From Thioalkalivibrio sp. XN279 (lineage in GTDB: Bacteria > Pseudomonadota > Gammaproteobacteria > Steroidobacterales > XN24), in assembly GCF_011089885.1 (NCBI RefSeq), contig NZ_JAANBD010000028.1:425746-489745 (forward strand): a DNA stretch of 64,000 nt. Reading direction: 5' to 3'. The translations under genes were made by a program, and so were the position numbers. Every line of letters begins with the position of its first letter. Positions within the stretch are counted from its first letter, which is position 1. Below the pieces are notes generated by a model. That model worked only from the letters and a program-made list of their open reading frames with translations, did not search any database and was not told where the DNA came from. This document shows positions 1 through 64,000 of this stretch, in pieces.

Positions 1-660
1 GCCATCACCGAGTCCTCCAGAAAGATCGCCGACATCATCCAGGTCATCGACGGCATCGCCTTCCAGACCAACATCCTCGCCCTCAACGCCGCCGTCGAAG
101 CGGCACGGGCCGGGGAGCAGGGTCGCGGCTTCGCCGTGGTCGCCGGTGAGGTCCGCACCCTGGCACAGCGCTCCGCCGCCGCCGCCAAGGAGATCAAGAC
201 CCTCATCAGCCACTCCGTCGAAACCGTCGAGGGCGGCTCCAAGCTCGTCGAGCAGGCCGGCGCCACCATGGAGGAGATCGTCTCCGCCGTGAAACGCGTC
301 ACCGACATCATGGCCGAGATCTCCGCCGCCTCTGACGAGCAGAGCCAGGGCATCGAGCAGGTCTCCACCGCCGTCGCACAAATGGACGAGGTCACCCAGC
401 AGAACGCCGCACTCGTCGAAGAGTCCGCCGCCGCCGCAGGCTCCCTCGAGGACCAGGCTCACGGCCTCGCAGAAGCCGTCGCCATCTTCCGCATGGACGA
501 ATCAAAGACCGCTTACATCGCCCCGGCACGCGCCCCAGCCGCCAAGCCCAATGCCCCAGCCGCTAAGGCCAAGGCCAAGGGCGCCCCGGCCGCACCCGCG
601 CGCAAGGCCCCCAAGCCCGCCGCCCTCGCCGAGGCCGGCGAAGAGTGGGCCGAGTTCTGA
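1..660 (+). CDS. Methyl-accepting chemotaxis protein, C-terminal part (cut by window edge)
   Basis: The reading frame is open from the first base, so the N-terminus lies outside the window. What remains is the cytoplasmic signalling domain that controls CheA kinase through CheW. It contains the conserved hairpin tip ([19 protein letters not shown]) followed by a long heptad-rich helix. The tail is a flexible Ala/Lys/Pro-rich linker ending in EEWAEF. That end fits the aromatic-x-x-aromatic pentapeptide used by many chemoreceptors to tether the methylation enzymes CheR and CheB. The ligand-binding domain is not visible, so the stimulus is unknown. A strong terminator follows directly. Confidence 0.95.
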
Positions 661-697
661 TCCGCTCTCTCGGGCTCACCCCCCTTGCTGGGCCCAC

Positions 698-730
698 CCC
701 CCCGGCAGGCAACTGCCGGGGGGTTCTATT
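698..730 (+). terminator. Rho-independent terminator of the chemoreceptor gene
   Basis: An 11 bp stem (698-708 with 713-723, six C pairing with six G) closes a GCAA loop and is followed by a T-rich stretch. It lies 38 bases after the chemoreceptor stop codon and before the convergent histidine kinase gene. Confidence 0.8.
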
Positions 731-800
731 TGGATTACAGCCCCAAGGCAGTAATCGGCATTCTCCAGTGATCTCGGATCGACACCAGGGCCGGCAAGGG

Positions 801-3800
801 TCAGGCGTCGCTGGCTGGCGCTGCGGCCGGGCTGGACTGCTGCGCGCGCAGCTGCAGCCAGTGAAGCAAGACTGCGTAAAGACGCGGCGGATTGACGGGT
901 TTCGCAAGAAAATCATTCATGCCCGCATCGAGTGCGCTCTGGCGGTCCTCGGCGAACGCATTGGCGGTCATGGCGATGATTGGGATCCGGTCGCCGCCGG
1001 GCAAAGCCCGCGCCTTGCGTGCGGCCGTAAGGCCGTCCATGTTCGGCATCTGCACGTCCATCAAGACCAGGTCGTATTCCTGATCGGACAACCTCGCCAG
1101 CGCCTCGTGGCCATCCCCGGCGAAATCTACGTGCATGCCGGCGCTTTCCAACAGGACGCCGGCGATCTCCCTGTTGACCGCATTGTCCTCTACGACCAGG
1201 ACGCGGGCGCCGGCATAGGGTGCGAGTGATTCCAGATCACCTTCCCCGGCCAGCGCGGGGCGCTCTGATGTCGCCAGGCTGTGGCCGCGCTCCAGGCTGG
1301 CCTCGAACCAGAACGTGCTGCCTTCCCCTTCTTGGCTCTCCACGCCGGCACGCCCGCCCATCATTTCGGCGAGTCGGCGGGTCACCATCAAGCCGAGGCC
1401 GGTGCCGCCGTAGTCGCGCGAAATCGATTCATCCGCCTGCTCGAACGACCGGAACAGATTGCCCACCCGGTCGGCCGGGATACCGATACCCGTGTCCTCG
1501 ACTTCAAAGCGCACCTCAATCCGTTCGCCGTGATCCTCAAGCAGGCGTGCGCGAATCTGGATCGACCCCTGCGTGGTGAACTTGATGGCATTACCGACAT
1601 AGTTAAGCAGGCACTGGCGCAAACGGGCCGGATCGCCTCTAAGCCACATGGAGACCTGGTCGGCGTCCACGCTCAAGGCCAGCCCCTTGTCGGCAGCGGA
1701 AGAGCGCATCATCGAAAACACCTGGTCGAGGACCGCCGATAGCTGGAACTCCTGCTTGTCCAGGGTCAGCTTGCCCGCCTCGATCTTCGAGACATCGAGG
1801 ATGTCACTGATGATCGACATCAGGTGGCGCGAAGCATCATCCACCTTGGCGAGGCGTTGCTGCTGCGTGGGCGACTCGGCCTCGCGGCGCAGGATATGCA
1901 CGAGGCCGACGATGGCGTTGAGCGGCGTGCGAATCTCGTGACTCATGTTGGCGAGAAAAGCGCTCTTGGAATGATTCGCCGCTTCCGCCTGGGCGCGTGC
2001 ATCCTCCAGCTGGGCGGTGCGGGTGACAACCAACTCCTCGAGGCGCTCACGATACTCATCGAGCTCGCCGTCGATTTCCTTCCGCGCGGTGATGTCCTGG
2101 ATGGCGCCCTGCACGCGCCAAGGCTCGCCGCGCTCGTCACGGACCAGTTCGCCGACAACCCGGACCCACCGCTTGCCGCCTTCTGGCGTCTCCAGTTGTG
2201 CCTCGAGATCGTAAGGCTTCCCGTCATCGACACATGCGGTGAAAGCCCTCTGTACCCTGGGGCGGTCGCCGGCACAATAGAACCCGAACGCCGTCTCCAG
2301 CGTGAGTGCCTTGTCCTCCGGCAGGCCGTGGATCCGGCGCACAGCATCGGACCACTCGATGCGGCCGTTCGCCAGTTCGACTTCCCAGCCGCCGAGGCCC
2401 GCCATATTGGCCGCCATCGTCATCAAGCGCGAATTCGCGTCGGCCTTGCGCGCTGCGTCCCGCCGGGCCGTCAGGTCACGAATGATGTACTGGAAGGCGG
2501 GCTCGCCATCTACCAACACCTCCTGCGCGCCGATCTCGACCGGGAACGTACCCCCGTCTGCATGCCGATGACGGGCTTCTACAAGCGCCCCACGATCGGC
2601 CTTGGGATCAACAGGACAAAACACCGTATCCGGGGCGCTCAAATCCGCCACATTCCTGGCCGAATGGTCGTGACTGCCCAGGCCGTAGGCTTCACGCGCC
2701 GCGCTGTTCGCCTGGAGGATGCGGCCGTCGCGGTCAGCGACGAGGACAAGGTCACGGATCTGCTCGAAAAATCGCTGGAAGCGTCCTGCGATCTCAAGGC
2801 GCTGCGCATGCTGCTGCCGGTCCTTGGCGGCCCACATGAGCTCGCGGCGCTGCGTCCACAGCCGGGTACCAATCAACACCATGGCGATGAGCAAAAACAC
2901 GAACAGCAGGATCCACACCGCCTGAGCCCGGACGTCGCCAAAGATTTCGTCCTCGGCCATGGAAACCTTGACCCACCAGTCGGCGCCAGGCACGGGAACT
3001 ATCACGGCAAACGCCGGATGCCCCCACAAATTGCGGCCCTGGATGATCTCGCCAAACGGTGCATTCCCGCTGGCGACCGCTGCGGCCAGGGTTTCATCGC
3101 CTCCTAGCGGAATCTGGAGGGATCCAGGCGGAGCATCGCTGAAACGCGTCTGGGTCAGCACCGTCAGGGCCTCTCGATCCGGCTGTACTAGAAGCGTGTC
3201 GCCGGACTGAGTCAGTTTTGCCCAGTCGCGCAGAAAGGAGAAGTTGGTATTCGTGCTCGAATTGCGGACGATGAGATAGCAACACACGGGCTGACCGAGA
3301 GGGATCACGGTGTCGAAGTAACCGGGGGTCCCATCATTGCGAGTGGAGCGCGTAAAACCGGCGAACTGGGCCTGCCCGGAGAGGCGCGCGTTTGTGGCCG
3401 CTCTGCTGAGCTTCGATGACAGATCCACGGGAGCACCCAGCGCATGGACCAGGGTGCCCTGGTCGCTGTAAAAGGAGATGGCGTCCGCTTCCAGGTCCTG
3501 ACGTGCGCGCTCCAATTGGGTAACCAGAGCTGCCGTAACACCTTCTTCGCCGTCCTGCTGCCAGGCGATGAGCGCATCCCTTAGCGCTGCACTGGCGCCG
3601 ACCAGGGTGGCGGCAGTCAGCCTCTGCGCGATCCATTCTTCCACGTTGCCAGCCGCGCTCTCCGCCAATTGGGTAAGGCGCGGCCCCACCGCGGCGCCCG
3701 AGCGATCCAGGAGCTCTTTGATGGCCGCGCCCCCGGATACGAGCAGAAGCAAAAGAGCGAACAACAACAGCCACGGGCCACGTCCGCTGGGCGCCATGGA

Positions 3801-4055
3801 AAGGTCGGCCCGTGCGCCAAACAGCCGCCACATGGCGAAAAAGAGCAAGGCAGCGCTGGTCGCGACGAACACGATACCTTTGACTGCGCTGATGGCCGAG
3901 AGCAGGAACGCATCGTCGACCAGCGCCGCCAGCACCAGGTCGGAGAGGATGATCCAGGCGCTGGCGAACACGACATAACCGAGCGTGATCAACAAGACCG
4001 AGGCCCGAATATGATCCTGGTTGTCCCCTGCCGCGTCGGCGCGCTTGCCTGTCAT
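801..4055 (-). CDS. Membrane-bound hybrid sensor histidine kinase with two PAS domains and a receiver domain
   Basis: A 1,084-residue protein. Domains in order: an N-terminal pair of membrane helices (about 20-70), another helix near 92-110, a sensor region of about 260 residues, a membrane helix near 380-400, two PAS domains (about 440-650), a coiled coil, HisKA with phospho-acceptor motif [10 protein letters not shown] (His near 705), an HATPase domain with GTGLGL, and a C-terminal receiver with [13 protein letters not shown] (Asp near 1000). No Hpt domain is present, so a separate phosphotransfer protein is expected. The frame stays open upstream to 4523, but I chose ATG 4055, preceded by GAGGGG, because the longer version lacks family features and would overlap the lipoprotein gene at 4402. 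The signal is unknown. Confidence 0.88.
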
Positions 4056-4401
4056 TGCCTTACACCCCTCATTGGCGGTGCTTCGGGCTTTGGAAGCCAC
4101 TGAACCCCACGCGGCGTAATGGACACCGCCCCCGCCATGAAGGATGCCATGTTTTTGGCGCGCATACGCATGAAAGGCCACCGCAGACGTGTACGGCCCC
4201 GAAAGCTCGATAGAGCATGAAAGGACTTCGGGGAAACTCCTGGGTCCCTGACGGCAAGCGGCCGATGACCTCGTCATTGCTGGTCGCGGACAGCGGTTGC
4301 TAGACTTCGACGAGCGTGCTCCGAGGCGAAAATGACCGGGATGTCGGGGCCCATAACAGCGTCCTTTCGATACGGCGTGCTCACCATGAAGGAGCCGCCT
4401 C
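4056..4401. other. Intergenic region between divergent genes, no gene seen
   Basis: 346 bases separate the histidine kinase (minus) from the SYLF lipoprotein (plus). I see no convincing coding frame, RNA gene or strong hairpin. It must hold both promoters, but no consensus promoter stands out. Confidence 0.5.
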
Positions 4402-4845
4402 ATGTCCATTAGCAAGAGAGCTTTCGTCGCCGCGGTAGTCGCAGTGCTGGCATTTGGCGCCGGTTGCACGACGACCACCGGCAACGGCGCTGATCCGGCC
4501 GCCCGCCGAGCGGCCATCGACACCGGCGTCGGCGCACTCCGCGTCGACGGGAAGACGACGGCCTACCATGCCACCACGAGTGGCTCCTGGGGCTTCCAGG
4601 CCGGGGCGCAATCGACCGCAGTATTCATGCTCTTCATGACCGAGGAGGCACTCACCCGCTTCCAGAACAGCAGCGGCTGGACCGTAGGCGCAGATGCGTC
4701 GGTGACGATGATCTCGGTCGGCGCAAGCGCGAGCGTGTCGACGGCCACCGCCCAGCAGCCCGTCATTGGCTTCGTGCTGTCGAACCGCGGCTTGATGGCC
4801 GGCATCTCGCTCAACGGCGCGCGCATTACGCGACTGGACCTGTAG
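4402..4845 (+). CDS. SYLF (Ysc84-like) domain lipoprotein, apparently internally deleted
   Basis: A 147-residue lipoprotein. The signal peptide ends in a lipobox (FGAGC, Cys near 22) and is followed by a Thr-rich linker. The rest matches the C-terminal half of the SYLF/Ysc84 lipid-binding family: [15 protein letters not shown], then [12 protein letters not shown], then [17 protein letters not shown], ending ITRLDL. Compared with usual family members (about 180-190 residues, from memory) the conserved front half, normally a KA(K/R)GxLVFP-type stretch plus a Gly-rich strand, is missing. AIDTGV runs straight into GALRVDGKT in frame. A good ribosome binding site (AAGGAG) sits 7 bases before the ATG. 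Likely exported to the periplasm or outer membrane; its role and activity are uncertain. Confidence 0.8.
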
Positions 4846-4936
4846 GACGCCGTACCTCGGCGGAGGTGTTGGCGGCAGCTCGGTAAGGCCGCCCGCCTCC
4901 GACGCGACCGTTCGAGCCGTTTCCGAACCTGCCGGC

Positions 4937-4949
4937 GTGACAAAGTCAC
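4937..4949. promoter_or_regulatory. Palindrome GTGAC-AAA-GTCAC, possible operator
   Basis: A perfect 5+3+5 inverted repeat lies about 60 bases before the DUF2892 gene, which precedes a Crp/Fnr regulator gene. The half-sites resemble Crp-family half-sites, but the spacing is one base shorter than the TGTGA-N6-TCACA consensus. Binding by the neighbouring regulator is an inference. Confidence 0.35.
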
Positions 4950-5010
4950 CGACGGACGGGCCGTTCCTGTGCGAATCTCTGATTGCGTACACCCACCGCA
5001 GGAGAGGAAC

Positions 5011-5205
5011 ATGCAACGCAATGAAGGCACCATCGACCGCGCACTGCGCATCATCGCCGGCCTCGGTATCCTGTCCCTGGTCTTCGTCGGCCCGCAGACG
5101 CCCTGGGGCTGGATCGGGCTCGTGCCGCTGGTCACCGGGCTCGTCGGCGTCTGCCCCGTCTACTCGGTGCTCGGCATCCGGACCTGTCCCGCGCCCAGGA
5201 ACTGA
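5011..5205 (+). CDS. DUF2892 (YgaP-like) inner-membrane protein
   Basis: A 64-residue protein with two closely spaced hydrophobic helices (about 10-28 and 31-50) and the short motif GVCPVYSVLG typical of DUF2892 proteins. These resemble the membrane part of YgaP, where the domain follows a rhodanese. I chose ATG 5011 because GGAGAGG lies just upstream; an earlier in-frame ATG at 4969 has no such site. The gene is followed 54 bases later by a Crp/Fnr regulator and probably shares its transcript. DUF2892 has no defined reaction; a link to sulfur or redox stress is often suspected from gene neighbourhoods. Confidence 0.8.
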   Translation: MQRNEGTIDRALRIIAGLGILSLVFVGPQTPWGWIGLVPLVTGLVGVCPVYSVLGIRTCPAPRN

Positions 5206-5259
5206 GGCGGCCGAAACAGGACTATCGCCACGGCGCTGCGCCCTCGGGGGCGCGGTGCG

Positions 5260-5895
5260 GTGAACGGAACGCGCCAGACGATCCCGGCGGGAACGATCCT
5301 GTTCAGGCCGGGCGATCCCTGCCCCGGCTTCGTCGTGCTGCACGAGGGGTCACTGCGTGTGACCTTGGCGGCGGCCAATGGCCGCGAGGTGGTGCTGTAC
5401 CGCGTCAGTCCGGGTGACGTCTGCCTGCAGACGTTCGCCTGCCTGGTCGAGGGCAGAAAGTATTCCGCCTTGGGTGTCGCCGAATCGGAACTCTTGGCGG
5501 ATATCCTCGAACCGCCGGAATTCCACGCCGTCATGGCCCGGGACGAGGCCTTCCGCCAGCGCGTGTTCGCCGCGGTGGCGCGGCGCTTCGCCGATTTCGA
5601 GCAACTGGTGGAAGACGTCGCGCTGACCGGTTTCGAGGCGCGCCTGGCCCGCGCCTTGCTGCGCCTCGCCGGGCCCGGTGCCGTCGTGCGGGCCACCCAT
5701 GAACAGCTGGCGACCGAGACGGGTTCGGGGCGCGCCGTGGTGAGCCGGCAGCTGGCCGCCTTCGCCGCCGCCGGCCACGTGGCCCTGCAGCGGGGGCTGG
5801 TCACGCTGACGGACCGGGCGGCGCTGGCCCGCATCGCGCGCGAGCGCCAGCGCGTTGCCGGCAATCCGGACCGTCCGGCCGAACGCCGGAAATAG
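5260..5895 (+). CDS. Crp/Fnr family transcriptional regulator
   Basis: A 211-residue protein with an N-terminal cyclic-nucleotide-type beta barrel (about 8-110), a long dimer helix, and a C-terminal winged helix-turn-helix (THEQLATETGSGRAVVSRQL). The start is GTG. The FNR N-terminal cysteine cluster is absent, but cysteines occur in PGDPCPG and in VCLQTFACLV, a pattern seen in small redox-linked members of this family. In the recognition helix, the Arg and Ser-Arg are kept while the usual Glu is Ala, so its operator may differ from the classical Crp or Fnr site. Its likely target is the adjacent DUF2892 gene, which has a palindrome in front of it. The effector is unknown. Confidence 0.88.
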   Translation: MNGTRQTIPAGTILFRPGDPCPGFVVLHEGSLRVTLAAANGREVVLYRVSPGDVCLQTFACLVEGRKYSALGVAESELLADILEPPEFHAVMARDEAFRQRVFAAVARRFADFEQLVEDVALTGFEARLARALLRLAGPGAVVRATHEQLATETGSGRAVVSRQLAAFAAAGHVALQRGLVTLTDRAALARIARERQRVAGNPDRPAERRK

Positions 5896-6010
5896 CCCGC
5901 CTGCGGCGGGCGCCGGCTATTTCAGGATCCGGACCCGCTCGCCGTCCTCGCCCTCGAATGTCGCCCGCAGCGCCGCAGCGGCGAGGTTGTTCGGGCCTTC
6001 TTCCCTCGAG

Positions 6011-7354
6011 TCAGAAGTAAACGGCTTTGAGTAAGGCGATGTCGTTCCCGGCCTCGTCCCTGAGACCGAGAACCTCCCCGGTGATATTCCAGCCCCGGGC
6101 GCTCTCGAGCACTTCCCGCAGCTGTTGTTCCATCTCCGCCAGCGGCGGCGGGCAGGCCATCAGCGTGGTGGCGGCGCCGTCGAAGCGCAGCGATGCACCG
6201 TCCAGCTCGAGGCGCCAGTAGGTGTTGGTCAGTGAGGCCGTGCCCTTGTATTGCGGGCAGGCCGCGTCCGGCCGCACGGCGATGAAGCGATCGACCACCA
6301 GCGTGGGCTGCAGCCGGTCGCCCTCCATGCCGGGCAACTGCTTCAGCGCGCCCTCGAAGTGGACCATGAGCTTCGCGCCGGGCTCGCTGACGGTGGCCAG
6401 GTATTCCCGCTGCAGGCGCAACGCCTCCTCGCCGGGCGCGATCGGGTAGCTGCGCCCGGTCAGGCACTCGGTGAAGCGAGCGGAGTCCGCCATGTAGGTC
6501 ATCTGACCGAGAAAGAACGACGGGATTTCCGCCATCTCCAGCGTCCCGTCGCTCGTCAGCTCGTAGGGCAGCTCCGAGTCGATGGGCTGGCCCATGAGAT
6601 CGAGCTGCCGCAAGCGGTCGGGGCCGAGGACCTGGAACTGCAGCGGCATCTCGGCGCCGCCGTGCAACACCAGCGCACGGCGCGACGGATCGACGCGCCA
6701 GCGACCCATGTCGCCGCGGACCATGTCCTTGCCAAGCCACTCGCGGCGCAGGTGGAACACCTGGTCGGGCCACAGGTCGAGGTGGTGGCGCACGCCCTCG
6801 CAGTCCGCGCAGGGCAGGTCGCCGCGGAAGCTGGCCGGCAGGCGCAGGCCGTGGGCGGGCGTGGCGCTCGCATCAGCAGCCGCGGCCGCGGGCGGTGCCG
6901 CCCTGGCGCCCCGCAGGAGAATCTCGAGCTCGTCGGTGGCCTCACCGGTCAACACCGGGTAGATACGGTCGGAAGTGAAGCGTAGCTGCCCGTTGACGCT
7001 GATCGTGGCGCGCACCGAGTAGCGGCGCCCCGGCGAGACGTCGGCGGGGTCGTAGGGAATGGCAAAGCGGATCGGCGGCGAGGGCGAATTCACCACTGTC
7101 CTGCCGATCACCGTCGCCGCCGCGTCCGCCAGCGTAATGTCCTCGAGCGTGGCCTCGAACACCGCGTCGGGAGGGAGCGCAATCCGCTCACGGTAGATCA
7201 CCGTGCCCGTCACGACCGTCGGTGGCTCTTCGTTCACGACGTTCTCCCGGGCACCGCCGCTCGACCCGATACAGCCCACCAGCAGCCCGGCCAGGACCAC
7301 GGCGCCGGCCTTGCAGGCCAGCGCGGCGAGCCCGGGAATGCCGCCGTGCGTCAC
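6011..7354 (-). CDS. Three-domain lipoprotein: YbaY-like, NlpE-like and META/HslJ-like
   Basis: A 447-residue predicted lipoprotein with a lipobox (LLVGC, Cys near 28). Three modules follow: a YbaY-type beta domain (about 48-145, with VTGTVIYRERIALPPDA and PYDP), an NlpE-type domain with the CxxC pair CADC (about 180-290), and a C-terminal META/HslJ-type domain (about 345-447, TNTYWRLELDG and ending LLKAVYF). Such proteins sit on the inner face of the outer membrane; NlpE is known for surface and copper stress signalling through Cpx in enterobacteria, but no Cpx genes are seen here. The GTG start overlaps the stop of a small upstream ORF by four bases (GTGA), suggesting translational coupling. 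The function of the combination is unknown. Confidence 0.82.
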   Translation of the reverse strand: MTHGGIPGLAALACKAGAVVLAGLLVGCIGSSGGARENVVNEEPPTVVTGTVIYRERIALPPDAVFEATLEDITLADAAATVIGRTVVNSPSPPIRFAIPYDPADVSPGRRYSVRATISVNGQLRFTSDRIYPVLTGEATDELEILLRGARAAPPAAAAADASATPAHGLRLPASFRGDLPCADCEGVRHHLDLWPDQVFHLRREWLGKDMVRGDMGRWRVDPSRRALVLHGGAEMPLQFQVLGPDRLRQLDLMGQPIDSELPYELTSDGTLEMAEIPSFFLGQMTYMADSARFTECLTGRSYPIAPGEEALRLQREYLATVSEPGAKLMVHFEGALKQLPGMEGDRLQPTLVVDRFIAVRPDAACPQYKGTASLTNTYWRLELDGASLRFDGAATTLMACPPPLAEMEQQLREVLESARGWNITGEVLGLRDEAGNDIALLKAVYF

Positions 7355-7546
7355 TTGGCCGCTGCCTCGGGCGGGAACAGCCTGATCTCGGCCGACTCGC
7401 TCTTCATCATCAGCACCCGGCCGACACCCAGCGACACCTTGACCACTTCGGCACCTTCCTCGAGCACGGTCCTGATTTCCTTGCTGGCGGCGGTCGCAGC
7501 CTCATTCGGGCAGGGCCATCGTCACTACGCGGGTACGAATGTTCAT
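7351..7546 (-). pseudogene. Small ORF (about 64 residues) broken by a one-base frameshift
   Basis: A strong ribosome binding site (GAGGAAAG) precedes ATG 7546. The first frame reads MNIRTRVVTMALPE and hits TGA at about 7502-7504. The frame one base over continues at once as EAATAASKEIRTVLEEGAEV and runs to a stop at 7351 that overlaps the GTG of the downstream lipoprotein. The total length, 196 bases, is one more than a multiple of three, which fits a single-base insertion near 7503-7508. I do not recognise the protein. It could be a decayed gene, a sequencing error or, less likely, a programmed +1 frameshift. Confidence 0.5.
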
Positions 7547-7686
7547 GAAGTCTTTCCTCTTCGGTGAGTCCGCCGGCAGGAATTCGCCGGACTTTTCAAC
7601 CGCGGAGAGCGTAGTGGCATGGCATCGGGCATTCAAATCGGTTTTTTATCATGCTATTGGTTTTGCCGATACCGGAGACTGATCCC

Positions 7687-7950
7687 ATGAGCCAATCATG
7701 GGCTGTGCTTTTCGGGCGACTCTTGGCGCGGGCGAGGCTCCGCCAGCTCCAGCTGCTGGTCGCGACGGTCGATGCCGGGGCCCACGGCGTGCTGCGCGTC
7801 GGCGCAGGCATCTCCCATCCGCTGGCGGGACGCGAAAGCGTGAGCGTGGACGACCTGGCGAGATATCCCTGGATGCTGGCTCCAGTCGGTGTCCCGGCGC
7901 GCGAACTGTTCGGAATGCTGTTCGCCGGGGCGATCGCAACAGCCTGTCGT
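7687..7950 (+). pseudogene. LysR-family regulator remnant with internal deletion
   Basis: The frame from ATG 7687 begins like the first helix of a GbpR-type LysR DNA-binding domain (LLARARLRQLQLLVA). It then jumps in frame to a segment typical of the effector-binding domain (SHPLAGRESVSVDDLARYPW followed by MLAPVGVPARELFGMLF). Homology fades around 7950, after which the frame only runs on over the opposite strand of katG. Most of the helix-turn-helix and roughly 150 or more middle residues are absent, as is the C-terminus. It should not bind DNA. It lies beside katG but is not of the OxyR type. Confidence 0.6.
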
Positions 7951-7965
7951 GCACCCCGTGAAGAT

Positions 7966-7993
7966 GCCCGACCCCGCTTACGCGGGGCCGGGC
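7966..7993. terminator. Hairpin downstream of katG, likely terminator
   Basis: Inverted repeat 7966-7977 / 7982-7993 with loop TTAC and one mismatch lies about 43 bases past the katG stop. It lacks a strong T-run on either strand, so the termination role is inferred from position. Confidence 0.5.
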
Positions 7994-8036
7994 ACCAGGG
8001 GGACGCTGCCTTGGGGGGCAGCAGCGCTCAGGGGAC

Positions 8037-10208
<2,172 letters not shown>

Positions 10209-10259
10209 CTATGGACAGTTCGTGAGGCACAGCCTAGGTAAGGGCCGGCCATTGGTCTA

Positions 10260-10296
10260 ATGGATTAAACTTATTGAGCTCATAGTGTTTGCCTAT
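10260..10296 (-). promoter_or_regulatory. Probable OxyR operator of katG
   Basis: Four tetranucleotides are each separated by exactly seven bases: ATGG (10260-10263), TTAT (10271-10274), ATAG (10282-10285) and CTAT (10293-10296). The OxyR consensus is ATAG-N7-CTAT-N7-ATAG-N7-CTAT, so 14 of 16 defined bases match with exact spacing. It lies directly upstream of katG, a classical OxyR target. Confidence 0.7.
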
Positions 10297-10379
10297 TGTC
10301 GGCCGGTTTAGCCAGCAGGCGCCGTCTGAGGCAGACTAGGCCTTCAGCCCCGGCAGGGGCCTGCAGAATCCAGAGCCTG

Positions 10380-12257
10380 ATGGAGTTTGAACAAGGCCTG
10401 ATACTCGGCATCCTCGCGACCATGGTGGGCATGTTCCTGTGGGGACGCTGGCGCCACGACATGGTGGCGCTCGGCGCCCTGCTCGCCTGCGTGGTGTTCG
10501 GGCTGGTCCCGTCTGCCGTGGCCTTCAGCGGCTTCGGCCACCCCGCGGTCATCACCGTGGCCTGCGTGCTGGTGCTGAGCCGTGCGCTGCAGGCCTCCGG
10601 CGCCGTCGATCTCGTGGTCAGCAAGGTCATGCCGGCGAATGCCGGGCCGCTGCTGACCATCGCGGTCCTCACCGGCATCGGCGCGCTGCTCTCCGGCTTC
10701 ATGAACAACGTCGGCGCGCTCGCACTGCTGATGCCGGTGGGGTTGCAGGTCGCGCAACGGCAGCAGCTGCCGCCCGGCCGGGTGCTGATGCCATTGGCCT
10801 TCGGCTCCATCCTCGGCGGCATGACCACGATGGTCGGCACGCCGCCCAACCTGATCGTCTCCGGCTTCCGCAGCGAGACGGGGATGGGCAGTTTCACCAT
10901 GTTCGACTTCACCCCGGTAGGCATCGTCGTCGCGGTCGCCGGCGTCCTGTTCGTCGTGCTGCTCGCGCGTTACCTGGTCCCGGCGCGGGAGCGCAGCGGC
11001 GCCGAGGAGTTCGACACCGGCACTTACATCACCGAAGCGCGGGTGACGAAAGGCAGCAAGGCGGTGGGCAAGACGCTGCGCGAGGTCGAGGATGCGCTCG
11101 AGGAGCACGAGGCCCAGGTGCTCGGCCTGGTGCGCAACGAGGTGCGGGTCAACGCGCCGCAGGGCAATCGCGTGGTGCAGGCGGGGGACATCCTGGTGAT
11201 CGAGGCCGAACCGGAGGAACTGGGCGCCGCCCTCTCGGACCTCGACCTGAAACTCGAGGAAGCCAAGCCGCGCGCCAAGGCCGACACCGTCACCCCCGAA
11301 GACACGGTGGAGGCAGGCCAGGACAAGGACGACAGCGAGGGAGAGGAAGAGGAAGAGGACAACGACAAGGACAACGACAAGGAAGAGAAGAAGTCCGACG
11401 ACGACAACATCCTGGTCGAAGTCACGATCCTGCCCGGGTCGGCCCTGGTCGACTACACGGCGAGCCGGCTGCGGTTGCGCACGCGCTACGGCATCAACCT
11501 GCTCGCGGTGTCGCGGCTCGGGCGCCGCTCTGTGGCGCGCCTGCGCACCATGCGCTTCCGGGCCGGCGATGTCCTGCTGCTGCAGGGCGCGGAAGACGCA
11601 ATCAACGATTTTGCCAGCGAGATGGGCGGCGTGCCGCTGGCGGCCCGTTCCCTGCGCATCCCCGACAAACGCAAGACGCTGCTCTCCTCGCTGATCCTGC
11701 TGCTCGCGGTGGCCGGGGCCGCGCTCGGGCTGCTGCCCGCCGCCATCTCTTTTGCGGGCGGTGTGCTTGCCACAATGGTGCTGCGCACGCTGCCGCTGCG
11801 TGCCGTCTACGACGCCATCGACTGGCCGGTGATCGTGCTGCTTGGCGCCCTGATCCCAGTCGCCACGGCCATGGAGACCACGGGCACGGCCGCGCTGGTC
11901 GCGGGTTTCCTGCTGGACAGCGTCGCGCAGGGCCATGCCGTGATCGGCCTCGCCGTGGTGCTGGTGGTGACCATGACGCTCTCCGACCTGATGAACAACG
12001 CCGCGACGGCCGCCATCATGTGCCCCGTGGCCATCGGCGCTGCGAGCCAGCTCGGCGTCAGCGCGGATCCTTACCTGATGGCGGTTGCGGTGGGTGCTTC
12101 GTGCGCCTTCCTCACCCCGATCGGTCACCAGAACAACACGCTCATACTCGGCCCGGGCGGGTTCCGCTTCGGCGATTACTGGCGCCTCGGCCTGCCGCTG
12201 GAAGTGCTGGTGGTGCTGGTCGCCGTGCCCATGCTGTTGTGGGTATGGCCACTGTGA
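10380..12257 (+). CDS. SLC13/ArsB-type membrane transporter with two TrkA-C domains
   Basis: A 625-residue inner-membrane protein. N-terminal helices (about 5-205) carry the repeat signature GFMNNVGALALLMP and the MTTMVGTPPNLIVSGF loop. A cytoplasmic part (about 215-435) holds two TrkA-C (RCK_C) domains, and a second helix set (about 450-625) carries LMNNAATAAIMCPVA. This is the family of anion or dicarboxylate and sodium symporters (SLC13/CitT/YfbS-like); the substrate cannot be told. The two TrkA-C domains are separated by an acidic, low-complexity linker of about 60 residues rich in Asp, Glu and Lys. ATG 10380 was chosen because the protein then begins just before the first helix; its ribosome binding site is weak. 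The gene is divergent from katG. Confidence 0.87.
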   Translation: MEFEQGLILGILATMVGMFLWGRWRHDMVALGALLACVVFGLVPSAVAFSGFGHPAVITVACVLVLSRALQASGAVDLVVSKVMPANAGPLLTIAVLTGIGALLSGFMNNVGALALLMPVGLQVAQRQQLPPGRVLMPLAFGSILGGMTTMVGTPPNLIVSGFRSETGMGSFTMFDFTPVGIVVAVAGVLFVVLLARYLVPARERSGAEEFDTGTYITEARVTKGSKAVGKTLREVEDALEEHEAQVLGLVRNEVRVNAPQGNRVVQAGDILVIEAEPEELGAALSDLDLKLEEAKPRAKADTVTPEDTVEAGQDKDDSEGEEEEEDNDKDNDKEEKKSDDDNILVEVTILPGSALVDYTASRLRLRTRYGINLLAVSRLGRRSVARLRTMRFRAGDVLLLQGAEDAINDFASEMGGVPLAARSLRIPDKRKTLLSSLILLLAVAGAALGLLPAAISFAGGVLATMVLRTLPLRAVYDAIDWPVIVLLGALIPVATAMETTGTAALVAGFLLDSVAQGHAVIGLAVVLVVTMTLSDLMNNAATAAIMCPVAIGAASQLGVSADPYLMAVAVGASCAFLTPIGHQNNTLILGPGGFRFGDYWRLGLPLEVLVVLVAVPMLLWVWPL

Positions 12258-12273
12258 TGGGCCCCGCGACGCC

Positions 12274-13653
12274 ATGAGGCTGCTCGCCATCCTCGCCCTC
12301 GGCCTGCTGCTGGTGACCTGCAGCCAGCCGCTGACCCTGCTCGAGCAGGTGGAAAGGGAGGGCATCCTGCGCGTGGTGACGCGCAACGCACCGACCACCT
12401 ATTACATCGGCTCGGAAGGCCCTGCCGGCCCTGAATATGACCTCGCCCTCGGCTTCGCGGAATTCCTCGGGGTGGAGCTCGAAATCTATACCGTCGACAA
12501 CCTCGCGCAGGTGCTGCCCGAGGTCACCTCAGGCCGCGCCCACCTTGCCGCAGCCGCCCTGACCATTACTCCGGCGCGGCAGGAGGAAGTGGCCTTCGGG
12601 CCGGTTTACCGCACGGTGACGCAGCAACTGGTCTACCGGAGAGGGAGCTGGCGCCCGCGCAGTCTCGACCAGCTGGTCGGCACCCGGCTCGAGGTGATCG
12701 CCGGCAGCAGCTACGTCGACACGCTGGAGCAACTGCGCCGCTCGCTGCCGGGCCTGACCTGGCTGGAGCATCCCAGCGCGGAAACCCAGGAGCTGCTGGC
12801 CCAGGTCGCCGACGGCAAGATCGACCACACGGTGGCGGATTCGACCACGGTGCTGGTGAACCGCTACTTCCATCCCGACATCCGCGTCGCCATGGACCTG
12901 AGCGAGGCCCAGTCCATCGCCTGGGCCTTCCGCGCCGGCGAGGACGACAGCCTGCTGCAACAAGCGCGGGCATACTTTGCGGAAATCTCGGCCAACGGGC
13001 GTATCGCCGAGATCATGGACCGGTACTACAGCCACACCGACCGCTTCGACTACGTGGGTACCCGCACCTTCCTGCGCCACGTGGAATCTCGCCTGCCACG
13101 TTACCGCGCCTGGTTCGAGGAGGCGGCGGCCGAGTACGGCTTCGACTGGCGCCTGCTCGCGGCACTGAGCTACCAGGAGTCGCACTGGAACCCGCACGCC
13201 GTATCGCCCACCGGGGTGCGCGGGCTGATGATGCTGACCCGGTCCACCGCCGCGGCCATGGGTGTCGAGGACCGCGACGATCCGGAACAAAGTATCCGCG
13301 GCGGGGCGCGCTACCTGCGCCGGGTGATCGGCAAGATCCCGGAGCGCATCCCGGAACCGGACCGCACCTGGATGGCGCTGGCCGGCTACAACGTCGGCTT
13401 CGGACACCTTGAGGATGCGCGTCGCATCACCGAGATCCGTGGCCTCGATCCAGATCGCTGGGCACATGTGCGCGACAGCCTGCCGCTGCTGACGCAGGAG
13501 CGCTGGCACAAGCAGGCGCGATTCGGCTACGCCCGTGGCTGGGAGCCCGTGCGTTACGTGGACAACATCCGGCGCTATTACGAGGTGATGGGCTGGATCA
13601 CGGCCGAGCCACGCACGCCTTTCGCCGCCACGCAGGCGCGCACCGTCCCTTAG
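12274..13653 (+). CDS. mltF: Membrane-bound lytic murein transglycosylase F
   Basis: A 459-residue lipoprotein (lipobox LLVTC, Cys near 16). It has an N-terminal periplasmic solute-binding-like domain (about 25-255) and a C-terminal lysozyme-like SLT domain (about 270-430). The catalytic Glu is in LAALSYQESHWNP, followed by VRGLMMLT and the AGYNVG motif. MltF cleaves the MurNAc-GlcNAc bond of peptidoglycan to form 1,6-anhydro ends at the outer membrane. Length and domain order match E. coli MltF. The ATG lies 17 bases after the transporter stop, and a six-codon ORF bridges the two. The two genes are probably co-transcribed. Confidence 0.93.
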   Translation: MRLLAILALGLLLVTCSQPLTLLEQVEREGILRVVTRNAPTTYYIGSEGPAGPEYDLALGFAEFLGVELEIYTVDNLAQVLPEVTSGRAHLAAAALTITPARQEEVAFGPVYRTVTQQLVYRRGSWRPRSLDQLVGTRLEVIAGSSYVDTLEQLRRSLPGLTWLEHPSAETQELLAQVADGKIDHTVADSTTVLVNRYFHPDIRVAMDLSEAQSIAWAFRAGEDDSLLQQARAYFAEISANGRIAEIMDRYYSHTDRFDYVGTRTFLRHVESRLPRYRAWFEEAAAEYGFDWRLLAALSYQESHWNPHAVSPTGVRGLMMLTRSTAAAMGVEDRDDPEQSIRGGARYLRRVIGKIPERIPEPDRTWMALAGYNVGFGHLEDARRITEIRGLDPDRWAHVRDSLPLLTQERWHKQARFGYARGWEPVRYVDNIRRYYEVMGWITAEPRTPFAATQARTVP

Positions 13654-13798
13654 CCTGCGCGGCCATGTTGCGTGGCGAGCGTGATGCTTTTTTGCTGCAG
13701 AGCCGATAGTTTTTCGGCATGAGTTTAGCCTTGGGCCGCTCAGCTGGCGGGTGGTAGTCTTCGGCCGGCAACATCACGCACCCGGAGAGAACCCCGCC

Positions 13799-14416
13799 AT
13801 GGCCCGCAGGCATTCGACGCATGGATTTTCCTGGCCACGCCTGGCCGGCCTGCTGGTGCTGGCCGCCTTACTGTCGGGATGCGCCTCAGGGCCGCAACTG
13901 CGTTCGGCCTCTGCCCCCGGCGTCGACCTGGCGAGCTTCCAGACCTTCAGCTTTTTTCCCGAGCTCAGCACCGACCGCGCGGGATTTCATACGCTGATAT
14001 CCCAGCAGCTGGTGTTCTCGACGCGCCGCGAAATGGAGGTGCGCGGCTTCGTGTTCGTGCCGGACCCGACGCAAGCAGACCTGCTGATCAACTTCTACAC
14101 CGATGTTGCGGAGCAGTTCCGCGTACGCAGCACCATGCAGCACTGGCACGGGCCCTCCTACTGGCATCATCGGCGCGGCTTCTATGACCCGTGGTGGGGC
14201 CACCGCCACTGGCCGGTGCACTCCTCTGTCGAGGTGGAGCAGTTTTCCGAGGGCACATTGAGCGTGGACGTGGTGGACCGGGCGAGGAACACGCTGGTGT
14301 GGGAAGGCGCGGCAACCAAGCGTCTCACCCAGCGCACGCTCAACGAACTCGGCCCCGCGCTCGACGACGCCGTGCACCGCATGTTCACCCGATTCCCGGT
14401 GCCGCCCCGGCTCTAG
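13799..14416 (+). CDS. DUF4136 family lipoprotein
   Basis: A 205-residue lipoprotein with lipobox LLSGC (Cys near 27). The body matches the DUF4136 pattern: DLASFQTFSFFP near the start, a middle ADLLINFY strand, an aromatic and His-rich loop (around MQHWHGPSYWHHRRGF), then VDVVDRARNTLVWEGAA and a C-terminal amphipathic helix. These are outer-membrane-associated proteins of unknown function. I chose ATG 13799 because GGAGAG precedes it; the in-frame start further upstream would spoil the signal peptide. It is convergent with tamB, with only 14 bases between the stops. Confidence 0.82.
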   Translation: MARRHSTHGFSWPRLAGLLVLAALLSGCASGPQLRSASAPGVDLASFQTFSFFPELSTDRAGFHTLISQQLVFSTRREMEVRGFVFVPDPTQADLLINFYTDVAEQFRVRSTMQHWHGPSYWHHRRGFYDPWWGHRHWPVHSSVEVEQFSEGTLSVDVVDRARNTLVWEGAATKRLTQRTLNELGPALDDAVHRMFTRFPVPPRL

Positions 14417-14430
14417 GCCAGGCAGCTGCT

Positions 14431-17400
14431 TCAGTCGCGCTCGAATGTGTAGAACAGGTCGCCGGCATGCTCGTCTCCTGAGATCGTCTCAAGCGACAGG
14501 CGCCGGTTGATCTGGAAGCGCAGCCTCAGCGTGTTGACCGTGTCGAAGAGGCCCAGTCCGTAGCCGACGTAGATGCCGCTGCCGATGTAGCGGCTGACGA
14601 CGAGAGAAGCACCGTCGCCGTCGCCGTCGTCGACGACGGCGACCTCGTCGAAGCCCAACCTCCTGCCCAGGTCCCCGGCGATCAGGTTGCCGCCGGACAG
14701 GGCGAGTGAGTTCGCCGCCTGGGTCACCGTCCTGCGCTCACTCGACTGCAGGTCACCCAGGCTCCGGCCGATCGTGAGGTAGGACAGGGCGTCGGCGCGG
14801 GGCATCGGCGGATCCGAGTACACGGAGATTTCCGGCTGCTGCAGCGTGCCGCGCACCAGCGCACCCGCGGTCACCTCGTCGACACGACGCACCGCGCGGA
14901 TCTCCAGGCCCGGATTCTCCAGCGGGCCGCCGGTGTAGATCAGCCGGCCCGTCTGTATCTCCAGCCGCTGGCCGAACACCCCGAAGGTCCCATCCACGAC
15001 GCGCAGTTCACCGCGGCCCCAGGGCAGCATCTCCGGCTGAATCACTGTCAGTAGGCTGCCTTCCACGTTGCCGCGCAGCCCGGCCGCATTGACCTGGACA
15101 TCCGGCCCGACGCTCACGCGCACGCGGCTGGTCACCCGCATGCCTTCGTCCTCGGCAGGCGCACGCGCACCGACCAGGACCTCGTCGGGGCTGGTCGAGA
15201 TCGCCGTGGCTCCGCCCAGCTCAGTAATGCGCGCGTACGGAATCTCGACTTCCCCGCCGATGGCGAGTTCACGACCGGAATAACGAAACTTGAGGTCCGG
15301 GCTGGCCGCTACCTGGGCTTCCGCCAGGTTCGCCAACAAGACGTCCTCTCCCGTCAGGGTGGCGCGACCCTCGACACCGTCCGCCGCCAGGTCGAAGCGC
15401 CCGGTGCTCTCGAACGTCCCCGTGCCGGAGCGCCCCGTGACCTTGAAGCTGAGCTCACCCCCCGCGCCCAGCGTGGCGTTCGCCTGCAGGTCGCTCGGCT
15501 GCAGGCCCAGGGTCGGCATGTCCACGGACCCGTCCTGCAGGCTGAATCCAGCCTCCACGACAGGTGCGCCGAGCGTACCGGCGACGACGGCGTAGATGCG
15601 GGCATCGCCCTGCAGTTCGGCCAACTCCGGCAGCAGCACCGGCAACAGTTGCAGCTGGCTGAACTCGGCGTCGAACCGGCCGTCGACCGGCGGATCCGAG
15701 GCATTCCAGCCGACGGCCATGCGCCCATCCACGTGGTCGTCGCCGGACAGCTTGACGCGCAGCGACGCCAGCGCAGTCTCGTCGTCACCAGTGAGTTCCA
15801 GGCTGCCGCCCAGCCACGACAACAGTACCTTGTCGGCATCGTCGGCCGACCGCACTTCCCCCGCGGTCAGCTCCAGCCCGCCGGACAAGCTGCGGAAAAG
15901 CTCGTCGTCCGCCTGGATGTCGACCGCACCGGTCAGCACGCCGGTGGCCAGCAGGCCGTCGCCAAAACGCCGGCTGAGCGGCTCCAGGTCGAGCCGCGAC
16001 AACGTCGCACTGCCCTGCCACGGCCCGGTCCGGTTCCACGCGCCCTCGACGCAGAGCAGGCCGAAGGTGCCGTCCATGCATGCATCTCCAAGCGAGACAG
16101 AGCCGCTGTCCACGCTCAGGGGTGCCGGCGCCTGCAGTGACCACGCGGGTTGTGCCTCGTCGGTGAGGACGATGTCGGTCAACAGCGCACTCCAGCGCTG
16201 CGCGGCGAGGCTCCCTTCCAGCGTGACCAGGAAAGCCTGCTCGAGGTAGGGCCGCTCGAGTTCGAGTCGCAAGCTGTGCGCCTGCGGCACCCCCCCGGCC
16301 TCGAGTCGCAGGCTGGCGCCCCGGCCCGGGCGGAGGGCGAACCCCTTCATTTCCGCCACGACTTCCGAGACGGCCGCTCCGGACAGGTCGACCATGCCTT
16401 CCATAGTCAAGACCCGCGCCCGGCTCGTCCGCCAGCGCAGGCGCTCGCCGGCGGCCTCGAACTCGATCCGGGGGGTGTCGCGCGAGCCGCTGATGCTGGC
16501 CGACGCGCTCAGCTTGCCGCGCGCTGCGGGATAGAGCGCCTCCAGCGCCGGCACATCGAGCGCCGCCGCCAGTGACACTGCGACCTCGTCAAGGCGGCCG
16601 CTGGCCCGCAGGGACGCGTCCCCGAGCGTGATCGTCGCGCTGCGCAGCACGTATGCGCCCTCGCGTATGTTGAGGGCGGCATCCCCGGACACGGGCAGCG
16701 ACTTCAGCTCGCCGCGCAATGCGCGCAGCGTGACTTCGAGGCCCTCCGCCGCCGTGGGCAGCCCGTCGAGCTGAAGCGAGCCGGCCAGCCGGCCGGGCCA
16801 TTCGGGCGCCAGCGCCGCGGGATCGAGGTCGGCGAAGTCGAGCTTGAAATCCGCCTCCTGGCCCCCGTCCCAGGCGATACGGCCGGCGCCCCTGACAGTG
16901 CCACCGAGAAGATCCGCCGCCAGTGTCTCGACCCGCAGGCCCTGGGCATCGCCCTCCGCTTCCAGCTGCAGGGCGAGTGGCGGCAGGTCCGGCAGCCTCG
17001 CGTCTCCGCTTGCCGCGACCCGGTAGGCCAGGCGGCCGTCGCCGGTCTCGAGGACCCCGCTGGCGCTGGCGCTCACTGTCTCATCCGCCGAACGCAACCC
17101 GAGGCTCTCCACGGTGAGCAACGTTCCGGCCCAGCGCAGCACCGCTTCGATCTGCAACTCCGGCAGTCCCTCGCGCCGCGCCGTGGCTTCGGCCACCAGG
17201 TCCCACTGCTCCCCCGCGCCGGCGCCCCGCAGCTGCAAGCGCGGCAGGTCGATCTCACGCGTGGCCCCGGCCAGCGGCCATCCCAGTCCGTCGCCGCTGA
17301 GCATGAATTCCGCCGCGGGCGTGCTGCCGGGCTCGAACCATCCGTTGCCGCTCAGCGTGGCGCCATCCTGCAGCACCAACTCGACGCTGCGCAGCCGGCC

Positions 17401-18341
17401 GACATTCTCCACCCAGCCACCCTGCGCCTCGATCCCGGTCGCACCGGCAACGTACGCCGGCAGCTGGAAGTCGCCCGCCACCCGGCTGTCCGTGATGTCG
17501 CCCTCGATGTGCAGGCGGGTGGAGAAGCCGTCGAGCGCTTCGGGCCACAGGCCGGTGTCAGGTGGCAACGGCTCCACCGCCAGGTTCAGCGCCCAGGTCG
17601 GCGTATCGGGCAGGCCCCGCACCATCCCCTCGAGGCGCGCGACCAGGGGCGCCGAGACCTCCTGGACCACGTCCAGCTCGGACGGCAGTCCCTTGAGCCG
17701 CGTGTGGCCCGCGAAGCCGGTACCGTCCAGGGCCAGCTGCCAGTCCAGGTCGACATCCCACGCTTGCGTCGGGTCCATCGAGAGGTATGCATGCCCGCCG
17801 ACCCGGCCACCGCTGCTATGCAGTTCCAGCGACCGTAGCGTGAGTTCCCGCCCCGACGCCGTGGCGGACAGTTCCAGCTCGAGGTCTGCCATCGCGACCT
17901 CGCCGCCGGATCGCAATGCGCCGCCGGTGATGGCGAGGTGCTCGAGAATCACGTCCACAGGCAGCGAGAAAGGCTCGCCTGCGCCGCGCCCGGCATCGCC
18001 CGGGGCGTCCGACTCGAGCCCGAGCCACTCGATGCGCGGCTCGATAATCCGCAGCGCGTCGATGTGCAGGGTCCGCCGCAGCAATGCAGCGGGCCGCCAG
18101 TCCAGTTCCACGCGCGCAATCTCTCCTCTTGCGCCCGGCCCGACAAAGTCCAGGCGCCCAAGCACGATGGGGCCCACCAGGCGTCCCTCGACTCGGTCGA
18201 TCTCCACGGTGACGGGCAGCAACGGCAATGCGCGTGCGACGAGGAACCGCAGGCCCGCCGTGGTGCCGCCGAGCCAGGCTGCCGCGCCGAGCAGCGCGAC
18301 GAGCGGCAGCACGATCAGCAGCAGGATGCGCTTGCGGTACT

Positions 18342-18345
<4 letters not shown>
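14431..18345 (-). CDS. tamB: Translocation and assembly module subunit TamB
   Basis: A 1,304-residue AsmA-like/bridge-type protein. One N-terminal membrane helix (about 6-28) anchors it in the inner membrane. A very long series of amphipathic beta repeats spans the periplasm, and the conserved TamB C-terminal domain (VRAVRRVDEVTAGALVRGTL, then YSDPPMPRADALSYLTIGR) meets TamA in the outer membrane. TamB helps assemble outer-membrane proteins and move phospholipid between membranes. It starts at GTG 18345, overlapping the tamA stop by four bases (GTGA), which indicates coupled translation. Its length is close to that of E. coli TamB (1,259). The frame remains open upstream inside tamA, but that part has no family features. 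Confidence 0.93.
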
Positions 18346-22101
<3,756 letters not shown>

Positions 22102-22216
22102 TTCGACTACTCCCATTCGATCAATTGCAGACACTATAAACGAGACCTTGCCACCGCCCTGTAACCCGCTCTCAGGGTGCCCTTACCTGGCCATACAGGC
22201 GGCTCGGCCGGGTGCG

Positions 22217-23239
22217 TCAGGGACGACTGTGGCGCCATTCGTTCGGTGTTCTTCCTGTCCACCGGCTGAAGGCACGGATAAACGAGCTGGAACTGCTATA
22301 TCCCATCAGCCCGGCAATCTCGGCGACAGAGATGTTGGTGCCCTCCAGCAGCTGCCCGCTCAAGGTCCGCCGCACCTTGTCGAGCTCGAGCCGGAAGCCG
22401 GTCCCTTCAGCTTTCAGCCGGCGGCGCAGAGTGTGCCTGTTCAGCCCCATGTTTCGGGCAGTGGCCTGCGCAGAACAAACGCCTTCCAGCAAGTCCAGCT
22501 GCAGCTGTCGGGAAAGTGCTTCAACGAGTTGCAAATGGCGCAGGCGGCGCGATTCCGCAGCCTCGAGCTCGAAATGCCTCAACATCAGTTTGTCAGCAGA
22601 AGAAACGGGTTGCTGGAGCCATTCGCTCGAAAATGCGACAGCGCTTTTTTCCGCATTGAACTGGGGCATGGACCCGAAGAGGTTGCGGTAAGGCGCGGTG
22701 CTGGCAGGTCGACGGCGCGAGAGGAGCACCTGGCTCGGCCGCCATGCCGGACCGCACAGCCTGCGCATGAGGCCGAAGGCAAAAGCGATGGTCAGGTCGT
22801 GGATCTGGTCCATGGCTTTCGCACCCGGCTGGATCACGGTATAGCCCAGCAACGTCAGCTTCGGTCCGACGCACAGGCTTATCTCACCGCCCTCATCGTG
22901 CAAGTCGAAATAGTCAGTCAGCTTGGCCAGGGCCGTCTCGACATCTGCACACACCCGTACGACGTATCCCGCAATACCGAGGTGAGACGGCTCGGCGCTC
23001 CGGCCCAACAGGAGACCGAAGTGGTCGCATTGTGTCGCTTCGACACACTCGGCAAGGAGGTAACTGAGTTTGAGGTACGAAATCTTGTGGTCCGGATCCG
23101 CAAAATGCGTCATTTCCAGGCCGCTGCGTTCGAATACAGGCTGGGGGTCGACACCATGCGCCTGCAGCAACGCGGGAATGTTCATCAGCACACCCACCCG
23201 TGTGCTGCGTTCTTTGCCACCAGGGCGTGCTTGTTTCAC
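22217..23239 (-). CDS. AraC family transcriptional regulator
   Basis: About 340 residues. The N-terminal two-thirds match the arabinose-binding-type domain of OruR/ArgR-like AraC regulators (DHKISYLKLSYLLAECVE, then HFGLLLG). The C-terminal 90 residues carry two helix-turn-helix units (SAQATARNMGLNRHTLRRRL and ISVAEIAGLMGYSSSSSFIR) and end in the family motif FSRWTGRTPNEWR. The start is uncertain: GTG 23239 gives the usual family length, while the frame is open up to 23380 over the promoter region of the divergent DUF1254 gene. That divergent gene is the natural regulatory target. Confidence 0.88.
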   Translation of the reverse strand: MKQARPGGKERSTRVGVLMNIPALLQAHGVDPQPVFERSGLEMTHFADPDHKISYLKLSYLLAECVEATQCDHFGLLLGRSAEPSHLGIAGYVVRVCADVETALAKLTDYFDLHDEGGEISLCVGPKLTLLGYTVIQPGAKAMDQIHDLTIAFAFGLMRRLCGPAWRPSQVLLSRRRPASTAPYRNLFGSMPQFNAEKSAVAFSSEWLQQPVSSADKLMLRHFELEAAESRRLRHLQLVEALSRQLQLDLLEGVCSAQATARNMGLNRHTLRRRLKAEGTGFRLELDKVRRTLSGQLLEGTNISVAEIAGLMGYSSSSSFIRAFSRWTGRTPNEWRHSRP

Positions 23240-23380
23240 GGTTGTCGACTGACTTACCTGACCGGACCTCTGCTCTGCCCGGATTGTATATTCTTTGCTC
23301 AAAAATGGTAATCGGCCCCGAGGGGGCTGGGGTACGCTCCTCCCACGCCTTGCATCGAATACAAGCTGGGAGATCAGCAC

Positions 23381-24805
23381 ATGAAGAAATCACTTTTGGG
23401 CCTCGCGCTCGCGGCCCTTGGCACCACTGCATTGATGAACAGCAACCCCGTCAATGCTGCGGAGAACGACTTCGACGCGCTTCCGGATGCCGTGCAGGCC
23501 TATATCTTCGGCTATCCGCTGGTCACCATGGAAATGACCCGCCGGGTGATGACCAACGTCGAGACCGCCGCAGGAACACGGGCGCCCATGGGGCATTTTG
23601 CGCGAATTCGCGCCTACCCCACCGCGGAGTTCAAGGATGTAACAGCGCCCAATGCAGATACCCTGTACACCACGGCGTGGGTGGATGTCAGCGAGGAGCC
23701 TTGGGTCCTTAGCCTGCCTGATGCCGATGGCCGCTATTACCTGTTCCCGATGCTCGACGGCTGGACCAACGTATTCCAGGTTCCCGGCAAGCGCACCACA
23801 GGCACCGCCAAGCAAACCTACGCCATCACCGGTCCGGGCTGGACAGGCACCCTGCCCCCGGGTGTGGAAGAGTACAAGTCGCCTACCTCGATCGTCTGGT
23901 TGCTGGGTCGCATTTATTGCACCGGTACGCCGGAGGACTACGCAGCGGTGCACAAGCTGCAAGATGAAGTTTCGATCGTACCGTTGAGCGCCTATGGCAA
24001 GCCTTACACACCGCCTGCCGGCAAGGTCGACGCCACTATCGACATGAAAACCGCTGTGCGGGAACAGGTGAACGCGATGAGTACGGACGAGTACTTCACG
24101 CTGCTCGCCAAGTTAATGGTCGATAATCCCGCGGCCGGCGATGACAAGCCGATGCTCGAGAAAATGGCAAAAATGGGCTTCGTGGTCGGGCAGCCCTTTG
24201 ACAGCAGCAAGCTCGACGCGGCATCGCAGGCCGCCCTGGCCAAAGTGCCTGAGCTGGCTAACGAGCACATCATGGGCCACATGCAGGGCGGCATCGCCGT
24301 CGGCGACATGAAGCTTGAGAACGGCTGGGGCTTTACCGTCAAGACCGGCCTCTATGGCACCAATTACCTGCAGCGCGCATTCATAACGGCCATCGGCCTC
24401 GGCGCGAACCGCCCCCAGGATGCGGTCTACCCCACATCCGAAGGCCCGAGCCCAGGCGCTTCCTACAGCGGCGACAAGAACTACGTCATGCGCTTTGAGA
24501 AGGGCGCACTGCCTCCGGTCAACGGCTTCTGGTCGTTGACCATGTACGACGAAGACTATTTCTTCGTGGCCAACCCGATTAATCGGCAGAGCATCAGCGC
24601 GCGGCAGAACCTGAAGCCGAATCCCGACGGCTCCGTGTCTCTGTACATCCAGAACGCAAGCCCCGGCGCCGACAAGGAATCAAACTGGTTGCCGGCGCCA
24701 AAGGGGAAATTCATCCTGATGCTGCGCATGTACTGGCCCAAGGACACCCCGCCTTCGATCATCGATGGCAGCTGGGTGATCCCGCCAGTCGAGGTTGTTG
24801 AATAG
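23381..24805 (+). CDS. Secreted DUF1254/DUF1214 domain protein
   Basis: A 474-residue protein with a cleavable signal peptide (cleavage probably after VNA near 26). The N-terminal part matches DUF1254 (AYIFGYPLVTMEMTRRV, then NADTLYTTAWVD) and the C-terminal part matches DUF1214 (MRFEKGALPPVNGFWSLTMY, then YIQNASPG and MYWPKD). Proteins with this pair are common and periplasmic; no reaction is firmly assigned. GGGAG lies upstream of the ATG. It is divergent from an AraC regulator and followed 57 bases later by a lipoprotein gene that may be in the same operon. Confidence 0.88.
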   Translation: MKKSLLGLALAALGTTALMNSNPVNAAENDFDALPDAVQAYIFGYPLVTMEMTRRVMTNVETAAGTRAPMGHFARIRAYPTAEFKDVTAPNADTLYTTAWVDVSEEPWVLSLPDADGRYYLFPMLDGWTNVFQVPGKRTTGTAKQTYAITGPGWTGTLPPGVEEYKSPTSIVWLLGRIYCTGTPEDYAAVHKLQDEVSIVPLSAYGKPYTPPAGKVDATIDMKTAVREQVNAMSTDEYFTLLAKLMVDNPAAGDDKPMLEKMAKMGFVVGQPFDSSKLDAASQAALAKVPELANEHIMGHMQGGIAVGDMKLENGWGFTVKTGLYGTNYLQRAFITAIGLGANRPQDAVYPTSEGPSPGASYSGDKNYVMRFEKGALPPVNGFWSLTMYDEDYFFVANPINRQSISARQNLKPNPDGSVSLYIQNASPGADKESNWLPAPKGKFILMLRMYWPKDTPPSIIDGSWVIPPVEVVE

Positions 24806-24862
24806 CACCACCTGCCGGCAAGCGATGCTTGCGGCCATTTCTTCCCCAAGGAATTCGGAATA

Positions 24863-25468
24863 ATGAGAATCGCAAGAAATCTGTCACTGGTTGCCCTCGT
24901 GGCCTTCGCTGCTGCGGCTTGTGCGGCTGGGCAAGGAACGGCGCCGGCTGAAGCTCCGCCCGCAGCCGAGGCCATCGAGGGGCTTTCGCTCTCGGCAACC
25001 CAGGTCGATACCATCACCGCCGTTGTGGAGGCTATCGACTACGATACGCGCGAAGTCACACTGGTCGACGACATGGGTGACGTAGTGACGTTGACCGCAG
25101 GCGAAGGCGTGCGAAACCTGAACCAGGTTTCGGTCGGTGACGTGCTGATCGCTGAACACGTCGAAAATATCACGGTCGAGGTGTTCAAGGGCGATGGCCG
25201 CGGCGCAGAACAGGCGGAGATGTTTTCCGCGGCCCGGGCGGAAGAAGGCGAGATGCCCGGCGGCGTCGCCATAGAATCTGTCGTCGTCGTTGCCGTAGTG
25301 AAGGCAATCAACCTCGATGACAACACCTTTGTCCTGGAGGGCCCTGACGGCAGCCTGCAGGAATACCAGGCGATGAATCCCGACAACCTCAGGCGAGCCG
25401 AGGTGGGTGACATCGTGGCAATCACGATGACCGAGTCACTGGCGATCGCGGTCGAAAAATCCGAATAA
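24863..25468 (+). CDS. Hypothetical lipoprotein with two similar beta modules
   Basis: A 201-residue lipoprotein: a short signal peptide ending AAAAC (Cys near 20), an Ala/Pro/Glu-rich linker, then two modules with a similar layout. Each has VxAIxxDxxxxxL followed by VGDxxxxxxxE (ITAVVEAIDYDTREVTLVDD, and later VVAVVKAINLDDNTFVLEG). This resembles DUF5666-like small beta-barrel repeats. A ribosome binding site (AAGGA) precedes the ATG, and a strong terminator follows. Function unknown; location is the cell envelope. It is probably co-transcribed with the preceding DUF1254 gene. Confidence 0.72.
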   Translation: MRIARNLSLVALVAFAAAACAAGQGTAPAEAPPAAEAIEGLSLSATQVDTITAVVEAIDYDTREVTLVDDMGDVVTLTAGEGVRNLNQVSVGDVLIAEHVENITVEVFKGDGRGAEQAEMFSAARAEEGEMPGGVAIESVVVVAVVKAINLDDNTFVLEGPDGSLQEYQAMNPDNLRRAEVGDIVAITMTESLAIAVEKSE

Positions 25469-25492
25469 GCCAGTTAGCGCGAGTCCGAATCG

Positions 25493-25520
25493 AAGGGCCC
25501 TCATCGAGGGCCCTTATTTT
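25493..25520 (+). terminator. Rho-independent terminator
   Basis: A perfect 10 bp stem (25493-25502 with 25506-25515) with a three-base loop is followed by ATTTT. It ends the lipoprotein transcript and, lying 7 bases past the end of convergent guaA, may act on both strands. Confidence 0.88.
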
Positions 25521-25526
25521 GTCCAC

Positions 25527-27104
<1,578 letters not shown>

Positions 27105-27117
27105 CAGGCCCGCCTGT

Positions 27118-28584
27118 TCAGTCGACGCGATAGTTGGGCGCTTCCTTGGTGATCGCCACGTCGTGGACATGACTCTCGCGAACGCCGGCGTTGGTGATGC
27201 GCACGAACTTCGGCCGGCTGCGCATCTCCTCGATGGTGCGGCAACCGGTGTAGCCCATGGCGGCGCGCAGGCCGCCCGCCAGCTGGTGCACGATCTGGAG
27301 CACGCTGCCCTTGTAAGGCACCCGTCCCTCGATCCCTTCCGGGACCAGCTTCTCGACCGAGTCGGTGGCGTCCTGGAAATAGCGGTCCTTGGAGCCGTTG
27401 CGCTGCGACATGGCGCTCAGCGATCCCATCCCGCGGTAGGCCTTGTAGGAACGGCCCTGGTACAGCTCCACCTCGCCGGGGGACTCCTCGGTGCCGGCGA
27501 ACAGGCTGCCCACCATGATGCTGTGGGCGCCGGCGACAATGGCCTTGGCCATGTCGCCGGAATAGCGGATGCCGCCATCCGCGATCACGGGCACGCCTGT
27601 GCCCGCCAGCGCCGCCGCCACGTTCGCCACCGCGGTGACCTGGGGCACGCCGACGCCGGCGACGATACGCGTGGTGCAGATGCTGCCGGGGCCGATCCCG
27701 ACCTTGACCCCGTCCGCGCCGGCCTCGACCAGGGCCCTGGCCGCGTCGGCAGTGACGATGTTGCCGCCGATGACCTGGATGTGCGGGAAAGCCTTTTTCA
27801 CCAGGCGCACCCGCTCCAGCACGCCGCGCGAATGGCCGTGCGCCGTATCGACGACGATGACATCGACGCCGGACGCGGCCAGCGCCTCCACGCGCTCGTC
27901 GGTGTCGGCGCTGCCGCCGACCGCCGCCGCCACGCGCAGCGCGCCGCGCTCATCCTTGCAGGCGTAAGGGAAATCAGTGGCCTTCTGGAAGTCCTTGGCC
28001 GTGATCATGCCCGTGAGGCGATCGTTCTCGTCGACGATCAGCACCTTCTCGATGCGGTGCTTGTGCAGCAGTTGCAGCACCTCGTCCTTGGCCGAGCCGT
28101 CGCGCACCGTCACCAGTCGCTCGCGCGGTGTCATGACCTCGGACACGGGCAGGTCGAGGCGCGTCTCGAAACGCAGGTCGCGGTTAGTGACGATGCCGGC
28201 GATGCGGCCGCCATCCACGACCGGAACCCCGGAGATGCCCTTGGCCCGCGTCAGGTCCAGCACCTCGCGGATGGTCTTGTCGGGCGCCACCGTAATCGGG
28301 TCGTTGATGATGCCGCTTTCGTATTTCTTCACCCGGCGCACTTCGCGCGCTTGGGCCTCGGCGGTCATGTTCTTGTGAATGACGCCGATGCCGCCCTCCT
28401 GGGCCAGCGCGATGGCGAGCCGGGCTTCGGTCACGGTATCCATGGCCGCGGAGATGATCGGCAGCTGCAGTTCGATGTCCCGGGTCAGGCGGGTCGCCAG
28501 GCTCACGTCGCGCGGCAGCACGTCCGAGTAGGCGGGCTCGAGCAGGACGTCGTCGAAGGTGAGGGCTTCCTGGATCAGGCGCAT
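27118..28584 (-). CDS. guaB: Inosine-5'-monophosphate dehydrogenase
   Basis: A 488-residue enzyme that oxidises IMP to XMP with NAD, the first committed step to GMP. The barrel carries the catalytic Cys loop [17 protein letters not shown], and two CBS domains (about 95-205) are inserted after the first strands, as in most bacteria. Standard length. GAGGGA precedes the ATG. A well-spaced sigma-70 promoter lies upstream (28621-28649). It forms an operon with guaA. Confidence 0.97.
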
Positions 28585-28620
28585 AGGGTGTCCCTCGAAG
28601 CTTGGGAGTGTAAACCGGCC

Positions 28621-28649
28621 ATTCTACGCGCCGTGCCGACAGGGGTAAA
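28621..28649 (-). promoter_or_regulatory. Predicted sigma-70 promoter of guaBA
   Basis: Read on the minus strand, TTTACC (28649-28644) and TAGAAT (28626-28621) are separated by 17 bases. The -10 box matches five of six consensus bases and the -35 box four of six. The -10 box lies about 37 bases before the guaB ATG. Confidence 0.55.
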
Positions 28650-28663
28650 TCTCGGGGTATCAT
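28636..28663 (+). promoter_or_regulatory. Possible xseA promoter giving a leaderless transcript
   Basis: CCGACA (28636-28641) and TATCAT (28658-28663) with a 16-base spacer fit a sigma-70 promoter. The -10 box ends six bases before the xseA ATG, so transcription would start at or beside the start codon. No Shine-Dalgarno sequence is visible. Confidence 0.4.
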
Positions 28664-28669
28664 GCCGGC

Positions 28670-30049
28670 ATGAGCAGCGAGGATTTCGAGCTGCCGGAAC
28701 GGGATGTCTGGACGGTGGCACGCCTCAACCGGGAGGTGCGGCTGCTGCTCGAGACCGGCCTGCCGGCACTTTGGATCGAGGGCGAGGTCTCCAACCTGGC
28801 CCGCCCGGCATCCGGCCACGTGTATTTCTCGCTCAAGGACGAGGCCGCCCAGGTGCGCTGCGTGATGTGGCGCTCCACCGCGCTCAAGCTGGCGGTCAGC
28901 CCGCGCAACGGCATGCAGCTGCTGCTGCGCGCCCGCCTGACCGTCTACGAGCCGCGCGGCGAATACCAGCTTGTCACGGAGTATGCCGAGGAGGCTGGCG
29001 AGGGCGCGCTGCGGCGCCGCTTCGAGGCGCTGAAAGCAAAACTGCTCGACGAGGGCCTGTTCGCCGAGAGCGCCAAGCGCCCGCTGCCAAGGCTGCCCCG
29101 GCGGATCGGGGTCATCACCTCCCCGAGCGGGGCCGCCGTGCGCGACATCCTGCACGTCCTCAGGCGCCGCTTCCCGGCAGTCCCGGTGATCATTTATCCC
29201 ACTCCCGTGCAGGGCGACGGCGCCGCGGCGAAGATCGCGGCCGCGCTGGCCACGGCCTCGCAACGGGCCGAGTGCGACGTGCTGATCCTCGCCCGCGGCG
29301 GCGGCTCGCTCGAAGACCTGTGGAGCTTCAACGAGGAAGTGGTGGCGCGGGCGATTCGTGCCAGCGACATACCCGTGGTGTCCGGCATCGGTCACGAAGT
29401 CGACTTCACCATCGCAGACTTCGCCGCGGACCTGCGCGCGCCGACGCCGTCCGGCGCCGCGGAGCTGGTGGTGCCCGACGCCCTGGAATGGCTGCGGCGG
29501 CTCAACAAGGATGCCGGGCGGCTGCGCAACGCCATGAGCCGCCAGCTGGGCACGCTGGCGCAGAAGCTGGACTGGCAGCGCCGCCGGCTGGCGGTGGCCC
29601 ATCCGGGGCAGCGCCTCCGCCAGCACCACCAGCGGCTGGACGAGCTCGAGGGACGCCTCAGGCGCGCCATCGACAGCGCCATCGCTACGCGGCAACGCCG
29701 TCTCGCACATGCCGGCGCGGTGCTGGTGGCCCAGTCGCCGGCGCGCCGCGTCCAGGCCACGCGGGAGCGCGTAGACAGCCTGCAGCAGCGCCTGCGCACG
29801 AGCGCGCGTTATCGCCTGCAGTCCCTGCGCTCGCGCGTCGACGCCTCGGGACATGCGCTGCACACCGTCAGCCCCCTGGCGACACTGGAACGGGGCTACG
29901 CCATCGCCACCGATCCGCGCGACGGGACCATCCTGCGCGACGCGCGGCAGCTCGCCGCAGGCGACCGCATCGAGTTGCGCCTGGCGCGCGGCCAGGTCGA
30001 AGCCGAAGTCACCACCACGCACGACGACCCGCCCAGGAAATCGTCCTAG
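28670..30049 (+). CDS. xseA: Exodeoxyribonuclease VII large subunit
   Basis: A 459-residue protein. An N-terminal OB fold binds single-stranded DNA (LWIEGEVSNLARPASGHVYF is the family signature). The catalytic region contains RRIGVITSPSGAAVRDIL, the ILARGGGSLEDLWSFN motif and SGIGHEVDFTIADFAADLRA. A long Arg/Gln-rich coiled-coil region follows. With the small subunit XseB it degrades single-stranded DNA in both directions. xseB is not in the window. It is divergent from guaB. Confidence 0.96.
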   Translation: MSSEDFELPERDVWTVARLNREVRLLLETGLPALWIEGEVSNLARPASGHVYFSLKDEAAQVRCVMWRSTALKLAVSPRNGMQLLLRARLTVYEPRGEYQLVTEYAEEAGEGALRRRFEALKAKLLDEGLFAESAKRPLPRLPRRIGVITSPSGAAVRDILHVLRRRFPAVPVIIYPTPVQGDGAAAKIAAALATASQRAECDVLILARGGGSLEDLWSFNEEVVARAIRASDIPVVSGIGHEVDFTIADFAADLRAPTPSGAAELVVPDALEWLRRLNKDAGRLRNAMSRQLGTLAQKLDWQRRRLAVAHPGQRLRQHHQRLDELEGRLRRAIDSAIATRQRRLAHAGAVLVAQSPARRVQATRERVDSLQQRLRTSARYRLQSLRSRVDASGHALHTVSPLATLERGYAIATDPRDGTILRDARQLAAGDRIELRLARGQVEAEVTTTHDDPPRKSS

Positions 30050-30072
30050 ACACTGCCGGCCGCTGCGCGCTG

Positions 30073-30353
30073 CGGCACAGGCCCGGTCGGGGACGCTGTG
30101 AATACGTCCCTGTACGCTCGCTCGCACACGTCCCTGTGTGCGAGCGCCCCGAACCGGCCTGTGCCACATCACGCAGCTGCAGCGGTGGCAGCAGACGCGT
30201 CCGAGCTGCCGCGTCGGGCTGCGCGGCGGTCGGCTCGGAGTGCGGGAGGGACTCGCGCCAATCCTGCGCGTGGCGCTCGCGCACAGGACGTGCGCGAGCG
30301 AGCCTACAGGGACGTATTTACGGCGTCCACGCGCAGGATTGGCGCGGGTCCCT
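30073..30353. repeat. Nested palindromic repeat array between xseA and metX
   Basis: The 316-base gap holds stacked inverted repeats. Hairpin 1 is 30120-30130 / 30137-30147 (11 bp, loop GTCCCT). Hairpin 2 is 30275-30285 / 30291-30301 (11 bp, loop AGGAC). A 25-base arm at 30102-30126 is repeated inverted at 30295-30319 with one mismatch. A 26-base arm (30249-30274) is repeated inverted at 30328-30353 with one mismatch. A further imperfect pair flanks hairpin 1. I see no coding region. It resembles REP/BIME-type extragenic palindromes and may also end xseA and metX transcripts. Confidence 0.75.
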
Positions 30354-30365
30354 GCCCCCGGGGGG

Positions 30366-31523
30366 TCAAGCGCGGTCGAAGTAGCGCGCGATCACCGGCC
30401 GGAATCCGTCCATGTCGACCAGGAACGAATCGTGCCCCTGGATGGACGGCAGGGCCACGAAGTCGACCTCGCGGCCTTCGCGCTCCAGGCACTCGGCGAG
30501 CTGCTCCTGCTCGTGCAGCGGGAACAGGAAGTCCGTCTCGACGCCGACCACCAGCGCGCGCTTGATGCCCGGCTTGGCCAGCTCGGTGGCGACGCAGCCG
30601 CTGTGCTCGGCGACGTCGAACAGGTCCATGGCGCGCGACAGGTAGAGATAGCAATTCGGGTCGAACTGGCCGATGAACTTGTTGGCATGATGCTCGAGGT
30701 AGGACTCGACCTCGAAATCGACGCCGAACTGGTCGCCGGCATCGTGCTCGCCGCCGGCGCGCTCGCGGCCGAAGCGCTGGTCCCATTCCTCGGCCGAGCG
30801 GTAGGTGATCATGCCGAGCTTGCGCGCCAGGCGCATGCCCCGCAGCGGCGGCTTCTCAGCCGGGTAGTTCCCGCCGAGCCAGTCGGGATCCGAGCGGATC
30901 ATCTCGCGCTGCAGTGAGCGCAGGGCGATGGCGAATGCCGTGGCCCGGGCCGCGGAAGAGATCGCTACCAGCCCGCGGCTCATGTCGGGATAGAGCACGC
31001 AGAAGGCCAGCGCCGACATGCCCCCGAGGGAAGGTCCGACGACGGTGTGCAGTTGTCGGATACCGAGGTGCCGCACCACCTCGCGTCCTGCCACTGCGAC
31101 GTCCTCGATGGTGAGCACCGGGAAACTGAGGCGGTACGGCTCGCCCGTGCGCGGGTCGATGGAGGCCGGCCCGGTGCTGCCGAAACAGCTGCCGAGCGAG
31201 TTGACGCAGATGACGAAGTAATTGCGGGTGTCGATCGGGCGGCCGAGGCCGACCATGTCCTCCCACCAGCCGGGCGAGGTGTCCTCTGGCGATGAGGCGG
31301 CATGCGCCGACGGCGACAGGCCGGTGAAGAGCAACACGGCGTTGGAGCCGTCCTCGTTCAACTCGCCCCAGGTCTCGTAGGCGATATCGACCCGCGGCAG
31401 CACGCCGCCGCGGTGCATGCGGAAGGGTTGCTCCAGGCGCACGAAGCGACGCGCGCCGGACGCTGCACGCGCCTCGGTCGGGGTGAATGCGGGCGGCTTG
31501 ATGATCTTGCTCCCTGGCTCCAT
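30366..31523 (-). CDS. metX: MetX-type homoserine (or serine) O-acyltransferase
   Basis: A 385-residue alpha/beta hydrolase-fold enzyme that transfers an acetyl or succinyl group to homoserine, activating it for sulfhydrylation in methionine synthesis. The triad is visible: Ser in VVGPSLGGMSAL, Asp in VVGVETDFLFP and His in IQGHDSFLVDMDGF. The oxyanion region NSLGSCFGSTGP is present. The nucleophile elbow reads GPSLGG where most MetX proteins have GGSxGG, so the acyl donor or acceptor may differ; serine O-succinyltransferase is a possible alternative. It sits 19 bases downstream of der, probably in the same transcript. Confidence 0.88.
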   Translation of the reverse strand: MEPGSKIIKPPAFTPTEARAASGARRFVRLEQPFRMHRGGVLPRVDIAYETWGELNEDGSNAVLLFTGLSPSAHAASSPEDTSPGWWEDMVGLGRPIDTRNYFVICVNSLGSCFGSTGPASIDPRTGEPYRLSFPVLTIEDVAVAGREVVRHLGIRQLHTVVGPSLGGMSALAFCVLYPDMSRGLVAISSAARATAFAIALRSLQREMIRSDPDWLGGNYPAEKPPLRGMRLARKLGMITYRSAEEWDQRFGRERAGGEHDAGDQFGVDFEVESYLEHHANKFIGQFDPNCYLYLSRAMDLFDVAEHSGCVATELAKPGIKRALVVGVETDFLFPLHEQEQLAECLEREGREVDFVALPSIQGHDSFLVDMDGFRPVIARYFDRA

Positions 31524-31542
31524 GGCGGGCTCCTTCGCGCCC

Positions 31543-32934
31543 TCAGCGACGCTTCTTGACGTGTCGCATGAGGCGCTCGCGTTTTCTTTGCTGCCGCGGT
31601 GTCAGCGGGTTGCGGCGGCCGGCGTAAGGGTTCTCGCCCGAGCGCAACTCGATGCGCACCGGGGTCCCCTGCAGCCGGAAGGCCTTGCGGTAGATATTGG
31701 CAAGGTAGCGGCGGTAGCTGTCGGGCAGCAACTCCGCCTGCGTCCCGTGCACCACGATGACCGGCGGATTGCGGCCGCCCTGGTGGGCATAGCGCAGCTT
31801 GATGCGGCGGCCGCGCGAGATCGGCGGCTGGTGCGCGCTCACGGCGTCCTGCAGCACGCGCGTGAGCTCGGGCGTCGGCAGGTCGCGGTGCGCGGCCTCG
31901 TGGCTGGCGTCGACCAGCCCGAACAGGTCACCCACGCCGGTGCCGTGCAGCGCCGAAATGAACTGCACCGGCGCATAATCGAGGAACGGCAGCTTGAGTT
32001 CCAGCTGGCGGCGCACGTTATCGCGCTGGTCGGGCGGCAGGCCGTCCCACTTGTTCACGGCGATGACCATGGCGCGGCCACGTTCGGCAGCCAGCCCGAG
32101 CAGGCTCGCATCCTGGTCAGTGACGCCCTCGCGCGCATCCAGCACCGCGATCACGACGGACGCCGCGTCGATGGCCCCGAGCGTCTTGATCACGCTGAAC
32201 TTCTCGACTGCCTCGGACACCCGGGAGCGGCGTCGCACACCGGCGGTGTCGACCAGCAGGTAGCGCCGGCCGTCCCGCACGAACGGCACTTCCACCGCAT
32301 CGCGCGTCGTGCCAGGCAGGTCGTAGGCCACCAGGCGATCCTCACCGATCATGCGGTTGATGAGCGTGGACTTGCCGACGTTGGGCCGGCCGATGACGGC
32401 CACGCGCACGCCCTGCTCCGGCGCGGCGTCAGCCTCTTCGTCGACCGGGAACGGCTCCAGCACGGCCTCCATCAGGGCACGCACGTTGTCGCCGTGCGCC
32501 GAGGAAATCACTGCCGGCTCGCCCAGGCCGAGGCGGTGAAACTCGGCGCCGACCACCGCCGTGTCCTGGCCTTCGGCCTTGTTCACTACCAGGCGCACGG
32601 CACGGCCGCGCCGGCGCAGCATCGTCGCCACCTGTTCGTCGGCGGCGGTGAGTCCTTCGCGCGCGTCCACCAGGAAAAGCACGGCATCCGCTTCGTCCAG
32701 GGCGTGCAGCGTCTGGCGCGCCATCAGCCCATCGAGTTCGTCCTTGGTGCCGCTGAGCCCGCCCGTGTCCACCACGATGTAGGGCACCGGGCCGACGCGT
32801 CCGAAACCGTACTGGCGATCCCGGGTCAGCCCCGGCAGGTCCGCGACGAGCGCATCCCGCGTCCGGGTGAGGAAGTTGAACAGCGTGGACTTGCCGACGT
32901 TCGGCCTGCCCACCAGCGCGACGACGGGAAGCAT
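31543..32934 (-). CDS. der: Ribosome biogenesis GTPase Der (EngA)
   Basis: A 463-residue protein with two tandem GTPase domains, each with a Walker A motif ([15 protein letters not shown] and [14 protein letters not shown]), DxxG elements (VDTGG and VDTAG) and NKxD-type motifs (VNKAEG, diverged, in the first; VNKWDG in the second). A C-terminal KH-like domain ends in a basic tail. Der acts in late assembly of the 50S ribosomal subunit. ATG 32934 gives the standard start MLPVVALVG. It follows bamB by 13 bases, as in many gammaproteobacteria. Confidence 0.97.
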
Positions 32935-32947
32935 GGGGATCGAGGCC

Positions 32948-34111
32948 TCAGCCCCGGGGCTCCGCGCGCAGGGCGTAAACCCGATCGTTCTCGTCCTGTG
33001 CGACCAAGAGCTCGCCGGCGCTGACCGGCGCCGCCACAAAGGCCGACTTGCCGGCGCGGTGACGCGCCTGCAATGTGCCGGTGACCGGATCCAGCCAGTG
33101 CAGCCAGCCCTCGAAATCACCCACCACCACGCTGCGGGCGACGGGCGTCGGCGCCGTCACGCGCCGCAGGCGCAAGCTATCCTGGCGCCACAATTCGCCG
33201 CCGCTGGACCGGTTCAGGGCGATCACAGTGTCCTCGGCTTCCGTGACGTATACCGTGGTCCAGTCGACGCCCAGCCCCGCGTGACTCGACATGTCGTTGA
33301 ACCACAGCACCTGGCCGCTCTCCAGGGCCAGGTTGGCGATGCGGCCGCGATAGCCGACCACGTACACGTCCTGGCCGATCACCTGCGGCGTGGCATCGAG
33401 ATCCATGAGCCGCTCGATCTCCGTGCGGCCGCGCCCGACCGAGAGCGTCTGTTCCCAGCGCGGCTCACCGTCGCGCAAGGCGAAAGCAGCCACCTTGCCA
33501 TTGTCGAAAGCCGTCACGACCAGGTTGCCGGCTATCACCGGCGCCGCGGTGCCGCGCAAAGAGAGCCGCGGCGGCCGCTCCTCGGCGGTCCACAGCCGGC
33601 GCCCTGTCTCCGGCGCCAGCGCATACAGGCGGCCGTCCACCGTGCGCACGATCACCGCCGTCGGGCTGAGCGCCGGCGCCGCCAGCACTTCACCCGACAG
33701 CTGCTCCTGCCAGCGCAGCGAGCCATCCGCGGCATCGAGCGCCGCCACTACGCCATCACTGGAGCCGACCACCACCAGGCCCTGGCCGACGGCCGGGCCG
33801 GCCGACAGCTCGAGCTCGGTCTCACTGGTCCAGCGGCGCTCCCCGGTCTCGAGGTCCAGCGCGTGCACCTCGCCGTCACGCCCGGCAACAAACACCCGCG
33901 CGCCCTGCACCGCCGGGCGCAGCGCCAATCCCAAATCCTCGGATCCGGATCCGGCCTTGTATTCCCAAGCCTGGCGCACCGCAAAGGTGGGCTCGAAGTC
34001 CGTCAGCTCGGCCGGCTGCTCGACTGGAGAGTCCTTGCTGCCGAATATGCCGCAACCGCCGAGGCACAGCAGCGCGACACAACCCAGCCAGGCCGCGGGA
34101 AGCCTCCTCAC
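32948..34111 (-). CDS. bamB: Outer membrane protein assembly factor BamB
   Basis: A 387-residue lipoprotein (lipobox CLGGC, Cys near 19) made of an eight-bladed beta-propeller of PQQ-like repeats (for example [16 protein letters not shown] and [15 protein letters not shown]). BamB binds BamA and helps insert beta-barrel proteins into the outer membrane. It starts at GTG 34111, which overlaps the yfgM stop by four bases (GTGA) and has GGGGAG 9 bases upstream. The order yfgM-bamB-der is conserved. Confidence 0.95.
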
Positions 34112-34770
34112 GAAGCGTCGCTCCCCGCGGCGGGCGTGCCGCCGAGCGCCTCGAGCTTCAACTGCACGTGCGCCTCGTCGATGATGCCGGCGTGCTCGGC
34201 CGCGCCCTCGAGCGCCGCCTCGTAGGCCGCGCGTGCTCCCGCCGTGTCGCCCTGGGCGGCCAGTATGTCGCCCTCGACCTCGCGCAGCGGCGCCACGAAC
34301 ACGCCCGGCTCGCCGCCACGCGCCATCTCGAGCGCACGCTCGTGCTCGCCCGCAGCCAGCAGCACGCGCGCCAGGCGCAGGCGCGCGATCAGCCTGAGCT
34401 GGGGATCGTCGGCGCCGTCCAGCACCTGCTGCAACTGGTCGGCCGCAGTGGCAAACTCCCCGGCCCGCGCCAGCGCGCCGGCCAGCGCGAAGCGGCCGTG
34501 CTGCAGGTAGGGCGAACCGCCGTGGGCGGATTCGAGCCGCTCCACCCCGACGCGGATCTCCTCGATGCGCTCTTCCATGGCCGCTTCGGCAATCACCGCG
34601 TAGATGGCCGAAGCCTGCTCGGCACGCTGCAACTGGTAACCCTGCCACCAGTTCCAGCCCGCCAGGGCCAGCACACCGCCGCCCACGCCGACGATGATCC
34701 AGGCGCCGTTTTCCTTCCACCACTGGCGGATACGGTCGACCTGTTCGCGTTCAGTCAAGTAATCGTCCAC
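34108..34770 (-). CDS. yfgM: YfgM family periplasmic TPR protein (ancillary SecYEG chaperone)
   Basis: A 220-residue protein: a short cytoplasmic N-terminus (DDYLTEREQVDRIRQWWKEN, a family hallmark), one membrane helix (about 24-44), then TPR-like helices in the periplasm. In E. coli YfgM works with PpiD at the SecYEG exit and influences the Rcs response. The stop overlaps the bamB start, indicating coupled translation. Confidence 0.92.
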   Translation of the reverse strand: MDDYLTEREQVDRIRQWWKENGAWIIVGVGGGVLALAGWNWWQGYQLQRAEQASAIYAVIAEAAMEERIEEIRVGVERLESAHGGSPYLQHGRFALAGALARAGEFATAADQLQQVLDGADDPQLRLIARLRLARVLLAAGEHERALEMARGGEPGVFVAPLREVEGDILAAQGDTAGARAAYEAALEGAAEHAGIIDEAHVQLKLEALGGTPAAGSDAS

Positions 34771-34812
34771 TTTGCTCTCCGTCGCCGGTCCCTTGCCCGG
34801 CGGTCAATTCCG

Positions 34813-36090
34813 TCAGCCGCGGTGTTCCACGACACTCTTTGCGAGATAGCTGCCCAACGTCTCGCGATCCATGACCTGCTGCGCATCCACGCTGCGCAAC
34901 GGCTTGAACACGACCTGGCCCGCGGCCAGCTCCTCCTCACCGAGAATCAGTGCCGCAGCGGCGCCGCTGCGATCGGCTTTTTTCATCGCCGACTTGAGCG
35001 ATCCGCTGCCGCAATGCACCTGCAGTCGCAGGCCCGTGATCTCGTCGCGCAGTTGTTCCGCCAGCGCCAGCCCTGCCGACTGCGCCTTCTCGCCGAGCGG
35101 CACCAGGTAGGCGTGCGGGCCGGCGTCCTGCGGGGCGTGCCCGGCGACCAGTTCCACCAGTCGCTCCATGCCCAGCGCCCAGCCGATCGCCGGCGTGGGC
35201 CGGCCACCGAGCTGCTCTACCAGCGTGTCGTAGCGCCCGCCGCTGCAGACCGCGGCCTGCGCGCCGAGCCGATCGGTCAGCCACTCGAACACGGTGCGGC
35301 TGTAATAGTCGAGCCCGCGCACCAGGCGCGGGTTCACGCGGTAAGCCACGCCCGCGGCATGCAGCGTCGCCTTGAGCTGCTCGAAATGCTCCGCGGACTC
35401 GGCGTCGAGGTGCTCCGTGAGCACCGGCGCCGCCGCGATCACCGCCTGCATCTCGGGATTCTTGCTGTCGAGGATGCGCAACGGGTTCTGGCCCAGGCGC
35501 CGGACACTGTCCTCGTCCAGGGCGTCGCGGTGGTCGCTGAAATACTCCACCAGCAGCTCGCGATAAGCCTGCCGGGACGCGCTGGTCCCGAGCGAGTTGA
35601 GCTCGAGCTGGAGGCCTTCCAGGCCGAGCGCACGCCACAGGCGCGCCGACATGAGGATGAGCTCCGCATCGATGTCCGGCCCCGGGAAACCCAGCGCCTC
35701 GGCTCCCAGCTGGTGAAACTGCCGGTAGCGGCCCTTTTGCGGCCGCTCGTAGCGGAACATGGGCCCGGCGTACCAGAGCCGCTGCTGCTGGTTGTGCACC
35801 ATGCCGTTGCTGATCGCGGCGCGCACGCAACTCGCCGTCGCCTCGGGCCGCAGGCTGAGGCTGTCGCCGTTGCGATCCGTGAAGGTGTACATCTCCTTTT
35901 CGACGATGTCTGTGACCTCGCCGATGGAGCGGCTGAACAGCTCGGTGCGCTCCACGATGGGCACGCGCAGCTCGTGGTAGCCGTAGGCCTGGAAAATCTC
36001 GCGTGCACAGGCCTCCACCCACTGCCACGTCGGCGTGGCCTCGGGCAGGATGTCGTTCATGCCCCGGATGGGCTGGATCGCCTGCGCCAC
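34813..36090 (-). CDS. hisS: Histidyl-tRNA synthetase
   Basis: A 425-residue class II aminoacyl-tRNA synthetase. Motifs: [16 protein letters not shown] at the N-terminus, motif 2 around [19 protein letters not shown], the histidine-specific [13 protein letters not shown], and motif 3 around [11 protein letters not shown], followed by the C-terminal anticodon-binding domain. Length matches E. coli HisS (424). It charges tRNA-His. It is followed by yfgM after 42 bases. In E. coli ispG lies between rodZ and hisS; here it is absent from that place. Confidence 0.97.
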
Positions 36091-36103
36091 GATGCCTCCC
36101 GCG

Positions 36104-37078
36104 TCAGCCCGTGCCGCCGCCGACGGTCAGGCGCGCGGTGCCGTCGCGACCCGCCGCAGGACGCACCGCCACGGGGGTGTCATCCACGGTGAGCCGCACG
36201 CCCTCGGCGTTGCCCAGGAAGACCTCGACGGGCGCCACGCCACGCAGGCGCGAGACATCCCCGGCGCGGTACAGCCGGTATGCCAGCCGGGTGCCGCGGG
36301 CATCGTTGATCTCGACCCAGCAGTCCTCGGCGAACTCGAAGCGCAACTCGACGGTGACCGGCATCTCCAGCGCAGCAGCGCCCGCTCCGGCATCGGTCTC
36401 CACGGTCGGCAGCGACAGGAGCTGCTCGCCCGGCTCCGCCGCGGCGCTCAGTGAGGGCTGCGCCGTCGACTCGGGCGCGACTTCCTCCGCGGGAGCGACC
36501 GCTGCTGCTGCCGCCCCTGCCGTGGCCTCTGCCGTGACCTCTGCCGCGGCGGGCTGAGGCGCGGGCGCGGCCTCGGGTTCAACCTGCGGCAGCACGAGCT
36601 GCGCCGGCTCCGCCGCGGGCGGCGTCGCTTCCGCCAGGGGCTCGGGCGTGCCGGGCGGTCCCATGTACCACCAGGTGAACGCGATGGCGCCGACGACAAG
36701 CGCCACCGTCGCGACCCTGCCGCTCCACTCCGGCATCCCGCGCCGCGGGGGGCGGCCGGGCGGCAGCTCGGGGACGATATCGGCCGGGCGCGTCATCCCG
36801 GAAGCCGCCTCGTAGCCGGCAATCAGGGCTGTGGGCGGCAAGCCGAGCACGGCGGCTGCGCGCCGCAGGTAGCCGCGCACGAACACGGCGCCGCCGAAAC
36901 CGGCGAACTCGTCGGCCTCGAGCGCGCGCAGGCGGTCTACGGGCAGGCACAGCTCGCCCGCCAGGCGCTCCAGCGTCCAGCCTGCCTGTTCACGTCCGAG
37001 TCGCAAGCACTCTCCTGCCGACGGGACCGGAACGGCCTCGATCTCGGGCTCGGCGCCGGTCTGTTGCGGGTCACTCAT
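36104..37078 (-). CDS. rodZ: Cytoskeletal protein RodZ
   Basis: A 324-residue bitopic membrane protein. A helix-turn-helix of the RodZ type spans about 22-95 ([20 protein letters not shown], then [15 protein letters not shown]), a basic juxtamembrane stretch precedes one helix (about 122-140), an Ala/Pro/Glu-rich linker follows, and the periplasmic C-terminal domain (DUF4115) contains [17 protein letters not shown]. RodZ links MreB filaments to the wall-elongation complex and keeps rod shape. It overlaps pilF by eight bases. Confidence 0.94.
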
Positions 37079-37829
37079 TGTCGAGCCTCCTCGACTCTTC
37101 CGACTCCGGGAACTCCTGCCGCAGCCGGCGCTCGTATTGCGCCGCCGCGTCGCTGTCCCCCGCCGCCAACTCGATGCGACGCGCCAGTTTCAGGCTCACG
37201 GGGGTGGCCGTAGCGACAGCCTCGTAGCGTTGCATGAACGCGCGCGCATTGAAGAACTCGCCCGCGGCGAGCTTGAGATCGGCCATCTGCAGCAGGGCCT
37301 CGGGATGGGTGCGGTTGACCTCGAGCGCGCGGCGGAAATACGCCTCGGCACCCTCGATGTCCGGGATTCCGCGGGCGCAGACGCCGGCATTAGTCAGCGC
37401 CACCTCGGGCGTCCGGTAAAAAGCGTTGCCGGCAGCGCGATTGAAGTACTCGATGCCGGCCTGGCGCTCGCCGCGACGACACAGGAAACCGCCGTAGTTG
37501 TTCAGCATGGAGGCGTCGTCCGGCGCCAGCTGCGCAGCGCGGCGCAGGTGGGAGCCGGCCCTGTCCATCTCGCCCACGCGCTCATAGAGCAGTCCCAGCG
37601 CAGCATGCGCCGAGGGGAAGCTCGGGTCCTGCTGCACGGCGCGCTCCAGCTTTTCCCGCGCATCCTGCAGGTTGCCGCGCTGCAGGTAGCTGATGCCGAG
37701 CTGGACGTTGAAGCGGGCCGCCTCCTTGTCGGACGCCGCCGGCGCGTCGCTCGTGCTGGTGCTGGTGCTGACGCAGCCGGTCACGAGCAAGGCGCCCGCG
37801 CAGACCAGGAACAGGCCGAACTTGTGCAT
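37071..37829 (-). CDS. pilF: Type IV pilus biogenesis/stability lipoprotein PilF (PilW)
   Basis: A 252-residue lipoprotein (lipobox LVTGC, Cys near 19) with about six TPR units (FNVQLGISYLQRGNLQDARE, PSAHAALGLLYERVGEMDRA and others). PilF is the pilotin that carries the secretin PilQ to the outer membrane. The gene order rlmN-pilF-rodZ is typical of gammaproteobacteria with type IV pili. ATG 37829 overlaps the rlmN stop by one base (TGATG). No other pilus genes are in the window. Confidence 0.9.
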   Translation of the reverse strand: MHKFGLFLVCAGALLVTGCVSTSTSTSDAPAASDKEAARFNVQLGISYLQRGNLQDAREKLERAVQQDPSFPSAHAALGLLYERVGEMDRAGSHLRRAAQLAPDDASMLNNYGGFLCRRGERQAGIEYFNRAAGNAFYRTPEVALTNAGVCARGIPDIEGAEAYFRRALEVNRTHPEALLQMADLKLAAGEFFNARAFMQRYEAVATATPVSLKLARRIELAAGDSDAAAQYERRLRQEFPESEESRRLDNE

Positions 37830-38935
37830 CAGGATGCCCTCGCGGAAACGCTGACCAGCTTGGTGCCGAGGCGATAGCGCATGCGGTCGTTGACCTGGCC
37901 CGCCAGCTGGCCGCAGGCCGCGTCGATGTCGTCGCCCCGGGTGCGGCGGATGGTGGTGCGGATGCCTTTGCGCAGCAGGAAGTCCCGACAGCGCTCCACC
38001 ACCGCATCGGGTGAGCGCTTGAACTCCGTCCCCGGGAAGGGATTGAAGGGGATCAGGTTGACCTTGGCCGGGCGGTGCGACAGCAGCTTCGCCAGGCGGC
38101 GCATGTCTTCCTCGCGATCGTTGACGCCGTCCAGCAGCACGTACTCGAAGGTAATGTGGCGCCCGGCACGGCGCTCGGCGTAACGCCAGCACGCCTCGAG
38201 CAGCTCGGCGATGGGGTGGCGGCGGTTGATCGGCACCAGCTCGTCGCGCAACGCATCGTCTGCCGCATGCAGCGAGACCGCGAGCGCCACGTTGCACTCT
38301 TCACCGAGCCGCTCCATCTGCGGCACCAGCCCGGAGGTGCTGACCGTCACGCGACGCCGCGACAAGCCGAAACCATAATCGTCCAGCAGCACCTGTATGG
38401 CCGGGACTACGTTGCGGTAGTTGGCCAGCGGCTCACCCATGCCCATGAACACGACATTGGTGACGATGCGGTCGCCGTCCGGCTGGTAGCCCAGCTCGCG
38501 GTTGGCCAGCCACACCTGGCCGACGATGTCGGCCGCCACGAGGTTGCGGTTGAAGCCCTGCTTGCCCGTGGCGCAAAAGGCGCAGTCCATGGCGCAGCCG
38601 ACCTGGCTGGAGATGCACAGGGTGCCGCGCGCCGGCTCCGGGATGAACACCGTCTCGATGGCCTGGCCGCCGTCCATGGACAGCATCCACTTGCGGGTAT
38701 CGTCCGCGGCATGGTGCAGCGAGCGGATCACCGGCACGCGGATCTCCGCGACCTGCGCCAGCTTCTCGCGCAGCGCCTTCGAGATGTCGGTCATGACCGC
38801 GAAATCGTCGGCTCCGAAACGGTACATCCAGCCCATGAGCTGGCGCGCGCGGAAGGGCTTCTCGCCGAGACCGACGAAAAACTCCTCCAGCCCCTCGCGG
38901 GACAGTCCCAGCAGGTTGACGCGCGCGTCGCTCAT
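37829..38935 (-). CDS. rlmN: Dual-specificity RNA methyltransferase RlmN
   Basis: A 368-residue radical-SAM enzyme that makes 2-methyladenosine at A2503 of 23S rRNA and at A37 of some tRNAs. The cluster motif is CAMDCAFCATGK (CxxxCxxC). GMGEPLANYRNV and VSTSGLVPQM are also typical, and the C-terminal region contains the methyl-carrying Cys (in DAACGQLAG). ATG 38935 has GGAG 7 bases upstream and gives the standard length; the upstream frame extension overlaps ndk and is not coding. Confidence 0.96.
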   Translation of the reverse strand: MSDARVNLLGLSREGLEEFFVGLGEKPFRARQLMGWMYRFGADDFAVMTDISKALREKLAQVAEIRVPVIRSLHHAADDTRKWMLSMDGGQAIETVFIPEPARGTLCISSQVGCAMDCAFCATGKQGFNRNLVAADIVGQVWLANRELGYQPDGDRIVTNVVFMGMGEPLANYRNVVPAIQVLLDDYGFGLSRRRVTVSTSGLVPQMERLGEECNVALAVSLHAADDALRDELVPINRRHPIAELLEACWRYAERRAGRHITFEYVLLDGVNDREEDMRRLAKLLSHRPAKVNLIPFNPFPGTEFKRSPDAVVERCRDFLLRKGIRTTIRRTRGDDIDAACGQLAGQVNDRMRYRLGTKLVSVSARAS

Positions 38936-38954
38936 CGATGCTCCGGCGCCGGCC

Positions 38955-39386
38955 TCAGCGCGTCCGCGGACAGATGTCGGTGCCGGCGAAGAAGAAGGCG
39001 ATCTCCTGTCGCGCCGTGTCCGCACCGTCGGAACCGTGCACCACGTTCTCCTCGATGCTGTCGGCGAAGTCGGCGCGGATGGTGCCGGGGTCGGCCTTCT
39101 TCGGGTCGGTGGCGCCCATGATCTCGCGGTGCTTGAGAATGGCGCCCTCGCCCTCCAGCACACTGACCATCACGGGACCGGAGGTCATGTAGGCGACCAG
39201 GTCATTGTAAAACGGGCGCTCGCGATGCACGGCGTAAAAAGCGCCGGCGTCGGCAGGCGAGAGGTGCGTCATGCGGGCCGCCACGATCTTGAGGCCGCCG
39301 GCCTCGAAGCGCCGGTACACCTCGCCAATGAGGTTCTTCTGCACGCCGTCGGGCTTGATGATGGAAAGAGTGCGTTCGATCGCCAT
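38955..39386 (-). CDS. ndk: Nucleoside diphosphate kinase
   Basis: A 143-residue enzyme that passes phosphate from ATP to nucleoside diphosphates through a phospho-histidine. The motif [16 protein letters not shown] contains the active His near 117. The N-terminal [15 protein letters not shown] is the family start. Full length. It heads the group rlmN-pilF-rodZ-hisS, 19 bases before rlmN. Confidence 0.97.
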
Positions 39387-39459
39387 GGGGTTCCCTTGCT
39401 TGAAGTCTGGATTCCGTACAAAACTCTTTGCAAAACCGCATCCTGCGGCCGCAAGCTCG

Positions 39460-39480
39460 CGCCCGCGTCAGCCGCGGGCG
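39460..39480. terminator. Strong GC hairpin between the IscA gene and ndk
   Basis: An 8 bp perfect stem (39460-39467 / 39473-39480) with a five-base loop lies about 40 bases past the end of the IscA gene. No T-run follows it, so termination is inferred from position and stability. A second GC palindrome lies at about 39497-39510. Confidence 0.4.
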
Positions 39481-39518
39481 TAACGGAATATCTTAAGCCC
39501 CGGGCCCCGGGCGCACAA

Positions 39519-39842
39519 TCAGACGCTGAAACTCTCGCCGCAGCCGCATTCGCCCTTGACGTTCGGATTGCGGAATCGGAACGCCTCGTTGAGGCCTTCC
39601 TTGACGAAATCGACCTCGGTGCCGTCGATCAGCTTGAGGTGCTCGGGAGCAACGAAAACCTGCACTTCGTGGTCCTGGAAAACCACGTCGTCCTTGTGGC
39701 TATCGTCAGCGTAGTCAACCACATAGGCCCAGCCCGAGCAGCCGGTGCGCTTCACGCCCAGGCGGATGCCCAGGCCGTTGCCGCGGCGCGCCAGGTAGTC
39801 CTTGACGCGGTTGGCGGCGGATTCGGTCAGCGTGATTGCCAT
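39519..39842 (-). CDS. iscA: Iron-sulfur cluster carrier protein, IscA/ErpA family
   Basis: A 107-residue A-type carrier. The three ligand cysteines are present: one in [18 protein letters not shown] and two in the C-terminal CGCGESF. It accepts clusters from a scaffold and passes them to apoproteins. It sits at the end of trmJ-iscS-IscU-like-IscA, all in one direction, 63 bases after the IscU-like gene. IscA and ErpA cannot be told apart safely from this sequence; the context favours IscA. Confidence 0.9.
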
Positions 39843-39905
39843 CTCTCCTCTGTCCTCCTCGTGCTTGGTCCGGGCGCCCGTGCAAACACGGGCCCGGCGC
39901 CGGAA

Positions 39906-40292
39906 TTATGCCTCGGTCGCGCCCGTCATGCAGGCGCGGTATGCGTCCTCGACCACCAGCAGGCTGCCCAGCTTATGGGCCGGGGCGTCCAGCAGCCGCG
40001 CCAGCGCATGCGGATCGACCCAGTCGAGCTCCACGGTGCGCCGCCCCTCGGCATGCTCCGCCACCCAGGAGGCGGCGGCGATGACATGGGGGCAGCCATA
40101 GGCGCGAAAGCGGCATTCGAGCACCTTGCCCTGGCGGACGCGCGCCTCGAATTCGACCCGGACGCCATGGCTAATGTTCCCCGCAGCGCCACGGCGCCGT
40201 TCCGACGGCGCGGCGAAGACCCGCCCGTGACGGGGCGCGCCCTCGAAGCGCCGGCGCACTTCCGCCGAGTAGTCGAGCTGGTCGGTGTTCAT
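39906..40292 (-). CDS. Divergent IscU/NifU-N-like protein lacking most cluster ligands
   Basis: A 128-residue protein whose middle [19 protein letters not shown] matches the IscU segment FxxFGCxxAIASSS. A true IscU binds its cluster with three cysteines. Here the first (in GAPxCGD) is replaced in [17 protein letters not shown], the second is kept, and the third (HC motif) is not in place; a Cys occurs farther on in AYRACMTG. It therefore looks like a degenerate scaffold or a regulator of IscS. The ATG overlaps the iscS stop by four bases (ATGA), so it is made together with IscS. Similar diverged proteins next to IscS are known in some gammaproteobacteria, but their role is not established. 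Confidence 0.75.
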
Positions 40293-41485
40293 ATTGCGGC
40301 CTCCTGCGCCTCGCTGCCGTCGGGACCGAGCGACCGCAGCCTCTGCACCTGCGTTCGCACGATCGCCGCGGCCCGATCCACGTCCTCGGCCGTGGTAAAG
40401 CGCCCGACGCTGAAGCGCAGCGAGCTCTGGGCGAGCTGGTCATCACGTCCCAGGGCACGCAAGACATAGGACGCCTCGCGGCTGGCCGACGTGCAGGCCG
40501 AGCCACTGGACACCGCGAGCTCGCGCAGGGCGAACAGCAGGCTCTCGCCCTCCACGCCCTCGAAGCAGACGTTGAGGATGCCGGCCACGCGGCGCTCCGG
40601 GTCGCCGTTGAGATGCACGCCGCCCAGGCTTGCGATCCCGTCCCACAGCCGGCGCCGCAGCTGCACCAGCCGCGCGGCCTCCGCGGCCTGCTCAGCGGTG
40701 GCGATGCGGAAGGCCTCGCCCATGCCGACGATCTGGTGCGTGGCCAGGGTGCCCGAGCGCATGCCCCACTCGTGGCCGCCGCCGTGGATCAGCGGCTCCA
40801 GCCGGCTCTTGGGGCTGCCGCGCAGGTACAGCGCGCCGATGCCCTTGGGGCCGTACACCTTGTGACCCGACAACGACAGCAGGTCGGCGCACAGCTCGTC
40901 CACCCGCAGCGGCAGCTTGCCGGCGGCCTGCGCCGCATCGATGTGAAACAGCACGCCCCGCTCGCGGCACAGTGCGCCGATGGCCGCGACGTCATTGATG
41001 GTGCCGATCTCGTTGTTGACGTACATCACCGACACCAGGACGGTGTCCGGCCGCAGCGCCGCCTCGACCTGCGCGGGACCAACGATCCCGCCCGGTCCCG
41101 GCGTCACATAGGTGACCTGCCACCCCTCTTTCTCCAGCTGGCGGCAGGTGTCCAGCACGGCCTTGTGCTCGGTGCGGCTGGTGACGATGTGGCGGCCGCG
41201 GTCGGCGTGGAAGCGCGCCGCGCCCTTGATGGCGAGGTTGTTCGATTCCGTGGCGCCGGAGGTCCATATGATCTCGGGCGGCACCGCCCCGAGCATGGCC
41301 GCGACGTCGCGCCGCGCGGCCTCGACCCGGTTGCGCGCCTCGCGCCCGGGGGCATGGGAGCTCGACGCCGGGTTGGCGAAACACCCGCCCGGCCCGAGAC
41401 ACTCGATCATGCGCTCGATCACGCGCGGATCGACCGGCGTGGTGGCGGCATAATCGAGGTAGATTGGCTTGCAGTCGTCGTTCAT
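40289..41485 (-). CDS. iscS: Cysteine desulfurase, IscS family
   Basis: A 398-residue PLP enzyme that takes sulfur from cysteine for Fe-S clusters and tRNA thiolation. Motifs: [14 protein letters not shown] at the N-terminus, [10 protein letters not shown], the PLP lysine in [14 protein letters not shown], and the persulfide-forming Cys in [13 protein letters not shown]. Length is near that of E. coli IscS (404). The ATG overlaps the trmJ stop by four bases. No IscR gene is seen, and HscA/HscB/Fdx are not adjacent, so this is a reduced isc-type cluster. Confidence 0.94.
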
Positions 41486-42267
41486 GGCGTATCCGGCCCG
41501 GCGTCGGGCGAGGTATACCTTAGCGCTTCCTGCGCCTCGCTGCCGGATGCAGGCATGCGACGGGGCTCCAGCGCGCTGAGAATGCCGCGCAGGATGCGCA
41601 CCTCTTTCTCTTCCGGCATGGCCCGGTTGAACAGGCGACGCAGGCGCAACATGAGGTGGCGCGGATTGGCGGGATTGAGGAAGCCGGCGTCGACCAGGGT
41701 GCGCTCCAGGTGCTCGTAGAAGCGCTCCAGTTCCTCCGCCGGTGCCAGCGGATCGACCCGTTCCTGCTCCGGCGGCGCCTCGCCGAGGGCCGCGAGCCGC
41801 AGCTCATAGGCCACCACCTGCACCGCCATGGCGAGGTTGAGCGAGCTGTACTCGGGGTTGGTCGGGATGTGCAGCAGGGCGTGGCAGCGCGCCAGCTCCT
41901 CGTTGTTCAGGCCGCTGCTCTCGCGCCCGAACATCACCGCGGTCTCGCCGTGCGCGCTCTCGGCCAGCAGGCGCGGCGCCGCTTCACGCGGGGTCACCGC
42001 GGGCCAGGGCACCGCGCGCAGGCGGGCGCTCGCACCCACCACGAAACGGCAGCCGGCCAGCGCTTCCTCCAGCGTTGCGCACACCCGCGCCTGCTCGAGC
42101 ACCGCGTCGGCCCCGGCCGCACGCGCGGTGGCCTCGGGGCTGGGGAACTCGCGCGGCGCGACCAGCGTCAGCCGATCCAGGCCCATGGTGCACATGGCCC
42201 GCGCCGTGGCCCCGATGTTGCCGGGATGGGTGGTGCCGACCAGGATGATGCGGACGGGGATGCTCAT
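41482..42267 (-). CDS. trmJ: tRNA (cytidine/uridine-2'-O-)-methyltransferase TrmJ
   Basis: A 261-residue SPOUT methyltransferase that methylates the ribose at position 32 of several tRNAs. Family motifs: [17 protein letters not shown] at the N-terminus, [15 protein letters not shown], and [19 protein letters not shown], which form the knotted SAM site. A helical C-terminal extension contains RRLFNRA. ATG 42267 gives the usual [11 protein letters not shown] start. It is divergent from suhB and upstream of iscS, the usual gammaproteobacterial arrangement (trmJ-isc, suhB). Confidence 0.94.
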
Positions 42268-42335
42268 GGACGGGAAAAGCCTGCAGGCGACGGGGCGAAT
42301 TGGTATTCTACCCGGCTGTTGGCGGAGAGTATCCA

Positions 42336-43136
42336 ATGCATCCCTTGTTGAACATCGGCGTCCGCGCCGCGCGCCGCGCCGGCGACCTGATCATCCGGCA
42401 CATCAACCAGCTCGACGCCATCAAGGTCGACACCAAGGGCCGCAACGATTTCGTCAGCGAAGTCGACCGCATGGCGGAAGACGACATCATCCAGACGGTG
42501 CGCCGCAGCTACCCGGATCACGCCTTCCTGGCCGAGGAAAGCGGCGCCAGCGGCGATGCCGAGTTCGTCTGGATCATCGACCCGCTGGACGGCACCACCA
42601 ACTTCCTGCACGGCTTCCCCGTCTTTGCGGTGTCCATCGCCGTCATGCAGCGCGGACGGCTGGAGCACGGCGTGATCTACGACCCCATGCGCCAGGAATT
42701 GTTCACCTGCAGCCGCGGCACCGGCGCGACGGTGGACGGGCGCAAAATGCGCGTCAGCGATACGCGTGTGCTGGCCAGCTCGCTCATCGGCACCGGCTTC
42801 CCCTACAAGGAAGACCCGGAGTCCCTTGACCCCTACATGGCCATGCTGCGCGACGTCATCTGCCAGACCGCGGGGGCACGCCGCCCCGGCGCGGCGGCCC
42901 TCGACCTTGCCTATGTAGCAGCGGGCCGCCTGGACGGCTTCTGGGAAATCGGCCTGAACATCTGGGACATCGCCGCCGGCGCGTTGATGATCCAGGAGTG
43001 CGGCGGCATCGTCACCGACCTCGGCGGGCGTGACGGCTGGCAGCAGAGCGGCAACATCGTCGCCGGCAACCCGCGCATCCACGAGGCGCTGCTGAAGCTC
43101 ATCGAGCCGCACCTGACGCCCGGCCTGCGGCGCTGA
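42336..43136 (+). CDS. suhB: Inositol-1-monophosphatase SuhB
   Basis: A 266-residue magnesium-dependent phosphatase. Metal-site motifs: EESG (FLAEESGAS), WIIDPLDGTTNFLHGFP and the C-terminal GLNIWDIAAGALMIQECGG. In E. coli SuhB also joins the rRNA antitermination complex and aids ribosome assembly. GGAGAG lies upstream of ATG 42336. Length matches E. coli SuhB (267). It is divergent from trmJ. Confidence 0.96.
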   Translation: MHPLLNIGVRAARRAGDLIIRHINQLDAIKVDTKGRNDFVSEVDRMAEDDIIQTVRRSYPDHAFLAEESGASGDAEFVWIIDPLDGTTNFLHGFPVFAVSIAVMQRGRLEHGVIYDPMRQELFTCSRGTGATVDGRKMRVSDTRVLASSLIGTGFPYKEDPESLDPYMAMLRDVICQTAGARRPGAAALDLAYVAAGRLDGFWEIGLNIWDIAAGALMIQECGGIVTDLGGRDGWQQSGNIVAGNPRIHEALLKLIEPHLTPGLRR

Positions 43137-43180
43137 ACCCGCCGGCCGCCTGGCCGGCCGGCTGCCTGCAAGACCTGTCC

Positions 43181-43256
43181 GCGGCCGGGGCATGACAGGG
43201 CCCTGCTCGCTTAGAAATCTTTATGCGCTCGCAGGGCCCTGTCATGCCCCGGCCGC
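43181..43256. repeat. Palindromic element A (26 bp perfect stem, 24-base loop)
   Basis: Arms 43181-43206 and 43231-43256 are perfect inverted copies. The 24-base loop starts TCGCTTAGAAATC and ends ATGCGCTC; read on the other strand it matches the loop of element B at most positions. It lies 44 bases after suhB and may also terminate it. Confidence 0.8.
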
Positions 43257-43333
43257 TGCGCTGGTTGCCGGTCTGCCAGCCAGGTGCAGGCGGGCCAGGT
43301 TGCCGGAGGATACGCGGACAGGCCGCCGCAGTA

Positions 43334-43409
43334 GCGGCCGGGCCATTGCATGGTCCTTCGAGCGGCATAAGAATTCCAAGCGAGAAGGACCATGCGATGG
43401 CCTGGCCGC
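43334..43409. repeat. Palindromic element B (26 bp stem, 24-base loop), opposite to element A
   Basis: Arms 43334-43359 and 43384-43409 are inverted copies with two differences, both of which would be G-U pairs in a plus-strand RNA. The loop GAGCGGCATAAGAATTCC plus AAGCGA is the reverse complement of the element A loop with a few changes. The outer GCGGCCGGG is shared with A, but the inner stem sequence differs. Confidence 0.8.
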
Positions 43410-43448
43410 GGCGCCGGCCGCAATGGAACGGCTGCGGGGCCGGCCTGA

Positions 43449-45248
43449 TCAGCTCGCGTCGGCCGGCTCCGGCGGTGCGAAATAGAGCAGCTTCCAGCCG
43501 CTCTCCGGCTTGAAGGGCTGCTCCTCGGAGAACAGCTGGAACAGGCCGTCGGGGTTCACGCCGCCGATGAGCACCCAGTACTCGCCCTGCTCGCCCAGCC
43601 GCTCGCGCATCTTGTCGAGGCCGTAGTTTTCGCTCAGGCGCGTGGTCTGCATGGTCCAGCCCTCGTCGAGGCGCTCGTGCAGCGTGCAGTAGTCCTCGCC
43701 ATCGTCGAAGGCCGCGTGGCCGCGCTGCTGCAGCGTCATGCGCTTCGACTCCTTGCGCGACTCCTGGTGCGTGGCGAGCTGGAACGTGCGATGGCGCCCG
43801 AAGGCGCCCCCGCGGGCCTTGCACACCAGGGCGTTGTAGAAATCGTTCTCGGTGGCGCACAGCAGGTAGCTGAGGTGCTGCACCTCGAGTTCCTGTTCGG
43901 CGTGCTCCGACAGGATCTCGCCGTAGTAGGTGTCGATGTCGTCCATGCGCAAGGGCTTCAAATGGCTGTATGAGCCGTCCGTCACCAGCACGTTGACGTC
44001 CATCTTCTTGAGTGCCACGGCGAGGGCGTGCGTCCACGGCGTGGCGCCCACGATCAGCAAGCCGTTGGCGCGGCGCGCAGAGAGTTCGAGCCGGCGCGTA
44101 ACGAAACCGATGGACAGGCCGTGCGCCAGCGCCGTCACCACGATCACCAGGAACACGATGGGCAGCAGCAGCTCGGCGTCCGGATGGCCGCCCTCGACCA
44201 TCGCCGGGCCGAAGATACTCGCAGCCGCCGCGGCCACGATGCCGCGCGGCGCAATCCAGCCAAGCAGGAGCTTGTCCTGCTTGCGCATCGGCGCGCCGAG
44301 CGTCGCCAGCGCGATGGTCAGCGGTCGCACCAGGAACAGGATGGCCACGACGAACAGCACCAGGCGCCAGTCGAGCAGGCCGAGCTGGCTGAGTTCAAGC
44401 TGCGCCGGAATCACGATGAACAGCACCGACAACAGGATGATGCTGAGGTTTTCCTTGAAGTGCTGCAGCGCCTCGCGCTCGATGAGCTGCATGTTGCCGA
44501 TGACGACGCCCATGATCGTCACGCTGAGCAGGCCGGCCTCGTGCTGCACCAGGTTGGTGGCCCAGTAGGCGGCCAGCACGAGCACCATCAGCAGCGGCGG
44601 CTTGAGATGTTCCGACACCCAGCCGCGCCGGAAGAACCACCCCACCAGCCATCCCCCCACGCCACCCGTCAGCGCGGCTGCAGCCAGCGCCGTGCCGAGG
44701 CTGAAAAAGGTCTCGCTCAGCTCGCCGCCGGCGACGGTGAAATACTGGAAGGTCAGCACGGCCAGCAGGACGCCGACGGGATCGTTCGCGATACCCTCCC
44801 ACTTCAGCAGCGAGGCCGACTCCTTGTTGAGACGGGCCTGGCGGATCAGCGGGCCGATCACAGTGGGCCCGGTGACCACGAGAATGGCCCCAAGCACCCA
44901 GGCCACCGGCCAGCTCAGGCCGGCGATGTAATGTGCCGCGGCGCTGCCGAGGAGCCAGGCCAGCGGCGGCCCGAGCACGGTGAGACGGCCGATGCCGTGG
45001 CCTACGCGCTTGAGCTCGCCGAGCTTCAGCTCCATGGCGCCTTCGAAGAGGATGATGGCGACGCCGAGGCCGATCAGTTCCGTCAGCTCGCCCGGCGGCA
45101 TGCCGAGCTGGATCACGCCGGTCACCGGGCCCAGCACGAAGCCGGCGGCAATGAGGATGACGATGCTGGGCAGCTTCAGGCGCCAGGCCAGCCACTGGCT
45201 GGCGAGCCCTACCAGCAGGATGAACAACAGCAGCGTGGCGCCATGCAT
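43449..45248 (-). CDS. CPA1-type sodium or potassium/proton antiporter with C-terminal TrkA-N domain
   Basis: A 599-residue inner-membrane protein. About twelve to thirteen helices fill residues 1-395, with the ion-site motif KWEGIANDPVGVLLAV (Asn-Asp) and the LGWIAPRGIVAAAAASIF segment typical of CPA1 exchangers. Residues about 405-525 form a Rossmann TrkA-N domain (GLLIVGATPWTHALAVALKK) that binds a nucleotide and usually gates the exchanger. The cation is not clear; potassium/proton and sodium/proton exchange are both possible. It stands alone between a palindromic array and secF. Confidence 0.88.
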   Translation of the reverse strand: MHGATLLLFILLVGLASQWLAWRLKLPSIVILIAAGFVLGPVTGVIQLGMPPGELTELIGLGVAIILFEGAMELKLGELKRVGHGIGRLTVLGPPLAWLLGSAAAHYIAGLSWPVAWVLGAILVVTGPTVIGPLIRQARLNKESASLLKWEGIANDPVGVLLAVLTFQYFTVAGGELSETFFSLGTALAAAALTGGVGGWLVGWFFRRGWVSEHLKPPLLMVLVLAAYWATNLVQHEAGLLSVTIMGVVIGNMQLIEREALQHFKENLSIILLSVLFIVIPAQLELSQLGLLDWRLVLFVVAILFLVRPLTIALATLGAPMRKQDKLLLGWIAPRGIVAAAAASIFGPAMVEGGHPDAELLLPIVFLVIVVTALAHGLSIGFVTRRLELSARRANGLLIVGATPWTHALAVALKKMDVNVLVTDGSYSHLKPLRMDDIDTYYGEILSEHAEQELEVQHLSYLLCATENDFYNALVCKARGGAFGRHRTFQLATHQESRKESKRMTLQQRGHAAFDDGEDYCTLHERLDEGWTMQTTRLSENYGLDKMRERLGEQGEYWVLIGGVNPDGLFQLFSEEQPFKPESGWKLLYFAPPEPADAS

Positions 45249-45320
45249 GAGGAGGCTCCTTGCCGAAGCTCAGTCAGTCGCCCGGCCGGCCCGCCGCTTC
45301 CCGGTGACAGCCCGCCCGGG

Positions 45321-46259
45321 CTAGGGCATCACGCCGGATTCCTCGTCCTTGTCGGGCTGCGGCGGCAGCAGGTCCGTCGGGGTGACTTTCAGCGCGAGGG
45401 CCGTCTCGCTGGCGATGTAGATGGAGGAATAGGTGCCGACGAGGACGCCGACGATCAGAGCAATCGAGAAGCCGGCGATGGCCTCACCGCCCAGCACGTA
45501 CAACGCAACCAGCACCAGCAGGGTCGTAACGCCGGTCATGATCGTGCGCGACAAGGTCTGGTTTAGCGAGGCGTTGATCACCTCCTCGGTCGTCTTGCGC
45601 CGCATCTTAAGCATGTTTTCGCGGATGCGATCGAAGATGACAATGGTGTCGTTGAGCGAGTAGCCGATCACCGCCAGCACGGCTGCCAGCACCGCCAGGT
45701 CTACAGTCAGCTGAATAATGGAGAAGAAGCCGACCGTCAGAATCACGTCATGTACCAGGGCGGCCACCGCGCCGACGGAAAACTTCCACTGGAAGCGGAA
45801 GGACACGTACGCGAGGATCATCAGGAGCGCGAACAGGGTCGCCATACCGCCGGCCTCGGCGAGTTCCTGGCCGACCTGGGCGCTGACGAACTCTGCACGC
45901 TGCAGTTCGGCGCCGGCGTCGATGGTGCGCAGGATCCGCATGATGTTCGCGCGCGTGGCCGCCAGGTCTTCGTTCTCGCTGGCCAGCAACTGGATCGACA
46001 CCTCCCGCGAGCTGCCGAAGTGCTGCACAATGCTGCGCTCGATCCCGTCGGCCTCCAACGCGGCGCGGATCGGCTCGAGCTCGACCGTCTCGGGGAAGCC
46101 GGCTTCGATCACCACGCCACCGCGGAACTCGATGCCGAAGTTAAGGCCCCGGGTCGCCAGCGACGCGATGGAGATGACGATCAGGCCGAGCGAGACAGCG
46201 TACGCGATCTTGCGCACCTTGAAGAAGTCGATTTGCGACTCGATCTTGAAGAAGTCCAT
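45321..46259 (-). CDS. secF: Protein translocase subunit SecF
   Basis: A 312-residue membrane protein with six helices and a periplasmic domain after the first. Family motifs include LNFGIEFRGGVVIE and GYSLNDTIVIFDRIREN. With SecD and YajC it uses the proton gradient to pull exported proteins out of SecYEG. ATG 46259 (MDFFKIES) has GAGGAG upstream. It follows secD by 13 bases. Confidence 0.96.
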   Translation of the reverse strand: MDFFKIESQIDFFKVRKIAYAVSLGLIVISIASLATRGLNFGIEFRGGVVIEAGFPETVELEPIRAALEADGIERSIVQHFGSSREVSIQLLASENEDLAATRANIMRILRTIDAGAELQRAEFVSAQVGQELAEAGGMATLFALLMILAYVSFRFQWKFSVGAVAALVHDVILTVGFFSIIQLTVDLAVLAAVLAVIGYSLNDTIVIFDRIRENMLKMRRKTTEEVINASLNQTLSRTIMTGVTTLLVLVALYVLGGEAIAGFSIALIVGVLVGTYSSIYIASETALALKVTPTDLLPPQPDKDEESGVMP

Positions 46260-46272
46260 GGCGGCCGTCTCC

Positions 46273-48126
46273 TCAGATGGGCAGCGACTTGATACGGCGG
46301 CCGCCGTACAGCGCATTGACCACGGCGCGCGTCCCGACGATGGCCGTGAACATGGAAGTGATAATGCCGAGCGACAGCGTCACGGCGAAGCCTCGGATCG
46401 GGCCAGTGCCGAAAGTGAATAGCACCACGGCCGCGATCAGCGTCGTTATGTTCGCGTCGGCAATGGACGAGAAGGCCTTCTCGTAGCCGGCGTGAATGGC
46501 CGCCTGGGGCGAATTCCCGTTGCGCAACTCCTCGCGGATGCGCTCGAAGATCAGCACGTTGGCATCGACCGCCATGCCGACCGTCAGCACGATGCCGGCG
46601 ATGCCGGGCAGGGTGAGCGAGGCCTGCAGCATGGACAAAAGCGCTACCACCAGCACCAGGTTAGCGAGCAGCGCCAGGTTGGCGATGAGCCCGAAGACAC
46701 GGTAGTACAGCGCCATGAACACGACCACGGCGAGGAAACCGATGACCACGGCCTGAAGGCCGCGCTCGATGTTCTGCTGGCCGAGGCTCGGACCGATGGT
46801 GCGCTCCTCGACCTTGTAGATCGGTGCTGCCAGCGAGCCCGCGCGCAGCAGCAGCGCCAGGTCACGAGCCTCCAGCGGATCGAGGCCGGTGATCATGAAG
46901 CGATTCGAGAACACGCCCTGGATGGTGGCTACGCTGATGACCCGCTCCTCGGTACGCGTCACCTCCCGCGTCTCGCCCTCGCGCTCGACCAGGTCACGCT
47001 TCTGTTCGATGAAGACTACCGCCATGCGCTTCTGCAAGTTGGCGCGCGTGGTCTCGCCCATGCGGCGCGCCCCGCGGGCATCGAGATTCACAAACACCGC
47101 CGGCTGTCCTTCGTTGAAGCCGGCGGACGCATCGGTTAGCTGGTCGCCGGTCGCGATCACATCGCGCTGCAACAGCACGGGCTGCCCGTGGCGATCCCGG
47201 TACAGGGAGGAACCGATCGGGGCCCGACCGCGCTCGGCGGCCTCAAAGGCGTTATTGGCCTCGTCCACGAGTCGGAACTCGAGTGTCGCCGTGGCGCCGA
47301 GCACGCGTTCGGCCTGGGCGGGGTCCTGGATACCCGGCAGCTGCACTACGATACGGTCAGCACCCTGGCGCTGAACCACGGGCTCTGCCACGCCGAGCTC
47401 GTTGACCCGATTGCGCAGCGTTACGGTGTTCTGCTCGATGGCGAAGTCCTGTCGCTGTTGGATCAGTTCTTCGGTCATCCGGTACACCAGCTCGTAATCG
47501 CCGCCGGCCTCGCGCCGTGTGACATCCAGCTCGGGGTTGGTCTCGAAAATTATGTCCGCCGCCGCCTCGCGGTCGGCCTCGCTGGCCAGCACCACGCGCA
47601 CAATTGCGTCGTCCCGCTGCACCGATTTGTAGCGAATACCGGCTTCGCGGAGCATGGCACGGAAATCCGTCTCAAAACGGTCCAGCGCCTGCGCGATCGC
47701 CGCATCCATGTCGACCTCGTACATGAAGTGAACGCCGCCGCGCAGGTCGAGGCCAAGACTCATCGGCTGCAATCCGAGATCGCGCAGGAAAGCCGGAGTC
47801 CTGGGCGCCAGGGTCAGCGCCACCACGAAGGTATCGCCGAGCTGCTCGCGGAGCAGGTCCAGCGAACGCAGCTGGTCCTCGACCGTCGGGAAGCGCACTG
47901 TAACGCGCCCCTCCTCGAGGTACGCGGGCGTATGGCTGATGCCACGCAGGTCCAGGATGCCGGTGACACGCTGCAGCGCAGTCTCGTCCAGCGGCTGCCC
48001 GGTTTCGGCCGACACCTGCACCGCGGGCGCGTCGCCATAGATGTTCGGCAGGGCGAATATCAGCCCGATCACGATCACCGCGATGACGAGCAGGTTCTTC
48101 CAGAGCGGAAAACGGTTGAGGACCAC
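46273..48126 (-). CDS. secD: Protein translocase subunit SecD
   Basis: A 617-residue membrane protein with one N-terminal helix, a large periplasmic region (P1 with GLDLRGGVHFMYEV near the base, and QRQGADRIVVQLPGIQDP) and five C-terminal helices with VGMAVDANVLIFERIREEL. It starts at GTG 48126 (VVLNRFPLWKN read as Met). Length matches E. coli SecD (615). Part of queA-tgt-yajC-secD-secF. Confidence 0.97.
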   Translation of the reverse strand: MVLNRFPLWKNLLVIAVIVIGLIFALPNIYGDAPAVQVSAETGQPLDETALQRVTGILDLRGISHTPAYLEEGRVTVRFPTVEDQLRSLDLLREQLGDTFVVALTLAPRTPAFLRDLGLQPMSLGLDLRGGVHFMYEVDMDAAIAQALDRFETDFRAMLREAGIRYKSVQRDDAIVRVVLASEADREAAADIIFETNPELDVTRREAGGDYELVYRMTEELIQQRQDFAIEQNTVTLRNRVNELGVAEPVVQRQGADRIVVQLPGIQDPAQAERVLGATATLEFRLVDEANNAFEAAERGRAPIGSSLYRDRHGQPVLLQRDVIATGDQLTDASAGFNEGQPAVFVNLDARGARRMGETTRANLQKRMAVVFIEQKRDLVEREGETREVTRTEERVISVATIQGVFSNRFMITGLDPLEARDLALLLRAGSLAAPIYKVEERTIGPSLGQQNIERGLQAVVIGFLAVVVFMALYYRVFGLIANLALLANLVLVVALLSMLQASLTLPGIAGIVLTVGMAVDANVLIFERIREELRNGNSPQAAIHAGYEKAFSSIADANITTLIAAVVLFTFGTGPIRGFAVTLSLGIITSMFTAIVGTRAVVNALYGGRRIKSLPI

Positions 48127-48150
48127 GGGACTATCCTGGCTGGGAGCTGA

Positions 48151-48480
48151 TCAGACGGACTTGAAGGTGCCCTTGGGCAGGACGGCCACGACGGTCTGCC
48201 GCTGGATGCGCAACACCACGCCGTCGGCCACCTCGACCTTGAGGAACTGCTCGCCGGCTTCCTGTACGCGGCCGAGGATGCCGCCGCCGGTGACGACTTC
48301 GTCGCCGGCCTTGAGCTCGGAGACCATCTTGCGGTGTTCCTTGGCGCGCTTGGTCTGCGGCCGGATCAGCAGGAAGTAGAAGATGACGAAGATGAAAATC
48401 AGCGGCAGCAGGCTCATGAACATGTCGGGCTGCTGGGCGCCCGCTGCCTGCGCGTATGCGTTGGAGATGAAGAAATCCAT
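48151..48480 (-). CDS. yajC: Preprotein translocase subunit YajC
   Basis: A 109-residue protein with one membrane helix (about 24-43, LLPLIFIFVIFYFLLIRPQ is the family signature) and a small cytoplasmic beta domain (ELKAGDEVVTGGGILGRV). It associates with SecD and SecF. ATG 48480 has AGGGAA upstream and gives the standard length; the frame is open farther upstream without family similarity. Confidence 0.96.
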   Translation of the reverse strand: MDFFISNAYAQAAGAQQPDMFMSLLPLIFIFVIFYFLLIRPQTKRAKEHRKMVSELKAGDEVVTGGGILGRVQEAGEQFLKVEVADGVVLRIQRQTVVAVLPKGTFKSV

Positions 48481-48565
48481 CGTTGTAGTTCCCTGGTTTG
48501 CGCTGCCCGGCGAGGGGCAGGAGGTAAAACAGCGGGCTATTATGCCACGAAGCGCCGGGCGTGCC

Positions 48566-50730
<2,165 letters not shown>

Positions 50731-50761
50731 GGGGACACTCCTCGGGGCGGGGAGTGTCCCC
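50731..50761 (-). promoter_or_regulatory. Hairpin burying the queA ribosome binding site
   Basis: On the minus strand GGGGACACTCC, a nine-base loop and GGAGTGTCCCC lie directly before the ATG. The GGAG of the only Shine-Dalgarno sequence (GAGGAG) is in the 3' arm, and the stem is a perfect 11 bp. It should limit ribosome access to queA. The same palindrome could also be a dispersed repeat or a terminator. Confidence 0.55.
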
Positions 50762-50785
50762 TGTCAGGCGGTCGCGGTAAAGGGG

Positions 50786-50815
50786 CCGGGGACCGTCGCT
50801 CGAGACGGCCCCCGG
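50786..50815 (-). terminator. Probable terminator of the PDZ protein gene
   Basis: Inverted repeat 50786-50797 / 50804-50815 with one mismatch and loop GCTCGA, about 20 bases past the PDZ gene stop. No T-run follows, so the role is inferred. Confidence 0.4.
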
Positions 50816-50835
50816 GGACGACACCCCGGGACAAC

Positions 50836-51753
50836 TCACTCCGGAATATCCGCCTCCAGCTGCTTCTTGCGCCCCTTGCGCATGACATTCAGCACCAGCC
50901 GCTCCCCCGGCTCGTAGGAACGCAGGATCCGCACCACGTGCCTGGCGTCCGCCGGCTTGCGCCCGGCGATGTCGAGGATCACGTCCCCGTCCTCCAGGCC
51001 CAGCGTGTCGTCGCTCGGCGCGCGCACCACCAGCACGCCTTCGTCCGTCTTGAAGTACTCGCCCAGCGCCGGCGTCAGCTCGACCAGCTCCATGTCGCCC
51101 CAGCGGTCGGCGATGAAGCGGCCGACGAAGGCCTGGGCGCCCGGCGGCAGCGAGCGCTGCAGCTCCTCGATATCAAAATCGAACTCGAAAGCCTCGGAAC
51201 GCGGGCGCGCCTCCACGTCCGCAGTCAGCACCTCGCCGTCGCGGCGGTGCTCGATTTCGAACCGGGTACCGGGTTCGATCGCCGCCAGCTTCTCGAGGAG
51301 CTTTGCCTGCGGGTCGGTGTCGTCCGCCCAGTCGAGCTGCACCCCGTCGATCGACAGCAGCACGTCGCCACTGCGAATGCCGGCCGCATCGGCCGCCGAG
51401 TCCGGCGTCACGCCCTGGACGCGCACACCGCCCTCTCCGGGTCCGCCCACGGGCCCGATGTTGACGCCGAGCAGGATGCGGCGCGGGCTGCGCGCCTCGT
51501 CCATGTGCTGGCGGATCACGACACGCGCGTCACCCACCACGCCGGCGCTGAGCTCGGCGATTTCCCGTGCCGCCTCCTCGAGGCGGGCGCGCGCAGCTTC
51601 CAGGCGCTCCTCGGCCTCCGCGCGTTGCGCCTCGGCCTGGGCGCGCTCGGCTTCCGCCGCCGCCGGCGGGTCTTCCTGCGCCACCGCGGCGCCGCCGACC
51701 AGCAGCAGCATGGCCGCGGCGGTTACAAGAGTCTTCTTGAAGTGCTGTCTCAT
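50836..51753 (-). CDS. Periplasmic protein with coiled coil and two PDZ domains
   Basis: A 305-residue protein with a signal peptide (cleavage after AVA near 26) and an Ala/Glu/Arg-rich coiled coil (about 30-70). The first PDZ domain (about 90-180) has VRVQGVTPDSAADAAGIRSGD. The second (about 205-300) has LVELTPALGEYFKTDEGVLV and LGLEDGDVILDIAGRKPA. No protease domain is present. It is the third gene after an ECF sigma factor and its anti-sigma factor, in the place where other bacteria put envelope stress sensors or proteases. ATG 51753 has an AAGGA-type site. It may be a binding or adaptor protein in that response; the partner is unknown. Confidence 0.8.
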   Translation of the reverse strand: MRQHFKKTLVTAAAMLLLVGGAAVAQEDPPAAAEAERAQAEAQRAEAEERLEAARARLEEAAREIAELSAGVVGDARVVIRQHMDEARSPRRILLGVNIGPVGGPGEGGVRVQGVTPDSAADAAGIRSGDVLLSIDGVQLDWADDTDPQAKLLEKLAAIEPGTRFEIEHRRDGEVLTADVEARPRSEAFEFDFDIEELQRSLPPGAQAFVGRFIADRWGDMELVELTPALGEYFKTDEGVLVVRAPSDDTLGLEDGDVILDIAGRKPADARHVVRILRSYEPGERLVLNVMRKGRKKQLEADIPE

Positions 51754-51790
51754 GTCCTTTTCCCCTCTGTTGAATCCTGGCGCAGGCGCC

Positions 51791-52426
51791 TCAGTAGCCT
51801 TCCTGCAGTTCGGCATAGCGGACCTGCATCAGCGTGGTCATCAGCTGCACGCGCTGGTCCCACAACCGGTGTTCGCTCTCCGCGTCCAGCCGCGGATCGC
51901 CGAGCATCAGGTCGACGTCCTGGATGCGGTCATGCAACTCGTCGATGGTCAGGGCCGTGCTGGTGCGGGTGACCCGCGGCGCGGCCGGCAGGGCGCGCAG
52001 CGCGGCCTCCAGTTGCTGCGAGGTGGCCACCAGTTCCGCCCGGCTGGCGCCCGGCGTCGAACTCGCCGGCGCCGGTGTGGAGGCCACCATGTCGGTGGTG
52101 GTCCCGGGCGCCGGCCGGTCTGCCTCGCGCCCGCCCATGCTCAGGATCAGCGCGATGCCGAGCACGAAGCCGGCCGCGAGACCGCCGAGCATGGGCCAGG
52201 ACGCGGGCCCGCGGCGGCGTACCGCGGGCAGCCCGTCCACGGCGATGGCGCCCCACAGGTCCCGCGGCGGTTCCAGCGGCGGCAGGGCGCGCAACTCGGC
52301 ACGCACACGGGCGGATGCGGCCAGCGCCTGCTGGCAGCGGGGGCAGGCAGCGACGTGGGCGCTGGTCGAGGCGTCCACGGCGTCGCCGTCGCGCAGGCTC
52401 AGCAGTTGTTCGGTCGTGGCATGCAT
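51791..52426 (-). CDS. Membrane anti-sigma factor with zinc-finger (zf-HC2) domain
   Basis: A 211-residue protein. The N-terminal cytoplasmic domain has HVAACPRCQQAL, the His-x3-Cys-x2-Cys motif of zf-HC2 anti-sigma factors. One membrane helix (about 78-97, PMLGGLAAGFVLGIALILSM) follows, then a periplasmic part with a helical end (ELHDRIQDVDLMLGD). It overlaps the end of the sigma factor gene by 28 bases and is clearly paired with it. It is expected to hold the sigma factor at the membrane until an envelope signal arrives. Confidence 0.85.
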   Translation of the reverse strand: MHATTEQLLSLRDGDAVDASTSAHVAACPRCQQALAASARVRAELRALPPLEPPRDLWGAIAVDGLPAVRRRGPASWPMLGGLAAGFVLGIALILSMGGREADRPAPGTTTDMVASTPAPASSTPGASRAELVATSQQLEAALRALPAAPRVTRTSTALTIDELHDRIQDVDLMLGDPRLDAESEHRLWDQRVQLMTTLMQVRYAELQEGY

Positions 52427-53004
52427 GTGCTCACCTCTTGTTCATCCGTGCCCAGGCTGGCGCGCAACTGCTCGTGCGCGCGCGACAGCCGGGACTTCGA
52501 GAAACTGACGCTCTTGCCCATCATCCGGGCGATCTCCTCGTGGCTGTAACCCTCGACGTCGAACAGCCACACCACGGCGCGGGCCGTCGGCGGCAGGGCC
52601 TGCAGCGCGTGTTCCAGGCGTTGCCGGTCTGCCAGCTGGACTGAGAAGTCCCTTTCCCCTGCGCCCCAGTGCGCCTCCTCCATCTCGTCGTCGGCGCCAT
52701 CCAGCGCACGGGATTTGCGATGCCAGGCGCTGCGCAGCAGGGCCAGGCACTTGTTGGTCGCGATCCGCTTCACCCAGCCGCCGAACGCCGCGTCTTCGCG
52801 GAACTCCCGCAGGTGGCGCATGATCTCGATGCTGGTTTCCTGCAGCACCTCCTCCGCCAGGGCAACGTCGCCCAGGATCCGGGTAGCGAGCGTGTAGACC
52901 GGCGCCCCGTAGCTGCGATACAGCACCTCGTGGGCCTTCATGTCGCCACGCCGCGCTCGCGCCAGAATGCCCGGGTCCGGATTACAGTCGGCAAATCCCG
53001 CCAC
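52399..53004 (-). CDS. ECF-type RNA polymerase sigma factor
   Basis: A 201-residue protein with sigma region 2 (KAHEVLYRSYGAPVYTLATR, then EVLQETSIEIMRHLREF and GWVKRIATNKCLALLR) and region 4 (LPPTARAVVWLFDVEGYSHE, then EIARMMGKSVSFSKSRLSRA). Its usual partner, the zf-HC2 anti-sigma gene, overlaps its end. I chose GTG 53004 because AGGAGAGG lies 8 bases upstream; the open frame continues to 53085 without it. A possible self-controlled promoter with RpoE-like boxes is at 53034-53060. Confidence 0.9.
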   Translation of the reverse strand: MAGFADCNPDPGILARARRGDMKAHEVLYRSYGAPVYTLATRILGDVALAEEVLQETSIEIMRHLREFREDAAFGGWVKRIATNKCLALLRSAWHRKSRALDGADDEMEEAHWGAGERDFSVQLADRQRLEHALQALPPTARAVVWLFDVEGYSHEEIARMMGKSVSFSKSRLSRAHEQLRASLGTDEQEVSTCMPRPNNC

Positions 53005-53033
53005 GAGTCGTCCTCTCCTTTTCCCCTTGCCCT

Positions 53034-53060
53034 TCAGATGCGCCAGCCACGTCGAAGGTC
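53034..53060 (-). promoter_or_regulatory. Candidate ECF (RpoE-like) autoregulated promoter
   Basis: On the minus strand GACCTT (53060-53055) and TCTGA (53038-53034) are separated by 16 bases, similar to the RpoE pattern GAACTT-N16-TCTGA. The -10 box lies 29 bases before the sigma factor GTG. ECF factors commonly transcribe their own gene. Confidence 0.35.
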
Positions 53061-53130
53061 GCAATGTCGCAGCCCGCCCCGGCAATGGTAAGCTTCGCGC
53101 TCGCGGCCGCGCAGGCCGCGCCCCGCACCT

Positions 53131-53217
53131 GCCCGGGTGGCGGAACTGGTAGACGCAGCGGACTCAAAATCCGCCGATGGTGACATCGTGCGAGTTCGAC
53201 TCTCGCCCCGGGCACCA
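53131..53217 (+). tRNA. tRNA-Leu (anticodon CAA)
   Basis: An 87-base class II tRNA. The acceptor stem GCCCGGG pairs with CCCGGGC and is followed by an encoded CCA. The anticodon stem GCGGA/TCCGC closes the loop CTCAAAA, giving anticodon CAA (reads UUG). The long variable arm (around GATGGTGACATCG) and the T-loop GTTCGACTC are present. It stands alone between the ECF sigma gene and the porin gene. Confidence 0.95.
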
Positions 53218-53317
53218 CCCTGCTGGCCGTTGTTTTCTGACCTCGCTCACCACTCCCCGTGGTGCGCTGCGCCATCTACTTATTTCCCGACATTCCCGCC
53301 GTCTGTAACCTTCCTAT

Positions 53318-53332
53318 TGCGAATCGTTCGCA
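53318..53332 (+). promoter_or_regulatory. Fur-like palindrome before the porin-cytochrome-feoABC operon
   Basis: TGCGAATCGTTCGCA is a palindrome with a three-base centre. It matches the common Fur box variant TGAGAATCATTCTCA at 12 of 15 positions. It lies 34 bases before the porin ATG, in promoter position, in front of ferrous iron uptake genes. Confidence 0.45.
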
Positions 53333-53366
53333 TTTCGGTTTACTCGTATTCGGAAGGAGCACAACG

Positions 53367-54692
53367 ATGACCAGCGGGGCCATCCATTCTCCAGGCGAGT
53401 TCCCGTTGCATCCGGGCCGCAGCGCCCGGTCCCGGGTGACCGCCGCGACCGGAGCCGCGATCCTGCTGCTGGCGAGCGCCGTCGGCCAGGCGGAGGACAC
53501 GCCAGGCGATTCCCTCGCCAGCCGCGCCAACCTGACCGGCGACTGGGGCGGGCTGCGCACGGAATGGGCGCTCAACGGCGTCGAGATCGGGATCAACCAC
53601 ACGGGCGACGTGTTTGCGGTGATCGACGGCGGCGCCGAAGAATCGACCTACTTCTCCGGACTGGTCGACGTCGGCATCGAGTTCGACCTCGAGGCCATGC
53701 TGGGCTGGCCGGCCACGCGCGCCTTCGTACTGGGCATCGGCACTTTCGGCCGGGATCCCGGTGACGGCGCCGGCTCCGTGCACGCACCCAGCAATCTCGC
53801 CAACATCCCCACCGGCAAGGTCCTGGAAGCCTGGCTGGAGCGCGAGTTCATGGCCGGCCAGCTCGCCGTGCTGGCCGGCCTGTACGGCGTTGACAGCGAG
53901 TTCGACGTCAAGGAGACCGCCGGGGTCTTCATGAACGGCGGTTTCGGCACCGGCCTGGACCTGTCCGAAACCGGCCTCAACGGGCCCTGCGTCTACCCCA
54001 CCACCTGCCTGGGCGTCCGCGCCCGCTACCATCCGGACGACACGCGCTACGTCCAGCTGGCCGTGCTCGACGGCGTGGCCGGTGATCCCGAGCAGCCGCA
54101 CGGCACGCAGATCAGTCTCAATAGCGACGACGGCCTGCTCGTCCTCGGCGAAGCCGGGTTCCAGCGCGGCGCCGGCGCAGGCCGGTTCCTGCGCGCCGCC
54201 GTGGGCGCCTGGGCGTACACCACCGACTTCGAGGAACTGTTGCCGCCGACGCCCGGCGCTGCGCCTGGCGAGCAGGGCGGGACGCACGGCATCTACGCGC
54301 TGTTAGAAGGCGACCTCTACCGCGAACCGGGCCAGTATCTCGAGGGCCTGAGCGGCTTCCTCCGCGTCGGCGTCGCCGACGAGGCCGTCAACCCGATCGG
54401 CAGTTACGCGGGGGCGGGCCTGGTCTACACCGGACTGTTCCCGACTCGCTCCGAGGACGTGCTGGGGCTGGGTGTTTCCGCCGCCTTCAACGGCGACGAC
54501 TTCAAAGACGCCCAGGCCCAGGCCGGCGCCCCGGTCGAAGACGCCGAAGTCGTGGTCGAACTGACCTACTGGATGCCGCTGCTGCCTTGGTTCAGCCTGC
54601 AGCTCGATGCACAGTACATCAGCAATCCTGCCACCGACCCGGCGCTGGACGATGCCCTGCTTGTCGGCCTGCGTTACCAGGTCAGTTTCTGA
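53367..54692 (+). CDS. OprB-family (carbohydrate-selective type) outer-membrane porin
   Basis: A 441-residue protein with an N-terminal signal region (hydrophobic stretch about 27-41, cleavage near VGQA) and a barrel of the OprB family. The signature SRANLTGDWGGLRTEWALNG lies near the mature N-terminus, and the barrel ends in an aromatic residue (GLRYQVSF), as outer-membrane barrels need. GGAAGGAG precedes ATG 53367. OprB porins often pass sugars, but this one leads an operon with a cytochrome c and feoABC and may pass iron or small iron complexes instead; that is an inference from position. A Fur-like box is upstream. Confidence 0.85.
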   Translation: MTSGAIHSPGEFPLHPGRSARSRVTAATGAAILLLASAVGQAEDTPGDSLASRANLTGDWGGLRTEWALNGVEIGINHTGDVFAVIDGGAEESTYFSGLVDVGIEFDLEAMLGWPATRAFVLGIGTFGRDPGDGAGSVHAPSNLANIPTGKVLEAWLEREFMAGQLAVLAGLYGVDSEFDVKETAGVFMNGGFGTGLDLSETGLNGPCVYPTTCLGVRARYHPDDTRYVQLAVLDGVAGDPEQPHGTQISLNSDDGLLVLGEAGFQRGAGAGRFLRAAVGAWAYTTDFEELLPPTPGAAPGEQGGTHGIYALLEGDLYREPGQYLEGLSGFLRVGVADEAVNPIGSYAGAGLVYTGLFPTRSEDVLGLGVSAAFNGDDFKDAQAQAGAPVEDAEVVVELTYWMPLLPWFSLQLDAQYISNPATDPALDDALLVGLRYQVSF

Positions 54693-54702
54693 GGTGCCCG
54701 CC

Positions 54703-55278
54703 ATGACATTCCCCATCGCCTCCACTGCATGCAAGTTCGCCGCCCTGCCGGCGCTAGCGCTGCTTCTCGCCGGTTGCCCGGCTGCTTCCGGGCCCACCGG
54801 CGACCCGGGGCCGCAGCATGCAGAGCTCCAGTGTCCGCAACCGCGCGACACCCAGCGCGCTCCGGACACCTACCAGGCCTTGACCAACCCGCTCGCCCCC
54901 AGCGCCGAGAACCTGGCGCAGGGACGGGCCCTGTACCAGGCCGATCGTCCGGGCGGCTCCTGCGCCAGCTGCCACGGCAGCGCCGGCGACGGGCGCGGCC
55001 CGGCCGGCGCGGGCCTGGTGCCGCCGCCGCGCGACTTCACCTGCGCGCCGACCATGGCGCCGCTCAGCGACGGCCAGCTCTTCTGGATCACCAAGTACGG
55101 CTCGGGCGCCTTCCACGTCGCTGCCGGCCAGGGCAGCCAGCAGGTGTCTCGCCCGGGGCGGCGCGAGAACCCGACGGCCATGGCGCCATACGACGAGCAA
55201 CTGAGCGACGCCGAGATCTGGCAGCTGGTGCTGTACATGCGCAGCTTCCTCGACGCCCCTGCCGCGCAGGCGCCGTGA
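54703..55278 (+). CDS. Monoheme cytochrome c lipoprotein
   Basis: A 191-residue protein with lipobox LLAGC (Cys near 25), so it is predicted to be a lipid-anchored periplasmic protein. The heme motif is CASCH (about residues 86-90), followed by GSAGDGRGPAG, and a likely axial Met is in ENPTAMAPYDEQLSDAEIW, the class I cytochrome c pattern. It lies 10 bases after the porin and 38 bases before feoA. It may carry electrons to ferric iron in the periplasm so that Fe(II) is available to FeoB; this is inferred from the operon. Confidence 0.88.
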   Translation: MTFPIASTACKFAALPALALLLAGCPAASGPTGDPGPQHAELQCPQPRDTQRAPDTYQALTNPLAPSAENLAQGRALYQADRPGGSCASCHGSAGDGRGPAGAGLVPPPRDFTCAPTMAPLSDGQLFWITKYGSGAFHVAAGQGSQQVSRPGRRENPTAMAPYDEQLSDAEIWQLVLYMRSFLDAPAAQAP

Positions 55279-55316
55279 GCTTCGCCCCGGCCGCGGCGGC
55301 GGCAAGGAGAACTGAG

Positions 55317-55547
55317 ATGACCACCCTGAATGAACTGCTGGTCGGCGAGAGCGGCCGGATCGTCGGCTTCGACGGCGCCTCCCCGTCTTACCGGCGCAAG
55401 CTGCTGTCGCTCGGCCTGACCCCGGGCGCCGTAGTGCACGTGGCGCGCGTGGCGCCGCTCGGCGACCCGATGGAAGTCCGCGTGCGCGGCTTCTCCATGT
55501 CGCTGCGCAAGACGGAAGCGGCTGCATTGCTCGTGGAGAAAACGTGA
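55317..55547 (+). CDS. feoA: Ferrous iron transport protein A
   Basis: A 76-residue SH3-like domain protein (LVGESGRIVGFDGASPSYRR, then LLSLGLTPGAVVHVARVAPL and VEVR-type MEVRVRGFSMSLRKTEA). FeoA binds FeoB in the cytoplasm and is needed for full ferrous iron uptake. AAGGAGA precedes the ATG. Its stop overlaps the feoB start (GTGATGA), so translation is coupled. Confidence 0.95.
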   Translation: MTTLNELLVGESGRIVGFDGASPSYRRKLLSLGLTPGAVVHVARVAPLGDPMEVRVRGFSMSLRKTEAAALLVEKT

Positions 55548-57862
55548 TGAAAACGAACTTCACCCTCGGCCTGGTCGGGAACCCCAACTGCGGCAAGACC
55601 ACGCTGTTCAACGCCCTGACCGGCGCCCGGCAGAAGGTCGGCAACTGGCCGGGCGTCACCGTGGAACGCAAGACCGGCGAGTTCGCCGTCGACGGCCAGC
55701 TGTTCACCGTCGTGGACCTGCCGGGCACGTACTCCCTCGACGTGGTGGACCACGAGATCTCGCTCGATGAGCAGGTCGCGCGCGACTTCGTGCAGGGCGA
55801 AGAAGTCGACCTGATGATCAACGTGGTCGACGCCTCCAACCTCGAGCGCAACCTGTATCTCAGCGCCCAGCTGGCCGAGATCGGCGTGCCGTTGCTGGTG
55901 GTGCTCAACATGGTGGACGTGGCGGAGACCGCCGGGCTGGAAATCGACCCGGCGCGCCTGGCAGCACTGCTCGGTTGCCCGGTGGCCTGCGTCGTCTCGT
56001 CGACCGGCAAGGGCATCCCCGAGCTGAAGCAACTGATCCTGGAGCTGGCCGCGGCGCCGCCCCGCCCGGCCCTGGTGGTGCCCTATCCGGCCCCGGTCGA
56101 GAACGCCCTGGCGCGCCTCGACGCGCGGCTCGAAGATGACCTCACCGCGCCGCGCTGGCGTGCGATCCAGCTGCTCGAAGGCGACCCCAAGGCTCTCGGG
56201 CGCGCCGGGCCTGCACTGGCGGCGAAAGCGGCCGGGATCCGCGACGAGCTCGCGGACGACCTCGACATCATGATCGCGGACGGACGCTTTGGCTTTGCCA
56301 ACCGGGCAGTGAGCGCGGCGGTGCAGGTGAGCGGGCGCAGCAGCGCGAACGTGACCGAGCGCCTCGACCGCGTGGTGTTGAACCGCGTGCTCGGCATTCC
56401 CATCTTCCTCGGGCTGATGTACCTGGTCTTCATGCTGACCATCAACATCGGCAGCGCCTTCATCGACTTTTTCGACCAGTTCGTCGGCACCATCGCCATC
56501 GATGGCCTCGCCGCCGTGCTGGGCGCGCTGGGATCGCCGGACTGGCTCACCGTGCTGCTGGCCGACGGCATCGGCGGCGGCCTCCAGGTCGTGGCGACCT
56601 TCATCCCGGTGATCGCTTTCCTGTACTTCTTCATCTCCATCCTCGAGGACTCGGGCTACATGGCCCGCGCGGCCTTCGTCATGGACCGCTTGATGGGCTG
56701 GATCGGACTGCCCGGCAAGAGCTTCGTGCCGCTGATCGTCGGCTTCGGCTGCAACGTGCCCTCCATCATGGCCACGCGCACTCTCGAGCAGCGCCGTGAT
56801 CGCCTGCTCACCATCGCCATGGCGCCGTTCATGTCCTGCGGCGCCCGGCTGCCGGTGTACGTGCTGTTCGGCGCCGCGTTCTTCCCGCATGGCGCGCAGA
56901 ACGTGGTGTTCGCGCTGTACCTGATCGGCATGATCGCGGCGGTGGCCACCGGCCTGGCGCTGAAGAACACGCTGCTGCAGGGCCAGTCCGCGCCCTACAT
57001 CATGGAACTGCCCCGCTATCACATGCCGACGCTGCGCGGCCTGATGATCCATACCTGGGATCGCCTGAAGAGCTTCATCGTGCGCGCCGGCCGGGTGATC
57101 GTGCCCATGGTGCTGGTGCTGAACGTGCTCAACTCCATCGGCACGGACGGCAGCTTCGGCAACGAGGACAGCGACCGCTCGGTGCTGGCCGAGGTCGGGC
57201 GCACCATCACGCCGGCCTTCTCCCCCATGGGGCTCAGTGAAGACAACTGGCCCGCCGCGGTCGGCATCTTCACCGGCGTGCTCGCCAAGGAGGCGGTCGT
57301 GGGCACCCTGGATGCGGCCTACACGGCGCTGGGCGCCGCGGACATGGGCGCAGTGACCGCGAATGAAGAGGCTTTCGACCTGCTCGGCGGCCTGGCCGCG
57401 GCCTTCGCCACGATCCCGGCCAACCTGCTCGATGCAGTGGGCAGCTGGGCCGATCCCCTGGGACTCGACGTCGGCGATCTGAGCGATCTCGAGAGCGTCG
57501 CCGCGGAGCAGGAGGTGGCCAGCGCCACCTTCGGCGCCATGGCCCTGCGCTTCGACGGCACCGCGGGCGCCTTCGCCTACCTGTTGTTCATCCTGCTCTA
57601 CTTCCCCTGCACCGCCGCCATTGCGGCCGTGTACCAGGAATCGGGGGCGCGCTGGGCCGGCTTCGTCGGGTTCTGGACCACGGGCATGGCCTACGGCCTC
57701 GCGACCATCTACTACCAGGCCGCGATTTTCTCTCGCGATCCCACCCAGTCCACGGCCTGGATCGCCGCGGTGATCGCCGCCATGGCCGCGACGGTGCTCG
57801 TGCTGCGACGCATGGGACGCCAGTCGCTCGGGGTCCCGGTGCGGGTCGGCGAGAGTCGCTGA
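55547..57862 (+). CDS. feoB: Ferrous iron transporter B
   Basis: A 771-residue inner-membrane transporter. The N-terminal G domain has G1 GNPNCGKTT (residues 11-19), G3 DLPGTYSL and G4 NMVD, followed by a helical GDI-like region. The membrane part has the Gate motifs GFGCNVPSIMATRTLEQRRD and the paired LLFILLYFPCTAAIAAVYQE. ATG 55547 has GGAG 8 bases upstream; a GTG three bases earlier is also possible. It imports Fe(II) from the periplasm. It is flanked by feoA and feoC. Confidence 0.96.
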   Translation: MKTNFTLGLVGNPNCGKTTLFNALTGARQKVGNWPGVTVERKTGEFAVDGQLFTVVDLPGTYSLDVVDHEISLDEQVARDFVQGEEVDLMINVVDASNLERNLYLSAQLAEIGVPLLVVLNMVDVAETAGLEIDPARLAALLGCPVACVVSSTGKGIPELKQLILELAAAPPRPALVVPYPAPVENALARLDARLEDDLTAPRWRAIQLLEGDPKALGRAGPALAAKAAGIRDELADDLDIMIADGRFGFANRAVSAAVQVSGRSSANVTERLDRVVLNRVLGIPIFLGLMYLVFMLTINIGSAFIDFFDQFVGTIAIDGLAAVLGALGSPDWLTVLLADGIGGGLQVVATFIPVIAFLYFFISILEDSGYMARAAFVMDRLMGWIGLPGKSFVPLIVGFGCNVPSIMATRTLEQRRDRLLTIAMAPFMSCGARLPVYVLFGAAFFPHGAQNVVFALYLIGMIAAVATGLALKNTLLQGQSAPYIMELPRYHMPTLRGLMIHTWDRLKSFIVRAGRVIVPMVLVLNVLNSIGTDGSFGNEDSDRSVLAEVGRTITPAFSPMGLSEDNWPAAVGIFTGVLAKEAVVGTLDAAYTALGAADMGAVTANEEAFDLLGGLAAAFATIPANLLDAVGSWADPLGLDVGDLSDLESVAAEQEVASATFGAMALRFDGTAGAFAYLLFILLYFPCTAAIAAVYQESGARWAGFVGFWTTGMAYGLATIYYQAAIFSRDPTQSTAWIAAVIAAMAATVLVLRRMGRQSLGVPVRVGESR

Positions 57863-57872
57863 GGGTATGCCG

Positions 57873-58103
57873 ATGTTAATGTCTCGACTGCACGACTACC
57901 TGGCAAAACGTGGCCGCGCCAGCCTGCGGGAGATCGCGCTCGGGGTCGAGGCCGACCCCGGCGCCCTGCGCGGCATGCTCAGCCTGCTGGAACGCAAGGG
58001 ATGCGTCCGCAGGCTGGCGGCGGGGGGCAAGTGTGCCGCTTGCACGCGTTGTCCCCTGGGGAGCGCCGAAGTCTACGAATGGTGCGCCAGCACGACGAAG
58101 TGA
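57873..58103 (+). CDS. feoC: FeoC-like winged-helix protein with cysteine cluster
   Basis: A 76-residue protein. The N-terminal winged helix (RLHDYLAKRGRASLREIALG, then LLERKGCVRRL) matches FeoC. Its wing holds cysteines in GGKCAACTRCPLG plus a later Cys in YEWCAS, consistent with an oxygen-sensitive 4Fe-4S cluster as described for FeoC. GAGGG is 7 bases before ATG 57873; ATG at 57867 and 57879 are alternatives. It begins 10 bases after feoB and likely controls FeoB stability or transcription. Confidence 0.82.
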   Translation: MLMSRLHDYLAKRGRASLREIALGVEADPGALRGMLSLLERKGCVRRLAAGGKCAACTRCPLGSAEVYEWCASTTK

Positions 58104-58166
58104 GGCTCGCTGGCGGCGCTGCGGCGCGGAGGGCAGAATAGGCCCTCCCCCGCGATCAGGACCGCG

Positions 58167-58709
58167 ATGAATTACTGCACCGAATGCGGCAGCCGCGTCG
58201 AGTTGCGCATCCCCGACGGCGACGGCCTCCCGCGCCATGTCTGCACCGCCTGCGGCAAGGTCCACTACGTGAACCCGCTCGTCGTGGTCGGCTGCGTGCC
58301 GGAGCACGGCGAGGAGGTGCTCCTGTGCAAGCGCGCCATCGAGCCGCGCTACGGCTACTGGACCATTCCGGCGGGGTTCATGGAAATCGGCGAGACCATC
58401 GCCCAGGGGGCGGCGCGCGAAACACTGGAGGAAGCGCTGGCGCGGGTCGAGATCCACGACCTGTTCGCCGTGGTCGACGTGGTGCACGCGCGCCAGGTCC
58501 ACCTCATGTTCCGCGCCACCCTGCGCGACGGCGATTTCGGGGCCGGCGAGGAAAGCCTCGAAGTGAAGCTGTTCCGCCCGGAAGAGATCCCCTGGGACGA
58601 CATCGCCTTCCTCTCGGTGCGCTTCGCGCTGGAGAAATTCCTCGAGGACCGCGCGGCCGGCGTGCGCCGCCTGCACACCACGGTCATCGACCGCAACCGC
58701 AGCGCTTGA
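58167..58709 (+). CDS. Nudix hydrolase with zinc ribbon
   Basis: A 180-residue protein. A zinc ribbon opens it (CTECGSR near the start and CTACGKVHYVNP near 30). The Nudix fold follows, with the box GFMEIGETIAQGAARETLEE; the usual Gly after EE is replaced (EEALA). Zinc-ribbon Nudix enzymes with a RETxEEA box include FAD or ADP-ribose pyrophosphatases, so a dinucleotide such as FAD or NADH is a likely substrate. The exact one cannot be told. It lies 63 bases downstream of feoC. Confidence 0.86.
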   Translation: MNYCTECGSRVELRIPDGDGLPRHVCTACGKVHYVNPLVVVGCVPEHGEEVLLCKRAIEPRYGYWTIPAGFMEIGETIAQGAARETLEEALARVEIHDLFAVVDVVHARQVHLMFRATLRDGDFGAGEESLEVKLFRPEEIPWDDIAFLSVRFALEKFLEDRAAGVRRLHTTVIDRNRSA

Positions 58710-58795
58710 GTCTGCGCGCACGCCCTGTGGCACAATAATGCGCTGATCGCGCCTGACCCGGCGCCGGCCACCAGATACCCGGAGACAAGCTCGCC

Positions 58796-59119
58796 ATGAC
58801 CTTCGTCGTCACCGAGAACTGCATCAAGTGCAAGTACATGGACTGTGTCGAGGTCTGCCCCGTGGACTGCTTCCATGAAGGGCCCAACTTCCTCGTCATC
58901 GACCCCGAGGAGTGCATCGACTGCACGCTGTGCGAGCCCGAGTGCCCGGCCGAGGCGATCTTCTCCGAAGAGGACCTGCCTGCCGGACAGGGTCACTTCC
59001 TCGAGTTGAACAAGGAACTCTCGGCGCAGTGGCCGGTGATCACGGAAAAGGGCGACCCGCCCGCCGACGCCGAGGAGTGGGACGGCAAGCCCGACAAGCT
59101 CCAGCACCTGGAGCGCTAG
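58796..59119 (+). CDS. fdxA: 7Fe ferredoxin (FdxA type)
   Basis: A 107-residue electron carrier. The first cluster motif is [18 protein letters not shown], where Asp and the extra Cys mark the 3Fe-4S/4Fe-4S type. The second is [12 protein letters not shown]. The C-terminal tail ([20 protein letters not shown]) is typical of FdxA proteins of proteobacteria. GGAGAC precedes the ATG. It is a single gene and convergent with dsbC, 24 bases away. Confidence 0.95.
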
Positions 59120-59143
59120 TCAACCGGCGACTTACTGCGCGAG

Positions 59144-59863
59144 TTACTCCGCGTCGAGCCAGGCCGCCAGGCGGTCGGCCGGCACGTAGCCGCGCGCCAC
59201 GCCCTTGTCGGTCAGGATGGCCGGCGTGCCGCTGATCCCCAGTTCGCGGCCGAGATCGTAATGCGCCTGCACCGGCGTGTCGTCGCACGGCTTCGCGTTC
59301 ACGGGCTGGCCGAGCTTGGCGCGCGTCATGGCGTCGTTGCGGTCCGGCGAGCACCACACGGCCTGCGCCTTGGTCCAGCCCGGCGATCCTTCTCCGCCGA
59401 GCGGGTAGAACATGTAGCGGATCTTGATGCCCTGCGCGTGGTAGGCCTCGAGCTCGCGATGCAGGCGCCGGCAATAGGTGCAGTCGACATCGGTCAGCAC
59501 AGTCACGGTGTGGCGCACCTCGCCCTTGGGCGCGAAGACCACCATGGTCGACTCGTCCAGCCGGTCGCTCACCTTGGCGAGCTGCTGTTCGGTCCAGGCG
59601 TTACGCCGGTCCTCGGTGAGATTGCGGTCCGCCATCATGTCGATGATGTCCCCGCGCACCATGTAGCGCCCGTCCTCGCTCAGGTAGATCACCTGCCCGG
59701 CAACGGCGACTTCCCACAGGCCCGGCACGGGCGTGGCGCTGATGTTCTCGGCTTCCACGCCGGGAAACATGCTGGCCAGCCGCTCCTCGACGGTGGCGTC
59801 TTGCGCAGTGGCGGCCGAGGGGAGCAGGGCGGCGAGCGAGAGAGCGGCGATCAGGGACGGCAT
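59144..59863 (-). CDS. dsbC: Thiol:disulfide interchange protein DsbC
   Basis: A 239-residue periplasmic disulfide isomerase. Signal peptide (cleavage near ATAQ), N-terminal dimerisation domain (about 25-80), then a thioredoxin domain with active site DVDCTYCRRLH and the cis-Pro loop GISGTPAIL. A second Cys pair is in AVWCSPDRND and KPCDDTP, as in E. coli DsbC. ATG 59863 has GGAG 6 bases upstream and gives a clean signal peptide; ATG 59884 is in frame but less likely. It follows xerD, a conserved arrangement. Confidence 0.94.
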   Translation of the reverse strand: MPSLIAALSLAALLPSAATAQDATVEERLASMFPGVEAENISATPVPGLWEVAVAGQVIYLSEDGRYMVRGDIIDMMADRNLTEDRRNAWTEQQLAKVSDRLDESTMVVFAPKGEVRHTVTVLTDVDCTYCRRLHRELEAYHAQGIKIRYMFYPLGGEGSPGWTKAQAVWCSPDRNDAMTRAKLGQPVNAKPCDDTPVQAHYDLGRELGISGTPAILTDKGVARGYVPADRLAAWLDAE

Positions 59864-59995
59864 GGGGGCTCCGGTGCTTGGCATGGCGGTGGGACTTTCA
59901 GACCGGCCGCAGCCGGCAAAGTTTCGGCGCCGGCGGCCGGCGCGCGCATATTCTAGCCGCAGGCGGCCGGAATGTGGTCGCTCCCGGCGGGACGC

Positions 59996-60958
59996 TCAGC
60001 CGCGCGGGTGGTGGCGCGCATGCAGGTCGCGCAGGCGCTCGCGCGCCACGTGCGTATAGATCTGGGTGGTCGACAGGTCGCTGTGGCCGAGCAGCATCTG
60101 CACCACGCGCAGGTCGGCGCCGTGGTTCAGCAGGTGCGTAGCAAAGGCGTGGCGCAACACGTGCGGCGACAGGGCCCGCGCGATGCCGGCGCGCTGGGAA
60201 TAACGCTTGATGATGTGCCAGAAGGCCTGCCGCGTCATGCGGTCGCCGCGTCGCGTGGGGAACAGGTAATCCGTCTGCTTCTCCGCCAGGATCTCGGCGC
60301 GCGGCCCGGCGATGAACTGCTGCAGCCACTCGATCGATTCCTCGCCCAGCGGGATCAGCCGCTCGCGCCCGCCCTTCCCGGTGATGCGCACCACGCCCTG
60401 GTTCAAGTTGACCTGCGCCAGGGTCAGGTTCACCAGTTCCGTCACGCGCAGGCCGGTGGCGTACAGCACCTCCAGCATGGTGCGATCGCGGTGTCCCAGC
60501 GGGTCGGCGGTGTCCGGCGCGTCCAACAGCGCCTCGACCTCGTCCTCGGTGAGCGACTTCGGCAGCGGCCGGCCGATTTTCGGCATGGAGATGTCGGCCG
60601 TCGGGTCCTTGCCGCTGCCCTGCTCCCGCACCTGCCAGCGGAAGTAGCGACGAAAGCTGGAGAGCTGGCGGGCGGAGGAACGTGGCCGGGCGCCGCCCTC
60701 GACCCGCTCAGCGATGAAGCCGAGAATGTGCTCCCGGTCCGCCGCGGGCAGCTCGCAGCCGCGCGCCGCCAGCCAGCGGGCCAGGGCCACCAGGTCGGTG
60801 CGATACGCCGTCAGGGTGTTCCGCGACAGGCCCCGCTCCATCCAGGCGGCGTCGAGGAAGCGGTCGATGGCCCGCTCGGAGGCCTCGAGGAGTCGCTGCC
60901 CCGCCTGCCCGTCTGTCCGCCCAGCGCTGTTCTGACCTGAAGATGCCATGCCGTCCAC
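59996..60958 (-). CDS. xerD: Site-specific tyrosine recombinase XerD
   Basis: A 320-residue recombinase that, with XerC, resolves chromosome dimers at dif under FtsK control. The N-terminal SAM-like DNA-binding domain includes GLSRNTLTAYRTDL. The catalytic set is present: Arg in ATGLRVTELVNL, Lys in ITGKGGRERLIPL, His-x-x-Arg in LSPHVLRHAFATHLL, His in LGHSDLSTTQ, and the Tyr in IYTHV. It carries about 20 extra N-terminal residues compared with E. coli XerD. It is followed by dsbC. A Crp-like site and a hairpin lie upstream. Confidence 0.94.
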   Translation of the reverse strand: MDGMASSGQNSAGRTDGQAGQRLLEASERAIDRFLDAAWMERGLSRNTLTAYRTDLVALARWLAARGCELPAADREHILGFIAERVEGGARPRSSARQLSSFRRYFRWQVREQGSGKDPTADISMPKIGRPLPKSLTEDEVEALLDAPDTADPLGHRDRTMLEVLYATGLRVTELVNLTLAQVNLNQGVVRITGKGGRERLIPLGEESIEWLQQFIAGPRAEILAEKQTDYLFPTRRGDRMTRQAFWHIIKRYSQRAGIARALSPHVLRHAFATHLLNHGADLRVVQMLLGHSDLSTTQIYTHVARERLRDLHARHHPRG

Positions 60959-60976
60959 TGCTCAATCCTGAAACCG

Positions 60977-61003
60977 GAGCCTGCAAGGAAAAAATGCAGG
61001 CTC
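60977..61003 (-). other. Hairpin in the xerD leader
   Basis: A 9 bp perfect stem (60977-60985 / 60995-61003) with a nine-base loop lies about 20 bases before the xerD ATG. On the coding strand the loop is T-rich (TTTTTTCCT). It may slow or regulate expression; no T-run follows the stem, so it is not a classical terminator. Confidence 0.4.
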
Positions 61004-61069
61004 GATTCTCGACCGCGCGCCGCAACGGGGATGCGACTGCAGTCACAGAATCCGAGACGGTTAACATAA

Positions 61070-61085
61070 TGTGAGCCGGTTCACA
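61070..61085 (-). promoter_or_regulatory. Crp/Vfr-like binding site upstream of xerD
   Basis: TGTGA-GCCGGT-TCACA has both half-sites identical to the CRP consensus with the exact six-base spacer, embedded in an AT-richer patch. It lies 112 bases upstream of xerD and 67 bases past the stop of the TPR gene. Confidence 0.5.
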
Positions 61086-61151
61086 TAACGAGCCGGGACG
61101 CATGCCGGCGCCCGGGCGCGCAGGGGACAATAGCGGGAACGGCAGGTTGCG

Positions 61152-62441
61152 CTAGTTGCGGGCGCGCAGCTCGGCCAGCTGGATGCGGTCCTCGACGAAG
61201 CGCTGCCACTCGCGCGCCTGGCGGCGCGTGTCGGCGTCGAACTCCTGCGCGCGCTGGAAGGCGTTGCGGGACTCGCGCAGCTGGCCCAGTTCCATCGCCG
61301 CGATGCCGATCATGAGCCAGGCGCCGCCGGGGTTCTTGACGTTGCCGAGCTCCAGGGCAGCACGCGCGGCATCCACGGTCTCCTGCCACTCGTTCTGCTC
61401 CATCATCAGGCGTGCCTTCTGCATCAGCAGGTCGCCCTCGCCGGTCATGGGCGCGAGCCGGTCGATGACTTCGCCCGCGCGCTGGTATTCGCGCGCGGAC
61501 GTCCAGGCGCTGAGCAGCAGGCGCAGGTTGGCCTCGTTGGCCTCGATCTGGCCGGACTCCATGCCCTTCGCCAGGATCTGCGCGCCCTGGAAGGGCAGCT
61601 CGTTGTACATGCTCATCCGCGCCACCGTCAGCAGCTTCGGCTGCTCGGTGACCAGGCCGCCGTTGTAGGCCGCCATCAGCGCGGCCAAGGCGTCCATGTC
61701 CTGGTTCAATTCCTGGTGCGCGCCGGACAACATCTCCCAGTACTTCAGCTTGTCGGGCCAGCGCGCCACCATGGTCTTCAGGATCCCGACCGCGGCACGG
61801 TAGTCCTTGAGCTCGAAGTGAATGGCCAGCGCCAGCTGGTACCAGCTCTCCTGCGCCTCCGCGCCAGCCTGCTGGAGGGCCCCCGTGATCCAGGGCAGGG
61901 CCTCGCGGTAGCGCTCCATCTGGGCGTAGTTCTGGGCCATCATGATGCGGTCCTGCGGCGTCGGCTCCGGCTGGAACTTCAGGTACTCTTTCATCATGTC
62001 GATGGAGCGTTGCCACTCCTCGCGCGAGGCGTAGAGCTGCGCCAGCGACTTCATCATGTCGAAGTGCCCCTTGTTCGACAGCGCGTCCAGCTCGACGGTG
62101 CGCTCGAAGCGCTTGATGGCCTCGTCCACGCGATCTAAGGCGATGAGCACGAAGCCGTAGATCTGCTCGCCCATGGCGCGCTCGTAATCGTTCAGCGGGC
62201 CCTCGAGGTATTCCTGTACGGCCTTCAGCGCCTCCTGGTACCTGTTTTCCGAATACAGCAGCGTGAGCGCTTCATAGCGCCGGTAGGCGCGCTCCCCCAT
62301 GAGGATGTTCGGCTCCTCGCGCACGACCTCGGGCTGCGGCTCCTGCTGGGCAGAGGCTCCGACCGGGGCGAGCACCATCGCGAGCACGGCGGCCAGCGGC
62401 AGCATCAAGTGGCGCATAGTGACCAGGCGAGGAATCTTCAT
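61152..62441 (-). CDS. Periplasmic TPR protein of a TonB system
   Basis: A 429-residue protein with a signal peptide (cleavage near VGASA) and about eight TPR-like repeats (RRYEALTLLYSENRYQEALK, DYERAMGEQIYGFVLIALDR and others). It is the last gene of a cluster ExbB-ExbD-ExbD-TonB-TPR, only six bases after tonB. TPR proteins of this kind occur with TonB2-type systems (for example in Vibrio and Shewanella), where they are thought to support energy transfer or complex assembly. Exact partner unknown. Confidence 0.85.
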   Translation of the reverse strand: MKIPRLVTMRHLMLPLAAVLAMVLAPVGASAQQEPQPEVVREEPNILMGERAYRRYEALTLLYSENRYQEALKAVQEYLEGPLNDYERAMGEQIYGFVLIALDRVDEAIKRFERTVELDALSNKGHFDMMKSLAQLYASREEWQRSIDMMKEYLKFQPEPTPQDRIMMAQNYAQMERYREALPWITGALQQAGAEAQESWYQLALAIHFELKDYRAAVGILKTMVARWPDKLKYWEMLSGAHQELNQDMDALAALMAAYNGGLVTEQPKLLTVARMSMYNELPFQGAQILAKGMESGQIEANEANLRLLLSAWTSAREYQRAGEVIDRLAPMTGEGDLLMQKARLMMEQNEWQETVDAARAALELGNVKNPGGAWLMIGIAAMELGQLRESRNAFQRAQEFDADTRRQAREWQRFVEDRIQLAELRARN

Positions 62442-62447
62442 CGGTAA

Positions 62448-63071
62448 TCAGTCCTGGTTCAGGTTGAACTCGATAGTCTGCTCGGCCTCGCGGGATACGG
62501 CCTGGCCGTCGACGATGCGCGGCTTGAATTTCCAGCGCAGGACAGCGCGGACCGCCTCGCGGTTGAAAATCCGTGGCGGGTTGGCGTCGATGACGCGGGC
62601 TTCGCCCACAGAACCGTCCGGCAGGATCGTCAGCATGACCTTCACGTAGCCCTCGATTCCCTTCATGGCGGCGTCGCGCGGATAACTCGGCTCGATGCGC
62701 ACGATCGGAATGATGTCGCCGTCACCCATGTTGTCGCCCGCCTGCCAGCCGGCCGCCACCACGGGCCCGCCGGTGAAGCCGACGGAAATATCCGGCGTCT
62801 CGATGTCCAGCACCTGCCTCACCTGCTGCTGCGGCGCCTGGGTCTGCAGCTGCGGCGGCGGCGGCGGCTTGTCGGGCGGCGGCGGCTTCTTCGGCACCTG
62901 GCGCTCGCGCGTCTGCACGATCTCGTCGGCGCGCACCCGGACGAAGTCCACCACCCTCCCGGTGTCTTCCGGGCGCTCGAAGCCGTCGCGCCCGCCGATC
63001 AGGGCGTGCATGAGCAGGAACAGCAGCAGCGCCATGAAAACGCCTGAGACGATGGCGACCAGGAATCTCAT
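62448..63071 (-). CDS. tonB: Energy transducer TonB (TonB2-like, short)
   Basis: A 207-residue protein: an N-terminal membrane helix (about 3-22), a Pro-rich periplasmic stretch (KKPPPPDKPPPPPQLQTQAP), and a C-terminal TonB domain (IEPSYPRDAAMKGIEGYVKV, then VIDANPPRIFNREAVRAVLR and WKFKP). It carries energy from ExbB/ExbD to outer-membrane receptors. The length fits the short TonB2 class. ATG 63071 has GGGAGGG upstream; a GTG three bases earlier is possible. It overlaps the exbD stop. Confidence 0.94.
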   Translation of the reverse strand: MRFLVAIVSGVFMALLLFLLMHALIGGRDGFERPEDTGRVVDFVRVRADEIVQTRERQVPKKPPPPDKPPPPPQLQTQAPQQQVRQVLDIETPDISVGFTGGPVVAAGWQAGDNMGDGDIIPIVRIEPSYPRDAAMKGIEGYVKVMLTILPDGSVGEARVIDANPPRIFNREAVRAVLRWKFKPRIVDGQAVSREAEQTIEFNLNQD

Positions 63072-63478
63072 CACTGCCCTCCCGACTGCGCTGCGACCGA
63101 GACGTTCAGGATGCCGCCGAGGCGGATCTGGTCCATGAGATCGATGAGGATGCCGGTCTCGGAGCGCTCGTCGGCAATGATCACCACGGTGCTCTCGGGA
63201 CTCTCGTTGCGCGCCTGCTCGATGCGCTGGCGCACCGACTCGAGCTCCACCTGGCGCTTGTCCATCCAGATCTGGCCGGTGGCGGAAATGGCGATGAGGA
63301 TGTTGCCGCGGTCCTGGCGTGAGGCCGTCAGGGCCTCCGGGCGCTGCGGGTCGATGCCAGTCTCGCGGATGAAGGAGGTCGTCACAATGAAGAAAATCAG
63401 CATGATGAAGACGATGTCCAACATCGGCGTGATGTTGATCTCCGTCTCTTCTTCCCGTGACGCATGCCTTCTTGCCAT
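63071..63478 (-). CDS. exbD: Biopolymer transport protein ExbD (second copy)
   Basis: A 135-residue protein with one membrane helix carrying the proton-path Asp (NITPMLDIVFIMLIFFIVTT) and a periplasmic domain ending VSVAAQSGGQ. With ExbB it turns proton flow into motion for TonB. It overlaps tonB and lies 41 bases after another ExbD gene. The two share the N-terminal helix almost exactly but differ in the periplasmic domain. Confidence 0.94.
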   Translation of the reverse strand: MARRHASREEETEINITPMLDIVFIMLIFFIVTTSFIRETGIDPQRPEALTASRQDRGNILIAISATGQIWMDKRQVELESVRQRIEQARNESPESTVVIIADERSETGILIDLMDQIRLGGILNVSVAAQSGGQ

Positions 63479-63519
63479 GTAAGTCTGGACCCTGCTTGGT
63501 GGCTAAAAGTTCGCCGCGC

Positions 63520-63927
63520 TCAGCGCGCCATGGCGGCGATCGATACCGACGCGGCGCCCGCCATGCGAGCCTGGTCGATGACCCTGACCATGAGGCCGGA
63601 GTCGGCGGTGCGGTCAGCGATCACCACCACCGGGGTGCTGGAACCCTTGGTCGCCAGCTCGCCCTCGACATTGGCGCGCACGGCGCGGATGTCGACGGGG
63701 CGGTTGTTCACCTGGATCTGGCCCGAGGACTCGATGCGGATGGCGATCACCTCGGAAATCTTCTTCTCCTCCTGCGGCTCGTTCGAGGGCCGGTTCAGCT
63801 CGAGACCGACCTCCTTCACGAACGAGGTGGTGACGATGAAGAAGATCAGCATGATGAACACGATGTCCAACATCGGCGTGATGTTGATCTCGGCCTCGTC
63901 CTCGGTTCTGGCGATGCGGCGTCTCAT
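63520..63927 (-). CDS. exbD: Biopolymer transport protein ExbD (first copy)
   Basis: A 135-residue ExbD paralog with the same Asp-containing helix (NITPMLDIVFIMLIFFIVTT) and a different periplasmic domain (SSGQIQVNNRPVDIRAV, then PVVVIADRTADSGLMVRVID). It follows the cut ExbB-type gene by 13 bases. Having two ExbD genes in tandem before tonB suggests a mixed ExbD complex, as found in some bacteria. Confidence 0.94.
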   Translation of the reverse strand: MRRRIARTEDEAEINITPMLDIVFIMLIFFIVTTSFVKEVGLELNRPSNEPQEEKKISEVIAIRIESSGQIQVNNRPVDIRAVRANVEGELATKGSSTPVVVIADRTADSGLMVRVIDQARMAGAASVSIAAMAR

Positions 63928-63940
63928 GCCTGTTCAGTCC

Positions 63941-64000
63941 TCAATGTCGCACCAGCAGGCCTTCCAGCCGCTCGGTAGCGATGCTTGCCTTCTTCTCCAG
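63941..64000 (-). CDS. exbB: MotA/TolQ/ExbB-type proton channel, last 19 residues (cut by window edge)
   Basis: Only the end of the gene is inside the window: KKASIATERLEGLLVRH and a stop at 63941. The position before two ExbD genes and tonB identifies it as an ExbB/TolQ-type channel subunit. The short visible sequence does not prove it by itself. Confidence 0.6.
   Translation of the reverse strand: MEKKASIATERLEGLLVRH

Follow-up and report, generated by a model that had tools for sequence, protein, structure and literature searches.

Among the dispersed units of bacterial genomes, Correia/NEMIS and ERIC are MITEs with RNA-level roles, and the attC sites of integrons combine a variable, covarying stem with recognition of one folded strand, their conservation residing in end boxes and not in the loop. 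For Correia/NEMIS and ERIC-type MITEs, the abstracts of two papers serve here as background (PMC2649163, PMC2229807). The closest described relatives of the present locus are the REPs, palindromes of 20-40 bp that have a GTAG or CGTC foot, a stem of 5-13 bp and a loop of 2-20 nt. They often form head-to-head dimers, lie mostly between convergent or unidirectional genes, and frequently contain G-T pairs (PMC3733652). TnpA_REP binds and cuts one strand only, contacting the foot, loop or bulge (PMC8266576), and REPINs display compensatory spacer changes (Bertels and Rainey 2011, PMC3116915). The TIR repeats that occur with TIRYT transposases, as in TIRtrons, comprise families that can be self-complementary (PMC3733652).

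In the window, by which we mean the whole 64,000-nucleotide stretch of DNA analysed, two large hairpins separate suhB, a gene of the inositol monophosphatase family (42300..43136, + strand), from a convergent gene encoding a Na+/H+ exchanger with a TrkA-N domain (43449..45248, - strand). Hairpin A (43181..43256), 44 bp downstream of the suhB stop, is loop-forward on the + strand, with a perfect stem (26/26 bp) and a 24-nt loop (43207..43230, +) of the conserved class I, for which the family consensus is CTCRCTYRGAANTCTTNNNNCGCTCG, closing C-G included. Hairpin B (43334..43409), 39 bp short of the end of the exchanger gene, is loop-forward on the - strand; two of the 26 pairs of its stem are G-T as read on the + strand (A-C on the other), and its loop (43360..43383) is of class I when read on the - strand. 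Both stems agree with the original prediction in coordinates and pairs. The loops, said there to share most of their bases, have 18 of 24 in common when read in the same sense (TCGCTTAGAAATCTTTATGCGCTC vs TCGCTTGGAATTCTTATGCCGCTC), and are thus similar without being identical. Folding z-scores of the two hairpins range from -8.5 to -11.4, and the longest perfect stem (loop 14-45) was 10-16 bp when the window was dinucleotide-shuffled 30 times, against the 26 bp of the real sequence; the pair is far beyond chance. An outer foot, AAGACCTGTCC, precedes hairpin A (43170..43180, +), CCTGNCC being conserved outside the hairpins of this genus; the inner foot of A is TGC (43257..43259, +; 5'-GCAG on the folding strand), and that of B reads 5'-GTAG on the folding strand (43331..43334, +), its last G forming the first base of the stem. 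The intervening spacer (43257..43333), at 77 bp, is shorter than those of related full-length units. Hairpins A and B are the two ends of one copy of a dispersed repeat family. At the suhB locus, A is common to the host genome and G001, and B has no counterpart in G001; an empty site was sought in G002, where synteny at this position is lost. A further large inverted repeat in the window (30247-30353), with a 33 bp stem, 5 mismatches and a 41-nt loop, contains the core CTACAGGGACGTATTTACGGC, of which a 3-mismatch copy lies at 30095-30115 on the - strand, and looks like a member of another repeat family.

A search that used only hairpin A as query brought up further genomic copies, usually arranged in oppositely oriented pairs. 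From 35 copies, read on the loop-forward strand, a covariance model (R1) was built; it scores hairpins A and B at 90.0 and 80.5 bits, and gives 56 matches in the host genome, some of which are both strands of one hairpin; choosing the better strand leaves at least 53 hairpins, a lower bound given that the census scored 150 candidates and found loops of classes II and III only in part. R1 matches number 34 and 15 in the two congeners, one of which is Thioalkalivibrio sp. XN8 (the XN8 locus genome yields identical matches and coordinates); 31 hairpins were sampled from these two genomes, and in the remaining four genomes of the taxonomic family R1 has no match. Matches are also numerous in two MAGs, CR_Sed_300A_bin.102 (37) and Woeseiaceae PMV_4.73 (19). 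Across the order, 10 of 396 genomes, distributed over families f1, f7, f11 and f15, have R1 matches at E <= 1e-4, which is an underestimate owing to strict filters; there is no hairpin at the single f11 match, and f15 copies carry the same loop on stems that are unrelated and reach 57 bp. Besides the genus, two further families of the order have copies of the hairpin family. Beyond the order, distribution was sampled by one exact pattern; the matches on contigs L022, L024 and L026 (Armatimonadetes, Saccharibacteria and Verrucomicrobiales) have no stem and were taken as chance, and the loop motif was absent from viral contigs. A search of open-licence papers returned none on such a family, which is apparently so far undescribed.

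The original prediction had read the differing yet complementary stems of A and B as the mark of a structured element, and had proposed that further copies and compensatory stem changes be sought. Copies are many, as above, and the covariation is family-wide. In a 35-sequence alignment, 19 of 20 stem pairs have changed on both sides, the covariation score is 0.673 (0.201 +/- 0.015 when shuffled, at most 0.149 when slid), and pairing holds in 91.2% of cells (64.3% after shuffling and no more than 44.5% after sliding). Compensation is also evident in place at orthologous sites, with GACAGGG/CCCTGTC becoming GGCAGGG/CCCTGCC at L113/L142, and GTCACAGG/CCTGTGAC standing against GTCATGGG/CCCATGAC at L128/L146. 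Such changes suggest that stems are kept up at single loci, something that pure mobility would not call for and that tells against a mobile unit. Stems in the family are mostly 22-28 bp (range 22-57 bp) and loops 20-26 nt, the loop being conserved far more than the stems, across families. With a free stem, a conserved loop, dozens of copies, and sister species in which a site holds a pair, a single hairpin or nothing, the family amounts to a natural covariation experiment.

Among two-hairpin clusters, 32 of 33 consist of a loop-forward followed by a loop-reverse hairpin, none has the reverse order, and one has a flipped loop (L116 14463-14545); in no other hairpin is the loop reversed with respect to the feet, the remaining 83 of 84 sharing one orientation, and a template switch probably gave rise to the flip. 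Whole units of 217-441 bp, with spacers of up to ~280 bp, are 75-85% identical at unlinked loci and occur in both orientations. On the folding strand of hairpins in the genus, 5'-GYAG stands ahead of the stem and GGNCAGG behind it, and inner-side conservation ends after ~3 bases; the GCAG/GTAG foot is absent from copies in other families, whose conservation is confined to the loop. Hairpins typically lie ~25-60 bp past stop codons, at sites called by a simple codon-usage gene finder as 34 convergent, 16 tandem and no divergent, with L137 2501 probably divergent on inspection. One orthologous locus carries a pair in the host genome, a single hairpin in G001 and none in G002, and several orthologous sites, L115a/L145a and L133/L147 among them, are occupied by different subfamilies in G001 and the host; turnover at preferred sites, by insertion or conversion, is real. 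At the sites compared, intergenic DNA was too diverged for a target-site duplication to be read. Genes enclosed by distant hairpins were considered as parts of autonomous elements and rejected, as they encode a Fic protein, an aminopeptidase, an SBF transporter and threonine synthase, with no transposase among them. Loop-loop kissing within a pair was likewise rejected as a constraint, since partner loops differ in many pairs.

The imperfect pairs of the stems carry information on which strand folds. When the innermost 22 bp are tallied across 84 hairpins, the loop-forward strand (CTCGCT...CGCTCG) has 92 A-C cells and a single G-T; the same A-C cells are G-T on the opposite strand, and wobble is thus tolerated only there. 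Reduced to distinct five-base contexts the counts are 42 A-C vs 1 G-T (sign test 1e-11), and while these contexts are partly dependent, the copies being related, within the genus there is no doubt about the direction of the asymmetry. The stem finder weighted A-C and G-T equally, and the loop-forward construction of R1 would bias against the outcome observed. Copies in f7 have 29 A-C vs 6 G-T, or 20 vs 6 in distinct contexts. Each hairpin, then, has one strand on which its imperfect pairs are wobbles, and this hints at a single folding strand. By the family rule, the - strand is the predicted folding strand of hairpin A, and the + strand that of hairpin B, both imperfect pairs of which are G-T/G-U there. 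Wobble asymmetry thereby offers a purely computational test for the strand on which a palindromic repeat is folded and read; at 1 vs 92 the result is unusually clean, and it distinguishes reading by the flanking mRNA from reading by machinery that belongs to the element, an issue still unsettled in most REP-like repeats.

That issue can be addressed with the 19 hairpins lying between tandem genes or next to them. Where the gene reads the hairpin loop-forward there are 0 G-T and 12 A-C, and where it reads loop-reverse, 1 G-T and 13 A-C. Being equal in both gene directions, the asymmetry goes with the element rather than with the host transcript. This weakens the interpretation of the hairpins as mRNA terminators and suggests that the folded element is recognised on a specific strand, either as single-stranded DNA or as the element's own RNA. 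We tentatively prefer the former, because a low-power search of the window copy returned no promoter-like site and inner conservation ends so soon after the stem.

Taken together, we give roughly even odds (about 0.5) to the interpretation that the family is a non-coding, dispersed REPIN/MITE-like unit of 220-440 bp with a large hairpin at each end, the two being inversely oriented. A putative trans-acting protein would recognise each hairpin folded on its outward-reading strand, in the form 5'-inner foot GYAG, stem, loop CGAGCG...AGCGAG, stem and outer GGNCAGG-3', the substrate most likely being single-stranded DNA as for TnpA_REP/RAYT proteins. Such recognition may once have copied or moved the units, which would have accumulated 3' of genes, and chiefly between convergent genes, insertion presumably doing little harm there; effects on the suhB and antiporter mRNAs, if any, would be secondary.

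In outline the family works like REPs and REPINs, on a larger scale. Resemblances to REPINs and REP doublets (PMC3116915; Di Nocera et al. 2013, PMC3733652) include extragenic inverted doublets, their location at convergent and tandem sites, the occurrence of singlets as remnants, compensatory changes, G-T pairing and, in this genus, a GTAG-like unpaired foot on one strand. Like REPs proper, the family has the inverted doublet as its main unit (32/33) and occupies extragenic convergent or unidirectional sites. Unlike REPs, however, its stems measure 22-57 bp and not 5-13, and its 20-26 nt loops are the most conserved part; unlike REPINs, it has spacers of up to ~280 bp in place of 20-100, and no REPtron was found. 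It departs from the strict REP description in two respects: its palindromes are not small, and no cognate RAYT flanked by the repeats was found. TIRtrons (PMC3733652) are matched in that RAYT-like genes of the genus are flanked by inverted repeats, but these differ in sequence from the family hairpins. As a short, non-coding, dispersed unit with inverted ends (217-441 bp), the family resembles a bacterial MITE; compared by description with the Correia/NEMIS and ERIC abstracts, it shares their 100-400 bp non-coding intergenic format, inverted ends and RNA-foldability, and differs in that each end is a complete hairpin with a covarying stem and conserved loop. Integron attC sites, by general description, are similar in their variable covarying stem and single folded strand, whereas conservation here lies in the loop, and there is no cassette array. 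We file the family as a variant of the REPIN/MITE kind. A system distinct from REP/RAYT, in which a putative protein would read the conserved loop on one folded strand, leaving stems free so long as they pair, and the loop alone would confer identity and orientation, is a possibility that we entertain tentatively.

That the hairpins instead act as RNA elements at gene 3' ends, as bidirectional transcript-end barriers whose copies spread by recombination or mobility, we consider somewhat doubtful. In this model a convergent mRNA would pass the near hairpin, and the distal, loop-reverse hairpin would block 3'-5' exonucleases or aid termination, which accords with the placement 25-60 bp past stops, the strong preference for convergent sites, the tolerance of G-U on the relevant strand of the distal hairpin, the in-place compensatory changes at orthologous loci, and the great stability of the RNA folds. 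Yet tandem hairpins that host mRNA reads loop-forward have 12 A-C and no G-U, there are no U-tracts, and single hairpins at convergent sites mostly adjoin the gene by which they are read in the sense that does not fold. Intrinsic terminators were rejected separately, with no sites called, 24-nt loops and no T-run. The structured RNA envisaged by the original prediction accordingly retains a place as a possibility, though hardly inside the flanking mRNAs, as the wobble asymmetry ignores gene direction.

A special case of the REPIN/MITE-like unit would be strictly RAYT-mobilised REPs, belonging to the GTAG superfamily and left with a dead transposase in this species; we regard it as rather improbable. 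The GYAG foot on the folding strand fits, as do the Y1 genes in 8 of the 8 other hairpin-bearing genomes tested (a count of hairpin-bearing genomes only) and a RAYT relic in the host. The host genome has no intact Y1 transposase (PF01797); a RAYT protein query recovered a relic (L191; G000:C28, around 176498) beside a DnaJ-like gene, its N-terminus and an apparent C-terminal piece kept and its middle deleted, with intact relatives in congeners. Against this version, 18 Y1 loci searched with R1 had no convincing family hairpin within ~1.5 kb (one weak match, E 0.67), the foot is missing in other families, and the host genome, where RAYT is dead, has the most copies and an equally strong asymmetry (41 A-C, 1 G-T). 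A RAYT origin is therefore possible, without support from the usual association of gene and repeat, and the RAYT of the genus is no more than a candidate mobiliser of the units. The proposal of a REP-like family moved by a transposase thus holds for its first part, in the inverted extragenic doublets 3' of genes, strand-specific folding and genus GYAG foot; as to the transposase, the host offers only the relic, and RAYTs of relatives lack family hairpins within 1.5 kb. Other inverted repeats adjoin two Y1 genes (L189 1443-1493 and 2233-2273; L193 428-497); these are of CCTTACGT type and TGGGGACWGTCCCC type, unlike the family hairpins, and could be the true partners of the two transposases.

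We think it unlikely that the units encode their own small RNAs, with spacer promoters transcribing outward and the hairpin forming part of an sRNA whose loop is protein-bound or pairs with targets. The folding strand is always the outward-reading one, and the loop is conserved far beyond the stems and across families, as such a function would have it, but a low-power search found no promoter-like site in the window copy, inner-side conservation ends after ~3 bases, and no Rfam family matches at cut-off; Rfam structured RNAs were rejected on the last ground, sub-threshold matches being mostly of microRNA type. Least probable, and already disfavoured, are passive palindromes kept paired without selection by template switching during replication, a process which homogenises arms and inverts spacers (PMC8604942), and of which the L116 loop could be a product, but which is strand-blind and cannot yield 1 G-T vs 92 A-C, leaves loop conservation between families unexplained, and could flip loops that nonetheless share one orientation in 83 of 84 cases, which suggests that loop orientation is functional.

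Class I loops are not the only kind. A second loop class, CTCGGTTA(3-8 nt)GATGCCCTCG, occurs on the same type of stem at L120, L125, L131, L138 and L225-L230, with mixed class I/class II pairs at L120 and L131, and a third, GCAGGCATCTGAGCCAA, shares the same GCAG and GGTC feet (L227 921-989 and 1725-1793). At least three loop classes (I, II and III) occur on similar stems and feet, as if one scaffold had given rise to different readers or variants. In G002, hairpin units are repeated between peptidase M20 and dsbB genes (L149 2501-5513), and two of these units are 93% identical, as if by local amplification.
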